Source: Candidatus Symbiopectobacterium sp. 'North America' (lineage in GTDB: Bacteria > Pseudomonadota > Gammaproteobacteria > Enterobacterales > Enterobacteriaceae). Taken from it: a DNA stretch of 64,000 nucleotides. Of this stretch, positions 1-64,000 are shown one piece after another. Location of the stretch: NCBI RefSeq assembly GCF_015762685.1, contig NZ_PEHF01000095.1:62001-126000 (forward strand), given 5' to 3'. Each line of letters starts with the position of its first letter. Position 1 is the first letter of the stretch. The translations under genes were made by a program, and so were the position numbers. The notes under the pieces were generated by a model, which saw nothing but the letters and a program-made list of their open reading frames with translations, was not told where the DNA came from and searched no databases.

Positions 1-52
1 TGCACTCTTGGCGTAATACTGCGCTGAGTTGCAAAATGGGATCGTTATTCAT
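1..52 (-). CDS. ptsN: PTS-Ntr EIIA protein PtsN, N-terminal fragment (runs off the window)
   Basis: Only the first 17 codons are in the window, reading MNNDPILQLSAVLRQEC, which matches the start of the nitrogen-PTS EIIA protein (E. coli begins MTNNDTTLQLSSVL). The protein is phosphorylated by the NPr branch and controls potassium transport and other regulatory targets in the cytoplasm. It sits just downstream of hpf on the same strand, as in the conserved rpoN-hpf-ptsN-rapZ-npr order. The active-site histidine lies outside the window, so integrity cannot be judged. Confidence 0.85.
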   Translation of the reverse strand, partial: MNNDPILQLSAVLRQEC

Positions 53-85
53 GGTGTGTTCACTTAACGGCCCGCTCATCTCTTC

Positions 86-112
86 ACGCCTCTGACATTG
101 TGCCAGAGGCGT
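86..112. other. Perfect hairpin between hpf and ptsN
   Basis: Nine-base arms ACGCCTCTG and CAGAGGCGT flank a 9-nt loop. No T-run follows on the transcribed (minus) strand, so this looks like an intra-operon RNA stem that could set the relative levels of hpf and ptsN message rather than a full terminator. The role is inference. Confidence 0.5.
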
Positions 113-142
113 ATTCCCTAAGCCCGGAGGCGGAGATGACGA

Positions 143-430
143 TCAGTGCTGTTTGAGTTTGTCCTTGTGTTTATTTAACTGACGCGCCAGTTTGTCGATC
201 AACAGATCGATGGCGGCATACATGTCTTCAGATTCGGATGTGGCATGCAGCTCACCGCCATTAACGAACAGAGTAGCATCGGCAATTTGCTCCACTTTCT
301 CCACCTTGAGCACCACGTTGATCTGGTTGATGCGATCAAAGTATTGCTCCAGCTTGGCAAATTTTGTGTTAACGAACTCGCGTAATGCGGGTGTGATCTC
401 GATGTGGTGTCCGGTGATATTCAGCTGCAT
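143..430 (-). CDS. hpf: Ribosome hibernation promoting factor Hpf (short form)
   Basis: A 95-residue protein beginning MQLNITGHHIEIT, near-identical to E. coli HPF throughout, including the FDRINQ and KLARQLNKHKDKLKQH segments. It binds the 30S decoding region and helps form inactive 100S ribosomes in stationary phase. The reading frame is open nine codons further upstream, but the start at 430 gives the family length of 95 and has a GGAAG ribosome-binding site. It lies 23 nt after rpoN in the same operon. It lacks the C-terminal dimerisation domain of long-form HPFs, as expected in this order. Confidence 0.95.
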   Translation of the reverse strand: MQLNITGHHIEITPALREFVNTKFAKLEQYFDRINQINVVLKVEKVEQIADATLFVNGGELHATSESEDMYAAIDLLIDKLARQLNKHKDKLKQH

Positions 431-453
431 AGCGTCTTCCTTCTCTGTAGAAA

Positions 454-1887
454 TCAAACCAACTGCTTACGCTGGTTTGACGGCGGGATGCATAAAGACT
501 CTCGGTACTTTGCGACGGTACGCCGCGCGACAATGATCCCCTGATCGGAGAGCAGCGTTGTCAGCTTGCTGTCGCTCAAGGGCTTGCCGGGGTTTTCCGC
601 CGCGATCAATTTTTTCACCAGCGCCCGAATAGCAGTGGATGATGCCTCACCGCCGCTGTTGGTATTTACATGGCTGGAGAAGAAATATTTTAGTTCGAAA
701 ATGCCACGTGGGCTGTGAAGAAATTTCTGTGTTGTGACGCGTGAGATGGTGGATTCATGCATATCCACAGCCTGAGCGATATCCGCCAGCACCATGGGTT
801 TCATAAATTCTTCACCTTTCTCAAAGAAATCCTGCTGTTGTTCCACAATGCAGCGCGTGACTTTAAGCAGCGTATCGTTGCGGCTCTCCAGACTTTTTAT
901 CAGCCAGCGCGCCTCTTGCAGATGGCTGCGGATAAACTGGCTGTCACTGTCGTTACGCGCGCTGTGGCCGAGCGCGGCATACTGCTGGTTGACTTGCAGG
1001 CGCGGCACGCTGTCGGTGTTGAGTTCCACCACCCAGCGGTCTTGATGTTTGCGCACCAGCACGTCGGGGATCACATACTCCGACTCGCCGGTATTGATCG
1101 ATTGGCCCGGACGCGGGTCGAGTGACTGAATCAGTGCCAGCGCCTCTTTCAGCGCATCCTCTTTAATGCGGCTGTCGCGGATCAGCGTGCGAAAATCATG
1201 GTTGGCCAGCAAATCGAGGTATTCATTGACGATAAGCTTGGCTTCTGCCAGCCACGGGGTTTCGGAGGCAAACTGAGACAGCTGGATTTGCAGGCAATCG
1301 CGCAAATCACGCGCTGCCACGCCGACCGGGTCAAAACGTTGCACACGTTTTAACACCGCCTCCACTTCCTCAATCGTCACGTCATCGTCGCCGATGCTCT
1401 CGAGAATGTCTTCCAGCGGAACGTTCAGGTAGCCAGTGGTGTCCACCGCATCGACAATCGACGTAGCAATAGCTGCATCGGTGTCGGAAAACGGCGTCAA
1501 CTCCACCTGCCACATCAGATAATCCTGCAAGGTTTGCGTAGTTTCACCCTGATAGACAGGTAGCTCTTCGTCGCGGTAATCGGTGCCAGTGCCCGAGGGC
1601 GTGCCTGCGGAGTAGATTTCATCCCAAGTGGCGTCCAGCGGCAGCTCTTCCGGCATATCTTTTTGCTCAAGGGCGTCGCGCGTATCCAGTGATTCGCTGT
1701 CGCTCGTTTCCTGAGCATCGATTTCATCGTGGCTATCGGTTTGTTCAAGCAACGGGTTGCTTTCCAGCGCTTGTTGGATCTCTTGCTGGAGTTCAAGCGT
1801 AGACAACTTCAGCAGACGGATCGCCTGCTGAAGTTGTGGCGTCATGGCCAGTTGTTGACTTAGCCTGAGTTGCAAACCTTGCTTCAT
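454..1887 (-). CDS. rpoN: RNA polymerase sigma-54 factor RpoN
   Basis: A 477-residue protein beginning [20 protein letters not shown]. The glutamine-rich activator-interacting region I covers roughly residues 1-50. An acidic, low-conservation region II follows at about 50-120, then the core-binding domain. The C-terminal RpoN box [10 protein letters not shown] is at about residues 454-463. The start at 1887 gives exactly the E. coli length. It directs transcription of nitrogen and other activator-dependent promoters. Downstream hpf and ptsN form the usual Ntr-linked operon; lptB lies 51 nt upstream. No lesion was seen, so the sigma-54 regulon should still be expressed in this decaying genome. 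Confidence 0.97.
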
Positions 1888-1938
1888 AACTCGTGTCACT
1901 TTCCCTTAAATGGAACGCCCATTGCAAACGTTACAGTA

Positions 1939-2664
1939 TCAAAGTCGGAAGCCTTCGCCCAGATAGACGCGTTTCACCTGCTCATCCTCCAGGATTTCGC
2001 TGGGTGAACCGTGGGAAATAAGCTGCCCCTGACTGACGATATAGGCGCGTTCGCACACATCCAACGTTTCACGCACGTTGTGATCGGTAATCAGCACGCC
2101 CAGGCCGCTGTCGCGCAGGTGCTCAATGATTTTTTTTATGTCGAGCACCGAGATTGGATCGACACCGGCAAAGGGTTCATCCAGCAAAATAAATTTGGGA
2201 TTGGCCGCCAGTGCACGAGCGATCTCTACGCGACGACGTTCGCCGCCGGACAAGGATTGTCCCAGACTATCGCGTAAATGAATAATATGGAATTCTTCCA
2301 TTAACTCATTGGCGCGATCGTCCTGCTGCTCCGGCGTCAGGTCTTTGCGAATCTGCAAGACGGCCATCAGGTTGTCATAGACGCTCAAACGGCGAAATAT
2401 CGAGGCTTCCTGCGGCAAATAGCCGATGCCGCGGCGCGCGCGTTCGTGCAAAGGCAGCAAGCTTATCTCTTCATCATCAATCACGATCCGCCCGGAATCG
2501 CGCTGGACAATGCCGACAACCATATAGAATGTCGTGGTTTTTCCCGCACCATTCGGCCCGAGCAACCCGACAATTTCACCGGAGTTGACCGTTAAACTTA
2601 CGTTTTCGACCACGCGACGGCCCTTGTAGGCCTTCGCCAGGTTTTCTGCGATTAGTGTTGCCAT
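1939..2664 (-). CDS. lptB: LPS export ABC transporter ATPase LptB
   Basis: A 241-residue cytoplasmic ATPase of the LptB2FG complex that extracts LPS from the inner membrane. Walker A is GPNGAGKT at about residues 36-43. A Q-loop (YLPQEASIF), the ABC signature [14 protein letters not shown], Walker [14 protein letters not shown] and the switch-histidine segment LITDH are all present. It starts 3 nt after the lptA stop and is translationally close to it. Length and motifs match the family. Essential and intact. Confidence 0.97.
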
Positions 2665-2667
2665 AGG

Positions 2668-3246
2668 TTATTCAGTTGCCTGTGGTTGCTGCTTGGCTTT
2701 TTGAGACGACGGTGCGGCGGCCTTGCCGTTCTTTTCCTGTAGCTGCGAGGGCACCAGCACGGTGGTTACGCGCCCGCCTTTATCACCCACTGCCTCCATC
2801 TGTTGCTGTTTCACCAGATAGGTGATGCGATCGCCTTTCACGTTGCTATCCAGTTGTTCCAGATACGCGTTACCCGTCAGCGTGATCTTATCCTGCGCCA
2901 GTTCATAGCGCACTTTCTGTGCGCGGCCTTTCACCGGCTTGCCATTGTCTTGCATCTGGTAGAAGGTGACCGGATTACCAAAGGCTTCAATCACTTCCTG
3001 GCCCTGCGATCCCTGTGGGCGCGTGACCACGACTTTATCGGCCTTCACATCAATGGTGCCTTGTTTGACCGTAACATTGCCGGTAAAAGTGACGGTATTG
3101 CCCTGCATGTCCAATGACTGCTGCGCGGAATCAATGTGAATCGGCTGACTTGTGTCTCCTGTCACAGCAAGGTCAGGCAGGCTTGCTGCTAACAGGGCGC
3201 TGGCAATGGCCGCATGACGCCAGGCATTATTGGTGTTGAATTTCAT
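2668..3246 (-). CDS. lptA: Periplasmic LPS bridge protein LptA
   Basis: A 192-residue OstA-domain protein with an N-terminal signal peptide (hydrophobic ASALLAASL, likely cleavage just before VTGDTSQP). It polymerises into the periplasmic bridge between LptC and LptD. The conserved DSAQQSLDMQGNTVTFTGN segment is present. Its start lies inside the 3' end of lptC (20-nt overlap), so the two are likely translationally coupled. The C-terminus is a low-complexity K/Q/A-rich tail. Confidence 0.95.
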   Translation of the reverse strand: MKFNTNNAWRHAAIASALLAASLPDLAVTGDTSQPIHIDSAQQSLDMQGNTVTFTGNVTVKQGTIDVKADKVVVTRPQGSQGQEVIEAFGNPVTFYQMQDNGKPVKGRAQKVRYELAQDKITLTGNAYLEQLDSNVKGDRITYLVKQQQMEAVGDKGGRVTTVLVPSQLQEKNGKAAAPSSQKAKQQPQATE

Positions 3247-3793
3247 AAGAGGTTTTTACCTTTTCAATCAATTCGGCAGTTTTGTTACGCAAATTACCGC
3301 GCATTTTCATCCCATTCGAGAGGAAACTGGCTCCGTACAGTGTCACCTCATCATCGGAGGCGATGTCCTGTGTCACCAGGTTAACTTGCGCATTATCGAT
3401 TTTTATCTGCCGTAATTGTGAGTCATTGGTCAGACTGTTGACTTCCACATGCCCGTATAAGAACAACATTTTATCTTTGGTCAGCTTGGCGCGGTCAGCT
3501 TGTACCGACCAGGTGGCGATACCCTGTTCGTTAAACAGCGTAGCGACAGGCGCGGTAAACCAGGTGAGCTGTTCCGCGTTAAAATACTCCACTCTTTGTG
3601 CCACGAGTCGATAGTTCAGGCCACCCTGCGGGTTAAACACGCGCGTGGTGGTTTCATCGCTGGTGTAGGTCGGCACCGCATTGTCCTGGGTTTCCGTTTG
3701 TGGCGCGCTGTCCTGATCCGTCAGGTTCCAGTCAATCAGAATCAACACAATGAGCGCCAATAGCGCGGTTAGCCAACGCTTCGTCTTATTCAT
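3227..3793 (-). CDS. lptC: LPS export system protein LptC
   Basis: A 188-residue bitopic inner-membrane protein with one N-terminal transmembrane helix (about residues 7-23, LLALIVLILIDWNL) followed by the periplasmic beta-jellyroll that passes LPS from LptB2FG to LptA. The length fits E. coli (191). In E. coli kdsC and lptC overlap; here a 95-bp element separates them (see that entry), so lptC must now rely on a new upstream context for initiation. The start MNKTKRW sits directly on one copy of the TATGA duplication flanking the element. Confidence 0.95.
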   Translation of the reverse strand: MNKTKRWLTALLALIVLILIDWNLTDQDSAPQTETQDNAVPTYTSDETTTRVFNPQGGLNYRLVAQRVEYFNAEQLTWFTAPVATLFNEQGIATWSVQADRAKLTKDKMLFLYGHVEVNSLTNDSQLRQIKIDNAQVNLVTQDIASDDEVTLYGASFLSNGMKMRGNLRNKTAELIEKVKTSYEIQHQ

Positions 3794-3794
3794 A

Positions 3795-3889
3795 ATAAAA
3801 ACGTACTCATGGTCATCGCAAACTCATGTCGTAACAAACTTGTACCCCGACAAGCGGGCGGCGATAGCCCCCTTGCCGTGACGATACCT
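3795..3889. mobile_element. 95-bp MITE-like insertion between kdsC and lptC, with 5-bp target duplication
   Basis: On the minus strand the pentamer TATGA ends kdsC (plus 3890-3894) and recurs at the lptC start (plus 3790-3794). Removing the 95 bp between them plus one pentamer exactly restores the ATGA stop/start overlap expected for kdsC-lptC. The element is GC-rich and contains imperfect stems (for example CTTGT/ACAAG around ACCCCG). Weakly similar inverted ends are visible (GTATCGTCACGG against GTACTCATGG, read inward). It encodes no protein. The insertion interpretation is strongly supported by the duplication; the family name is unknown to me. Confidence 0.75.
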
Positions 3890-4456
3890 TCATATTGATA
3901 GCCCTTTGGCGTCGTCCAACTTACCCTGTGCCAGAAGGATAAGGTCGCACAGTTCGCGTACCGCACCGCGCCCACCGGCAATTCTGGTCACGTAGTCCGC
4001 CTTGGGCAGCAGCAGAGGGTGTGCATCTGCCACGGCGACGCTAAGGCCTATCTGTGCCATCACCGGCCAGTCAATCAAATCGTCACCAATATAGGCAACC
4101 TGATCGGCGTTAAGCGACAGTGTATCTAACAGTTCACGGAAGGCCAAAACCTTATCTGACTGTCCCTGATAAAGATGGGTGATACCCAGCGTGCGGCAGC
4201 GGTCTTCCACCAGCGGCGCAGAGCGCCCGGTAATGATGGCGACTTCAATGCCGGACGTTAGCAGACAGCGAATACCATAACCATCGCGTACGTTAAACAC
4301 CTTCAGTTCTTCCCCTTGATTGCCCATGTAGATAAGGCTGTCGGAGAGCACGCCGTCAACATCACAAATCAGCAATTTGATGGCTTGTGCCTTTTCCAAT
4401 ACCCGATCCGCGACGGGGCCGTAGCAGGTGGCGGTTTGCGCTTGGGGGTTATTCAT
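3890..4456 (-). CDS. kdsC: 3-deoxy-D-manno-octulosonate 8-phosphate phosphatase KdsC
   Basis: A 188-residue HAD-superfamily phosphatase that converts Kdo-8-phosphate to Kdo for LPS inner core synthesis. The nucleophile motif DVDGVLSD is near residue 31, the second HAD motif IITGRSAP is present, and the GDDLIDWPVM acid motif is intact. I chose the ATG at 4456, with AAGGA nine bases upstream and exactly the E. coli length, over a GTG two codons earlier. It follows kdsD on the same strand and ends at the 95-bp insertion. Confidence 0.95.
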   Translation of the reverse strand: MNNPQAQTATCYGPVADRVLEKAQAIKLLICDVDGVLSDSLIYMGNQGEELKVFNVRDGYGIRCLLTSGIEVAIITGRSAPLVEDRCRTLGITHLYQGQSDKVLAFRELLDTLSLNADQVAYIGDDLIDWPVMAQIGLSVAVADAHPLLLPKADYVTRIAGGRGAVRELCDLILLAQGKLDDAKGLSI

Positions 4457-4522
4457 AAACACATATCCTTGATGTCACCTTTCTTTCTTTAGGGAGCGCC
4501 AGAAAGACGATCCCGTTGACTG

Positions 4523-5509
4523 TTACACCACGCCAGCGCGCAGCATATCATGCATATGGACGATACCGACCAGTCGATCGGATTGTGCCACCAGCAGCGA
4601 CGTAATATGGCGCGACTGCATCAGATTCAGGGCATCCACCGCCAACGTATTAGGGGTGACCCGAATGCCGCCTGCGGTCATCAGATCGGCGATACGCGCA
4701 TCATTGAGGTTGATCTGCATATCGAAGATGCGGCGCAGGTCACCGTCGGTGAAGATGCCTTCGATCACCATGTCCGGAGTGCAAATCACGGTCATACCAA
4801 AACTCTTGCGGGTGATCTCCACCAGCGCATCACGTAATGAGGCTTCTCGGGTAACGTGGGGGATCTTGTCGCCGGTATGCATGATATCCGCAACGCGCAG
4901 CAAAAGTTTGCGGCCCAGTGCGCCGCCGGGGTGAGAAAGGGCAAAATCTTCGGCGGTGAAACCCCGCGCCTGTAACAAGGCAACGGCAAGCGCATCGCCC
5001 ATCACCAGCGTGGCCGTGGTGCTGGAAGTGGGAGCGAGCCCCAACGGACAGGCTTCCTGTGGCACATGGACACAGAGATGAATATCGGCAGCTTTACCCA
5101 TGGTGCTTTCCGGGGTGCTGGTGATGCAAATCAGAAATACGCCCAAACGTTTGAGCACCGGGATCAACGCCAGAATTTCATTGGACTCACCCGAGTTGGA
5201 TATGGCGATCACGATATCTTGTGCGGTGATCATGCCGAGGTCACCGTGGCTGGCCTCGCTGGGATGGACAAAAAACGAGGGGGTGCCGGTGCTGGCGAAG
5301 GTCGCCGCCATCTTGCACCCGATGTGTCCGGATTTCCCCATTCCCATTACCACCACTTTGCCCTGGCAATGGAACATGGTGCGACAAGCGCGGGTGAAGT
5401 TGTCATCGATATACTGGTCCAGATGGGCCAACCCGTCGCGTTCGATGGCGAGCACGTGGCGGCCTGCCTGTTGGAAATCGAAATCGGGCTGTTGTTCAAC
5501 GTTGGACAT
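4523..5509 (-). CDS. kdsD: D-arabinose 5-phosphate isomerase KdsD
   Basis: A 328-residue enzyme that makes arabinose-5-phosphate from ribulose-5-phosphate, the first step of Kdo synthesis. A SIS domain spans about residues 40-175 (MGMGKSGHIGCKMAATFASTGTPSFFVHP and the ISNSGESNEIL segment). Two CBS domains occupy about 205-328. Length equals E. coli KdsD. It lies in a head-to-tail run yrbG-kdsD-kdsC on the minus strand, with short gaps. Confidence 0.96.
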   Translation of the reverse strand: MSNVEQQPDFDFQQAGRHVLAIERDGLAHLDQYIDDNFTRACRTMFHCQGKVVVMGMGKSGHIGCKMAATFASTGTPSFFVHPSEASHGDLGMITAQDIVIAISNSGESNEILALIPVLKRLGVFLICITSTPESTMGKAADIHLCVHVPQEACPLGLAPTSSTTATLVMGDALAVALLQARGFTAEDFALSHPGGALGRKLLLRVADIMHTGDKIPHVTREASLRDALVEITRKSFGMTVICTPDMVIEGIFTDGDLRRIFDMQINLNDARIADLMTAGGIRVTPNTLAVDALNLMQSRHITSLLVAQSDRLVGIVHMHDMLRAGVV

Positions 5510-5560
5510 AACGGTTAATCCTGACTATTTGAGTTTTCCAAGAAAACGAGTCGTGCGCCG

Positions 5561-6532
5561 CTAATACAGCAAAAACAGCGTCGCAAGGTAAGCAATAAAC
5601 ATACACAGTAACAGCGCGCCAGCACTTTGTCCGATAGAGCGCTTTTTGCGCAGAAAGAGCAGCGTCAGTAGCAGGCTCGCTCCCAGCATCACGCCGTAAT
5701 CGCGTTGAAATGCCAGTGGGTTTACCGCACCGGGTGACAGCAGCGCCGGAACACCAAGCACGATAACCAGATTGAAGACATTCGACCCAATCAGGTTACC
5801 CAGCGCGATATCATCCTCTTTTTTCAGCGTGCCGACGATGGCGGTAGCCAGTTCCGGCTGGCTGGTGCCAATCGCCAGCACCGTCAGCCCTATAGTCAAT
5901 TCATTAAAGGCGAAATGACGTGCAATCACCGTTGCATTGTCAATCACGATACGCGCCGCCATCGGCAGAATAATCAATACCAGCAGCAACCAGAGGACGG
6001 CAACCGTCTGGTTACCGTCAGCCTGTGCCTGCGGCAATTCCGCCAATTGTTCGCGTGTCAGGCTGTCATTACCGTTCTGTTGCGCCTGACGCGCCATGCG
6101 CAGCATTAGCATGATCCAGGCACCTGCCGCCGCGAGTAGCATGACGCCATCAAGCCGACTGAGATAGCCATTGTAAAGCACACCGCCGCTGAACAGCGTG
6201 ATCAACAGCATGGGGAGCAGTTCACGTCGCAGTAGATCGGAGCGAAAGGTCAAGGGGCGAATCAGGGCAGCACTGCCGAGGATTAGCATGATATTGGCGA
6301 TATTCGAACCCAATACGTTACCGACCGCCATGTCCATTTGCTGGTTCAGACCCGCTGTCACCGACACCGCCAACTCAGGCAGTGAAGTGCCGATGCCAAC
6401 AATCATCACGCCGATAATCAAAGGAGAAACGCCCCACACACGGGCAAGAACGGCTGCGCCATAAACCAAACGGTCAGCACCATAAACCAAGAGAAACAGG
6501 CCAATAACCAGCAGAACTATCGCAAAAAGCAT
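5561..6532 (-). CDS. yrbG: CaCA-family sodium/calcium antiporter homologue YrbG
   Basis: A 323-residue polytopic membrane protein with the two internal alpha-repeats that define the Ca2+/cation antiporter family: GIGTSLPELAVSV near residue 47 and AIGTSQPELATAIVG in the second half, with about ten hydrophobic helices. It heads the minus-strand kdsD-kdsC-lptCAB transcription unit, diverging from mlaF. Its natural stop is TAG, useful evidence that amber is a working terminator in this genome. The transported ion is not certain from sequence. Confidence 0.92.
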   Translation of the reverse strand: MLFAIVLLVIGLFLLVYGADRLVYGAAVLARVWGVSPLIIGVMIVGIGTSLPELAVSVTAGLNQQMDMAVGNVLGSNIANIMLILGSAALIRPLTFRSDLLRRELLPMLLITLFSGGVLYNGYLSRLDGVMLLAAAGAWIMLMLRMARQAQQNGNDSLTREQLAELPQAQADGNQTVAVLWLLLVLIILPMAARIVIDNATVIARHFAFNELTIGLTVLAIGTSQPELATAIVGTLKKEDDIALGNLIGSNVFNLVIVLGVPALLSPGAVNPLAFQRDYGVMLGASLLLTLLFLRKKRSIGQSAGALLLCMFIAYLATLFLLY

Positions 6533-6835
6533 GCAGCGTCCTTTATTCGGGTATAATCACCGGCTCATAAGGCAATGAAGAGGTGCACGGACGAATGTCG
6601 AGCAAAAATTGCGTTGCATCGTAGAGGGGTAATTTTGACTGTCTGGGCAGAAAAAGTAAAACCTATGGCAGCCAGAGCCCGCCCTTTTCGGTAAGAATTG
6701 TCGGTAATATTTTGTAAAACTCGGGCTTTGCCTGAAACCTGCCGTTAAGCTTGATAGGAAATGCAACGGTTGTTGCACGTCATGGACGTATAACAGCGAC
6801 GATCGTCAAGGGGAGTGAGTGAAGGAAAAGATCGC
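6533..6835. promoter_or_regulatory. Divergent intergenic region between yrbG and mlaF
   Basis: About 300 bp without a gene, separating the minus-strand yrbG/kds/lpt unit from the plus-strand mla operon, so it must hold promoters for both. I see AT-rich candidate -10 tracts near 6550-6560 and 6705-6715 but no pair good enough to call. No repeat or RNA gene recognised. Confidence 0.4.
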
Positions 6836-7648
6836 GTGAACCAAGATGCTACTCATCTGGTTGAAATTCGTGGGCTCAATTTCTCGCGTGGCGAGCGGCC
6901 CATTTTCACCGATGTTTCATTAACCGTACCCAAAGGGAAAGTCACCGCTATCATGGGGCCCTCCGGTATCGGTAAAACCACATTGCTGCGCCTGATTGGC
7001 GGCCAGCTTCAGCCGGACAGCGGCGAGATCTGGTTTGACGGAGAGAATATTCCAACGCTCTCCCGTTCCCGATTGTATGACGCGCGTAAGAAGATGAGCA
7101 TGTTGTTCCAGTCTGGCGCGTTGTTCACCGATCTTACGGTGTTTGAGAACGTGGCCTGGCCGCTGCGGGAACACACCCAACTGCCCGAAGCGCTGTTACG
7201 CAGCACGGTGTTGATGAAACTGGAAGCGGTCGGGTTATGCGGTGCGGCTAATCTGATGCCTTCAGAGCTCTCTGGAGGGATGGCTCGCCGTGCCGCACTG
7301 GCCCGAGCCATCGCGCTCGATCCGCAAATGATCATGTTCGACGAACCCTTTGTCGGTCAGGATCCGATCACCATGGGCGTGTTGGTTAAGCTTATCGATG
7401 AACTGAACCATGCGCTGGGTATCACCTGCGTTGTGGTCTCCCATGACGTGCCGGAAGTGCTGAGCATCGCGGATTATGCCTATATCGTGGCGGATCAGCA
7501 TATCGTTGCGCACGGCTTGGTGGAGGCGCTGCGTGCGAATACCGATCCTCGGGTACGGCAATTTATTGACGGCATTGCCGATGGTCCCGTGCCATTTCGC
7601 TTTCCTGCTGGTGACTACAAAATCAGCCTGTTAGGCTCCGGGAGTTAA
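6836..7648 (+). CDS. mlaF: Phospholipid transport ABC ATPase MlaF
   Basis: A 270-residue ATPase of the MlaFEDB inner-membrane complex that keeps the outer membrane asymmetric by moving phospholipids. Walker [10 protein letters not shown], signature [15 protein letters not shown], Walker [14 protein letters not shown] and the VVSHD switch are present. I use the GTG at 6836, with AAGGA eight bases upstream and the family length. The GTG at 6815 abuts its purine tract and would add seven unmatched residues. First gene of the mlaFEDCB operon. Confidence 0.95.
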
Positions 7649-7655
7649 TCAATTC

Positions 7656-8438
7656 ATGCTACGAGAAGCATTGGCGTCGTTGGGACGTCAGGGAATCCGG
7701 TCTTGTGCTGCCTTTGGTAGTGCCGGGCTCATGTTGTTTAATGCGCTGGTGGGCCGTCCCGAACTGCGCAAGCAAGGCCCGCTGTTGCTCAAGCAACTGC
7801 ACAGCGTTGGGGTTCAGTCACTGTTGATCATCCTGGTGTCTGGCCTCTTTATCGGTATGGTGTTGGGGCTGCAAGGGTATCTCGTGCTGACCACCTACAG
7901 CGCTGAGGCCAGTCTGGGCATGATGGTGGCGCTCTCTTTGCTGCGCGAACTGGGGCCGGTGGTCACCGCGCTGTTGTTTGCTGGCCGCGCTGGCTCGGCC
8001 CTGACGGCGGAAATCGGCCTGATGAAAGCCACCGAACAGCTCTCCAGTATGGAGATGATGGCGGTAGACCCGCTGCGGCGCGTGGTGGCCCCCCGTTTCT
8101 GGGCGGGACTTATCAGCATGCCGATGCTGACGATCATCTTCGTGGCGGTCGGCATCTGGGGCGGCGCGTTGGTTGGGGTGAGCTGGAAGGGCATCGATGA
8201 TGGCTTCTTTTGGTCAGCGATGCAGGGCGCCGTCGAGTGGCGCAAGGATCTGCTGAACTGTGTGATCAAAAGTGTGGTATTTGCGATTACCGTGACCTGG
8301 ATCGCGTTGTTCAATGGCTATGATGCGATCCCAACCTCTGAGGGGATCAGCCGGGCGACGACGCGCACGGTAGTGCATTCGTCATTGGCGGTATTGGGAT
8401 TGGATTTTGTGCTGACAGCACTGATGTTTGGGAACTGA
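7656..8438 (+). CDS. mlaE: Phospholipid transport permease MlaE
   Basis: A 260-residue integral membrane permease, same length as E. coli MlaE. Hydrophobic helices include [20 protein letters not shown] and the C-terminal [17 protein letters not shown]. The conserved cytoplasmic coupling segment [18 protein letters not shown], which contacts MlaF, is intact. It starts seven bases after the mlaF stop and is followed four bases later by mlaD. Confidence 0.96.
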
Positions 8439-8442
8439 GTCG

Positions 8443-9009
8443 ATGCAAACAAAGCGAAGTGAAATCTGGGTTGGCGTATTCCTGTTGATTGCCCTGGGCG
8501 CCATTATTTTTCTCTGTTTGAAAGTCGCCGATGTGAAGTCTATCGGCAGCGAACAGACCTACCGGTTGTACGCCACGTTTGACAATATCGGCGGCCTGAA
8601 AGTGCGTTCTCCGATAAAAGTCGGCGGCGTAGTGATTGGTCGCATTGCTGATATTTCGTTGGATACCAAAACCTATTTGCCGCGCGTTGCCATGGATATC
8701 CAACGCCGGTACGACCATATTCCTGACACCAGTTCTCTGGCGATCCGCACCTCCGGGCTGTTGGGTGAACAGTATCTGGCGCTGAATATCGGCTTCGAAG
8801 ATGAAGAAATGGGCACCAAGATCCTCGCCGATGGCGGTGTGATTCAGGACACTAAATCTGCCATGGTGCTGGAAGACTTAATCGGACAATTCCTCTATAA
8901 GAGCGGGGGAGATATCGCCGACAATACGGGAAAAACGGAATCTGTGCCGCAAAACGAACCGGCATTGACGCCAGCGCCATCTGCTCCTGCGCCGGGCTCA
9001 GCACAATAA
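8443..9009 (+). CDS. mlaD: MCE-domain phospholipid transport protein MlaD
   Basis: A 188-residue protein with one N-terminal transmembrane helix ([20 protein letters not shown]) and a single MCE domain ([26 protein letters not shown]), which forms the hexameric ring above MlaE. The ATG at 8443 is chosen because [11 protein letters not shown] matches the family start. The frame extends upstream only through a TTG inside mlaE. The C-terminal tail is proline- and alanine-rich. Confidence 0.95.
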
Positions 9010-9025
9010 TCAAGAGGACATCTGC

Positions 9026-9658
9026 ATGTTAAAACGTTTACTGATGGTGGCACTGCTGGTCGTGGCACCTCTCGCCAGCGCGGCGGATCAAACCAACCCT
9101 TATCGTTTGATGAACGATGCGGCGGAGAAGACCTTTACGCGTCTGAAAACGGAACAACCACGCATCAAGCAGGATCCGAACTACTTGCGTCAAATCGTGC
9201 AAGAAGAGCTGCTGCCGTATGTGCAGATTCGCTATGCAGGGGCGCTGGTGCTGGGCCGCTACTACAAAGAAGCGACGCCGGCGCAGCGTGATGCCTATTT
9301 CAAGGCGTTCGAAGCCTATTTAGCGCAGGCCTACAGTCAGGCGCTGGCGCTGTATCATGGGCAGAACTACCAGATTGCGCCGGAACAACCGCTGGGCAGC
9401 GCTGATATCATTCCTATCCGTGTGACCATTATCGATAACGGTGGACGCCCACCGGTGCGTTTGGACTTTCAATGGCGTAAAAACAGCCAGACCGGTAACT
9501 GGCAGGCTTACGACATGATTGCTGAAGGGGTGAGCATGATCACCACCAAGCAAAACGAATGGGCAGCTATTTTGCGTCAACAGGGTGTTGATGGGTTAAC
9601 CAAGCAGTTGGAAGCCTCTGCGCGTCAGCCGATTACGCTGGAGCAGAAGAATGGCTGA
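9026..9658 (+). CDS. mlaC: Periplasmic phospholipid-binding protein MlaC
   Basis: A 210-residue protein with a clear signal peptide ([18 protein letters not shown], cleavage after ASA) and the MlaC/Ttg2D fold. It shuttles phospholipid between the outer-membrane MlaA complex and MlaFEDB. Length is equal to E. coli MlaC (211). Its last 8 nt overlap the mlaB start, implying coupling. Confidence 0.95.
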
Positions 9659-9944
9659 GGAACTGCGCTGGACGTCGCAAGGCTCGACGCTGGCGCTGTC
9701 CGGTGATTTGGATCGCGATTCCCTGCTGCCGTTTTGGCAGCAGCGCGAGACTTTATTGAAGAGCAAGCAGGCGCTGAATATCGCTGCGCTGGAGCGAGTG
9801 GATTCTGCCGGGTTGGCGCTGTTGGTGCATCTCTATCAACAGCAGATCCGTTCAACGCCATCCTTCGTGATTTCTGGTGCCGGTGAACGGGTAAAAACGT
9901 TGATTGCGCTGTATAACCTCAACGATATTATTCCTGTCGTTTGA
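9651..9944 (+). CDS. mlaB: STAS-domain subunit MlaB
   Basis: A 97-residue cytoplasmic STAS protein that binds MlaF and stabilises the transporter. The core [20 protein letters not shown] carries the conserved DSAGL motif. It starts within mlaC (ATGGCTGA overlap) and is the last gene of the operon; a hairpin follows at 9986. Confidence 0.94.
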
Positions 9945-9985
9945 TTTTTTTCTTTACCTTTCCCGCGTATAATAGATGAAAACAG

Positions 9986-10020
9986 CCCTCTTAGCTTACG
10001 CCAAGAGGGATTTCTTTGTT
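9986..10020 (+). terminator. Hairpin with T-rich tail after mlaB
   Basis: Seven-base arms CCCTCTT (9986-9992) and AAGAGGG (10003-10009) are followed by ATTTCTTTGTTT. It is placed to terminate mla transcription before ibaG. A TATAAT at 9968-9973 lies just upstream, without a good -35, so the stem could alternatively be the leader of an ibaG-murA transcript. Confidence 0.6.
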
Positions 10021-10089
10021 TAAGAAAGCGGTGTATTCATCTAAGATACACGGCTGATAATCCTCCCCCTGAACACAGAATTGAGAGCG

Positions 10090-10344
10090 ATGGAAAATAA
10101 CGAGATCGAAGAGGTGCTGATGAAGGCACTCGCACTGCAAGAAGTCCACGTAACGGGCGATTGCAGCCACTTTCAGGTCGTTGCCGTGGGGGATATTTTT
10201 GCTGGTATGCGTCGTGTCAAACAGCAGCAGACCGTATACGCGCCCTTGATGGAGTACATTGCGGATAACCGCATTCATGCGCTTTCCATCAAGGCCTATA
10301 CACCGGAAGAATGGCAGCGCGATCGCAAGCTGAACGGCTTTTAA
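10090..10344 (+). CDS. ibaG: BolA-family acid stress protein IbaG
   Basis: An 84-residue BolA-family protein beginning [24 protein letters not shown]. The C-terminal block [22 protein letters not shown] is nearly identical to E. coli IbaG. It interacts with monothiol glutaredoxins and iron-sulfur chemistry. The start at 10090 matches family length; a TTG nine bases upstream is discounted. It immediately precedes murA, as in E. coli. Confidence 0.94.
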
Positions 10345-10383
10345 GCGAGAGCAGTGCGCCCTGGAATACTTTTAGCAAGCTGA

Positions 10384-11661
<1,278 letters not shown>

Positions 11662-11670
11662 TTCTTTTTC

Positions 11671-11700
11671 AGTATGAGCAGCGACGGTGCTGCTCATACT
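11671..11700. terminator. Strong inverted repeat between convergent murA and degS
   Basis: Perfect 12-base arms AGTATGAGCAGC and GCTGCTCATACT flank a 6-nt loop. Neither strand has a T-run after it, so it is a non-canonical terminator or 3'-end stability stem shared by the convergent murA and degS messages. Confidence 0.6.
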
Positions 11701-11707
11701 GGTAACG

Positions 11708-12802
11708 TTAGCTCTCAGGAAACTCCTGAATCGTCACCGACAGCGTCATCTCCTGGTCGCCACGGCGAATGGTTACTAGAACGGCGGTACCGGGGCGAAT
11801 CTCAGTCACCTGATCCATGGTTTCGATCACTGAGACAGCAGGTTTGCCGTTCATGGTTAGCAACACGTCACCTTTTTTCATGCCGCCTTTATCCGCTGGT
11901 CCACTGGGTTCGACATTCATCACGATCACGCCTTGCAACCGTTTATTGCCGTCCAGCGTGCTATTGGGCGACAACCCTTCCGCCTGCGCGCCGTTAATGC
12001 CGATATAGCCGCGAATCACGCGGCCATCACGAATCAGTTTTCCCATCACCTTGGTTGCCAGCGCCACCGGAATGGCGAAGCCAATGCCCTCCGGCGTTTC
12101 TCCGCCGCTGCCTTTATCAAAGGTCAGTGTATTGATGCCGACCAGTTCACCCAGCGTGTTGACCAACGCACCGCCAGAGTTACCGTGGTTGATGGAGGCA
12201 TCGGTTTGCAAGAAATTCTGACGCCCTCCAAAGCCGGAACCAGAACCGTCCATCAAACTCAATCCCACGCGGCCGGTGGCGCTGATAATGCCCTGGGTAA
12301 CGGTTTGCCCCAGGTTGTAAGGGTTGCCGATAGCCAGCACCACATCACCGATGTGCGCCGTGCGTTTTTCGTTGATGGTGATAACCGGTAGGTTGGCGGC
12401 TTCCACTTTCACCACCGCCAGATCGGTCAGCTTGTCGGTGCCAATCACGCAGGCCTCATAGACTCGGCCATCCTGTAACGAGATAACCAGCTGCGCGATA
12501 TTGTTTATCACGTGATTATTGGTCAGCACGTAGCCCTTTTCACTCATGATCACACCAGATCCGAGCAGACGAATATTCAGTTCTCCGTTGTTCTCGCTGC
12601 TTGATTCTCGGCTATAGACGTTAACCACCGCAGGCGCTGCGCGGCGAACGTCCTGATTGTAGCTAAGCGGCACATCCTCACTCTGGATACTGTGTGAGCG
12701 GAAAAACAGTGCGGTATTTGACCGTAGCAACGGCATGATCGCGAGCAGAATTCCCGCCACGATCGCGCCAATAATGGCGGAGCGAAAGAGTTTTGCGAGC
12801 AT
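11708..12802 (-). CDS. degS: Site-1 intramembrane-signalling protease DegS
   Basis: A 364-residue protein: an N-terminal membrane anchor (about residues 7-27), a trypsin-like protease domain with catalytic triad His97 (LTNNHVI), Asp127 (KLTDLAVV) and Ser209 (HGNSGGALVN), then one PDZ domain (about 275-355). It senses misfolded outer-membrane porins and makes the first cut in RseA to release sigma-E. The protein is nine residues longer than E. coli DegS (355), mostly through a glycine/serine insertion (MDGSGSGFGG, about 184-193) in the loop before the active serine. Tandem with degQ. Confidence 0.95.
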   Translation of the reverse strand: MLAKLFRSAIIGAIVAGILLAIMPLLRSNTALFFRSHSIQSEDVPLSYNQDVRRAAPAVVNVYSRESSSENNGELNIRLLGSGVIMSEKGYVLTNNHVINNIAQLVISLQDGRVYEACVIGTDKLTDLAVVKVEAANLPVITINEKRTAHIGDVVLAIGNPYNLGQTVTQGIISATGRVGLSLMDGSGSGFGGRQNFLQTDASINHGNSGGALVNTLGELVGINTLTFDKGSGGETPEGIGFAIPVALATKVMGKLIRDGRVIRGYIGINGAQAEGLSPNSTLDGNKRLQGVIVMNVEPSGPADKGGMKKGDVLLTMNGKPAVSVIETMDQVTEIRPGTAVLVTIRRGDQEMTLSVTIQEFPES

Positions 12803-12851
12803 AAAACGTACAGGGAAGTGGATAGGTAAGCGGAGGATAACATGAGTTTAC

Positions 12852-12875
12852 CGGACACGGCATGTACCGTGTCCG
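12852..12875. other. Inverted repeat in the degQ-degS gap
   Basis: Nine-base perfect arms CGGACACGG and CCGTGTCCG with a 6-nt CATGTA loop, between degQ and degS. T-rich sequence (ATTTTAT) follows only on the plus strand, where there is no upstream gene. On the minus strand it may be an attenuating or processing stem between the two protease messages. Confidence 0.5.
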
Positions 12876-12890
12876 ATTTTATAGTATTGA

Positions 12891-12904
12891 TACAATATAT
12901 TGTA
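12891..12904. promoter_or_regulatory. Perfect 14-bp AT palindrome abutting the degQ stop codon
   Basis: TACAATATATTGTA is a perfect palindrome ending exactly at the last base of degQ. It could be an operator for degS or contain a -10 element for degS on the minus strand. No matching factor is recognised. Confidence 0.35.
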
Positions 12905-14272
12905 TTAGCGTAGCAGCAGGTAAATTGTTTCTTCGCCACGCACCACGTTCAGCGCTAGCACGCTGGGTTTGCTTTCCAGAATTTTGCGCAGTTGGGTGAT
13001 GTTTTCTACCCGCTCACGGTTAACGCCGATAATGATATCGCCTTTCTGCAAGCCCACCTGTGCTGCCGGTGTGTCTTTGGTGACGTCTTCGATTTGTACC
13101 CCTTTGCTGCCATCCTTCGCCTGACCATTGGCAAGTGATGCGCCCTGCAAGGCCGGAGACAGGCTCTCGGCGCTGGTGGCGGCAGAGGTGTTATTATCGA
13201 GAACCACGGAGAGTTCCAGCGGTTTTCCTTCACGCAGCAGGCCAATTTTCACCGTTTTACCGGGTGCGGTGGTGCCAATTTTGGCACGCAGTTCAGCAAA
13301 GCTGTTGATAGGTTTGCTGTCCAGTGATGTCAGCACATCACCGGCCTTGATGCCCGCTTTGGCGGCCGCGGATTTTGGCAATACCTCGCTGACGAAGGCA
13401 CCACGTTGCACTTCCACTTTGAAGGCTTTCGCCATGTCGGCGGTCATTTCGCTGCCTTTGATGCCTAACAGGCCGCGTTTCACTTCACCGAACTCGATAA
13501 GTTGCTGCGCCAGGTTTTGCGCCATGTTGCTGGGAATGGCAAACCCGATACCGATGTTACCGCCGCCCGGTGCCAGGATCGCGGTGTTGATCCCAATCAG
13601 CTCACCGTTGAGGTTAACCAGTGCACCGCCGGAGTTACCACGGTTAATAGAGGCATCGGTCTGGATAAAGTTTTCTAACCCTTCCAGATTCAGGCAGCTG
13701 CGACCCAGCGCGGAGATAATGCCCGAGGTGGCCGTTTGGCCCAGACCGAACGGGTTACCCACGGCGACGGCGAAATCCCCGACGCGCAGTTGGTCAGAAT
13801 CCGCCATTTTAACTTCTTGCAGATTCTTGGCATCGTTCAGTTGCAGCAGGGCGATGTCGCTTTGCTCATCGCGACCCAGCAGTTTGGCGTCATATTTCCG
13901 ACCGTCATTCAACTGCACGAGAATTTTATCAGCGTTGTTGATGACATGGTTATTGGTGAGTACATACCCCTTGGCCGCATCGATAATCACGCCTGAACCG
14001 AGGCCTTCAAACGGGCGGTTGTTCTGCTTGCCTGAGTGGGCATTCGGGCCAAAGAAAAATTTAAACTCTTCCGGTACACGTTGGCGCTGCGTTTGCGTGC
14101 CTTCCACATGAACGCTGACCACCGCAGGCAGTACCTTTTCCAACATCGGTGCCAGACTGGATAACTGTTGACCTTCCACCACGGCGGGCAGGGCGGCTTG
14201 TGCGGCAGGAAGCGATGACAATGCCAGGCTCATGCTTACTGCCAGTGCGCTGAATAATAATGATTTTTTCAT
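12905..14272 (-). CDS. degQ: Periplasmic serine endoprotease DegQ
   Basis: A 455-residue HtrA protease: signal peptide ending about residue 26 (PAAQA), protease domain with His109, Asp139 and Ser214 (INRGNSGGALVN), then two PDZ domains (about 260-350 and 370-450). Length equals E. coli DegQ. DegP would usually be longer, with a bigger LA loop; gene order next to degS also favours DegQ. It degrades and chaperones damaged envelope proteins. Confidence 0.95.
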   Translation of the reverse strand: MKKSLLFSALAVSMSLALSSLPAAQAALPAVVEGQQLSSLAPMLEKVLPAVVSVHVEGTQTQRQRVPEEFKFFFGPNAHSGKQNNRPFEGLGSGVIIDAAKGYVLTNNHVINNADKILVQLNDGRKYDAKLLGRDEQSDIALLQLNDAKNLQEVKMADSDQLRVGDFAVAVGNPFGLGQTATSGIISALGRSCLNLEGLENFIQTDASINRGNSGGALVNLNGELIGINTAILAPGGGNIGIGFAIPSNMAQNLAQQLIEFGEVKRGLLGIKGSEMTADMAKAFKVEVQRGAFVSEVLPKSAAAKAGIKAGDVLTSLDSKPINSFAELRAKIGTTAPGKTVKIGLLREGKPLELSVVLDNNTSAATSAESLSPALQGASLANGQAKDGSKGVQIEDVTKDTPAAQVGLQKGDIIIGVNRERVENITQLRKILESKPSVLALNVVRGEETIYLLLR

Positions 14273-14460
14273 TTGACGTTATCTCTCACAACCAGCTAAC
14301 CATCGACAGAATGTCGATTATGAATAAAATGATGATATATAAACTTAAACGGCTGGTGAAGAGTCGACCAGCGAATAACGTGTAAAGTTCACTGCTCTTT
14401 CGTCAAGGGAATGTAACTATCGTCAAATTGTGTAGGGAAGGGATAGTGGGGATGTAGGCT

Positions 14461-14485
14461 GCGTGAAGGATCTTGTCCTTCACGC
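14461..14485. other. Inverted repeat downstream of zapG
   Basis: Ten-base arms GCGTGAAGGA and TCCTTCACGC with a 5-nt loop, 18 bp past the zapG stop. No T-run on the minus strand. Probably a 3'-end stability or weak termination stem. Confidence 0.5.
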
Positions 14486-14502
14486 AGTAGGGCGCAAAAT
14501 GC

Positions 14503-14907
14503 TTATTTGCGCAGCGGGCGCTCACCGCGAAGCAGTCCGGACGCGCCGTCTGAATAATCGCGCGGCGGCATGCCCACCGGTGCTTGATCGTTGTCTGCTT
14601 CCGCCTCGGTTAAGCGGTAGCGAAACGGGTTATCCTGCATCGGCAAATTTGGCAGCAGGTTGCTAGAGCTTTTTGCCATATGCTGGTACAACTGACGGTA
14701 ATCTTTTGCCATGTTGTCCAACAATTCGGCACTGTGGGCAAAATGGCCCACCAACTCCTGACGGTAGGTCTCCAGTTCGGCTTTGCTCTTTTCCAACTCG
14801 CTTTGCAGCGCTTGTTGTTGCCGCAGTTTAGAGTTGCCAAAGCGCATGGCGACAGCACCGATGATGATGCCGACAACTAATCCTATTAGCGCATACTCCC
14901 AAGTCAT
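14503..14907 (-). CDS. zapG: Cell division / envelope protein ZapG (YhcB)
   Basis: A 134-residue DUF1043 protein whose first 25 residues (MTWEYALIGLVVGIIIGAVA) are a membrane anchor nearly identical to E. coli. A coiled coil at about 28-75 and a proline-rich C-terminus follow. It coordinates division with envelope and lipid synthesis. It is transcribed divergently from zapE, as in E. coli. Intact. Confidence 0.93.
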   Translation of the reverse strand: MTWEYALIGLVVGIIIGAVAMRFGNSKLRQQQALQSELEKSKAELETYRQELVGHFAHSAELLDNMAKDYRQLYQHMAKSSSNLLPNLPMQDNPFRYRLTEAEADNDQAPVGMPPRDYSDGASGLLRGERPLRK

Positions 14908-15140
14908 AAAGACACCTCTTTCGACGTCGTTGTCCCGTAGGGTTTTTTCACTTCATAATAGCCACTATAACCGCTAACGCCGCCCGAGTGGAGTCCCGAA
15001 ACGCGACGCTGTAAGGTAATTGGGATCTATTTCAGGTGATATCATGGAAAAATGCGACGATCGCGGAGCGAATTGCCGTTAACGGGCGATAAAATACGAC
15101 TAACTTTTTTTCGGAAAATGACGGATGAAGGGAGAACCCG

Positions 15141-16293
15141 ATGATACAACCGACAACGCTGCTGCTTGCTGGGCCACTGGCGCACTATCAGCAGGCAGTA
15201 GCGGCGGGCGAGTATCAGCCTGATGAGGTACAACTGCAAACGGTAACTGCGCTGCATGGTATTTATCAGGCCTTGCAAGCGCGTGAAGCATCGCAGACGA
15301 CTCCAGCATCCGATGGCCGTTTTACCCGCTAGCGGCACTGGCTGGGGCTGGCGGATAAACCGCCGGTGGCCCCGGTGCAGGGGCTTTATATGTGGGGTGG
15401 GGTTGGGCGCGGCAAAACCTGGCTGATGGATCTGTTTTTCCAGAGTCTACCCACAGAGCGCAAGCTGCGGCTGCATTTCCATCGTTTTATGCTGCGCGTG
15501 CACCAAGAACTGAACCAGCTACAGGGGCAACCGAACCCGCTGGAACAGGTGGCCGATGGGTTCAAGGCGCAGGCTGATGTACTCTGTTTTGATGAGTTTT
15601 TCGTTACGGATATCACCGATGCCATACTGCTGGCGGAACTGTTACGTGCGTTGTTCTCCGGTGGCGTCACATTGGTGGCCACATCCAACATTCCTCCGGA
15701 TAACCTCTATCGCAACGGTCTGCAACGCAGTCGTTTTTTGCCAGCTATCGACCTTATCAAGCAGTAGTGCGAGGTGCGCAATGTGGATGCCGGTATCGAT
15801 TATCGCCTGCGCACGCTAACGCAGGCACATCTCTATCTGACGCCACTGTCGCCGGAAACCGATGCTGAGATGTGTCAGATGTTCTCGCGCTTGTCTGGCT
15901 GGGCATTCTCTGCGCCGGTGCCAGTGCTGGAGATCAACCATCGACCGATGCTGACGCTCAGTGCGGGCGATGGGGTACTGGCCATCGATTTTGCCACGCT
16001 GTGTCTCGATGCGCGCAGCCAGAATGACTATATTGCGCTATCGCGCCTTTACCATACGGTACTGCTGCACAATGTGACGGTGATGGGGAGCAAAGAGGAG
16101 AATGCGGCGCGCCGCTTTCTGGCGTTGGTGGATGAGTTTTATGAGCGGCGGGATCAAACTGGTGATCGCGGCACAAACCTCTATGTTCGCGCTGTATCAA
16201 GGCGAGAACCTGAAATTCGAATACCAGCGCTGCCTGTCGCGGTTGCAAGAGATGCAAAGTGAAGAATATTTGAGCCAACCGCACCTTGCCTGA
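15141..16293 (+). pseudogene. zapE: Broken zapE (division-associated AAA+ ATPase)
   Basis: Homology to ZapE runs across the whole region in one frame until about 16150. Walker A (MWGGVGRGKTWLMD), Walker B (VLCFDEFFVTDITDA) and sensor VATSNIPPDNLYRNGLQR are recognisable. The frame is interrupted by TAG at 15330-15332 and TAG at 15765-15767 (after LIKQ, where E. coli has H). A one-base frameshift in CGGCGGG near 16150 moves the C-terminal FEYQRCLSRLQEMQSEEYL into another frame. Three independent lesions mean no full-length product even with amber suppression. In E. coli ZapE destabilises FtsZ polymers under stress. Confidence 0.93.
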
Positions 16294-16334
16294 GCGGACA
16301 CCAGGGAATTTATCGCGCTTTGGTGGAAAAGAGG

Positions 16335-16382
16335 TCGATCTTTGCTATCGACTTCTCTATAATCTTGCGACCCCCCCCCCCC
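16335..16382 (+). promoter_or_regulatory. rplM promoter followed by a 12-C homopolymer
   Basis: A perfect -10 TATAAT lies at 16358-16363, with a poor -35 TCGATC at 16335-16340 (17-bp spacer). The expected start is near 16370, immediately followed by twelve consecutive C residues (16371-16382). The rest of the 256-bp gap before rplM is leader, likely carrying the L13 autoregulation. The homopolymer would be the first transcribed segment of the rplM-rpsI message. Confidence 0.7.
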
Positions 16383-16528
16383 ACGTTACAACAACGTTTT
16401 TTTCCCGAAACGTTAATCGCGACGGCATGGCTATTCGAAGGGGTAGGTTTGCTGGACTAGATGCCGTGTGAACCTCAACACTTTATTTCTGAATTTATTG
16501 AAGCGTTTGGGTGTTCACCAACGTGTAA

Positions 16529-16978
<450 letters not shown>

Positions 16979-16990
16979 TCGGGATTATAG

Positions 16991-17386
<396 letters not shown>

Positions 17387-17419
17387 TTTCTGACGTTTAT
17401 CGCTGCAAATCAACGCAAA

Positions 17420-17447
17420 AAACCCGGTGCTTGCATCGGTTTTTTTG
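17420..17447 (+). terminator. Rho-independent terminator of rplM-rpsI
   Basis: An ACCCGGTGC/GCATCGGT stem with a short TT loop is preceded by an A-run and followed by seven T residues. Confidence 0.85.
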
Positions 17448-17562
17448 TCTTGCATTCGTCTCATCGGGTTAATTCTGCCCGCATTTCATCTCTTCAGATA
17501 AAAAAATAATCCTGCTTTTCTGAGGGTTAGTAATAAAATTGCGCTTCTTTCACCACAGAACG

Positions 17563-17596
17563 CACAAAATCTGGTAAACTATTTACCGATTTTGTG
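17563..17596. promoter_or_regulatory. Long inverted repeat upstream of sspA
   Basis: Arms CACAAAATC-T-GGTAAA (17563-17578) and TTTACC-GATTTTGTG (17582-17596) pair over 15 bases with a single bulged T and a CTA loop, about 145 bp before the sspA ATG. The left arm and loop contain TAAACT, a possible -10, so the repeat may overlay the sspA promoter as an operator or fold at the 5' end of its message. Confidence 0.5.
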
Positions 17597-17739
17597 CCTG
17601 TATGCCAGTCGGCAATTTTCCCGAATGTTGATGCCGCCAGACGTTTTTCTTGTGGACAATCACGTACAGTGATTCCGGGCTATGCAGGATAGCGCCGTTT
17701 AGTTATTAGTCGTATTTCTCGATAAACTTGGAGGTTTTC

Positions 17740-18381
17740 ATGGCTGTCGCTGCCAACAAACGTTCGGTGATGACGCTGTTTTCTGGTCAGTCCGACATTT
17801 TTAGCCATCAGGTTCGCATTGTCTTGGCGGAAAAGGGCGTGAGTGTCGAGATTGAGCTGGTGGATATGGATAACCTGCCACAGGATCTTATTGACCTCAA
17901 TCCCTATGCCTCCGTGCCGACGTTGGTCGATCGTGAACTGACGCTGTATGAATCTCGTATCATCATGGAGTACCTGGATGAGCGTTTCCCTCATCCTCCG
18001 TTGATGCCGGTTTACCCGGTGGCGCGCGGTACCAGCCGCCTGATGATGCACCGCATTGAATCCGATTGGTATTCTCTATTGAAAAAAATCATGCAGGGGA
18101 ATGCACAAGAAGCGGATGCGGCGCGTAAACAACTGCGTGAAGAGTTGCTGGCCGTTGCACCTGTGTTCAATGAAGCGCCTTATTTCATGAGCGAAGAGTT
18201 CAGCCTGGTCGATTGCTATCTGGCACCACTGCTGTGGCGTTTGCCGCTGCTGGGCATCGAATTGACGGGCGCAGGGGCGAAAGAGCTGAAAGGTTATATG
18301 ACGCGCGTCTTCGAGCGTGATGCTTTCCTGGCATCCTTGACCGAAGCCGAGCGCGAAATCCGTTTGCACACCCGAGGTTAA
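17740..18381 (+). CDS. sspA: Stringent starvation protein A
   Basis: A 213-residue glutathione-S-transferase-fold protein that binds RNA polymerase and supports acid and stationary-phase survival. The N-terminal thioredoxin-like part (MAVAANKRSVMTLFSGQSD, SVPTLVDRELTLYESRIIMEYLDE) and helical C-terminal half are intact. ATG 17740 has AACTTGGAGG upstream and matches the family start; the in-frame ATG four codons earlier lies inside the ribosome-binding region. Six bases precede sspB. Confidence 0.96.
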   Translation: MAVAANKRSVMTLFSGQSDIFSHQVRIVLAEKGVSVEIELVDMDNLPQDLIDLNPYASVPTLVDRELTLYESRIIMEYLDERFPHPPLMPVYPVARGTSRLMMHRIESDWYSLLKKIMQGNAQEADAARKQLREELLAVAPVFNEAPYFMSEEFSLVDCYLAPLLWRLPLLGIELTGAGAKELKGYMTRVFERDAFLASLTEAEREIRLHTRG

Positions 18382-18387
18382 ACCTGT

Positions 18388-18813
18388 ATGGCGTTGTCTC
18401 AACTGTCTCCGCGCCGTCCGTATCTGTTGCGGGCTTTTTATAATTGGCTGCTGGATAATCAATTAACTCCGCATCTGGTGGTTGATGTATCGCTGCCGGG
18501 CGTAATGGTGCCAATGGAATTCGCCCGTGATGGGCAGATAGTACTGAATATCGCACAGCGTGCGGTAGGTGGTCTGGAGCTGGCTGATGACAGCGTGCGT
18601 TTTAACGCCCGCTTTGGTGGTGTACCGCGTCAGGTTTATGTCCCGATGGCCGCCGTGCTGGCTATTTACGCCCGTGAAAACGGCGCTGGCACCATGTTTG
18701 AGCCTGAGACCGCCTATGAGCTGGATAACCTTACGGATGCGCAGGGTGAGGCATTGACGCCGGGTGTGGTGATGTCGGTTGTGGATAACGAGCAACAAGA
18801 CAACGTGACGTAG
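18388..18813 (+). CDS. sspB: ClpXP adaptor SspB, truncated by an amber codon before its ClpX-binding tail
   Basis: The substrate-binding domain (residues about 1-112, MALSQLSPRRPYLLRAFYNW to GAGTMFEPE) is intact, followed by the usual flexible linker. A TAG at 18811-18813 ends the frame after 141 residues. The same frame continues without another stop to TAA at 18877-18879 and encodes RGGRPSLRVVK, almost identical to the conserved C-terminal XB motif that tethers SspB to ClpX. The truncated adaptor could bind SsrA tags but should not deliver substrates. With the tail the protein would be 163 residues (E. coli 165). Confidence 0.92.
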   Translation: MALSQLSPRRPYLLRAFYNWLLDNQLTPHLVVDVSLPGVMVPMEFARDGQIVLNIAQRAVGGLELADDSVRFNARFGGVPRQVYVPMAAVLAIYARENGAGTMFEPETAYELDNLTDAQGEALTPGVVMSVVDNEQQDNVT

Positions 18814-18891
18814 ACTAACCCGCCTAATGATCCACCGGCGCCGCGCGGTGGGCGACCATCGTTACGCGTGGTGAAATAACCACATTCACAG

Positions 18892-18923
18892 AAAAGGGGC
18901 AACTGTCGGTATGCCCTTTTTTT
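18892..18923 (+). terminator. Rho-independent terminator of sspAB
   Basis: A GGGGCA/TGCCC stem around a 10-nt loop is followed by TTTTTTT. It lies just past the original sspB stop. Confidence 0.8.
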
Positions 18924-18974
18924 ATGGCAACAGCGTTGATAAAAATCGATTACCGTTTGCGGCAGGAGGGCGTG

Positions 18975-21064
<2,090 letters not shown>

Positions 21065-24000
21065 TTACTGCGCCTGAACCCGCAATTCGGCTGCGGAACG
21101 ACTACGATGCCCTAATAATGCCTTCACATCACTCGACTTGGGTTTCACCAGCGCGAAACACGACGCCCAGACCGGCCAGTTGGCGAGGAGCTCTTCGCCG
21201 CGCTGCGAACCGGTATGCTGCACGTGCTCGGTGATCAGACCGTGCAAGTGCTCTTCGTGAATCGCCAGGTCATCGACCGGCAGCACTTCCACCAACTCAG
21301 GGTTGACGAGTTTACGGAACTCGCCGTCTTCATCCAGTACGTAGGCAAAACCGCCGGTCATGCCTGCGCCAAAGTTGACGCCGGTGCGGCCCAATACGCA
21401 GACGATACCGCCCGTCATGTATTCACAGCCGTTGTCGCCGATGCCTTCCACCACTGTGATGGCACCAGAGTTACGCACGCCGAAACGTTCGCCTGCACGG
21501 CCTGCGGCAAACAGTTTGCCGCCGGTAGCACCGTACAGACAGGTGTTGCCGATAATGCTCGCTTCATGACTGCGGAACGCGGAGCCAACCGGTGGAAGCA
21601 CGGAGATGCAGCCGCCAGCCATGCCTTTGCCCAAATAGTCGTTGGCGTCGCCGGTCAACGTCAGTTCAACGCCGCCTGCGTTCCATACGCCGAAGCTTTG
21701 TCCGGCTGTGCCAGAGAAGTTGGCTTTGATCGGGTCGCTTGCCAGCCCTTGATCGCCGTGCTGAGCGGCAATAGCGCCGGACAGCGTTGCACCGACGGAA
21801 CGGTCAGTGTTGCGGATATCAAAGTAGAGCGCTTTGCTCTGTTTCGCTGCGATGTGCGGTTGTGCCTGAGACAGCAGTGCTTTGTTCAACAGCCCATCAT
21901 CAAACGGCGGGTTGTTCTCGGTGCAGTACAGCGCTTTTCCCGGTTGCGGCTGCGCGGTTTGCAGCAGCGCAGAGAGATCCAGCTTGTTCTGTTTGGCAGT
22001 GAAGCCATCCAGTTCCACCAGTAGATCGGTACGGCCAATCAAATCAACTAGTTGACTAACACCCAGCTCCGCCATCAGCAGTCGGGTTTCCTGCGCAATA
22101 AAGTTGAAGTAGTTGATCACACTCTCAGGCAGGCCGCGGTAGTGATTCGCGGCGCAGCTTGTCATCCTGCGTGGCGACGCCGGTAGCACAGTTGTTCAGG
22201 TGGCAAATACGCAGGTATTTACAGCCGAGTGCTACCATCGGGCCGGTGCCGAAGCCGAAGCTTTCTGCGCCCAGAATCGCCGCTTTGATGATATCAACGC
22301 CGGTTTTCAGACCGCCGTCCACTTGCAGACGGATTTTGTGGCGTAACCCGTTAGCCACCAGCCCCAGTTCCCACGGGCAGCCAGCATATTTCACTGAGCT
22401 GAGCGGGCTGGCACCGGTGCCGCCGTCATAACCGGCGATGGTGATCAGATCGGCATAGGCTTTAGCTACACCGGTCGCAATGGTGCCCACGCCCGGTTCA
22501 GAAACCAGCTTGACCGAAATCATCGCTTTCGGATTGACCTGCTTCAGGTCGAAAATCAACTGAGCCAAGTCTTCGATGAAATAAATATCGTGGTGCGGTG
22601 GCGGTGAAATCAGCGTTACGCCCGGCACGGAATAACGCAGTCTGGCGATGTACGGCGTCACTTTATCGCCCGGTAACTGACCGCCTTCTCCCGGTTTGGC
22701 CCCCTGTGCCACTTTAATCTGAATTACGTCAGCGTTGACCAGATAAACAGGGGTTACACCGAAGCGACCAGAGGCCACCTGCTTAATACGTGACACTTTA
22801 TTGGTGCCGTAACGTGCCGGATCTTCACCACCCTCACCGGAGTTGGAGTTACCACCAATGGTGTTCATGGCTTCCGCCAGAGACTCATGGGCTTCGGGGC
22901 TCAGCGCACCGATAGACATGGCGGCGGTGTCAAAGCGCTTAAACAGCTCGCTGGCCTGTTCTACGTCGTCAACCGGAATGGCTACGCCTTCCTGCGGTTT
23001 GATGGCCAGCAGGTCACGCAGCGTCGCCACCGGGCGTTCGTTGACGTGTTTGGCATATTCCAGGTAGTCGCTGTACTCGCCGCTTTTCACAGCTTGTTGC
23101 AGGCTGTTAACCACATCGGGGTTATAGGCGTGGTATTCGCCGTCGTAAACGAATTTCAGCAGGCCACCCTGTTCCAGCGTTTTGCGCTTTAACCAGGCGC
23201 GTTTTGCCAGATTTTACAGGTCTTGTTCGAAATCACCGAAGTTGGCACCACCAATACGGCTCACCACTCCGTGGAAGCAGAGCGCAGACAGCTCTTTGTG
23301 CAGGCCCACCGCTTCAAACAGCCTAGAGCAACGGTACGGGGCGATAGTGGATATGCCCATTTTGGACATGATCTTGTACAGCCCCTTGTTGATGCCGTTG
23401 CGGTAGTTGAGCATTACCGTGCGGTAAGGCTTCTCGATGGTGTGGTTATCCACCAATCGCGCCAATGACTCATACGCCAGATATGGATAGATAGCCGTAG
23501 CGCCGAAGCCCAGCAGCACGGCGAAGTGATGCGGATCGCGGGCGCTGGCAGTTTCAACAATCAGGTTGGCATCGCAGCGCAGGCTCTTTTCCACCAGACG
23601 GTGCTGAATGGCACCCACCGCCATTGGCGCCGGAACCGGTAAACGGTGCTCGCTGATGGCACGGTCGGAAAGCACCAGCAACACAGCACCTTCACGCACT
23701 TTGCACTCTGCTTCTTCACACAGCGCCTCAACCGTTTGCCGCAATGACTTCTCGCGCGGATCAAAGGTCAGATCCAACGTTTCAGCGCGGTAGTGTTGCT
23801 GGTCTTGGGTGAGCAACTGAGTAAAGTCGGAGTACAACAGGATTGGCGATTTGAAACTCAAACGGTGCGCCTGACCTTCGGCTTCACAGAATACGTTCAT
23901 TTCGCGGCCAATACAGGTCGCCAGCGACATCACGTGCGCTTCACGCAGCGGGTCGATAGGCGGGTTGGTCACCTGTGCAAACTGCTGACGGAAGTAGTCG

Positions 24001-25504
24001 TAAATGATGCGCGGACGGCTGGATAGCACGGCAAACGGGGTGTCATCACCCATTGAGCCGGTCGCTTCCTGGCCTTTCTCACCCAGTACGCGCACAATCT
24101 GGTCCAGCTCTTCGCTGCTGTAGCCGAACTGCTTCTGGTAGGTTTCCGGCAGGCTGTCATCCAGCTCACTGCTGCCAACCTGATCATCCGGCAGTTCTTC
24201 AAACGGCACCAGACGCTTGACGTCTTTGTACGGGTGGCGGCCTTTGAGGTCGTTGTCGGTTTCGTTGGAGTGCAGAATGAGGCCTTCGAGGGTATCGATA
24301 ACCATCAGTTCGCCGGGGCCAACGCGACCTTTTTCCACCACTTCGTCCGGCTGATAATCCCAAATCCCCACTTCAGAGGCGCAGGTGATCAGTTTGTCTT
24401 TGGTGATGACGTAGCTCGCCGGGCGCAGGCCGTTACGGTCCAGGTTACAGGCCGCATAGCGACCATCGGACATTACGATGCCGGCCGGGCCGTCCCACGG
24501 CTCCATGTGCATGGAGTTAAAGTCAAAGAACGAACGCAGTTCCGGATCCATGTCCGAGTTGTTCTGCCAGGCAGGCGGCACCAGTAAACGCATGGCGCGC
24601 ACGATATCCATCCCGCCGCTCAGGAACAGCTCCAGCATGTTATCAAGCGAGCTGGAGTCAGAGCCGGTTTCGTTAACGAACGGTGCGGTATCTTGCAGAT
24701 CGGGGATCAGCGGCTTTTTAAATTTGTAGGCACGTGCCCGCGCCCATTGACGGTTACCGGCAATGGTGTTGATTTCACCGTTGTGCGCCAGATAGCAGAA
24801 CGGCTGGGCCAACGGCCAGCGTGGCACGGTGTTGGTGGAGAAGCGTTGGTGGAACAGGCAGATGACCGATTCCAGACGCAAATCCGCCAGGTCCAGGTAA
24901 AAGCGCGGCAAATCCGCCGGCATACACAGACCTTTATAGATGTTGATCAGGTTGGAGAAGCTACAAACGTAGAACTCTTTATCCTGAATGCGCTTTTCAA
25001 TACGGCGGCGCGCCATAAACAGGCGACGCTCCATATCGCGCGGCGACCATCCCGCAGGAGCATTGACAAAAATCTGTTCGATGCGTGGCAGTGAGGAGAG
25101 GGCAATTTCACCAAGCACGTCCGGGTTGGTGGGCACTTCACGCCATCCCAGTACGGACAAGGTTTCATTTTGCAGCTCTTCTTTCACAATGCGACGTGCC
25201 GCGCGGGCCAGATCCTGGTCCTGATTGAGGAACATCATGCCCACGGCATAATTCTTCGCTAACCGCTAACCGCTAACCGCCAACCGTGCTCTTCGGCTAC
25301 CAGTCGGTAGAACCGATCGGGTTTTTGTAATAACAAGCCGCAGCCGTCGCCGGTCTTGCTGTCAGCAAGGATCGCGCCACGGTGCTGCATACGTGCCAGT
25401 GCGTGAATTGCAGTAAGCACGACCTTGTGGCTCGTTTCACCTTCTATATGGGCGATCAATCCGAAACCACAGTTGTCTCTCTCTTGGGATGCATCGTACA
25501 ACAT
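21065..25504 (-). pseudogene. gltB: Broken glutamate synthase large subunit gene gltB
   Basis: Homology to the ~1486-residue GltB covers the whole span, starting [16 protein letters not shown] with the amidotransferase cysteine after processing. Lesions on the minus strand are as follows. A 14-bp excess from a 7-bp tandem triplication at 25257-25277 frameshifts after GWRLA. A TAA at 23214-23216 replaces a leucine codon (EQDL-stop-NLAKRAW). A one-base insertion near 22146 (KLRR) shifts the frame before [14 protein letters not shown]. There are also two in-frame losses relative to E. coli: five residues after RHPYK, and seven in [15 protein letters not shown] and glutamate-channel regions are otherwise recognisable. 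No functional GOGAT is possible, and gltD is independently broken. Confidence 0.95.
25257..25284. repeat. 7-bp tandem repeat (three perfect plus one imperfect unit) inside gltB
   Basis: On the plus strand CGCTAAC occurs three times in a row (25257-25277), followed by the one-mismatch unit CGCCAAC (25278-25284). The family protein sequence W-R-L-A-K-N needs only one perfect unit, so two extra copies (14 bp) are present and shift the gltB frame to a TAG at 25259-25261. One or four perfect units would keep the frame at this point. Confidence 0.9.
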
Positions 25505-26181
25505 ATCTCAGTGAACCTCCCCAGGCTCTGTGTGACTCTCACAACCTACTTCGTTCGGCACCGTGGCGTTGAACGGTGGCGTATGACGGGGTCGCGCATC
25601 CTGCCGTTCTCTTCTTCGGCCTATCGTGACGGTCTTACAAGTGGACTATGACTTGCTTTAAGAGGGAGTCTTTCTTTTCTAACTGCATAAATATAACGAG
25701 TCGCGGACTCGTTGGGAAAGCTTCCAGCGGACTCCCAAATTAGCGAGAAAGCCAGTTCAGGTCAAATATCAATGCAAAATGTGCGATTAAGGGATAATTT
25801 TTAGTTATGATTATGAAAATAAATTATTTTTTTGAAAAAAATCTCCGTTGGGCTACGCATTGATGGCCGAATGAAGTGTGAGCTGTATCACTATGCAAAA
25901 GCGTGAACATCTCGTCACCCTGCTGCGTTATCTCTACGTTATAGAATATTCTGCTGTGGATATCCACTTTTATATTTAATGAAACTCTTTTTAAGTAATG
26001 CTTCATCTTTTCATGGTGCGCGCGTAAGGGATTAGAAACTTTAATCAGCGTAGATGTGAGTTTATTTTCACTAAAAGAGAATAAAAATGCATTTCATTGG
26101 GATGTGCGTGATTGATCGCGGTCATAACGAACGCAGGAAAGAGAAGGGTAGTCTGCTTTCCCTCAGGGGTTAGGTTAGAAT
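25505..26181. promoter_or_regulatory. 677-bp divergent region between gltB and yhcC
   Basis: No gene seen. gltB has a GGGGAGG ribosome-binding site directly upstream of 25504. A candidate minus-strand promoter is TTGACC (25760-25765) with TAATTT (25737-25742), 17-bp spacer, weak -10. A perfect 8-bp stem AACGAGTC/GACTCGTT lies at 25695-25713 in the gltB leader. 25790-25850 is strongly AT-rich, the usual setting for the Lrp/IHF control known in E. coli gltB, but I could not identify specific sites. Confidence 0.45.
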
Positions 26182-27111
26182 ATGCAATTGCAAAAATTAA
26201 TCAATATGTTTGGCAGGGATTTGCAACGTCGTTATGGTGAAAAGATTCATAAACTGACGCTGCACGGCGGATTTAACTGCCCAAACCGGGATGGCACGCT
26301 CGGGAGGGGGGGCACATTCTGCAATGTGGCCTCTTTTGCCGATGAAGCCATGCAGCGCCAAAGCATTGCCGAACAGCTCAACACGCAGGCGGGCAAGGTC
26401 AATCGCGCCAAGCGTTATCTGGCCTATTTTCAGGCTTATACCAGTACCTATGGCGAAGTGCAGATGTTGGACCGGCTTTATCAGGAGGCATTGCAACAAG
26501 CCGAGATCGTCGGTCTGTGCGTAGGTACGCGCCCCGATTGTGTGCCGGACAGCGTGCTGGATCTGTTGGCAGGTTACCATGCACAAGGCTATGAGGTGTG
26601 GCTGGAACTGGGGCTATAGAGCGCCTGGGATAAAACGCTGCATCGCATCAATCGCGGTCACGATTTTGCCTGCTATCAGGAAACCGTGCAGCGTGCGCAT
26701 CAGCGCGGTTTACGCGTGTGCTGCCACCTGATTGTCGGATTGCCGGGCGAGCTTGCCGATCACTGCATGACGACGCTGCAACGCGTGGTGGATACCGGCG
26801 TTGAAGGCATCAAGCTTCACCCTCTGCATATCGTTGACGGTAGCATTATGGCTAAGGCGTGGCGCGCCGGGCGCCTCTGCGAATTGCCGCTGGACACCTA
26901 CGTCGCCACGGCCGGAGAGATGATTCGCCATACGCCACCAGAGGTGGTGTTCCATCGTATTTCTGCCAGCGCCCGGCGGCCGACGCTGCTGGTACCGCTA
27001 TGGTGCGAAAACCGCTGGACCGGGATGGTAGAACTGGATTTATACCTTCAGGCACATGGGGTGCAAGGCTCCGCGCTCGGTCAACCATATCAACCGGTTA
27101 TCTTAGGATAA
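26182..27111 (+). pseudogene. yhcC: Broken radical-SAM protein gene yhcC
   Basis: Homology to YhcC (ELP3-like radical SAM family) is continuous from MQLQKLINMFGRDL to GVQGSALGQPYQPV. A TAG at 26617-26619 replaces the CAG of the conserved LGLQTAHDKT (here LGL-stop-SAWDKT). In addition, the cluster motif that reads GRGGCTFC in E. coli reads GRGGTFC here: one cysteine codon is missing from a G-rich run (26302-26312). A 4Fe-4S ligand is therefore lost and suppression of the amber would not restore activity. Upstream of arcB, as in E. coli. Confidence 0.92.
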
Positions 27112-27196
27112 TGTTAACGTGTTGTGCTGATTGTCTCACCGCATCGTACTGAGTTTTACGTTATGATGGTGCGGTGGGTATCCAAGGAAATTCTCT

Positions 27197-29545
27197 ATGA
27201 AGCAGATCCGGTTGTTGGCGCAGTACTACGTCGATTTGATGGTAAAGCTCGGACTGGTACGTTTTTCACTGTTGCTGGCCTCGGTGCTGGTGCTGCTGGC
27301 GATGGCCGTGCAGATGGCAGTCACGCTGCTGCTGACCGGCAAGGTCGAAGACATCGATGTCGTTCGTTCCGTGTTTTTTGGCCTGTTAATCACCCCCTGG
27401 GCGGTCTATTTCCTCTCCGTGGTGGTGGATCAGTTGGAGGAGTCGCGCCAACGTCTGGCTAAGTTGGTGGCGAAGCTGGAGGAGATGCGCCTGCGCGACC
27501 AGACGCTGAACGATCAGCTAAAGGGCAATATTACCCAGCTCAATCAGGAGATTGCCGATCGCGAAAAAGCGGAAGAGGCGCGCCTGATGATGCTGAGCAA
27601 GCTCAAAGCGGAAATTGCCGGACGCGAACAGGCACAGGTGGAACTGGAGCAACAATCAGCGCTGTTACGATCGTTTTTGGATGCCTCGCCAGACCTGGTT
27701 TACTACCGCAATGAAAATAAAGAGTTTTCCGGCTGTAACCGCGCCATGGAACTGCTGTTGGGTCGCAGCCAGAAACAGTTGGTGGGCCTGACGCCAAAAG
27801 ACGTTTACACCCCCGATGTGGCGGAAAAAGTGACGGAAACGGATGAAAAAGTGTTCCGTCACAACGTGTCACTCACCTATGAACAGTGGCTGGTCTATCC
27901 TGACGGGCGCAAAGCCTGTTTTGAACTGCGCAAGGTGCCTTTCTACGACCGAATGGGCAAGCGACACGGGCTGATGGGTTTTGGGCGCGATATAACCGAG
28001 CGTAAGCGCTATCAGGACGCGTTAGAGAACGCCAGTAGGGAGAAGACCACCTTCATCTCAACGATCAGCCACGAGCTTCGTACGCCGCTTAATGGCATTG
28101 TGGGCCTCAGCCGCATCCTGCTCGATACTCACCTGGATGCGGAACAAGAAAAATACCTCAAAACCCTGCATGTCAGCGCCATCACGCTGGGCAATATCTT
28201 TAACGACGTGATCGAGATGGACAAGCAGGAGCGCCGCAAGGTGCAACTGGATAATCAGCCGATTGATTTCATTGGCTTCCTGGCGGATTTGGAAAACCTG
28301 GGCGGTTTGCTGGCGCAGCCGAAAGGGTTGCAACTGGTCGTTGAACAGCATCCGCCGTTGCCACAGAGGGTGATTACCGATGGCACGCGTCTGCGCCAGA
28401 TTCTGTGGAACCTGCTCAGTAACGCGGTGAAATTTACCCAGAAAGGGAACATAGTGGTGCGTGTCTGGCACGACTCGGGCGATCAGTTGCGTTTTGATGT
28501 CGAAGACTCTGGCATAGGCATCCCCGAAGATGAGCTGGAGAAAATCTTCGCCATGTACTATCAGGTAAAAGACAAACATGGCGGTAAACCGGCGACCGGT
28601 ACTGGCATTGGCTTGGCGGTTTCCAAGCGTCTGGTGCAGAACATGGGCGGTGATATTCATGTCACCAGCACGCAGGGCAAAGGTTCTTGCTTTACTCTGA
28701 CCGTTACCGCCCCGGCGTTGGAAGATGAGGTGATTGTCGGCGGAGAGGATGAGTTGCCGTTACCCGCGCTCAACGTGCTGCTGGTGGAGGACATCGAGCT
28801 GAATGTGGTGGTAGCGCGTTCGGTGCTGGAGAAACTGGGCAGCAGCGTGGAAGTGGCGATGACCGGACAGGAAGCGCTGACGATGTTCGATCCGGACGAA
28901 TTCGATCTGGTGCTGCTGGATATCCAACTGCCGGACATGACCGGGCTGGATGTGGCGCGTGAGCTGCGCAAAAAATATGCCGGACAGAACGTGCCGCAGC
29001 TGATTGCTTTAACAGCTAACGTACTGCGCGATAAAAAAGAATATCTCGATGCGGGTATGGACGATGTGCTTAGCAAACCGCTGGCGGTGCCTGCATTAAC
29101 CTCTGTTATTAAACAGTATTGGGACTATCAGGATGAGCCTGAGCAAGCCACCCCCGATGTGTCGGAGCAGGAACCGGTTCGAGAAGCGTTGCTTGATATT
29201 CCCATGTTGCAACAATATCTGGATTTGGTCGGACCGTCGCTGATCCATCAGAGCGTGGCGATGTTTGAGCAGATGATGCCTGGTTATCTTGCCGTGCTGG
29301 ATTCCAATATGACAGCGCGCGATCAGAAAGGCATCGCGGAAGAGGGGCACAAAATCAAAGGTGCCGCCGGTTCCGTTGGGTTGCGTCATCTACAGCAGGT
29401 GGCGCAGCAAATCCAGACCACGACGTTGGCCGCCTGGTGGGACAACTTGCAGGAGTGGATTGACGAACTGAAACACGACTGGCGGCACGATATTGACGTA
29501 TTGAAAGCCTGGGTGGCTGAACAGAAAAAACGCGCCCGCAAATAG
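27197..29545 (+). CDS. arcB: Anoxic redox control hybrid sensor kinase ArcB
   Basis: A 782-residue tripartite sensor: two N-terminal transmembrane helices (about 23-42 and 58-77), a coiled-coil linker (about 80-150) with a PAS domain following, the HisKA domain with FISTISHELRTPLNG (phospho-His near residue 292), a HATPase, a receiver domain with LVLLDIQLPDMTG (Asp near 577), and a C-terminal Hpt domain with His718 (EEGHKIKGAAGS). It phosphorylates ArcA under low oxygen in response to quinone redox state. Ends in TAG. Intact, unlike its neighbours yhcC and mtgA. The 3' flank is overlapped by ArcZ on the other strand. Confidence 0.97.
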   Translation: MKQIRLLAQYYVDLMVKLGLVRFSLLLASVLVLLAMAVQMAVTLLLTGKVEDIDVVRSVFFGLLITPWAVYFLSVVVDQLEESRQRLAKLVAKLEEMRLRDQTLNDQLKGNITQLNQEIADREKAEEARLMMLSKLKAEIAGREQAQVELEQQSALLRSFLDASPDLVYYRNENKEFSGCNRAMELLLGRSQKQLVGLTPKDVYTPDVAEKVTETDEKVFRHNVSLTYEQWLVYPDGRKACFELRKVPFYDRMGKRHGLMGFGRDITERKRYQDALENASREKTTFISTISHELRTPLNGIVGLSRILLDTHLDAEQEKYLKTLHVSAITLGNIFNDVIEMDKQERRKVQLDNQPIDFIGFLADLENLGGLLAQPKGLQLVVEQHPPLPQRVITDGTRLRQILWNLLSNAVKFTQKGNIVVRVWHDSGDQLRFDVEDSGIGIPEDELEKIFAMYYQVKDKHGGKPATGTGIGLAVSKRLVQNMGGDIHVTSTQGKGSCFTLTVTAPALEDEVIVGGEDELPLPALNVLLVEDIELNVVVARSVLEKLGSSVEVAMTGQEALTMFDPDEFDLVLLDIQLPDMTGLDVARELRKKYAGQNVPQLIALTANVLRDKKEYLDAGMDDVLSKPLAVPALTSVIKQYWDYQDEPEQATPDVSEQEPVREALLDIPMLQQYLDLVGPSLIHQSVAMFEQMMPGYLAVLDSNMTARDQKGIAEEGHKIKGAAGSVGLRHLQQVAQQIQTTTLAAWWDNLQEWIDELKHDWRHDIDVLKAWVAEQKKRARK

Positions 29546-29624
29546 CGGGTGCACGCCAACGCGGTGCGATAAATTGCGGTGTGGATATCGTGAGGATGTG
29601 GTCGAAAAGGATTTTCAGGGGCCT

Positions 29625-29727
29625 AAAAAAAATGACCCCGACCGAGGCCGGGGTGCGCGAATTATGCGCCAACACCAGGGAAACTATGCACCTACTTGAT
29701 AATTATCAGCAGTTTCAGTTAGCAGGT
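29625..29727 (-). ncRNA. arcZ: ArcZ small RNA (Hfq-dependent)
   Basis: On the minus strand, opposite the arcB 3' flank as in E. coli. The processed-form core TTTCCCTGGTGTTGGCGCA (29667-29685) is preserved exactly as I remember it from E. coli. It is followed by GCGCACCCCGG...CCGGGG-type terminator stem and an eight-T tail (29625-29632). A -10 like TAATAC at 29732-29737 puts the 5' end near 29727. The 5' half differs from E. coli. ArcZ activates rpoS and represses flhDC and other messages, under ArcA control. Length about 100 nt. Confidence 0.92.
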
Positions 29728-29885
29728 GCGAGTATTAGCAACGTCGTAAGGTGACGAACCGCTCAAGCAACAAAATAGCAAATGCAGAAATCTTTGTTAC
29801 AAGAATCATTAAAATGTGTCATATAGATTAGTGTTTGTCAATCAAAAAATCAATTAGTTGATGTAATGAAATGAAGGAAAATATG

Positions 29886-30542
29886 ATGAAACGAGTCAGC
29901 ATCGTTCTGAGCGGTTGCTGCGTCTATGATGGCACCGAAATTCACGAAGCAGTGCTGACGCTGCTTGCCGTCGATCGTGCGGGGGCTCAGGCGGTATGCT
30001 TTGCCCCTGATCAGCCGCAATTTCATGTGGTTAATCACCTGACGGGTGAAGTAACTGGTGAGAATCGCAATATTTTAGTCGAGTCCGCGCGTATCACCCG
30101 TGGCAACATTCAGCCACTGTCGCAGGCGGATGCCAGCCAATTGGACGCGTTATTAATTGTTCCCGGCGGTTTTGGTGCGGCGAAGAATCTTAGTGATTTC
30201 GCGACCGAAGGCGCAGCGTGTCAGGTTGATGAATCATTGGCGTTACTCACGCAAGAAATTTATAAGCAGAACAAACCAATTGGTTTTATTTGCATCGCTC
30301 CGGCACTGTTGCCAAAACTGCTGGGGGAGTCGGTAAGAGTTACAATTGGAAATGATATCGATACCGCAGAATGTATAGAAGAAATGGGCGGTGCGCACAT
30401 TGTTTGTCCGGTGGATGATATTGTGGTTGATGCGCAGCACAAAGTGGTGACGACACCGGCCTACATGCTGGCGAACTCCATTAGCGAGACGGCCAAAGGC
30501 ATTGATAAACTGGTTGAACGTGTTTTGGGCTTTACCGAATGA
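29886..30542 (+). CDS. elbB: DJ-1/PfpI-family glyoxalase ElbB
   Basis: A 218-residue class-I amidotransferase-like protein of the ElbB family (MKRVSIVLSGCCVYDGTEIHEAVLTL). The nucleophile-elbow cysteine segment is FICIAPALLPKLL. It is active as a glyoxalase in E. coli. Several in-frame starts exist; ATG 29886, with AAGGA eight bases upstream, gives the family length. Its stop overlaps the remnant mtgA start (ATGA). Confidence 0.93.
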   Translation: MKRVSIVLSGCCVYDGTEIHEAVLTLLAVDRAGAQAVCFAPDQPQFHVVNHLTGEVTGENRNILVESARITRGNIQPLSQADASQLDALLIVPGGFGAAKNLSDFATEGAACQVDESLALLTQEIYKQNKPIGFICIAPALLPKLLGESVRVTIGNDIDTAECIEEMGGAHIVCPVDDIVVDAQHKVVTTPAYMLANSISETAKGIDKLVERVLGFTE

Positions 30543-31182
30543 GAGGGTGGGGCAAAAAACGCGGTGTGATCCCGTTGGGATAAAACGTTGAGTAATTCGC
30601 GGCGTCCTCTCGTTGCTCGGCCTGTGGCTGGCGGGGATTTTTCTGTTCGCGTTTTTGCCGGTTCCGTTTTCTGCCGTGATGGTGTTGGCGGTGATTGCCG
30701 CAGAAGATCAGAAATTCACGGAACATGCCGGGTTTGATATGGCGGCCATCCGGGCAGCGCTGGCGCACAATGAGCGTGACGGTGCTCGGGTGCGCGGTGG
30801 CTCGACGCTCACGCAGCAAATGGTGAAAAACCTGTTTCTGTGGGATGGTCGAAGCTGGTTGCGTAAAGGGCTGGAAGCAGGTATCACAGTGGGGGTTGAA
30901 CTGGTCTGAACCAAACGGCGGATTTTGACGGTCTACCTGAATATTGTGGAGTTCGGACTGGGGATTTTCGGCGTACAGCAGGCGGCACAGCACTTCTTCA
31001 ACAAGCCCGCCAGCCGCTTGACGGCTGGTGAAGCGGCGCTGTTGGCAGCAGTGTTGCCGAACCCGATTCGCTTTCGGGTTAATGCGCCATCACGCTATGT
31101 GAGCCAACGCCAACAGTGGATATTGCGTCAAATGTCCCAGATAGGGGGCGAAGCGTTTTTACGGACTAACGGACTGCGTTGA
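30539..31182 (+). pseudogene. mtgA: Broken monofunctional peptidoglycan transglycosylase gene mtgA
   Basis: It begins MRGWGKKRG in the ATGA overlap with elbB, then is frameshifted within the first 25 codons. After the transmembrane PVPFSAVMV the sequence jumps straight to [14 protein letters not shown], losing about 30 residues found in E. coli. The catalytic-glutamate motif and [22 protein letters not shown] are present. A TGA at 30907-30909 replaces the tryptophan of the conserved [13 protein letters not shown]. The C-terminal part continues in frame to 31182. Loss should be tolerated because PBP1-type enzymes are redundant with MtgA. Confidence 0.92.
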
Positions 31183-31237
31183 AGGTTGGCTTGCCCTGTG
31201 CCGTTCGTGCGTTTGACTATCGTTGAAAGGGGAAGTT

Positions 31238-32551
31238 ATGCGAGTGGTGATGTTTAACAGGCTGGCACGCGTGTGTGCGCTGATGCTGTGGGTTATTGGC
31301 GGTGTCGTCATGCAGGCACTGGCGCAGGAACGTCACGACGATCCTTACGCGTTTTTGCAACAGTCGGTGTTGACGACGGTCAAGCAGCAACTGCGGCAGG
31401 GCACGGAGAAACCGCAAACGCGACTCGCTTACACCGAACTGGTCGCTCAGGCAGAAAAAGCACTTAACAAACCCAACTCGAGCGTGGCGGAAAAGGGGAT
31501 GACGCCACCCAGTGGCTCTAAACACGATTATATGAGCCTCAGCGTCTACTGGTGGCCCGATAGCAACAAATCTAATGGATTGCCTTGGGTGCGCCGTGAC
31601 GGCATTATAAACCCTGTCAGCAAGAGTGATGACATCGACGGCGTTCGTTTGGAAGATTTTACCGATCAGGTGTACACGCTGACGTTAGCCTGGTACTTCT
31701 CCGATAACGCTGCCTATGCCGATAAGGCGATTTCGCTGATTCGAACCTGGTTTATCGACCCTGAAACCCGCATGAATCCCAACCTTGATTTTGCTCAGGG
31801 CGTGCCAGGCATTGCGCCAGGACGCGGAGCAGGCGTGCTCGACGGACGTTACTTCTCCACCCGCATTGTGGATGCACTGATTATGCTGCGCGACTACCAG
31901 GGATGGAAAAAAGAGGATGACTCGCAGATGCGTGAGTGGATGACGTCCTATCTGGGGTGGTTGCAGACCAGCAAGCTGGCGAAGCGGGAATCGGAAGCGA
32001 AGAACAATCACGGTAGCTGGTACGCCGCGCAGGTGGCCGGTATTGCCTGGTATCTCGATAAGAAAGACGTGGTCTCTGCGATGGCCGCGCTACAACGTAC
32101 CAAGCTGAATCACCAGATTCAGGATGACGGCGCGCAGCCGGAAGAGCTTTCTCGCACCCGTTCCTTTCACTACAGCTATTTCAACCTGCAAGCCATTACC
32201 AAAATGGCGATATTGGCAGACAAGGTAGGCGAAGATCTGTGGCGTTATCGCACGCCGCAGGGCAGCGGTATCGCTAACGCCTTTAATTTCCTGGCCCCTT
32301 ATCTGGACAAAGATAACCGCTGGCCTTACAAATCGTTCGATCAGAAAAGCGCACGGTTAATTCCCCTGATGCTGCGGGTGGATGAGGCCAAGGGCAATAC
32401 GCGTTACCGTAACCGCATTGAAAAAGCAGGGTTTTCCACCTTCCTGTCCAGTATGACTCGTGACAAGCAGGATGTCGGCGGCGAAATTGGTCAAGAGACG
32501 CGCCGCGACGTTTGGCTGCTCTCCTCGCTGGCCAGTGCGCCTGGCGCGTAA
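31238..32551 (+). CDS. Alginate lyase family protein (secreted)
   Basis: A 437-residue protein with an N-terminal signal peptide (LMLWVIGGVVMQALAQE). An alginate-lyase-type alpha/alpha-barrel domain follows, with the recognisable SKHDYMSLSVYWWP, DGRYFSTRIVDAL, NNHGSWYAAQVAG and RTRSFHYSYFNLQA segments; these carry the Asn-His and Arg/His-Tyr residues typical of the active site. ATG 31238 has AAGGGGAAG just upstream. It is expected to cleave uronate polysaccharide by beta-elimination in the periplasm or outside; the exact substrate is not certain. It is absent from the E. coli locus and intact in a decayed region, so it may be under selection. Confidence 0.82.
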   Translation: MRVVMFNRLARVCALMLWVIGGVVMQALAQERHDDPYAFLQQSVLTTVKQQLRQGTEKPQTRLAYTELVAQAEKALNKPNSSVAEKGMTPPSGSKHDYMSLSVYWWPDSNKSNGLPWVRRDGIINPVSKSDDIDGVRLEDFTDQVYTLTLAWYFSDNAAYADKAISLIRTWFIDPETRMNPNLDFAQGVPGIAPGRGAGVLDGRYFSTRIVDALIMLRDYQGWKKEDDSQMREWMTSYLGWLQTSKLAKRESEAKNNHGSWYAAQVAGIAWYLDKKDVVSAMAALQRTKLNHQIQDDGAQPEELSRTRSFHYSYFNLQAITKMAILADKVGEDLWRYRTPQGSGIANAFNFLAPYLDKDNRWPYKSFDQKSARLIPLMLRVDEAKGNTRYRNRIEKAGFSTFLSSMTRDKQDVGGEIGQETRRDVWLLSSLASAPGA

Positions 32552-32574
32552 TTCGGATACTGGAAAATGAAAAA

Positions 32575-32596
32575 GGGTGCCGAGGCACCCTTTTTC
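32575..32596. terminator. Bidirectional Rho-independent terminator
   Basis: A GGGTGC/GCACCC stem with a CGAG loop is flanked by AAAA on the left and TTTTTC on the right. It serves the convergent alginate lyase and dolP genes. Confidence 0.88.
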
Positions 32597-32612
32597 TTGC
32601 TACGACGTGCGA

Positions 32613-33185
32613 TTATTCCAGGAAGGTGAACGCCGTCGTCACGTGTTTCACGCCACTCACTTTGCTGGCAATTTCAGCAGCGGAACGGCCTTCGCGCTGG
32701 GTGACCAGACCCAGCAGGAAGACTTCACCGTTCTCGGTCGTCACTTTCACGTTGGATGATTTTACCGTATCTGTGGCAAGCAACTGGGAACGCACTTTGG
32801 TGGTGATCCAGGTATCCATGGAAGCGGTGCCCATAGATACCGGGGTGCCTTTACGAATCTCGTTATAGACTTCCGTCGCACCATCTACACCCATGGCTAT
32901 CTGTTTCGCCCGGCTGGCCAGGTCGGTGGTGGGAGCCTGACCGGTCAGTAACACCTTACCCTGATAGGCTGTCGCTACGATGCGTGCGTCTTTGGATAAC
33001 TGCTGATCTTTGCTGATGGCGTTAGAGACACGGACTTCCAATGTACCATCATCCACCTGCGTGCCTACCGTGCGTGGGTCGGTCGCAGTCTTGGTGGCAA
33101 CAGCACCGCCAACGGCAGCGACGCCAATACAACCTTGCAGCAACAGGGCGACAGACAGCACGGCAAATGCAGAACATATCCTCAT
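32613..33185 (-). CDS. dolP: Outer-membrane BON-domain lipoprotein DolP
   Basis: A 190-residue lipoprotein. The lipobox LLLQGC places the lipidated cysteine at residue 19. Two BON domains follow (about 48-115 and 125-190), with DGTLEVRVSNAISKD and DTWITTKVRSQLLATD. It supports outer-membrane integrity and BAM function. Directly downstream of diaA on the same strand, as in E. coli. Confidence 0.95.
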   Translation of the reverse strand: MRICSAFAVLSVALLLQGCIGVAAVGGAVATKTATDPRTVGTQVDDGTLEVRVSNAISKDQQLSKDARIVATAYQGKVLLTGQAPTTDLASRAKQIAMGVDGATEVYNEIRKGTPVSMGTASMDTWITTKVRSQLLATDTVKSSNVKVTTENGEVFLLGLVTQREGRSAAEIASKVSGVKHVTTAFTFLE

Positions 33186-33196
33186 GGGGGTGCTCC

Positions 33197-33787
33197 TTAA
33201 TCGTTCTGGTGTGGGAAAAGGGAATTATCAATCAAATCGCACAGGCAATTAACGGTCAGCATGTGCATCTCCTGCACACGCGCACTGCGGTGTGAAGGTA
33301 TACGTATTTCAACATCCTGCGGGCCAAGCAAACCGGCCAGCTCCCCGCCGTCGTAACCGGTCAGCGCGACAATCGTCATATCACGCGTCACAGCGGCTTC
33401 CACGGCTTTCACTATATCTCGGCTGTTGCCTCGGGTGGAGATCGCCAGCAAGATATCGCCCGCTTGCCCCAATGCACGCACCTGTTTTGCGTACACTTCT
33501 TCATGCAGACGATCGTTTGCTATCGCGGTTAAGACCACATTATCCGCATTTAGTGCAATCGCCGGTAAACTGGGGCGCTCCGCTTCGAATCGGTTGATCA
33601 TGCTAGCGGCAAAATGCTGTGCGTTAGCGGCGGAAGTCCCATTGCCACAGCACAGGATTTTGTTACCGTTGAGTAATGAGTGCACCAGCGCAGTGGCTGC
33701 TCTGGCGATCGCATCGGGTAGGGCTTCCGCTGCGGCGATTTGTGTTTGAATACTTTCGGTGAAACAAACTTTTATTCTATCCAGCAC
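33197..33787 (-). CDS. diaA: DnaA initiator-associating protein DiaA
   Basis: A 196-residue SIS-domain protein ([36 protein letters not shown]). It forms a homotetramer that promotes DnaA-ATP assembly at oriC. E. coli DiaA is 196 residues. Part of the yraN-diaA-dolP run. Confidence 0.95.
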
Positions 33788-33867
33788 GGTACATTAACCT
33801 ATTTTGCAAGCGATCCATTGAGCAATGCGATCTTTTCTCTGACAACGACACCGTCCAGATGCGGTGT

Positions 33868-34284
33868 TTACGCGCCAAAGGCGTTTGGCAACCAATCATA
33901 GTGTTCGCCGGTAATCGCCAGTATATCGAATCGGCAGCTTGTCGTGTCAAAACTCTGCTGTCGCTGCGCCAGCCACAGCGCAGCAGCATGCAATAACCGC
34001 TGTTGCTTGCGGGGCGTCACACTCTCTGCTGCCGAACCAAATTGCGCATTTTTGCGGTAACGTACCTCGACAAAGACCCAGGTGTGTCCATCCCGCATAA
34101 TCAAATCCAGCTCACCGCCGCGACAATTCACGTTGGCGGCAACGAACGTCAGCCCGGCGTGGTGTTCCAGATAGCGCCGGGCGTGCTGCTCATAGTGTGT
34201 GCCTGTCGCTCGCCGATTCAGGGAACGGGCACCAACTGGCCTTGGCGATATTGCAGCCAGGTTAATTGGCGATTGATAACGCAA
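33868..34284 (-). CDS. yraN: UPF0102 endonuclease-like protein YraN
   Basis: A 138-residue protein of the restriction-endonuclease-like UPF0102 family, with the conserved [24 protein letters not shown] block (E-x-D...E-V-K-like core). Function is not established. The start overlaps the 3' end of lpoA by 67 nt, similar to the E. coli arrangement. A downstream start would shorten the poorly conserved N-terminus, so the exact start is uncertain. Confidence 0.88.
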
Positions 34285-36176
34285 TCTGCGCTGGCCGTTA
34301 ACGTGCCCGTTGCGCCAGTAATTTGCTGGCTGGACGACTGAAGTAAATCGGTAAAGTGATTCGCCAACGCCCAGGCATCCATCCCCATGGCATAGAGGCG
34401 CACCAGTGAGTAGTCATTCTTGAACTGGCTAACCACTTGTTGCATCAGCGCTGGGTTGCTGCCTGCCAGCAAGGGGATCTCACTGAACTGAAGGCCTTCC
34501 ATTTCAAGACGGAAATCTGGCCCCAACCCTGCCTGGAAACTACGCGAACTGGCGTATAACGCCGGGCGTGATTGCGAGGTGGTGCGCATATCGATCATCG
34601 GTTTAATCAACGCCAATTCATCCGGCGTCGCCAGAATGTAAACCGCGTCGACATTGCCGCTGACGGTGGGTTCAATCTGTGCCGGGATGGTTAACCCACC
34701 GATGGTTGTGCCCGGCTGTGCCGCTGAGGACATTACATTGACTGGCTGACCGTTCAGGCTCAACCCAGCACCGCTGTTGATAGCCTGTTTCAGCTCTGCG
34801 GTATTACCAAAGCGTTGTTGCAGCAGCGTATTACCGCCCTGACTTTGCCAAGCTTGGGCAAAGGCATTAATCACGCGATCGCCCAACGCGCCGCGTGGCA
34901 CCAGCAGCAGCGGCTGTTGTTTGCCTTGGCGGTGAATAAATTGCGCCGCGTCGCTCGCTTCATCTTCCGGTGACAGGGCGAAAAAGCACATGTTGGGGGT
35001 GTTTTGCACATGCTCGGGCTGATTGAGCGCCAGAATGTTCACCGTAGTTTGCTGACTGGTGAGTTGCTCAACGTTGTTTTTCAACAATGGCCCAACAATA
35101 AGTGATGCGCCATCCTTCTGCGCTTGTGCGACCAGATTAGCTACGGGCTGCGACGTGGTGTCGTAGACTTTCACTGACACGCCGCTGGCGGCTTCAGAAG
35201 TCGGTGACACGCTAGCTGGCGTGGCGTACGGGGCACTGATTGACGTTACCGTCCCGTTGTCTGTTGCTGCGGAGGCCGTATCGGCAGGCGCGCTGTACGC
35301 CATGCTGGACTGACCGCTTTTCGCGGCATTAAAGCCCAGTTGGATGGCATTGGCGAACACCTGTGCCTGACCGTTGAGCGGCAGCAGCAGGGCGATGCCA
35401 CTGCCGATACTACCACCAGCCACCGGCAAGGCGGTCTGGACTGATGCCAGAGGCGTTGGCAGCGTTTGTGCCGTTGGGTGGCGCGGATAGCGCGTTTGCC
35501 AGTCGCTCAGCGCGGCTTTCAACTGGTCGCTCGACTCGCGGTTGTTCTGGTAGGTGGTGAGCAAATCCATCCATCCGGCCAGCACATTCTCATTGGCGTT
35601 GATCAGCACGCTACTGGCTGCTTGCGCAGACATCTGTGTCAGGGCAACCCAGTCGATATTTTTTTGATGCTCATCGCCTTTGAGCTGCGGTTCTTGGGCG
35701 ATATAGGCACGCAGCAAGTCAGCAGAGGGCTGGCCTTGATGTGCGTTGATCTGCGCCTGATAGTAACGCGCTTGTTGATCGGCGGAGAGTGCGCTGACGT
35801 CCAGCCCTTGCAGTGCGGCGGTTGTGCCGTTGCTGTCATTGTTGGAGGCGGCAATTTCCGCTTTTAGCAGTTGCTGCTCACGCTGTTGCGGTTGTGCCAA
35901 CTGCGCAGGCAATGCGTTGAACTGTTCGGTTGCCTGAGGGAGCTTTCCTTCCTGAACCAAGGCACGAATCGCAAGTAATTGCCAGCCAGCCTTGTTATTA
36001 TCTCGGCTCTGCTCCATTTGTTGCAGGTAGTAGTAAGAGGAAGCTCCGGCCTGACCTTGAACATCAGGTGAAGGCGGCTGTGGCGCCTGGCCTGGACATC
36101 CCGCAAGAAGCAGCGCCGCGAATAACACAGACGCGATACGCCCTGTTTGCGAACGGACGAAATGATTGGGAAGCAT
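34218..36176 (-). CDS. lpoA: Penicillin-binding protein activator LpoA
   Basis: A 652-residue outer-membrane lipoprotein that activates PBP1A. The start [18 protein letters not shown] and lipobox LLLAGC (Cys27) fix the ATG at 36176; the frame stays open 39 codons upstream into the rsmI side and is discounted. The TPR-like N-domain spans about 30-250. A low-complexity Ser/Ala/Thr linker near 290-340 precedes the periplasmic-binding-protein-like C-domain. E. coli LpoA is 678. Divergent from rsmI. Confidence 0.95.
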
Positions 36177-36238
36177 ACTGTATCCAGTGGTTTTTTTATA
36201 AAGATGCTCAATATTAAATCGGCAACCCGGATGAAACA

Positions 36239-37132
36239 ATGAATCATGAACAACAAGCAGACATTTCTGCATCCACGCTTTACATTGTGCCAACGCCCAT
36301 TGGCAATCTGGGCGACATCACAGAACGTGCACTGAGCGTACTGCGCGGGGTGGATGTGGTTGTCGCGGAGGATACGCGCCATACCGGCCTGTTATTGCAA
36401 CATTTTGCCATCAGTGCGCGCTTATTTGCACTGCACGATCACAACGAACAGCAAAAGGCCGACCATCTGCTGACCAAGCTTCAGCAAGGACAATCCATTG
36501 CGCTGGTGTCAGATGCAGGGACGCCGTTGATTAACGATCCCGGTTACCATCTGGTGCGCCGCTGTCGTGAAGCGGGCGTGCGCGTGGTGCCATTACCGGG
36601 GCCGTGCGCGGCGATCACGGCTCTGTCGGCGGCAGGCATTGCTTCGGATCGTTTTTGTTACGAAGGGTTTCTGCCCGCCAAAACCAAAGCGCGTCAGGAC
36701 CGCTTACTGCAACTGTCTGAAGAGACTCGCACGCTGATTTTCTACGAATCCACCCACCGCTTGATTGACAGCCTGGCCGATATAGCAACGGTGCAGGGGG
36801 AATCACGTTATGTGGTGCTGGCGCGCGAGCTGACCAAAACCTGGGAGTCGATTCAGGGGGCCCCGGTGGGTGAACTGCTGGCCTGGGTGCAAGAAGACGA
36901 AAATCGCCGCAAGGGTGAGATGGTGCTGATCGTAGAAGGTTTCCAACCGGATGATAGCGAGCTTTCAGCGGAAGCGCTGCGTACCCTGGCGCTGCTGCGC
37001 GCTGAATTGCCGTTGAAAAAGGCGGCGTCTCTGGCGGCGGAAATCCACGGCGTGAAAAAGAACGCGCTGTATCGCTATGCGTTGGCGCAAAATGAGGCGG
37101 ATGACGACGCAGAGGATGACAATCGAGACTAA
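36239..37132 (+). CDS. rsmI: 16S rRNA (cytidine-1402-2'-O)-methyltransferase RsmI
   Basis: A 297-residue SAM-dependent enzyme with the N-terminal [18 protein letters not shown], the [12 protein letters not shown] and [14 protein letters not shown] motifs of the tetrapyrrole-methylase-like family, and a [14 protein letters not shown] segment. It 2'-O-methylates C1402 in the ribosomal P site. An acidic C-terminal tail ([11 protein letters not shown]) extends it past E. coli (286). Upstream of rnpB, as in E. coli. Confidence 0.96.
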
Positions 37133-37151
37133 TTCGCTTATCATTCGCGCC

Positions 37152-37530
<379 letters not shown>

Positions 37531-37539
37531 CTTAAAAAA

Positions 37540-37560
37540 CCCCGCTTCGGCGGGGTTTTT
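37540..37560 (+). terminator. Rho-independent terminator of rnpB
   Basis: A CCCCG/CGGGG stem with a CTTCGG loop, A-run before and TTTTT after. Confidence 0.92.
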
Positions 37561-37712
37561 ACATTTTAACCACTCTCCTCGTTACAGCAACCTGGCATAC
37601 CTGGCCGGAGCTTTTCTTGGTATTTGCTGTGCAAAATGCACGCTAAGATTAACTCGTTTAACGACGGCAGGCCGCTATCGACTAATAATCCCTATTTGTG
37701 AATGGAGGTACA

Positions 37713-38084
37713 ATGAGCGTAAACCTAGGCAGCATTACTCCAGGAATTCTAAAAAGGCTTGCTACCCAGGTTCCTTCAAGCGGAAATTCGGTAGAGTAGA
37801 AGATTCAAAAATTGCACAAACAGATCGTTAAACTGGTTAAAGCGCTGAAAGAGTTAACCGGGAAAGCGGCTGGGGCAGAATCATATGAAGAACGCAATGC
37901 GTTGAGAAAACAAATAAAAGTCATTCAATAGCAAATTCAGGCTCTTTACGCAGAAATTTCTCGACTACAAAGGCAAGACGCTGAGAAGAACAGCGTGGTC
38001 TCTGCTGCGACAACAACGCGTAAGGCTGATTTATCGCAAGATAGGACGAGCAAACGCGGTCACCAGATTAATATTTACGCTTAG
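37713..38084 (+). pseudogene. FlxA-like coiled-coil protein gene with two in-frame amber codons
   Basis: A 123-codon frame starts MSVNLGSITPGILKRLATQV with GGAGG upstream. TAG falls at 37797-37799 (SVE-stop-KIQKLHKQI) and 37929-37931 (KVIQ-stop-QIQALYAEI), then the frame runs on to QINIYA and a TAG at 38082-38084. Both interruptions sit in a glutamine-rich coiled coil where CAG would be natural. Composition and the KIQKLxKQIxKL heptads resemble the FlxA-like family, linked to the flagellar regulon in E. coli. No convincing sigma-28 promoter seen. No other lesion, so suppression would give a full-length protein. Confidence 0.72.
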
Positions 38085-38341
38085 GTTTTGCTCTTTCAGC
38101 ACTCAGCAGATTGTGGGACTTAAGTAAAAAATCCCCGCTGAATAATGATACTTGGCCTTTGTATATCTCGTTTCTTAACGAGATAAAAATTAATCTTGAA
38201 TCAGGTCCTGCTGTCCATTAACATTTGCTGCGACAAAATTCTCGTCTCACCGGAGCACACACGAAAAACAAACAAACACGACTGATGAATTCGGATCCTT
38301 GCGAATGCGTTATCGAGGATGACTATTGATTTAATTCAGGA
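38085..38341. other. Intergenic stretch with one perfect inverted repeat
   Basis: About 257 bp without a gene. It holds TATCTCGTT/AACGAGATA arms around TCTT (38164-38185), followed by AAAAATT rather than T, so a terminator is not supported on the plus strand. Confidence 0.4.
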
Positions 38342-38347
38342 GTGCTT

Positions 38348-39966
38348 ATGGCTCATTGTGCGCAATCCCCTGCTTTTCTTTTGCATCAGGTCACCTGCCA
38401 ATTCGCGACTGGCTTGACACTTTTCGGTCCGCTTAATCTATTGCTTGAACCATCATTGTGCGGCCTTGTCGGGCGTAACGGCTGCGGAAAAACGTCGCTG
38501 CTGCGTCTGCTGGCAGGGCAAGAGGTTCCCGCTTTCGGTCATATTGAACGCGCGGGCTCTCTGGTTTATGTTGCTCAGCAGCATAGGATTTTATCAACTA
38601 CAACGCTGGCTGATCTGCTGGGTTACCAGAATATTTTTGCCGCGCGCCAGCGCGTCGAGTCAGGCGACTATCAGTTGGAAGATCTCGAACTTCTAGAGGG
38701 GGCCTGGGATTTACAAGAGCGTTTGGCGGCGTCGTTTGCCGAAGCCCGCTTGCCGGCATTTGTTCCTGATAAACGTGCTGCTGAGTTGAGCGGCGGTGAA
38801 CGCGTTCGGGCACTGTTGTGCGCGGCATTTATGGCTGATGCTGACTATTTACTGCTTGATGAACCGACGAACCACCTCGATCGACAGGCGAGAACGTGGT
38901 TTTACGATAAGCTTGCCCAGCGACGCGGCGGCGCATTGGTGGCAACTCACGATCGTGAACTACTAGCGATGATGCCGCGCATTTTGGAACTGACCCCGAC
39001 GGGTCTGCGCAACTATGGCGGCAATTATGATGACTATCAGCGGCAGCGCCAAGCTGAGCAGCAGGCTGCTCAGGCAGCATTGGAACATGCCACTACCGAG
39101 CGTCGGCGCACCCGAATGCGTTTGCAAAAATAGCATGATGCCAGTCAGCAGCGCTCGGCACAGACCCTACGCACGGTAATTCACTGAATATCGCCTCATT
39201 TGAGCGGGTGCAATACAAAGCGGCGGCAAAAGCGCGTTTAGGCACGCTGCGTAAACAGCACCGTGAGCAAAATGATGTGCTTAATGCTGCTGTCTGTGAG
39301 ATGCGGGGAAGGGTCGAGGAAGATAGCCCGATATTATTTACGCTGCCAGGAAGCCATGTCGCCCCCAATAAACCGGTGTTGGTGCTGGATGATCTCGTAT
39401 TGCCCCACATCGTGAATGCGCCTTTCAACTGGAGGATAGATGGCCCGATGCGGGTAGCGATGCGTGGGCCGAATGGCTGCGGCAAATCGACCATGCTCAA
39501 GGTGATGATGGGAGACGAAACGCCGGTATTGGGTGACTGTCGTGTTTCAGTCACCACGGCTTATCTTGACCAGCATTTGTCGAGTTTGGATCTCTCGTTG
39601 TCGGTAATGGCACACCTTAATGCCGACGATACGCCGCTGGAGGAGGGGGTCTTGCGTACCCGGTTGGCGCAACTGCAACTGGATGCGAATAAAGTGGGTC
39701 TACCTTTGGCATCATTAAGCGGCGGTGAGCGTTTGAAGGCGGCTTTGGCTTGTGTGCTGTGGCGCCGCGATGCTGCACAATTGCTGTTGCTGGATGAACC
39801 CACCAACCATCTCGATCTTACGTCAACGCAGGCGATTGAGGCTGCGTTATCCACGTTTCCGGGGGCAATGATTGTGGTATCGCACGATGAAGCCTTTCTT
39901 TCTGGTTTGAGGCTTACGCACAGCCTCGAATGGCGGGAAACGGGATGGCAGTGTGAACATGAGTAG
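38348..39966 (+). pseudogene. Broken ABC-F family ATPase gene
   Basis: It encodes two ABC cassettes of a soluble ABC-F protein. First: Walker A GRNGCGKTS near residue 42, signature LSGGERVRALLCAAF, Walker B YLLLDEPTNHLD. Second: GPNGCGKST, LSGGERLKAALACVLW, LLLLDEPTNHLD. The linker is cut by TAG at 39131-39133 (RMRLQK-stop-HDAS) and a one-base frameshift near 39178 before NSLNIASFERVQYKAAAKARL. ATG 38348 has AGGAG upstream. ABC-F proteins act on ribosomes (translation or resistance factors), but I cannot assign this one to a named member. Both cassettes look otherwise undamaged. Confidence 0.88.
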
Positions 39967-39968
39967 CT

Positions 39969-40538
39969 AAGGCGCTGTTTGATACTCAGTATCCGGCACC
40001 GGGATCGCCTGAATTGGCGGAGCGCATTCAACAGGCGCTGGCACCGCTGCCGGTGATTGCTGACCACGAGCAATGGGGGTTTGACCACGGTTTTTGGGGC
40101 GTGTTGATCAAAATGTACCCGGATGCGGATATTCCTGTGGTGCAACTGAGCGTGGACGGTACGCAATCGGCAGAGTATAATTACCAGTTGTGGACCAAAC
40201 TGGTAGCGCTGCGTGATGAAGGCTATATGATTGTCGCCAGCGGCAACGTGGTGTATAACCTGCGCATGGTGAAATGGGATGGCGATGCCACGCCTTATGA
40301 CTGGGCGGTTTCCTTCAATCAGTTTGTCAAAGACAATCTGAACTATCAGGGCGATAACCACCCGTTGGTGGACTTTATGCAACATAAGGGGGCGGCGTTG
40401 TCGAACCCGACGTCTGGCCACTTTTTACCGCTGCTCTATGTGCTGGGCAGTTGGGATGGCAAAGAACCCATCACGGTACCCGTCGATGGTATTGTGATGG
40501 GTGCCTTGAGTATGCTGTCGGTACAAGTGGGCGGTTAA
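39969..40538 (+). pseudogene. ygiD: 5'-truncated ygiD (extradiol dioxygenase-like)
   Basis: Homology to YgiD / 4,5-DOPA dioxygenase begins abruptly at KALFDTQYPAPGSPELAERI, directly after the ABC-F stop, and continues to the normal C-terminus (EPITVPVDGIVMGALSMLSVQ). About 80 N-terminal residues are missing, including the start codon and the N-terminal histidine zinc ligands (GHGSPM region). Only the C-terminal part around SGNVVYNLRMVKW remains. A deletion fused the ABC-F 3' end to mid-ygiD. In E. coli ygiD lies close to ygiC and tolC. Confidence 0.88.
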
Positions 40539-40549
40539 GTTTGAATATC

Positions 40550-40572
40550 AAGCCCGTGCATAGCACGGGCTT
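40550..40572. terminator. Hairpin terminator between ygiD remnant and the Sel1 gene
   Basis: A perfect 10-base stem AAGCCCGTGC/GCACGGGCTT with an ATA loop. T-runs on either side are short. Confidence 0.6.
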
Positions 40573-40611
40573 GTCTTATCCGTGGTGGCATCAGCCTGTT
40601 TTTAAGCGAGT

Positions 40612-41121
40612 CTAAAATACCTGCGCTGTTTTTTTGTGGCTCTCGGACGCTTTGGCATTATTCAGCAGGCGGTTTGCCCAAAATGCTGATGCTTTAGCAT
40701 CTTTCTTCAACGCTTTGCCATCGGCGAGCAGGCTTGCCAGCGCCATTTGCGCGATGGGTAAATTAGCATCGGCCGCTTTGGCCAGGTACGCCTGCCCCTG
40801 CTGAGGATCGTGTGGAATTCTTTTCGAGGTAAAGTAGGTTTTGCCTACCGCAAACTGCGAGGGCAGATGCCCACCGTCCGCTGCGCGTTTCAGCCACACA
40901 AACCCTTCTTTCCAGGGGCTATCTGAACCGCTGGTGGTCAGGTTGTAAGCCAGGCGGTTCTGCGCTTCCAGATCACCCTGCTCTGCGCGTTTTACCAGGT
41001 CGGTATCTTCATCGTAGATGGCCTTTACATCGGGAGGCAGAGAAGCGGTGCTGGCGGCATGGGCGGTAAACAAAGTGCTGACGGCGCAAAGCAGCAGCGC
41101 AGACAGAAATCGCTTTTTCAT
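40612..41121 (-). CDS. Secreted Sel1-repeat (SLR) protein
   Basis: A 169-residue protein with a signal peptide (LSALLLCAVSTLFTAHAAS). About three Sel1-like repeats follow, visible as AEQGDLEAQNRLAYNL, AADGGHLPSQFAVGKTYF and AADANLPIAQMALASLLADG. SLR proteins are periplasmic scaffolds for protein-protein contacts; no specific partner is implied here. Ends in TAG. Not part of the E. coli ygiD-ygiC interval as I know it. Confidence 0.82.
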   Translation of the reverse strand: MKKRFLSALLLCAVSTLFTAHAASTASLPPDVKAIYDEDTDLVKRAEQGDLEAQNRLAYNLTTSGSDSPWKEGFVWLKRAADGGHLPSQFAVGKTYFTSKRIPHDPQQGQAYLAKAADANLPIAQMALASLLADGKALKKDAKASAFWANRLLNNAKASESHKKTAQVF

Positions 41122-41308
41122 AAAAGTCCTTTTTCCATGAAGTAAATAACGCTATTGAATATCGGCGAAGAGAGCGTGTTCTTTAATTTTCTCAGAAATT
41201 AATTCAATTAAATCATGATATTAGCATTGTGCCACTAAATAATTATCGTTTCCGGTGATTGAAGCTGCTGACAAACTTATCTAAAACCGCCACTTTCCGC
41301 CCACTTCC

Positions 41309-41409
41309 GTCATTCCCGCTTATCTTCGTCATTCCCGCACAGGCGGGAATCTCTGGCAAGTGAAACGCGTTTCTTCTCACAGAGATCCCCGGCTTTCGCC
41401 GAGGATGAC
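41309..41409. repeat. Palindromic ~100-bp intergenic repeat, copy B
   Basis: On the plus strand it begins GTCATTCCCGC, repeats GTCATTCCCGC after 9 bp, has an inner CATTCCCGC/GCGGGAAT pair, then the shared CTCACAGAGATCCCCGG block, and ends GGATGAC. It aligns end to end with copy A (19474-19573, opposite orientation), with most differences in the spacer and mid-section. It occupies the otherwise empty 323-bp gap upstream of the Sel1 gene and downstream of ygiC. Confidence 0.85.
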
Positions 41410-41444
41410 GAAGGGAATAAAGCGGCTTTTCCTGGCAGTAAGAA

Positions 41445-42605
41445 TCAGTCCAGAATGATATGCGGGTAAAAGCGTGACAGATCCTGAGTGATCAGTTCGC
41501 GATCTTCGCGCAAGCCAATACCGCACGGCTGATCGTTGACTAACCAACTGCCGATCACCGTATGGCTGTCACCAAAGGTTGGCAGTGGATGATACTGCTG
41601 AACTATCTTGCCTTCTTCGCCGTAAGGGCCATCTACAGCGGCGATCTGCTGCCCATTTTTCACGATCTGAATATTGGCACCTTCACGTGAGAACAGCGGT
41701 TTTACCACGTAGCTGTCGAGTGGCTGGTGGTCGTCATCGGCAAAATAGGCGGGCAGCAAGTTGGGATGGTTGGGGAACATTTCCCATAGCATCGGCAGCA
41801 ACGCCTTGTTGGAGATGATGCTTTTCCAGGCCGGTTCCAGCAAGCGCACGCCCGCATCTTCCAGCTTGGTGGAAAATATTTCGCGCAGCATAAATTCCCA
41901 CGGGTAGAGCTTGAACAGGTTGCCGATCACCTGATTTTGCATATCGGTGAACTGGCCTTTTTCACCCAGCCCAATCTCTTCCATGTAGAGGAATTCCGTG
42001 GGCACGCCCGCTTCCAGCGCGCAATCCTGAAGGTACTGCACCGTACCGCGATCTTCTTCGGTATCCTGACAGCAGGCCATATGCAGCAGGCCGAAGCCGT
42101 GATTAAGGCGCAGCTCTTCAAAGCGGGCGATCAGTGCTTCCTGAATGCTGTTGTACTGATCGGCATTTTGCGGTAGCTTACCGGCTTCTTTATGATCTTC
42201 CAGCCATAACCATTGAAAAAAGGCCGCTTCATACAGCGATGTCGGCGTATCGGCATTGTTTTCCAGCAGTTTGGCCGGGCCTTTTCCGTCATAGGCCAGA
42301 TCGAGGCGCGAGTAGAGCGAGGGCTGCAGGCTGCGCCATGAGCTTCTGACAAATTCCCAGGTGTGCTTGGGTATGCAGAATTTGGTCAGCAATGCATCGC
42401 TGCTGACCACCTTCTCGACCACTTGCAGACACATCTGGTGCAGTTCTGCGGTTGCCGCTTCCAGCTCTTCAATCTGCGCCAATGTGAACTGGTAGTAAGC
42501 ATTTTCACACCAGTAGGGCTCGCCGTACATGGTGTGAAAGTTGAAACCAAACTCTGTAGCCTTTTCACGCCAATCTGGGCGTTCGGCAATATCAACGCGC
42601 TTCAT
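41445..42605 (-). CDS. ygiC: Glutathionylspermidine synthase-family ATP-grasp protein YgiC
   Basis: A 386-residue protein matching E. coli YgiC throughout ([70 protein letters not shown]). The ATP-grasp fold resembles the synthetase half of GspS, but the physiological substrate is unknown. Twelve bases downstream of ygiB; in E. coli this belongs to the tolC-ygiABC operon. Confidence 0.95.
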
Positions 42606-42616
42606 GCTTATGTCCC

Positions 42617-43285
42617 TTAGCCACCCATACTGCGAGAAGATGAGCTGGAACCGATGCTGGCGCTGCTACGTTGCATACTGGTCTGCTTGGCGACGCTTTC
42701 GCCAAAACCACCACGGGTGATGGTGTTAGTGGTCGCGGGTTTAGGAGCTAGTGCTGTTTTGGGGACCGTAACGGTGCGACCGGAGGTGGCAGCGCCGTAG
42801 CTTTTACCACTGGCGTCAACGAACTGGCCGTTGGCCGGGCTTGCCGGAGAGCGGGAAGAGAACAGCGGCTGTTGGGCAAAGCCTGCGCCACCGCTCATCA
42901 TGCGGCCCATCATGTAACCGGCCATCAGCGGCATCCAGGAACTGCTGGTTTGCGTTGGTTGAGCGGCGGTGCCTGCCTGAGCAGGTACTGGCGTACATTG
43001 CGCTTCGCCAAATTCTGCGACGCAGTCTTCTTTGCTGGCGTATTTCGGTGCGGTTTTTTCGGCTTCTTTCAGTGCGTTGTTGTACGCTGTGGTGCACTGC
43101 GCGCTCATGGACGGGTTCGCCGCCGAGCAGTCATCCGCATTTTTATACATCGACACAGTTTCGTCAGTCTGTTCGCAACCGGCCAGAATAAATGCAGTGC
43201 CGATCGCAAGCGCGATCGGTGCCAGACGATAGGAGCGCCACCCTTTTCGGAAAGCGTCCTTCTGTATGTTTTCTGTACGTTTCAT
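42617..43285 (-). CDS. ygiB: DUF1190 lipoprotein-like protein YgiB
   Basis: A 222-residue protein with an N-terminal hydrophobic segment and lipobox-like LAGC ([22 protein letters not shown]). Conserved [13 protein letters not shown] and [17 protein letters not shown] blocks and a Ser-rich end (SSRSMGG) follow. Function unknown; co-transcribed with ygiC and near tolC. Confidence 0.93.
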
Positions 43286-43452
43286 ATGGTTATCCCAAAG
43301 GGTAAGGCGTCAATGCCAAAGGTGTGCCAAGTGTGCATTAGCATAGGGGATGGCTGGCTGAATTTAAAGCATTACGCCTGTCAGAATGCCTGCTCTTTAC
43401 GTTGCTATACATTTTATTGCGCGCTTGGATGGCTTGGAATAAATCAGAGTCA

Positions 43453-43483
43453 AACAAAAAGGAGATACGCTGGGTATCTCCTT
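43453..43483 (-). terminator. Rho-independent terminator of tolC
   Basis: On the minus strand, a ten-base stem AAGGAGATAC/GTATCTCCTT with a 5-nt loop is followed by TTTTTG. It separates tolC from ygiB, so ygiBC need either read-through or their own promoter here. Confidence 0.85.
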
Positions 43484-43516
43484 AAGGTAGTTAACTGCCT
43501 GACGGGGACGACGTCA

Positions 43517-44893
43517 TTAGCCGCGCGGTGCTCTCGGCTCCGGCGCGCTGTTGTCAGTAAAGACTGGTGACGTGGAAACGTCCTGACCTAACGCGCCGTT
43601 CAGCGTCTGCAAGTCGTTTTCATTCAAGGTGCCCAACGCTGACTTGATATTCAACTGGTTGATCAGGTAGTCGTAACGCGAGTTAGAAAGCTGCTGCTTA
43701 GCGTTATATAACGTGGTGGTGGCATCCAACACGTCGACGATAGTACGAGTACCCACCTGATAGCCCGCTTCCATCGCGTCCAAGGAGCTTTGCGCTGACA
43801 CTTCGGCCTGTTTGTAAGCGTTGATGCTGCTGATCGAGGCAGAAATATTGTTAAACGAGGAGCGCACAGTCTGCACCACGGAGCGATGCGCGCTTTCCAG
43901 CAGTTCGCTGGCGCTAACAAAGCTGTGCTGTGCCTGTTTTACGCGTGAGCTGGTGGCACCACCGCTGTAGAGCGGCACGGTTAATGACAGGCCGATTTTG
44001 TTTTGGCCTGCATCAAGATCCCTTGAGGTATTATTGGAACCGGTGTTACGCGTGTTGCTGACGCAGGAGGAAGCCGTCAGATCCAACGTTGGCATATGAC
44101 CGGTTTCCGCTGAACGAATCTGCTCACGCGTCAGATCCTGGCTCAAGCGAGCGGACAACAGGCTCAGGTTATGGTTTTCCGCGTCTTTCAGTAAGGTGGC
44201 GATAGCACCCGGTTTCTCGGTGGAGAAACGGGTGATGTTCAGCCCCGCCAGTTGCGGATAGAAGTTGCCGCTGACCTGACGCAGATTTTCCAGCGCGTTA
44301 TCCAGCGTGTTGCGAGCGGAGACTTCGCTGGCCAATACGCTGTCATATTGCGCGCGGGCGTTTTGTACGTCGGTGATAGCGACCAAACCGACATTAAAGC
44401 GCTGAGTGGTTTGATCGAGCTGGCGGTAAATGGCCTGTTTCTGGGCGTTAACGTAGGAGAGCGCGTCAATGGCGCGCAGCACGTTGAAATAAGCCGTGGC
44501 CGTATCCAGGATCAATGACTGCTGTGCGGTCTGGTAGGTCACATCTTGAATGCCCGCCTGCTTTTCTTGCAGCGTCAGAGCGCGCCATTTCGATATATCA
44601 AACAGGGTCTGGGTCAACTGCAAGGAACCGCTGGTAACGTTGCTGTTCACGCCATTGCTATCGCGAAAACCTTTGGTGTAACCGTAGTCGGCACCGAGCC
44701 CGAGTTGTGGCAACAGGGGACTGCGAGCCTCATTGATTTTCTCGAAAGCGGCATCACGGGTGGCAGCCGAGCTGCGCAAATCCGGGTTGGTGGTTTTAGC
44801 TTGTTGATAGACCTGTAACATATTTTCCGCGTGACCCACGGCGCTAAAGCCGCTCAGGCTCAGACCAATAAGAAGAGGGAGCAATTTCTTCAT
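43517..44893 (-). CDS. tolC: Outer-membrane efflux channel TolC
   Basis: A 458-residue protein with signal peptide (LLPLLIGLSLSGFSAVGHAEN) and two OEP repeats, for example ARSPLLPQLGLGADYGY, LDQTTQRFNVGLVAITDVQNARAQYD and GYQVGTRTIVDVLDATTTLYNAKQ. It is the exit duct for AcrAB-type pumps and type I secretion. ATG 44893 is chosen over the ATG two codons earlier because of AAGGA spacing and the MKKLLP start. The C-terminal periplasmic tail is about 35 residues shorter than E. coli (493), a variable region. One cysteine occurs in TASSCVSNTRN, where E. coli TolC has none. Confidence 0.96.
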   Translation of the reverse strand: MKKLLPLLIGLSLSGFSAVGHAENMLQVYQQAKTTNPDLRSSAATRDAAFEKINEARSPLLPQLGLGADYGYTKGFRDSNGVNSNVTSGSLQLTQTLFDISKWRALTLQEKQAGIQDVTYQTAQQSLILDTATAYFNVLRAIDALSYVNAQKQAIYRQLDQTTQRFNVGLVAITDVQNARAQYDSVLASEVSARNTLDNALENLRQVSGNFYPQLAGLNITRFSTEKPGAIATLLKDAENHNLSLLSARLSQDLTREQIRSAETGHMPTLDLTASSCVSNTRNTGSNNTSRDLDAGQNKIGLSLTVPLYSGGATSSRVKQAQHSFVSASELLESAHRSVVQTVRSSFNNISASISSINAYKQAEVSAQSSLDAMEAGYQVGTRTIVDVLDATTTLYNAKQQLSNSRYDYLINQLNIKSALGTLNENDLQTLNGALGQDVSTSPVFTDNSAPEPRAPRG

Positions 44894-45180
44894 GTGCATT
44901 CCTTGTTGTGCAGCTAAGGCAACGATGTAGCGGAGATAGCGCTGTCAAAAAACGAATCCGGCAGATTCTATCAGAATGTGCCAATAGGATAAGTTGGCTG
45001 AACGTGCCATCTTCCCCCTGACCGACCCCATTAGGGGGTTTAATTTGCTCTCATACCCTAACGTTTGGTCAAATAGGTGTTCTATTAATCCAATTTATCA
45101 CAAAGCATCGCAAGTATGATGTCCATCTTGATACATGAGACACATCCCCGTACCTGCTGTTGCTCGCAAGGAGTTGAGGT
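44894..45180. promoter_or_regulatory. Divergent region between tolC and nudF
   Basis: About 287 bp without a gene that must contain promoters for both directions. In E. coli the tolC side carries Mar/Sox/Rob control. I see no site clear enough to mark. Confidence 0.35.
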
Positions 45181-45813
45181 ATGGCTGTGTCTGCGTCCCA
45201 TCCGGCGACTTTCCATAAAGACGATGTAGAAATTATTGCACGAGAGTCGCTGTACGATGGTTTTTTTTCGCTCGAGCGCTACCGTTTTCGTCATCGGTTG
45301 TTTAACGGTGAGATGAGCGGTGAAGTCAGCCGAGAAATTCTGGAGCGTGGTCATGCAGTTGTGCTGCTGCCCTACGATCCGGTACGGGACGAAGTGGTGT
45401 TGATTGAACAGATCCGCATTGCCGCTTATGACACCAGTCCGACCCCGTGGCTGTTTGAACTGGTGGCTGGCATGATTGAGTCAGGTGAATCTCTGGAAGC
45501 GGTGGCGCGACGTGAAGCGCAGGAAGAGGCAGGTCTCAACGTCGGACGCTGTAAACCGATTATCAGCTATCTGGCGAGCCCGGGTGGCACCAGTGAGCGT
45601 CTGGCGGTGATGGTGGGCGAAGTCGATGCCCGTGCCGCACAGGGTATTCACGGTCTGGCCGAAGAGAATGAAGACATTCGGGTGCATGTCGTCAGCCGCG
45701 AACAGAGCTACGCCTGGGTGGAAAGTGGAATTATTGATAACGCGGCGTCTGTCATTGCGCTGCAATGGTTGGCGTTGCACCATACGCAATTGAGACAGGC
45801 GTGGACGGAGTAA
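45181..45813 (+). CDS. nudF: ADP-ribose pyrophosphatase NudF
   Basis: A 210-residue Nudix hydrolase. The full Nudix box [22 protein letters not shown] fits Gx5Ex7REUxEExGU. It hydrolyses ADP-ribose to AMP and ribose-5-phosphate. E. coli NudF is 209 residues. First gene of the nudF-yqiB-cpdA-yqiA-parE run, with five bases or fewer to yqiB. Confidence 0.95.
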
Positions 45814-45817
45814 ACGG

Positions 45818-46270
45818 ATGAAACGCTACACCCCGGATTTTCCGGCCATGATGCGGCTGTGCGAAATGAATTTCGCACAATTACGCCGTTTATTGCCGCG
45901 AAAGGATGAAGTCGGAGAAAGTGCGGTTTATCATGTAAATAGTGCAAGCTATCGCTTAACGATAGTGGAATCGACGCGTTATACCTCATTGGTTGAAATC
46001 CAGCAGATTGCGCCCGCCGTCAGCTATTGGAGCCTGCCAACGTTGAGCGTGCGACTCTACCACGACGCGCTGGTTGCGGAAGTGTGTGCCAGTCAGCAGA
46101 TCTACCGTTTTAAAACACGTTATGATTACCCGAATAAAAAATTGCATCAACGTGATGAAAAGCATCAAATTAATCAGTTTCTTGCTGATTGGCTAAGGTA
46201 CTGCCTGGCGCATGGTTTTACATCGGCACCGCGAAATGCCGATTCCAGTCTGTTAGACAAATTTCAGTAA
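45818..46270 (+). CDS. yqiB: DUF1249 protein YqiB
   Basis: A 150-residue protein matching YqiB ([50 protein letters not shown]). Function unknown. Its fixed position between nudF and cpdA is conserved in enterobacteria. Confidence 0.93.
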
Positions 46271-46286
46271 CCAAGGATACTATTTT

Positions 46287-47114
46287 TTGGAAAGTCTGCT
46301 GAAAGTTCCTGTGGCGAGTGGGGCCAGAATCAGGATTTTACAAATAACCGATACCCACTTGTTTGCCGGCGAGCATGAGACACTGCTCGGCGTGAACACA
46401 TACCTTAGTTACCATGCCGTGCTGTCTGCCATTCAGGCGCAGGGGCAGGATGTTGACCTTATTGTGGCAACTGGAGATCTTGCTCAGGATCATTCGCACG
46501 AGGCCTATCACCACTTCACGCGCGGCATTGCGCAGTTATCCGCACCTTGCGTATGGCTGCCGGGAAACCATGATTTCCAGCCGGCGATGGTGGATGTGCT
46601 GGCACAGGCAGGCATCGCGCCTTCCAAGCACGTGCTGTTGGGCGATGCCTGGCAGATTATTTTGTTAGACAGCGAGGTGTTTGGCGTGCCCCACGGCGAG
46701 TTGAGTGAATATCAACTCGAGTGGCTGGAGCGCAGCCTGCTGCGTTTTCCAGAGCGTCATACGCTGTTGCTGTTACATCACCATCCGCTGGCTTCAGGCT
46801 GTACCTGGCTCGATCAGCACAGCCTGCGTAATGCGCACCATCTGGATGCGGTGCTGGCGCGTTATCCGCAGGTGAAAAATGTGCTGTGCGGGCATATTCA
46901 TCAGGAGCTGGATCTTGACTGGAACGGGCGCAGGCTGATGGCGACGCCTTCCACCTGTGTACAGTTCAAACCGCACTGCACTAACTTTACCATTGACGAT
47001 GTCGGGCCCGGCTGGCGTTATTTGGATCTGTTATCGGATGGTTCGCTGGAGACGCGCGTTTACCGCCTGAACGGCAGCGAGTTTTTGCCTGATATGAATT
47101 CGGACGGCTATTAA
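46287..47114 (+). CDS. cpdA: 3',5'-cyclic-AMP phosphodiesterase CpdA
   Basis: A 275-residue class III metallophosphoesterase with all metal motifs: [38 protein letters not shown] and [10 protein letters not shown]. It lowers cAMP. The start is TTG at 46287 ([11 protein letters not shown]), as in E. coli, where the same non-ATG start is used. Its TAA stop shares a base with the yqiA ATG (TAATG). Confidence 0.95.
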
Positions 47115-47695
47115 TGCCTACGCTACTCTACCTCCACGGTTTCAACAGTACGCCTAAATCGGCCAAAGCGACGGCGCTGACCGCATGGCTGGCGCAGCAC
47201 CATCCCCAGATAGAGATGCTGGTGCCGCAACTGCCGCCCTATCCGGCGGAGGCGGCCGACCTGTTGGAGTCGTTGGTGATGGAGCGTGCGGGGCATCCCA
47301 TCGGCCTGGTGGGGTCATCGCTGGGCGGCTATTATGCCACCTGGTTGTCGCAATGTTTTACCTTGCCCGCCGTGGTCGTCAATCCGGCGGTAAAACCCTT
47401 CGAACTGTTGCTGGAACATCTCGGCGAATATCGTAACCCCTATACAGGTGAAGAATATGTGCTAGAGTCTCGGCATATTTACGACCTGAAAGTGATGCAG
47501 ATTGAATCACTCGAGGCGCCGGATTTACTGTGGTGTTTGCTCCAGACAGGGGATGAAGTGCTGGATTATCGGCAGGCTGTGGCGTATTACACGGCGTGTC
47601 GCCAGACGGTGGAATCGGGTGGGAACCACAGTTTTGTTGGGTTTGAACAGTATTTTGACCCCATTGTGCGTTTCCTTGGATTGAGCGACGATTGA
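47114..47695 (+). CDS. yqiA: Alpha/beta-hydrolase esterase YqiA
   Basis: A 193-residue alpha/beta hydrolase of the UPF0227 family. [17 protein letters not shown] is the oxyanion region, GSSLGGYYA the nucleophile elbow serine, and [12 protein letters not shown] the catalytic histidine near the C-terminus. Esterase activity is known in E. coli; the natural substrate is not. One-base overlap with cpdA. Confidence 0.94.
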
Positions 47696-47794
47696 TCCGT
47701 TCTGTACTGCACTGCCCTTACTGACACGGACAGCGGCAATGCGTGGCCTGCGGGCTGTGCACCCTCTCAGCACCATTCCGTTTTACACATTTAA

Positions 47795-49708
<1,914 letters not shown>

Positions 49709-49713
49709 TGCTG

Positions 49714-50244
49714 CTATCGCGCAATCTTGTATAAACAGAACCGCTCCAGCGCATGACCCACCGGTATTTTGGGATAATTAAAATCTTCACCGGTGTTGGT
49801 CATGCCTGCCTTTATCATCACACGCTGTGAAGCCATATGTTGCAGCGGGGTATAGGCGTAGACTTCTGGTGCCTCAAGTTGCTCAAAGGTATAACGGATC
49901 ACGCGTTTTGCTCCTTCCGTGGCATAGCCGTTTCCCCAGTGTCGCGCTTGTAAGCGCCAGCCCGCTTCGATAAGCGGCGCATGAGGAATTCCGCTCTCTT
50001 CCTGCTGCTTATGCAAACCAATAAAGCCGATAAATTCGCCGCTTGATTTCAATTCCACGGCCCAGAAGCCCCAGCCCTTGTTGGCAATATGTCTGCTGAT
50101 ACGGCCGGCCTGCGCATTGCTTTGTTCTTGCGTCATCAGCTCGGGGAAATAGAGCATTACCGTTGGGTCGGCATTCAATTGTGCAAAAATGGGGTAATCT
50201 TCATCGCGCCATTGGCGCAGGATCAATCTTTCCGTCTCGATCAT
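49714..50244 (-). CDS. GNAT-family (RimJ/RimL-type) N-acetyltransferase
   Basis: A 176-residue acetyltransferase (MIETERLILRQWRDEDYPIFAQLN, GFIGLHKQ, AGWRLQARHWGNGYATEGAKRVIRYTFE). The R/Q-x-x-G-x-A-type acetyl-CoA loop is seen as HWGNGYATEG. It resembles RimJ/RimL-like and small-molecule GNATs; substrate unknown. It is convergent with parE, only 5 bp between the stops, and ends in TAG. Confidence 0.85.
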   Translation of the reverse strand: MIETERLILRQWRDEDYPIFAQLNADPTVMLYFPELMTQEQSNAQAGRISRHIANKGWGFWAVELKSSGEFIGFIGLHKQQEESGIPHAPLIEAGWRLQARHWGNGYATEGAKRVIRYTFEQLEAPEVYAYTPLQHMASQRVMIKAGMTNTGEDFNYPKIPVGHALERFCLYKIAR

Positions 50245-50364
50245 AGCGATTTTTCTCCTTATTCACGTTAAAGACTAACAAATCAATCTGAAAGACGCTG
50301 ACAGGCTTCATGGCTTCACAGTAGAGTAAATGTGCATCTTAATCCTTGATGACTGTGTAAGATT

Positions 50365-51047
50365 ATGAAAAACAATCACGAAAAAGACTCGGGTGGCACA
50401 GAAAAACTTGATGGCGGTGCGTGCCGTGTACGGCTGGAAGATATCGCCGCGCGCTGTGGTACGTCGTTAAACACTGTGTCTCGTGCGTTGAGCGGTGAAA
50501 AAGGGGTGAGCCAGGCGCTACGCGCGCAGATACTGGAAGTGGCGCGGGCGGTGCGCTACAGCCCCGCCGTGGAAATGGGGGCTCCCGTATCGTGCTGGCC
50601 GTCTCTCAGGTGGCGATGCTGGATTACCACCGTTATCAATTCAGTTGGTATGTGCTGCAAGGGCTGAAAGAGTGCGCCAAGGTGCTGGGTCTGGATTTGG
50701 TGACCCATCCGCTGTCCGACAAGGGCACGCAGACGCTGACCGATCTGCTCAACCAGGAGGATATCGGCGGCATGCTGGCACTTACCGTCGACGATCCGGC
50801 GATTTTAGACGTTGTAGTAAACCTGAAAAAATCTGCGGTACTGGTGAACAGCGAAGATCCGCTGATGCGGATCTCCAGCGTGATGCCGTGTAACCGCTCG
50901 GCAACCCGGATGGCGGCTGACTATCTGGTGTCACACGGGCATCGCGATATCCTGTTTTTGACCCATCCCGGTCGGCGAACCATTGAACAACGGCATGAGG
51001 GCTGGCAGGAGTCGATGCGGTATAGCGCGTGTTACGCGGTTATTTGA
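50365..51047 (+). pseudogene. Frameshifted and 3'-truncated LacI-family regulator gene
   Basis: It starts with an HTH of LacI type (RLEDIAARCGTSLNTVSRALSGEKGVSQALRAQILEVARAVRYSP). The frame slips in a GGGGG run (50577-50581), and the ligand domain resumes as SRIVLAVSQVAMLDYHRYQFSWYVLQGLKECAK in another frame. Homology then stops after RRTIEQRHEGWQESMR near 51020, about 220 residues into a normal 330-340-residue protein, right where the convergent transporter gene ends. A deletion removed the C-terminal third. It probably controlled the neighbouring uronate genes (inference). Confidence 0.85.
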
Positions 51048-52359
51048 ATTTCGCCCGTTCCATAGTGGGGATCAGCAGCTGGTACATGACGCCCCAGGCG
51101 ACCAGATAGGCCACGGAGCTGATGGCGAACAGCGCCCAATAATTACCTGATGCTTCGAGTACGGCACCGATCACCGTGGAGAAAATCACGCTGCCGATCA
51201 TGCCAAAGGTGCTGCCGATGCCGACGACCGAACCCACCGCCGCGTTGGGGAACAGATCGGACACTGACGTCAGCAAGTTTGCTGACCAGCCCTGGTGTGC
51301 AGCAGCAGCCAACCCGACGAGGGCAACGGCCAGCCACAGGCTTTCCACCTGCGTAGCGGCAAAAATCGGTATGACCGCACAGGCGCAAATCAACATGGTG
51401 GTTTTGCGCGCTTTCGCCGCGCTGAATCCCATATTCATCGGCTTGCCGGGCAACCAGCCTGCGCCCAGACTGCCACCAATGGCAAACAGATAGATCATGA
51501 TCAACGGCACACCCAATCCGGCCATATTGATATCACGGGTTTCGTTCAGCCATTTTGGCAGCCAGAACAGGAAGAACCACCAGATGGGATCGGTCAGCAT
51601 CTTGCCCAGCGCAAAGGCCCAGAGTTGACGGTAGCGCAGCAGGTGCGTCCATTTGATGGATTCAACGCTGACGTGCTCTTCTTTGTCCTGACGGATCCAG
51701 GCTAGTTCCTCGGCAGAGGCTTTATCTTGCGGTTTGCCAAACAGGAAAAACCACGGGATAATCCAGACAAAACCCACCGCGCCAAGAATCAGAAACGCCC
51801 CGTGCCAGCCGCAATGAATGGCGATAAACGGAATCAAAGCGGGAGAGACGACGACGCCAAGGTTAACGGCGACGCCCAGAATCCCTGTAGCCAGCGTGCG
51901 CTCTTTCTTGGGGTGCCAGTCGGCGATGACTTTCATCGCCGCCGGGAAGTTGGCCGATTCCCCCAGTCCAAGGATGACGCGCACAATGGCAAACCCGGCC
52001 ACGGTGCCGACCGCAGCGTGCAACATGGCGGCGGCGCTCCAGACCACCATCGCCACGGCGTAGCTGATCTTGGTGCCAAACTTGTCAATGACGTGGCCGC
52101 AAATCAGGGTGCCCGCGCCGTAGGCAATGGTGAAGGCGTTGACCAGCCAACTGTACTCCATTTGCGTCCAGCCGATATCTTTTTGCAGCATTGGTGCCAG
52201 CAACCCGAGCAGTTGGCGATCCATGTAGTTCACCGTGGTGGCGAACACCAGCATCGAGCAGATAGTCCAGCGATAGCGGCCTTTGGGAGGCGAGCTGGCG
52301 GTGGTTTGGCTGTCGCCGTGAGGGACAGCAGCTTCTTTTTGGCTAACTTGAGTGTCCAT
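51040..52359 (-). CDS. MFS transporter of the anion:cation symporter family (hexuronate/ExuT-like)
   Basis: A 439-residue intact 12-helix transporter. The signature region after helix 1 reads ATTVNYMDRQLLGLLAPMLQKDIGW, typical of ExuT/GudP-type ACS transporters. A polar N-terminal extension of about 30 residues is present. It likely imports a hexuronate or an unsaturated oligouronide product. It follows the heparinase gene in the same direction, forming a hydrolase-lyase-transporter unit whose other members are all broken. The substrate is inferred from context. Confidence 0.85.
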   Translation of the reverse strand: MDTQVSQKEAAVPHGDSQTTASSPPKGRYRWTICSMLVFATTVNYMDRQLLGLLAPMLQKDIGWTQMEYSWLVNAFTIAYGAGTLICGHVIDKFGTKISYAVAMVVWSAAAMLHAAVGTVAGFAIVRVILGLGESANFPAAMKVIADWHPKKERTLATGILGVAVNLGVVVSPALIPFIAIHCGWHGAFLILGAVGFVWIIPWFFLFGKPQDKASAEELAWIRQDKEEHVSVESIKWTHLLRYRQLWAFALGKMLTDPIWWFFLFWLPKWLNETRDINMAGLGVPLIMIYLFAIGGSLGAGWLPGKPMNMGFSAAKARKTTMLICACAVIPIFAATQVESLWLAVALVGLAAAAHQGWSANLLTSVSDLFPNAAVGSVVGIGSTFGMIGSVIFSTVIGAVLEASGNYWALFAISSVAYLVAWGVMYQLLIPTMERAKFK

Positions 52360-52435
52360 AGTGATTCTCCAGCTCAGGCCAGTGGCCTGAGCGGTTGATG
52401 GTTAGGGTAGAGTGGTATTGCGTGATGAAAAAAGG

Positions 52436-54913
52436 CTAGAGCGTCAGCTCGCAGTGCGTACCAGCCACGCTCCAGACATCGGGGTCAAGGGTGCGGCCTT
52501 GCGCCTCCACGCGGCCATCCGGCAGAAAGCGCACTTCACCGTAGACCGGATCGAGGACGCGCAGGGTGTCATCGGCCTCGTGTTGCACGGTGAGATCAGC
52601 GAAAGTCTGCGTAAAGCTGTCCAGCGATTGAATGTCTGCGGCATCATTCAGACGCACCAGCCAGGTGGTTGTTTTGCCGTGCTGCTGTACTTCACAGTGG
52701 CGCGTCGGGCCGGTTTCCACAATGTGGAAAGACTGAGAGCCGAACAACAGCGCCATGCCAGTTTCACTTTGCAACGCGATGCGCTAAGGGTTGATACGCA
52801 CATCGCTAAAAATATGCTGCGGCAGCCAGGCGTGGGTGAACGTCGGTTGCCCTTCGTGGGGGGTGAAAGTCAGCACCACTAGCCCACGATATTGCTGGAC
52901 GCGCGGTAGCGTACCGCAACCGCCCCAGTAGGAGGGTCTGCCGAATCCGCCGTGTATGGTTTCGCCGGGATGGTTGATCCACACCTGCGCTTCGGGAATA
53001 TCACCAATGCGCAGATGCAACGGCGTCTCCTTATATCCCCATTCGCCTCAGCGATAACCAGCAATGGAGCCCGTTGGTTTTGTAGTGGTACAGTTTGGCG
53101 ATGCGGTTAGCCCCTTGGGCAAAGCACCACTCTTGCGCCGTCGCTTTCTGCCATACCGCAACCTAAGCCAGTGCCGGATCGAGGGTCAAACCGTGGTCGC
53201 GCAGCAGTAGCGCCAACTGCGGCAAAGCGTGGAAGCGGCAGCCGTAGTTGCCTTTGCCCCACAGCAGGCGGGAAATTGCGGCCAGCTCCAATGAGCGTCC
53301 GGCGCGCAGCGTGTGTTCGTAAGAGCGTCCCTGAGAGGCGGTCAGCATGCCCTGATGACAGGAGTGGGCGATTTGCTCAATCAACCGCTGGATAGCGCGG
53401 CGGCTGCGTGCGGCAATATCGGCGTCGGGAGAAAGCGCGGCCAACGCGGTCAACCCTTTCAAATACACTGGGAAATAGGGGGCAGAGTTCCACTCGGCCA
53501 TCTCGCAGGATTCAAAATGGGTGAGCCAATCGAGCACCCGCTGCTTGCCGGCGGCAGCCTGCTGGTTCCCGCTGCGGTTGGCACGCATGAACGTGGCCTG
53601 TGGGAAAAAGCTACCCGCCAGATAGGCGGCAGTGTGAAACAGCAGCGCATGGTTTTCCGAGAAGTACCACTGCACGTCGTTGCCCGGTTCATCCATCCAG
53701 TAGCGGAAATGCAGAATGGCGGCATCGATTTTTTCCCGGGTGGCCGGTGCGATGGCATCACCCCAGGCGATGCGGCACCACAGCAACGGCACCAGCGTGA
53801 AATCGGCACAGTCATGACAATCCAGCACCGAAGGCAATACCCCTTCCAGCATGGCGTGGGTTTCCTCATCGGCCATGCCGCAGGCCAGTCTGGCCAACGC
53901 TTTAACACTGCTGTACTCCCTTGCGTGGCGACCGTGTGCAGCGCTTCGGCAATACGCGCGGCTAAGGTCTCTGGCACAACCTGCTGCGCGGTGGCATGAC
54001 AAATCTCGACGCCAAGGGTGCGGCTTATTGATAACTCTCCGCTGGAGAGCGTAATCACGAAGTTGCGGAAATCCGCTGGGAGCTGCGCCGTATTGGCGAT
54101 ACGCGCTATCTGTTGGCCCGGACGCAATTCAGTTTCCAACTCAATAGGTCTATCCAGCGAAATAAAATCGCCCAGTACGCGGCAGGCGATGGTCAGCGGC
54201 CGGGTCGCAGGCGCAGGGAAGCAGAGGTTGATATCCCCGTGGCTGTAGGCGGAGTATTCGAAGGACATCCCTTCCAATAGCGTCTCCATTTCAGCGACTC
54301 CCTGTGCAGCAATCGGTGAGATCAGCGCCACATTAACCGGTATGCCCGCCACGTAATCGAGTTGGAAGAAAAAGCGAATATCCCGTTCTGCTAGATCGTC
54401 AAACCAGACCCTAACATCGTTTAGCCCTGATGTTAAGGAAACTGTGACCTCAATGGCGTTTTCCAGATTGCGCTGGTAGGCGGCGCTCCAGGCGACATCT
54501 TCGCCATTAACCTGCACAATACCGCCGCCGCAGGTGGTGAAACGCAGGGTCACCTCACCGGCGGTTTCGGCTTCCAGCCAGGTTTGTGTCCAGGCACCGA
54601 TGCGGGTAGGGCGGAACCAGAAACCAGAAAGGTCTACGCGGTCAGAGCCGAAGGGGAACCACCATCGCGTCAGCTCGAACGCGCCGAACGGCTGTGGTTT
54701 CTTCTCCAGATAGCGCTGCTGGAAGTCTACCCGGCAAGGATAGGTATGCGGAATGAAGTTTTTCTTTTTACTCAGGAAGAAAAACGGGTCCATGTCACCC
54801 TGCATGGGAACATCGGGTACGTCATAACGTTGGCTGACGATATCGGAATAGTGCCAGTAACGAATCGCGTCACCCTGTTGCAAAGCGCGGCGATACATCT
54901 TGTTAGTGTTCAT
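52436..54913 (-). pseudogene. Broken heparinase II/III-family polysaccharide lyase gene
   Basis: A recognisable large lyase. It has an N-terminal jelly-roll-like region from MNTNKMYRRALQQGDAIRYW. An alpha/alpha-toroid carries WYFSENHALLFHTAAYLAGSFFPQ, with the Asn-His typical of the family. A C-terminal beta-sandwich ends PDVWSVAGTHCELTL. Lesions: a frameshift near 53930 (after LHTVATQ); TAG at 53163-53165 (DPALA-stop-VAVWQKA); a frameshift plus TGA at 53048-53050 (GYR-stop-GEWGY); TAG at 52784-52786 (RINP-stop-RIALQ). It would have attacked uronate-containing polysaccharide. At least five lesions make revival impossible. Confidence 0.88.
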
Positions 54914-54948
54914 TTATTATTCCCCGGATCACAATGCGTTTAGATCAT

Positions 54949-55629
54949 TTATTCCGCAATACGGATGCCTTCACTTAAACACAATATGGCAAGCGACTGC
55001 CCGTAGGCGGTGGGTTGCAGCGGTATCTCTTTATAAAAATCAAGCGTGCGCCCTATGCAAGTACCGTACGAGACATTCTGCACCGTGCCTTGCACATCGA
55101 TATTCTGGCGCACTGCCTGTAACGCTTTTTCCCCCGCCGCCAGCCAGCGTTCATCACCCAAGCCCAGGCGTGCGCCTTTCAGCAAGCCGTAGCCAAAACC
55201 GGCGGTAGCGAAAATCTCTTCGTAACTGTCAGGGTGGTCCAACAGGGTATGTCAGGCACCGCTTTCGGCTTGCAGATCGATCAGGGTGTTCACCTGCGCG
55301 TTGAGGCACTCCAACAGATAGAGACGCACACCGTTGTCGATAGGGGCAATCTCCAGCAGGTCGAGAATTCCAACGGTGATCCACGCGTTGCCACGCGCCC
55401 AGCGGGCTTGCGCAAAATTGCTCTTTTGCGCAAAGCTCCAGCCGTGATACCACAGGCGGAATAGACCGTACAGGCCCACGCCCTGCGGCCATTCCTTACG
55501 GTTGAAAGAGATATAATCTCCCGGCGTACCATCCAGGTTGGGCTCATGAAAACGGCCTCCGTCTTTCAGGCCGATAGTGCCTGCTATCAGGGCATCTAAC
55601 TGTGCGTTCAGTGTGGTGTTGCTGCTCAT
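54949..55629 (-). pseudogene. Internally deleted GH88/GH105-type unsaturated uronyl hydrolase gene
   Basis: The N-terminal part (MSSNTTLNAQLDALIAG, DGTPGDYISFNRKEWPQGVGLYGLFRL) joins directly to the catalytic C-terminal part (WYHGWSFAQKSNFAQARWARGNAWI). The family of about 350-370 residues has roughly 120 more residues at this point, so a large in-frame internal deletion is inferred. TGA at 55252-55254 replaces the tryptophan expected in ESGAWHTLLDHP. The frame then continues through SYEEIFATAGFGYGLLKGARLG to 54949. The enzyme would cleave unsaturated uronic acid ends released by a lyase. Upstream of the heparinase gene, same direction. Confidence 0.8.
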
Positions 55630-55839
55630 TGCGTCAGTTTTCCCTTGATGAAATAGTGCGCCTTGCAAATGGTGTAGCATTTGCGCAAAACAATGCGCAA
55701 TACGAAAATTTTTTGCGTTAATGTTTTGTGATTTTGATTAACTTTTTGGCTGGGGACGTGCCGACCAGGTTTTTTTTATTTATTAAAATAACCGGTTATG
55801 ATGACGTTATCTGAGGCAGAGAAACGGCAGCGAGAAGCG

Positions 55840-56737
55840 ATGAAAGTCACGCTGGAAGAGTTGCAAGCGTTTGTAGTGGTCATCGACAGCGGGTCGATTA
55901 CGGCAGCGGCAGAGCAGTTGGGGCAGACAGCCTCCGGTATCAGTCGTGCGCTGCGTCGGCTGGAAACCAAGTTGGATACTACGCTGTTGCACCGTACCAC
56001 ACGCCGTCTGGCGTTATCACAGGAAAGCGAGCTGTTTTTGGCGCAGGCGCGTGAAGGGATCGCGTCAGTTGAACAGGCAGAAGAGTCGATGGCCGTCGGG
56101 CGTGAGCAGCCCTGTGGTACGTTGCGTGTTAATGCTGCGTTCCCGTTTATGCAACATGCCATTGTTGCCCCTTATCCCTGAATTTCGCCACATTTACCCG
56201 CATATTCAGCTACAACTGAACACCGATGACGTCTTTATTGATTTACTGGAGCAGCATACTGACATTGCAATCCGCATTGACACCCTGCGGGATTCCAGTA
56301 TCCATGCCCGTTTGCTGGGCAGCACGCGCACGCGGATCTTGGCCAGCCCCGATTATTTGCAACGCCACAGCGTGCCGCAGACCGTAGAAGCGCTGGATAA
56401 TCACGTATTATTCGGTTTCACCCATGTGGATGCGCTCAATGTCTGGCCGGTGCGTAAAGCCAACGGTGAGTTGTACCGCATCAAACCCGCGCTGGTGGCC
56501 TCGAGCGGTGAAACGCTGCGCCAACTGGCGCTGCGCGGGGAGGGGATCGTCCGCTTGTCTGATTTTATGACACAGGACGATCAGAAAAGCGGACGATTAG
56601 TGCCGGTGTTGGCGCAACAGACGATTGAAACGCGCATGCCGGTGAACGCGGTTTAATACCGCAACACCAAGCTGACGGCGCGTATCAGCTGTTTTCTCGA
56701 TTTTCTCAGCGAGAAGATGGCGCACCAGTTGCTTTAG
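55840..56737 (+). pseudogene. Broken LysR-family regulator gene
   Basis: An N-terminal winged HTH (VTLEELQAFVVVIDSGSITAAAEQLGQTASGISRALRRLE) is followed by the effector domain. A frameshift near 56163 (NAAFPFMQHAIVAP) moves LIPEFRHIYPHIQLQL into another frame. A TAA at 56654-56656 replaces a codon in the conserved NAVxYRNTKL, with the tail continuing to TAG at 56735-56737. ATG 55840 fits the family start; an ATG 14 codons earlier is possible. It diverges from the hydrolase gene and may have regulated it, or mdaB, with which it is convergent. Confidence 0.88.
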
Positions 56738-56744
56738 GTGGTGT

Positions 56745-57326
56745 TCAGGCGAATACGCGGGTCAAATGTTCTAGGCATTCAGCCAGATAGCGATCCACCT
56801 CTGGTTGCTTGATCACATCATTGCAGATAAAGGTCGGCAGCGGCGACAGGCCGATAAACTGGTTGGCTTTGTGGAACGGCAGGTAAACGCCATCAACACC
56901 GACACCGTGAAAGAACTCGTCGAGATCGGTAAAGGCTTCCAACAGCGGGTTCCAAGTCAGGGACAGCATATAATTCCGCCCTTGCAGCAGACCGCCGGAA
57001 CCGTATTTTTTGCTGGCGTCTGAGCGGGTGCGGCCATCGCTGGCATACAGCGATCCGTGACCGTGAGTAAACACCTCATCGACGTATTTCTTCAGGATCC
57101 ACGGCACGTCCATCCACTATCCCGGCATTTGATAAATGACGGTGTCTGCCCACAGAAAGCGCTGTACCTCCTCGTCCAGATTGTAGCCCTGATCGACGTG
57201 AGTCACCTCTACGTTATGGCCCTGTTCGCTAAGCAAGGTGGCGGTAAAATTCGCGAGCGTGTTGTTCAATTGGCCCTTAGAGTGACCAAAGTATTTGCTG
57301 GCGTTGATCAGCAGAATGTTTTGCAT
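56745..57326 (-). pseudogene. mdaB: NADPH-quinone oxidoreductase gene mdaB interrupted by one amber codon
   Basis: A 194-codon flavodoxin-fold gene matching MdaB (MQNILLINASKYFGHSKGQLNNTL, HGSLYASDGRTRSDASKKYGSGG, FHGVGVDGVYLPFHKANQFIG). A single TAG at 57117-57119 replaces one tryptophan of the conserved QMPGWWM. No other lesion was seen, so a single reversion or suppression would restore the full protein. MdaB reduces quinones by two electrons; in E. coli it also lies near parC. Confidence 0.88.
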
Positions 57327-57473
57327 GGTGACGATGATCCCGATTGCTTAATGAAAGTAAGGCAGTGTAGTGCGCAGACTTAGGATGAAAAACGGGGGTA
57401 ATGGCACAACACTCTTGACTGGCAGTCAATAAATCAAGGATGTTATGCCCCGTGAGTCAGGCAACCAATAAGT

Positions 57474-57512
57474 AAAAAGGGCAGTAAAACCAACGTATCG
57501 GCTTTCCTGCCC
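57474..57512 (-). terminator. Rho-independent terminator downstream of the TonB receptor remnant
   Basis: On the minus strand GGGCAG and CTGCCC pair around a 22-nt loop, followed by TTTTTACTT. Confidence 0.65.
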
Positions 57513-57563
57513 TGACAAGGACGCGTTTTGCGTTTATCTCACTTCACGCAATAAACACGCTGA

Positions 57564-59949
57564 TTAGAAATCGACGCTCATGCCCAATTGGAAGGTGCGT
57601 CCCGGTGCAATGGACAACTGCTGATCGTAATAATGTGCGTTATTGGGATCGGTATTGGTCGGTGCCTCAATGTTGCGGCTGTTCTGGTAATCCCAATATT
57701 TACGGTCAGTCAGGTTGTAAATACCGCCGTTGACGCGCACGTTTTTGGTAATGCGATAGTACGCGGTCAAATCCACCAAACCATAGCCCGGCACGCGCAT
57801 AAAAGGTGTAATTGTCGGAGCCAAGCACATTACCGTTGCCCACGCGTTTACGGCCTGCGGCATAATCGGCGGTTTTTCCTTTGGTAAAGGTGGTGATCAA
57901 CGCAGCGCCATAGTGTTGCTCGGATCGTCATAGGCCAGCCCAACCACGGCTTTTTGTGGCGTGACGGTATCGAGATTGACGTAGCGGTCACCGGAGGCGC
58001 TGGATTTCGAGGCACCCTGGGTATAGCCGTAAGCCAGACGGGCGCTGAACCCTTTGGCCTGTTCAAACCAGGTGCCCAGTTCGAAACGTGCACTCAGCTC
58101 GCCACCGTAGATATAGGCTTTATCGCGGTTTTCGGTGAGATAGAGGGTACTGATGGTGTTTGGCAGATTGGCAAACAGGTCGGGATTTCCTGCACGGCGA
58201 TAGTAGCCATTGGCGATAAAGTTTTTGTAATCGTTATAGAATGCGGCAGCGCTAAGCGTTACCCCGTCCACAATACGGCCTTTCAGCCCCAGCTCATAGT
58301 TATCGCTGGTTTCGGTTTTCAGATTAGGATCGCCGATCGTGGCATAAGAGCTTGAGGTGCCCATATAACCCAAGGACCAGGCACCATACAGTTGCCCGGC
58401 GTTCGGGAACTGAGCGCCGCGCTTATACTGAACATAGGCCAGCAGATCCGGTTTCAGATTGTACTGGAAGGTCAGCGCAGGCAAGATCTGGCCGTCAGAG
58501 TTGGTGCCGTACATATTGGCAGTGTTATTTGCCGTTACGTTGCCATTAATATTGGTAAACAGGTTATCGATATTTTCTGGCTTGGCGTGTTGCCAGGCGA
58601 AACGCACCGCAGGGATCACTGAGAAATCGCGCCCAGCCACATCCCAGGTCATCTTATCCTGCACAAAAGCACCAGCATTAATGATTTTGCTGTCTGCTTG
58701 AGGGCGGCCCAATTGAATAGGTAGCCCATCTGCCACAATGTTTTGTGCTGTCAGCGGTCTTTCGGATTCAGACTGGCGAATGTTTACACCATAGCTAAAT
58801 CGATGATTACGCCACTCTTTGGTCGCTTTGCTTTCCAGCCCAAGGGTGTTGGTATCGTAGCCGCTCCACACCTGAGTCGGTGACGCAGCATTGCTGATGG
58901 TGTAGTCGTGGGCTTCGGTTTTGCTAAAGAACAGTTTGCCGTTCAGGCTGTCAAACAGCAACCCGTCAGTTGGCGTATACAGATCGGCAACGCTCACGCC
59001 CCAGCGGCGCGTTTTGCTGTCCTGAAATGAGGTGCTGCCATCACGAGAAGAACTGCCAGAGGCGCTGACATTCCAGGTGGGGAAGTTGCTGTGGTTAAAC
59101 TTCTCGTAATACTCCACGGTGCCGGTTAGCTGGTGCAGGTCGGTTGTCTGCCAGATACCAGAGGCCAGCACAGCGTTGGAGTGCCAGTTGACCGGATTGC
59201 TGTTGATGGTAGCATCACTGTGATTTTCGGTTTCATTACCGTCACGGCGGCTGTAGACCACCACGCCTCGCAGGGTGTCGTCACCGCCAGCGGCGGTAAT
59301 CCCGTTGTGGAAACTGCGATCGGCGGAGTCATACCCGACCTGATAGCCAAAATAGCTGTGTTTATCGCTGCTGAGGAAGTTATCCGGCGATTTAGGCATA
59401 AATGAAACCGAGCCGCCAAAGGCATTATTGCTGTTAGACACGTCGGTAGCACCGGAGGCGATATCAACCGAGCCGTACAGGTAGGGATCTAGGTAATCAC
59501 CGCGGCCGATAACGGTGCTGCCTGCCTGAACGCGACCGCTTGGCGTTGAAGTACCGCGTCCCTGCGGGAAGTTCAACGTCATCGATATCGATAGAGACGC
59601 GATTGTTTTCCAGCCCGTGAATGTTGTAGCCGCTGTAGCCACCGCGATCGTAGCTGCTTTTGCCTGCGGTAGCCCCGGCGCTGACACCCGGTGCGCTCAC
59701 CAGCGGCTGATAGCGCATTATATTGCCGAAGGTATTACCACCTTCTTTCAAGAGGTCGTTGGCTGTAAGGGTGGTTTTCGTGCCCGCTTCTCGCTCCACG
59801 CGGGGAGAAAGTACCGTCATGGTGTCCTGGGACTCTTTCTGGGCAGTATCCGATTTGCCCTGCGCGCTTTGCGCCGCATTGGCACCAAATGCCAAGCCGG
59901 ACAGGACGCCGGTCAGCAAAATGTTATTCATATTCTTATGATTTAACAT
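57564..59949 (-). pseudogene. Broken TonB-dependent outer-membrane receptor gene (haem/hemoprotein type)
   Basis: A signal peptide (ILLTGVLSGLAFGANAAQ) and plug domain (TVLSPRVEREAGTKTTLTANDLL, GGYSGYNIHGLENNRVSIDID) are followed by a 22-strand-type barrel with a DPNLKTETSDNYELGLKG segment and the C-terminal signature GRTFQLGMSVDF. Frameshifts occur near 59570 (after DVELPAG), near 57900 (TMALR), and near 57795 (DNYTFYAR/VPGYGLVDL). The NLKxETS motif and length favour a haem/haemoglobin receptor, but the ligand is not certain. A Fur box lies upstream. No neighbouring haem transport genes. Confidence 0.85.
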
Positions 59950-60036
59950 GATAGAGCTCTTGGGTTCGCGATGGTTTGGGTTCGTAAAAATGGCAGTGCC
60001 GATATTGTCATAGGTGCGGTAGGATGCCGTGTATAG

Positions 60037-60055
60037 CTAAATGATAATCATTATC
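60037..60055. promoter_or_regulatory. Fur box upstream of the TonB receptor remnant
   Basis: ATGATAATCATTATC (60041-60055) matches the last 15 bases of the 19-bp Fur consensus; the first four bases are poor (16 of 19 overall). It lies about 90 bp upstream of the receptor start on the minus strand, in a 313-bp divergent gap before parC. No other feature seen in that gap. Confidence 0.75.
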
Positions 60056-60262
60056 ACAACAATTGCGGCATTAAGATTTCTTAATGCAGGAACTCAACGA
60101 CGATTGATGAAGTGTTAAGGGAGGAAGACACCTGAGGTTTGTGACAGTGGCTGGCAAGATGCTGTACTATCTGCGCATACATTACCGCGTGCGTTGCGGG
60201 AACTAAGCCTTTTAGATGACCTGTTTTGGCATGATCATTGAGTCACCGCGTAAGGATTATCG

Positions 60263-62521
60263 ATGAGTGAGATAACTCATGACGGCGCAGAACGTCTTGC
60301 GCTGCATATGTTTACAGAAAATGCGTACCTGAACTACTCCATGTACGTCATCATGGACAGGGCGCTGCCTTTTATTGGTGATGGCCTTAAGCCGGTGCAA
60401 CGCCGCATCGTGTATGCGATGTCGGAATTGGGATTGAGCGCCAGCGCCAAGTTTAAAAAATCCGCTCGTACCGTGGGGGACGTGCTGGGGAAATACCATC
60501 CGCACGGTGACAGCGCCTGCTATGAAGCAATGGTGCTGATGGCGCAGCCTTTCTCTTACCGCTATCCGCTGGTGGACGGTCAAGGGAACTGGGGGGCACC
60601 GGACCATCCGAAATCCTTTGCGGCGATGCGTTATACCGAATCGCGTCTCTCCAAATATGCCGAAGTGCTGCTGGGGGAGTTGGGGCAAGGCACCGTCGAG
60701 TACCAGCCCAACTTTGACGGCACCTTGCAGGAGCCGAAAATGTTGCCTGCGCGTTTGCCCAACATTTTACTTAACGGCACCACCGGCATTGCGGTCGGGA
60801 TGGCGACGGATATCCCGCCGCATAACGTGCGCGAAGTGGCGGCCGCCGCCGTTGCGCTGCTGGAAAAACCGGAATCATCGCTCGACGATCTGTTGCAGTT
60901 CGTCCAAGGGCCGGATTTTCCCACTGAAGCTGAAATCATCACGCCGCGTGATGAGCTGCGGCGCGTCTATGAGCAGGGGCGTGGTTCCGTGCGGATGCGT
61001 GCCTTGTGGAAGAAAGAAGACGGCGAAGTGGTGATCACTGGGTTGCCACATCAGGTCTCGGGGGCGAAAGTGTTAGAGCAGATCGCCAGCCAAATGCGAG
61101 CGAAAAAGCTGCCGATGATCGATGATTTACGCGATGAATCGGATCATGAAAATCCGACGCGTCTGGTGCTGGTGCCGCGATCTAACCGGATCGACCTCGA
61201 TCAGGTAATGAACCACCTGTTTGCCACCACCGATCTGGAAAAAAGCTACCGCATCAACATGAATATGATCGGTCTGGATAACCGTCCCGCCGTGAAAGGG
61301 CTGGTGGAGATCCTGAGCGAATGGCTGGTGTTCCGCCGTGATACAGTGCGCCGCCGCCTTAACTATCGTCTGGAAAAAGTGCTCAAGCGTTTGCACATTC
61401 TGCAAGGTTTGTTGATTGCGTTCCTGAACATTGATGACGTTATCCATATCATCCGCACCGAGGATGAGCCCAAAGCGGAACTGATGCGCCGCTATGGCCT
61501 GAGTGATACTCAGGCTGAAGCCATTCTGGAATTAAAATTGCGGCATTTGGCGCGCCTGGAAGAGATGAAAATCCGTGGCGAGCAACACGATTTGGAAAAA
61601 GAGCGCGATCAGCTTCAGGTGCTGCTGGCATCAGAATGCAAGCTTAACAACCTGCTGAAAAAAGAGATTCAGTCGGATGCTGAATTGTATGGCGACGATC
61701 GCCGTTCGCCGCTGCATGAGCGTGCGGAAGCCAAGGCCATGAGTGAGCACGATTTCGTACCGTCTGAACCGGTCACTATCGTGTTGTCAGAAATGGGCTG
61801 GGTGCGTAGCGCGAAAGGGCATGATATCGATCCTTCCGGGTTGAGCTTTAAAGCGGGCGATAGCTTCCGCGCCGCCGCGCGCGGCAAGAGCAACCAGCCG
61901 GTGGTGTTTATCGACTCAACGGGACGTAGCTATGCGCTCGATCCGATAACGTTGCCATCGGCGCGCGGTCAGGGTGAACCGCTGACGGGCAAACTGACGC
62001 CGCCGCCGAGTGCCAGTATTGAGCATGTGCTGATGGCCGCGGATGAACAGCGCCTGTTGATGGCGTCCGATGCTGGCTACGGGTTTGTTTGCACGTTCAA
62101 CGATCTGGTGGCGCACAACCGTGCCGGTAAGGCGATGATCACGCTGCCGGACAACACCAAAGCGCTGGCACCGATCGTGATAGAGCGAGAAGACGACCTG
62201 CTGATGGCGGTCACTGCGGCGGGTCGCGTGTTGGTGTTCCCGGTGTCCGATCTGCCCCAGTTGTCGAAAGGCAAAGGCAACAAGATCATCTCCATCTCCT
62301 CGGCGGACTTCGCGGAAGGCAAGGATCGCCTGGCTCTCCTGTTGGTGGTGTGGCCGCAAGCGACGGTGAAGCTGTATTCCGGTAAGCGCAAAATTGTGGT
62401 GCGTGCAAGCGAACATCACGGTGAGCGGGGCCGTAAAGGCACCCTGCTGCGTGGGCTGCAAAACATTGACCGCATTGAGGTTGATGCGCCTCCAGCGCCA
62501 AAGGATGACAGCGAGGAGTAA
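60263..62521 (+). CDS. parC: DNA topoisomerase IV subunit A (ParC)
   Basis: A 752-residue subunit with the catalytic tyrosine at residue 124 ([15 protein letters not shown]), the QRDR motif [13 protein letters not shown] with quinolone-relevant Ser84 and Glu88 in the wild-type state, the ISESxP-like tower region, and a C-terminal beta-pinwheel ([30 protein letters not shown]). Four extra N-terminal residues relative to E. coli. Ends GGEE-type acidic tail (DDSEE). Intact. Confidence 0.97.
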
Positions 62522-62669
62522 TGCGCTGCCTGATATCACCCGATGGTGGTATCAGGCATCTCCCCCTTTGTTACCTGCCCGATGGCGCGGGTACCACGGC
62601 AAAGGATTACCCGTGTGTTTTATGCCGAAGTCGCTATACTAGCGGCGGCGGTTGGCTTATGAGGTCGTT

Positions 62670-63407
62670 ATGTTATTCATTATCCGTTTTGTTGTAGTGG
62701 TGATTCTTTCCATTCTGATTTGCCTGTTCGGTACGATTTACTGCCTGTTTAGCCCGAAGAATCCGCGCCACGTGGCGACTTTTGGTCATGCGTTTGGGCG
62801 GCTCTCGACCCTGTTTGGCCTAAAAGTAGAAGTCAGAGTGCCTGCGGATGCGGGAAACTATGGCAACTGCATTTACATTGCCAACCATCAGAACAACTAC
62901 GATATGGTGACGGCGGCAAATGCGGTGCAGCCTGGCACGGTTACGGTCGGTAAAAAAAGCCTGGTGTGGATCCCGTTCTTTGGTCCGCTCTACTGGCTGG
63001 CAGGTAACTTGCTGATTGACAGAGAAAACTGCGCCAAGGCGCACGGCACTATTGCGCAAGTCGTTCAACACATCAAAGAGCGCAATATTTCTGTCTGGAT
63101 GTTTCCAGAAGGCACGCGCAGCCGTGGTCGTGGGCTAATGCCGTTCAAGACCGGGGCGTTTTATGCCGCGATTAGTGCAGGCGTACCGATTGTGCCTATT
63201 TCTGTGACCGACACGCACAATAAAGTCAAACTGAACCGGTGGAATAACGGTCATGTTATCGTTGAAATGCTGCCACCGATTGACGCCTCTGCATACGGTA
63301 AAGAGAAGGTGCGAGAACTGGCCGCGCATTGTCATGATGTGATGGCGGCGCGTTTGGTTGAACTGAATGCTGAAGTGGCTGAGCGTGAGAAAGCGGCGAA
63401 GCGTTAA
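62670..63407 (+). CDS. plsC: 1-acyl-sn-glycerol-3-phosphate acyltransferase PlsC
   Basis: A 245-residue inner-membrane acyltransferase, same length as E. coli. An N-terminal transmembrane segment (IIRFVVVVILSILICLFG) is followed by the catalytic HX4D motif NHQNNYD and the FPEGTRSRGRG substrate motif. It makes phosphatidic acid. ATG 62670 follows GAGGTC; the upstream in-frame TTG is discounted. Precedes ftsP, as in E. coli. Confidence 0.96.
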   Translation: MLFIIRFVVVVILSILICLFGTIYCLFSPKNPRHVATFGHAFGRLSTLFGLKVEVRVPADAGNYGNCIYIANHQNNYDMVTAANAVQPGTVTVGKKSLVWIPFFGPLYWLAGNLLIDRENCAKAHGTIAQVVQHIKERNISVWMFPEGTRSRGRGLMPFKTGAFYAAISAGVPIVPISVTDTHNKVKLNRWNNGHVIVEMLPPIDASAYGKEKVRELAAHCHDVMAARLVELNAEVAEREKAAKR

Positions 63408-63470
63408 TGTTTTTTACGCCCTCTGCGTTGGCGGGCGTACACGGTTGGTTAGCAAGATTACGGAGTTTTT

Positions 63471-64000
63471 ATGTCACTTAGCCGCCGTCAGTTTATTCAG
63501 GCATCGGGGCTTATGGTGTGTGCGGGCGGGCTACCTGCGACGGCGCAGGCAAAGGGTAAGCAAAATGCTCTACCCATCCCGCCGCTGTTGGAGTCTCGCC
63601 GCGGGCAGCCGCTTTTTTTGACCATGCAGCGCGCGCACTGGGCGTTTTCCGGTGACCGTAGAACCTCAGTGTGGGGCGTTAACGGACGCTACCTCGGCCC
63701 GACGGTAAAAGTGTTCAGCGGCGATGATGTCAAACTTATCTACGGCAACCGCCTGAATGAGCCAGTCTCCATGACCGTCAGCGGCTTGCAGGTGCCAGGC
63801 CCATTGATGGGCGGAGCTGGGTGTATGATCTCTCCGGGGACCGACTGGGCTCCTGTGTTACCAATTCGGCAGGCGGCGGCTACCTGTTGGTATCACGCCA
63901 ATACGCCGAATCGTATGGCACCACACGTTTATCAGGGGCTGGCCGGGCTTTGGCTGGTAGAAGACAGCACCAGCAAGAGCCTGCCTATTCCGAATCACTA
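63471..64000 (+). CDS. ftsP: Cell division protein FtsP (SufI), N-terminal part, runs off the window
   Basis: 177 codons of a multicopper-oxidase-fold protein. A Tat signal peptide (MSLSRRQFIQASG, twin arginine at 5-6) is followed by cupredoxin domain 1 (SVWGVNGRYLGPTVKVFSGDDVKLIYGNRL, LQVPGPLMGG, WYHANTPNRMAPHVYQGLAGLWLVED). It protects the divisome under stress in the periplasm. No stop up to the window edge. Confidence 0.94.
   Translation, partial: MSLSRRQFIQASGLMVCAGGLPATAQAKGKQNALPIPPLLESRRGQPLFLTMQRAHWAFSGDRRTSVWGVNGRYLGPTVKVFSGDDVKLIYGNRLNEPVSMTVSGLQVPGPLMGGAGCMISPGTDWAPVLPIRQAAATCWYHANTPNRMAPHVYQGLAGLWLVEDSTSKSLPIPNH

Follow-up and report, generated by a model that had tools for sequence, protein, structure and literature searches.

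In Candidatus Symbiopectobacterium, an insect-associated bacterium, the kdsC stop codon and the lptC start codon no longer overlap in a shared ATGA, as they do in relatives, but are split by extra DNA. Here we describe this junction in a window of 64,000 nucleotides (the whole stretch of DNA that was analyzed). We tentatively propose that the extra DNA is an old spacer of tandem repeats that relays translational coupling from kdsC to lptC along a chain of mini-ORFs; we infer both the translation of the mini-ORFs and selection on the chain, and we hold this reading at somewhat less than even confidence. Independent initiation of lptC is a nearly equal rival.

The genes involved lie on the minus strand of the window in the order kdsD, kdsC, lptC, lptA, lptB, rpoN and hpf (all found as ORFs, the first five with Pfam matches); the names from kdsD to hpf, and the identities of rpoN and hpf altogether, are presumed from knowledge of the operon. 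The kdsC gene (3890–4462, minus strand) has a Pfam HAD hydrolase match, and we take it to encode KDO-8-phosphate phosphatase on the basis of family knowledge and operon context; it ends, on the minus strand, in TCAATATGA, with its stop TGA at 3892–3890. The lptC gene (3227–3793, minus strand) is intact, encoding 188 aa (Pfam LptC, 1.2e-53), and begins with TTATGAATAAG, its ATG being at 3793–3791, so that the stop of kdsC and the start of lptC are 96 nt apart. The encoded LptC is 96–98% identical to three records, two of them from Candidatus Symbiopectobacterium and one titled Serratia marcescens.

Outside the genus, TATGA is found directly at the lptC start in all 58 loci tested (two others, L097 and L098, were left out, their matches not beginning at residue 1), and in the relatives' sequences displayed this TATGA is the kdsC end as well. 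When up to three mismatches are allowed, 155 of the 291 non-genus genomes match a 26-base pattern for the uninterrupted junction (295 family genomes were sampled; the other 136 were counted neither way). A second set of 25 loci shares part of its members with the first; the uninterrupted junction is legible in 14 of them and 10 were not counted, and a locus from another family (L033) has a kdsC end without the uninterrupted junction in the portion displayed. The corresponding pattern for a spaced junction gave 11 matches in the 295 family genomes, namely two genus members and nine that read as ordinary overlaps, in which the second ATGAA must therefore sit inside lptC. The split of the kdsC–lptC overlap is real: as the original prediction had it, extra DNA divides the ATGA, and the overlap rebuilt without it is that of the relatives.

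The spacer (3794–3889, minus strand) is present in all five Candidatus Symbiopectobacterium genomes examined, including the one that contains the window (the five are referred to as G000 to G004 where they need to be told apart). We read its 96 nt (6 × 16) as worn tandem units of 16–17 nt. The gaps between kdsC and lptC in the four genomes with an intact kdsC are 64, 80, 96 and 96 nt, all exact multiples of 16, a VNTR-like length variation in unit steps; compared with G000, G001 has lost 12 nt, the kdsC stop among them, and carries a further stretch of 16 nt. Periodicity is clearest in G004, where 55% of positions are identical at a lag of 17 (z 5.6). Self-alignment of the spacer beats all 200 shuffles in G001, G002 and G004, is marginal in G000 (five of 200 shuffles as good) and reveals no periodicity in G003 (175 of 200 shuffles as good), though lag 17 has a z of 3.4 there. 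TRF was run on three sources: it reported a 16 × 2.5 array in L039 (= G001), and none in the window or in L041 (= G004). The 16-nt length steps are thus observed, and we infer from them and from the repeats that the spacer originated as a tandem duplication at the overlap, now worn.

In the variable part of the spacer as many as 20 of 53 aligned sites differ (the maximum, between G000 and G004), compared with a divergence of 7% for lptC and 13% for kdsC on the flanks. As the spacer is genus-wide and its variable part has diverged so strongly, it is old on the genus scale, and it bears no signs of an active repeat; the original prediction of a recent insertion is not supported by this distribution and divergence. 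The record JADMXW010000011.1 (L041, i.e. G004), titled Serratia marcescens 1001295B, carries this genus-specific spacer, and its name looks wrong. We envisage a single origin at the kdsC–lptC ATGA overlap, no later than the common ancestor of the genus genomes examined, after which the spacer would have grown and shrunk through gain and loss of 16–17-nt tandem units, several of them containing ATGA or GTGA.

A chain scan of the window identified two mini-ORFs on the minus strand that link the two genes. Mini-ORF 1 (3813–3893; MKVSSRQGGYRRPLVGVQVCYDMSLR, then a stop) has no Pfam match and starts with an ATG that overlaps the kdsC stop TGA in a shared ATGA; mini-ORF 2 (3790–3816; MTMSTFLL, then a stop) runs from the ATGA of the mini-ORF 1 stop to the ATGA of the lptC start. 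Stop/start handoffs of this kind join kdsC to lptC in all four genomes with an intact kdsC. G000 and G002 each have two mini-ORFs in the chain and G003 has one; G004 has four, with an abutting TGA-ATG among its handoffs. Handoffs are called strict if they are ATGA, TRATG or abutting; ATG starts were used in the chain scan and the shuffles, and GTG starts were also allowed in the neutral simulations, the genomic stretches, the all-frame entry test and the neighbor-pair survey described below. A gain or loss of 16 nt shifts the reading frame by one position, with a corresponding change in how many handoffs there are. Codon differences in mini-ORF 1 between G000 and G002 are mostly non-synonymous, as judged by eye, a point against the relay.

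The ribosome signals of the junction differ from those of the relatives. In most relatives AAAGGG or AAAGGA is found 8 nt before the lptC ATG, with a mean anti-Shine–Dalgarno duplex energy of −4.7 kcal/mol (n = 58). In the window this ancestral lptC Shine–Dalgarno (SD), AAAGGG at 3902–3907 on the minus strand (−4.4 kcal/mol), lies 8 nt before the start of mini-ORF 1 instead, and the same distance and energy are found in all four genomes with an intact kdsC. Before lptC, all five genus genomes have only −2.2 kcal/mol, where the median of the random background is −1.9. The SD has moved from lptC to mini-ORF 1, leaving lptC with a signal at background level only.

Under the proposed relay, ribosomes terminating at the end of kdsC would be aided by the old lptC SD and reinitiate on a mini-ORF at the ATGA overlap; they would end this mini-ORF at the next overlap, restart and arrive at the lptC start, which has no SD of its own. 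An unbroken chain of handoffs would matter, not the peptides, and the genus would retain kdsC–lptC coupling over a distance that alone is expected to weaken or abolish it. Coupling in three Escherichia coli gene pairs fell by 80–90% or was abolished at +38 nt, according to passages of PMC10666635, and coupling over longer gaps in some constructs is mentioned in excerpts of a review (PMC12548453). A further possibility, which we consider rather unlikely, is that the spacer is a frame-proof coupling array, its 16–17-nt units, several of them with an NTGA overlap, passing ribosomes from most or all frames to lptC. In G000 and G004, handoffs lead to lptC from whichever of the three frames is entered behind the kdsC stop; in G002 they do so from two of the three frames, and likewise in G003, where the third does not end before lptC.

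Chains of this kind also arise by chance, at rates that depend on what is held fixed. In dinucleotide shuffles, strict chains were found in 3.4% (G000), 2.8% (G001), 5.5% (G002), 52% (G003) and 1.7% (G004) of cases; when the shared last 22 nt were fixed instead of 5, the values were 45, 28, 49, 70 and 14%, respectively, and under lax handoff rules chance chains amounted to 18–61%. Random genomic stretches of equal lengths have a chain in 12% of cases for G000, 12% for G002, 55% for G003 and 4% for G004. We also ran neutral simulations on a four-taxon tree, in which the starting sequence had a working chain and three indels or none were expected. With all sites free and indels, all four tips kept a chain in 2.3–7.9% of the runs at four times the flank rate and in 10.4–15.5% at twice the flank rate (3–30% and 19–52% without indels). 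With the last 31 nt fixed, the values were 15–22% and 32–40% with indels, and 13–42% and 39–62% without. The fourfold rate is near that observed for the spacer between G000 and G002 and between G000 and G004. Since chains survive often when the conserved block is fixed, inheritance of this block accounts for much of the pattern, and the support for selection on the chain beyond the block is modest.

Among rough, ORF-based gene pairs on the same strand and 40–130 nt apart, a chain is found in one of nine in the window (kdsC–lptC itself) and in three of 39, kdsC–lptC included, in 400 kb of G002. The two other pairs in G002 (G002:C1, ∼221361–223225 and 300898–304265), spaced 46 and 85 nt apart, have one mini-ORF each with strict handoffs.

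The nearly equal rival holds that the spacer is tolerated filler, that lptC initiates independently from the conserved U-rich 31 nt (e.g. by S1 binding) and that the chains are accidental; this has a substantial probability, if one clearly below even. These 31 nt (3790–3820, minus strand) include the ATGA of the lptC start and differ at one of 31 positions between G000 and G004, where the remainder of the spacer differs at 20 of 53 (Fisher p 0.0002; four of the 31 positions are the start ATGA itself), and it is this far stronger conservation, together with the U-rich GTACGTTTTTATT, that speaks for an independent start. The block also contains the final mini-ORF, and its conservation is compatible either with a needed final mini-ORF or with an independent start region. 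Neutral chains persist in 15–40% of the indel runs with the block fixed, and the degree of structure in the lptC start region is roughly that of relatives (−6.5 to −11.6 versus a mean of −10.6), both of which suit independent initiation. Against it, lptC lacks an SD (−2.2, near background), the chains are found in four of four intact genomes despite length steps that shift the frame, and the unpaired probability near the lptC start (0.29–0.49) does not clearly exceed the relatives' mean of 0.44.

The genome of Ca. S. endolongispinus (G001; loci L039 and L103) bears on the same question. Its kdsC is a pseudogene: 1 nt is deleted at one point, 5 nt are inserted at another and the frame between the two contains stops, and the 12-nt deletion has removed the original kdsC stop; its lptC is intact. 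A chain also runs from the extended kdsC end, but was left out of the four-of-four count because kdsC is a pseudogene. With kdsC broken and lptC retained, LptC is presumably made there without a relay from a full kdsC, which suggests that lptC can also start alone and favors an independent start. The original prediction that lptC initiation had changed from coupled to independent is thus doubtful for genomes with an intact kdsC, where the chains are found in four of four; it may hold for G001, with its broken kdsC, and for all of the genomes it stands as the rival just described.

It is improbable that the spacer is the worn relic of a MITE- or MIRU-like mobile element that entered a DTGA overlap with target duplication. 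Two features resemble such an insertion: TATGA is found at both ends of the spacer (3890–3894 and 3790–3794, with 95 nt in between), and a start-codon position inside an operon is like that of the mycobacterial MIRUs, as these are described in parts of PMC12548453. The TATGA pair is present in four of the five genus genomes, the left copy being deleted in G001, yet the kdsC stop and the lptC start dictate four of its five bases. Since ATGA...ATGA results from any spacer that keeps this stop and this start, the T alone is informative and the pair, originally put forward as strong internal evidence for a 5-bp target duplication, proves little. The left copy of TATGA is nothing but the ancestral junction, which in G004 still reads ATGAGTA, as the lptC start usually does in relatives. 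As a caution, ATGA...ATGA should not be taken as a transposon target duplication.

Searches for further copies also argue against a mobile relic. The genome that contains the window and each of its four sisters have one spacer locus (in G003 as two adjacent pieces), and no second copy was found in these five genomes, the next matches being of 14–24 nt with an E of 0.12 or worse. There is no spacer-like sequence in the 196 other genomes of the order that were sampled and none in phages, and plasmids gave only fragments (E 3–9, in seven records). Matches to the repeat-unit pattern outside the kdsC–lptC locus are mostly sites with three mismatches and a few with two, in numbers near those of a reversed-pattern control, and Rfam has no match in 3600–4100 up to an E of 5. 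There is no inverted pair within 3790–3894 (arms of at least 8 nt), and the fold of the spacer is ordinary: it is equaled by 20 of 200 shuffles on the plus strand (z −1.37) and by 24 of 200 on the gene strand (z −1.32). One 14-nt piece of the spacer recurs exactly at four positions of G002 (G002:C1 527625, 583086, 594673 and 628943) within ∼100 kb, by chance or as an unrelated local repeat.

We accordingly rejected a MITE (no further copies in the five genus genomes, no terminal inverted repeats), a REP or BIME (no strong palindrome, and a fold unremarkable on both strands) and a foreign origin (neither phages nor the 196 genomes gave a match, and plasmids only the fragments above). What had been predicted, a MITE or REP-like element mobilized in trans, finds no counterpart in a single locus with no inverted arms and an ordinary fold. 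Judged by the refuting condition named with that prediction, the comparison with relatives is mixed: no second copy was found, the spacer is genus-wide in variable length, and it is absent outside the genus in the relatives tested. It is very improbable that the conserved 3' block acts in transcription, as a promoter for lptA and lptB: the single sigma-70-like site (TTGCGA-18-TATTAT, 3821–3792, gene strand; shuffle mean 0.3) overlaps the lptC start and matches only nine of 12 consensus positions, such matches being weak evidence, and its start site would presumably fall downstream of the lptC ATG, where it could not serve lptC.

The proposed relay has partial counterparts among known systems. 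According to excerpts of PMC12548453, MIRUs lie at start codons in operons, with an ORF coupled at −4 nt, and their insertion probably disturbs expression little. Like them, the spacer is short, intergenic and at a start codon within an operon, and an ORF joined at −4 nt (an ATGA-type overlap) to the gene is present, as an arrangement of sequence; unlike them, it was found in single copy, at one site in one genus of Enterobacterales and belongs to no sequence family, and it has one to four mini-ORFs and 16-nt length changes. No MIRU-like interspersed multi-copy family was found in the five genus genomes and the 196 others of the order. In integrons, a short non-functional ORF with an SD (ORF-11 of attI1) delivers ribosomes to a gene without one, as outlined in portions of PMC8876359. 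The spacer would share with ORF-11/ORF-17 the passing of ribosomes from an SD-bearing mini-ORF to a downstream gene lacking an SD, but it lies between two operon genes, would relay from the upstream gene and has no recombination site. A minigene is active in axe-txe (an extract of PMC8708949). Each proposed handoff is a standard overlap of the ATGA termination–reinitiation type (in the sections seen of PMC10666635); that mechanism usually has one handoff between real genes, whereas the spacer has a chain of mini-ORFs. With MITEs and REPs the spacer has in common its size, its intergenic position and the absence of a coding transposase, and it differs from them in lacking terminal inverted repeats and a strong palindrome, and in that no further copy was found. 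We found nothing on kdsC–lptC coupling or on this junction in open-licence papers, and a term search of the main text of a ribosome study of Symbiopectobacterium endolongispinus (PMC13345370) gave no mention of kdsC or lptC.

If the relay is true, it shows how evolution can insert ∼100 nt between two overlapping genes of an essential operon with their translation still coupled, and the genus provides a natural series (one, two and four mini-ORFs, and one genome with a dead upstream gene) for testing chained reinitiation in cells. If the array is in addition frame-proof, gain or loss of a unit would leave the operon coupled, so that an operon overlap can lengthen without loss of coupling, and the spacer would parallel the MIRU strategy at a single site and with a home-grown sequence.
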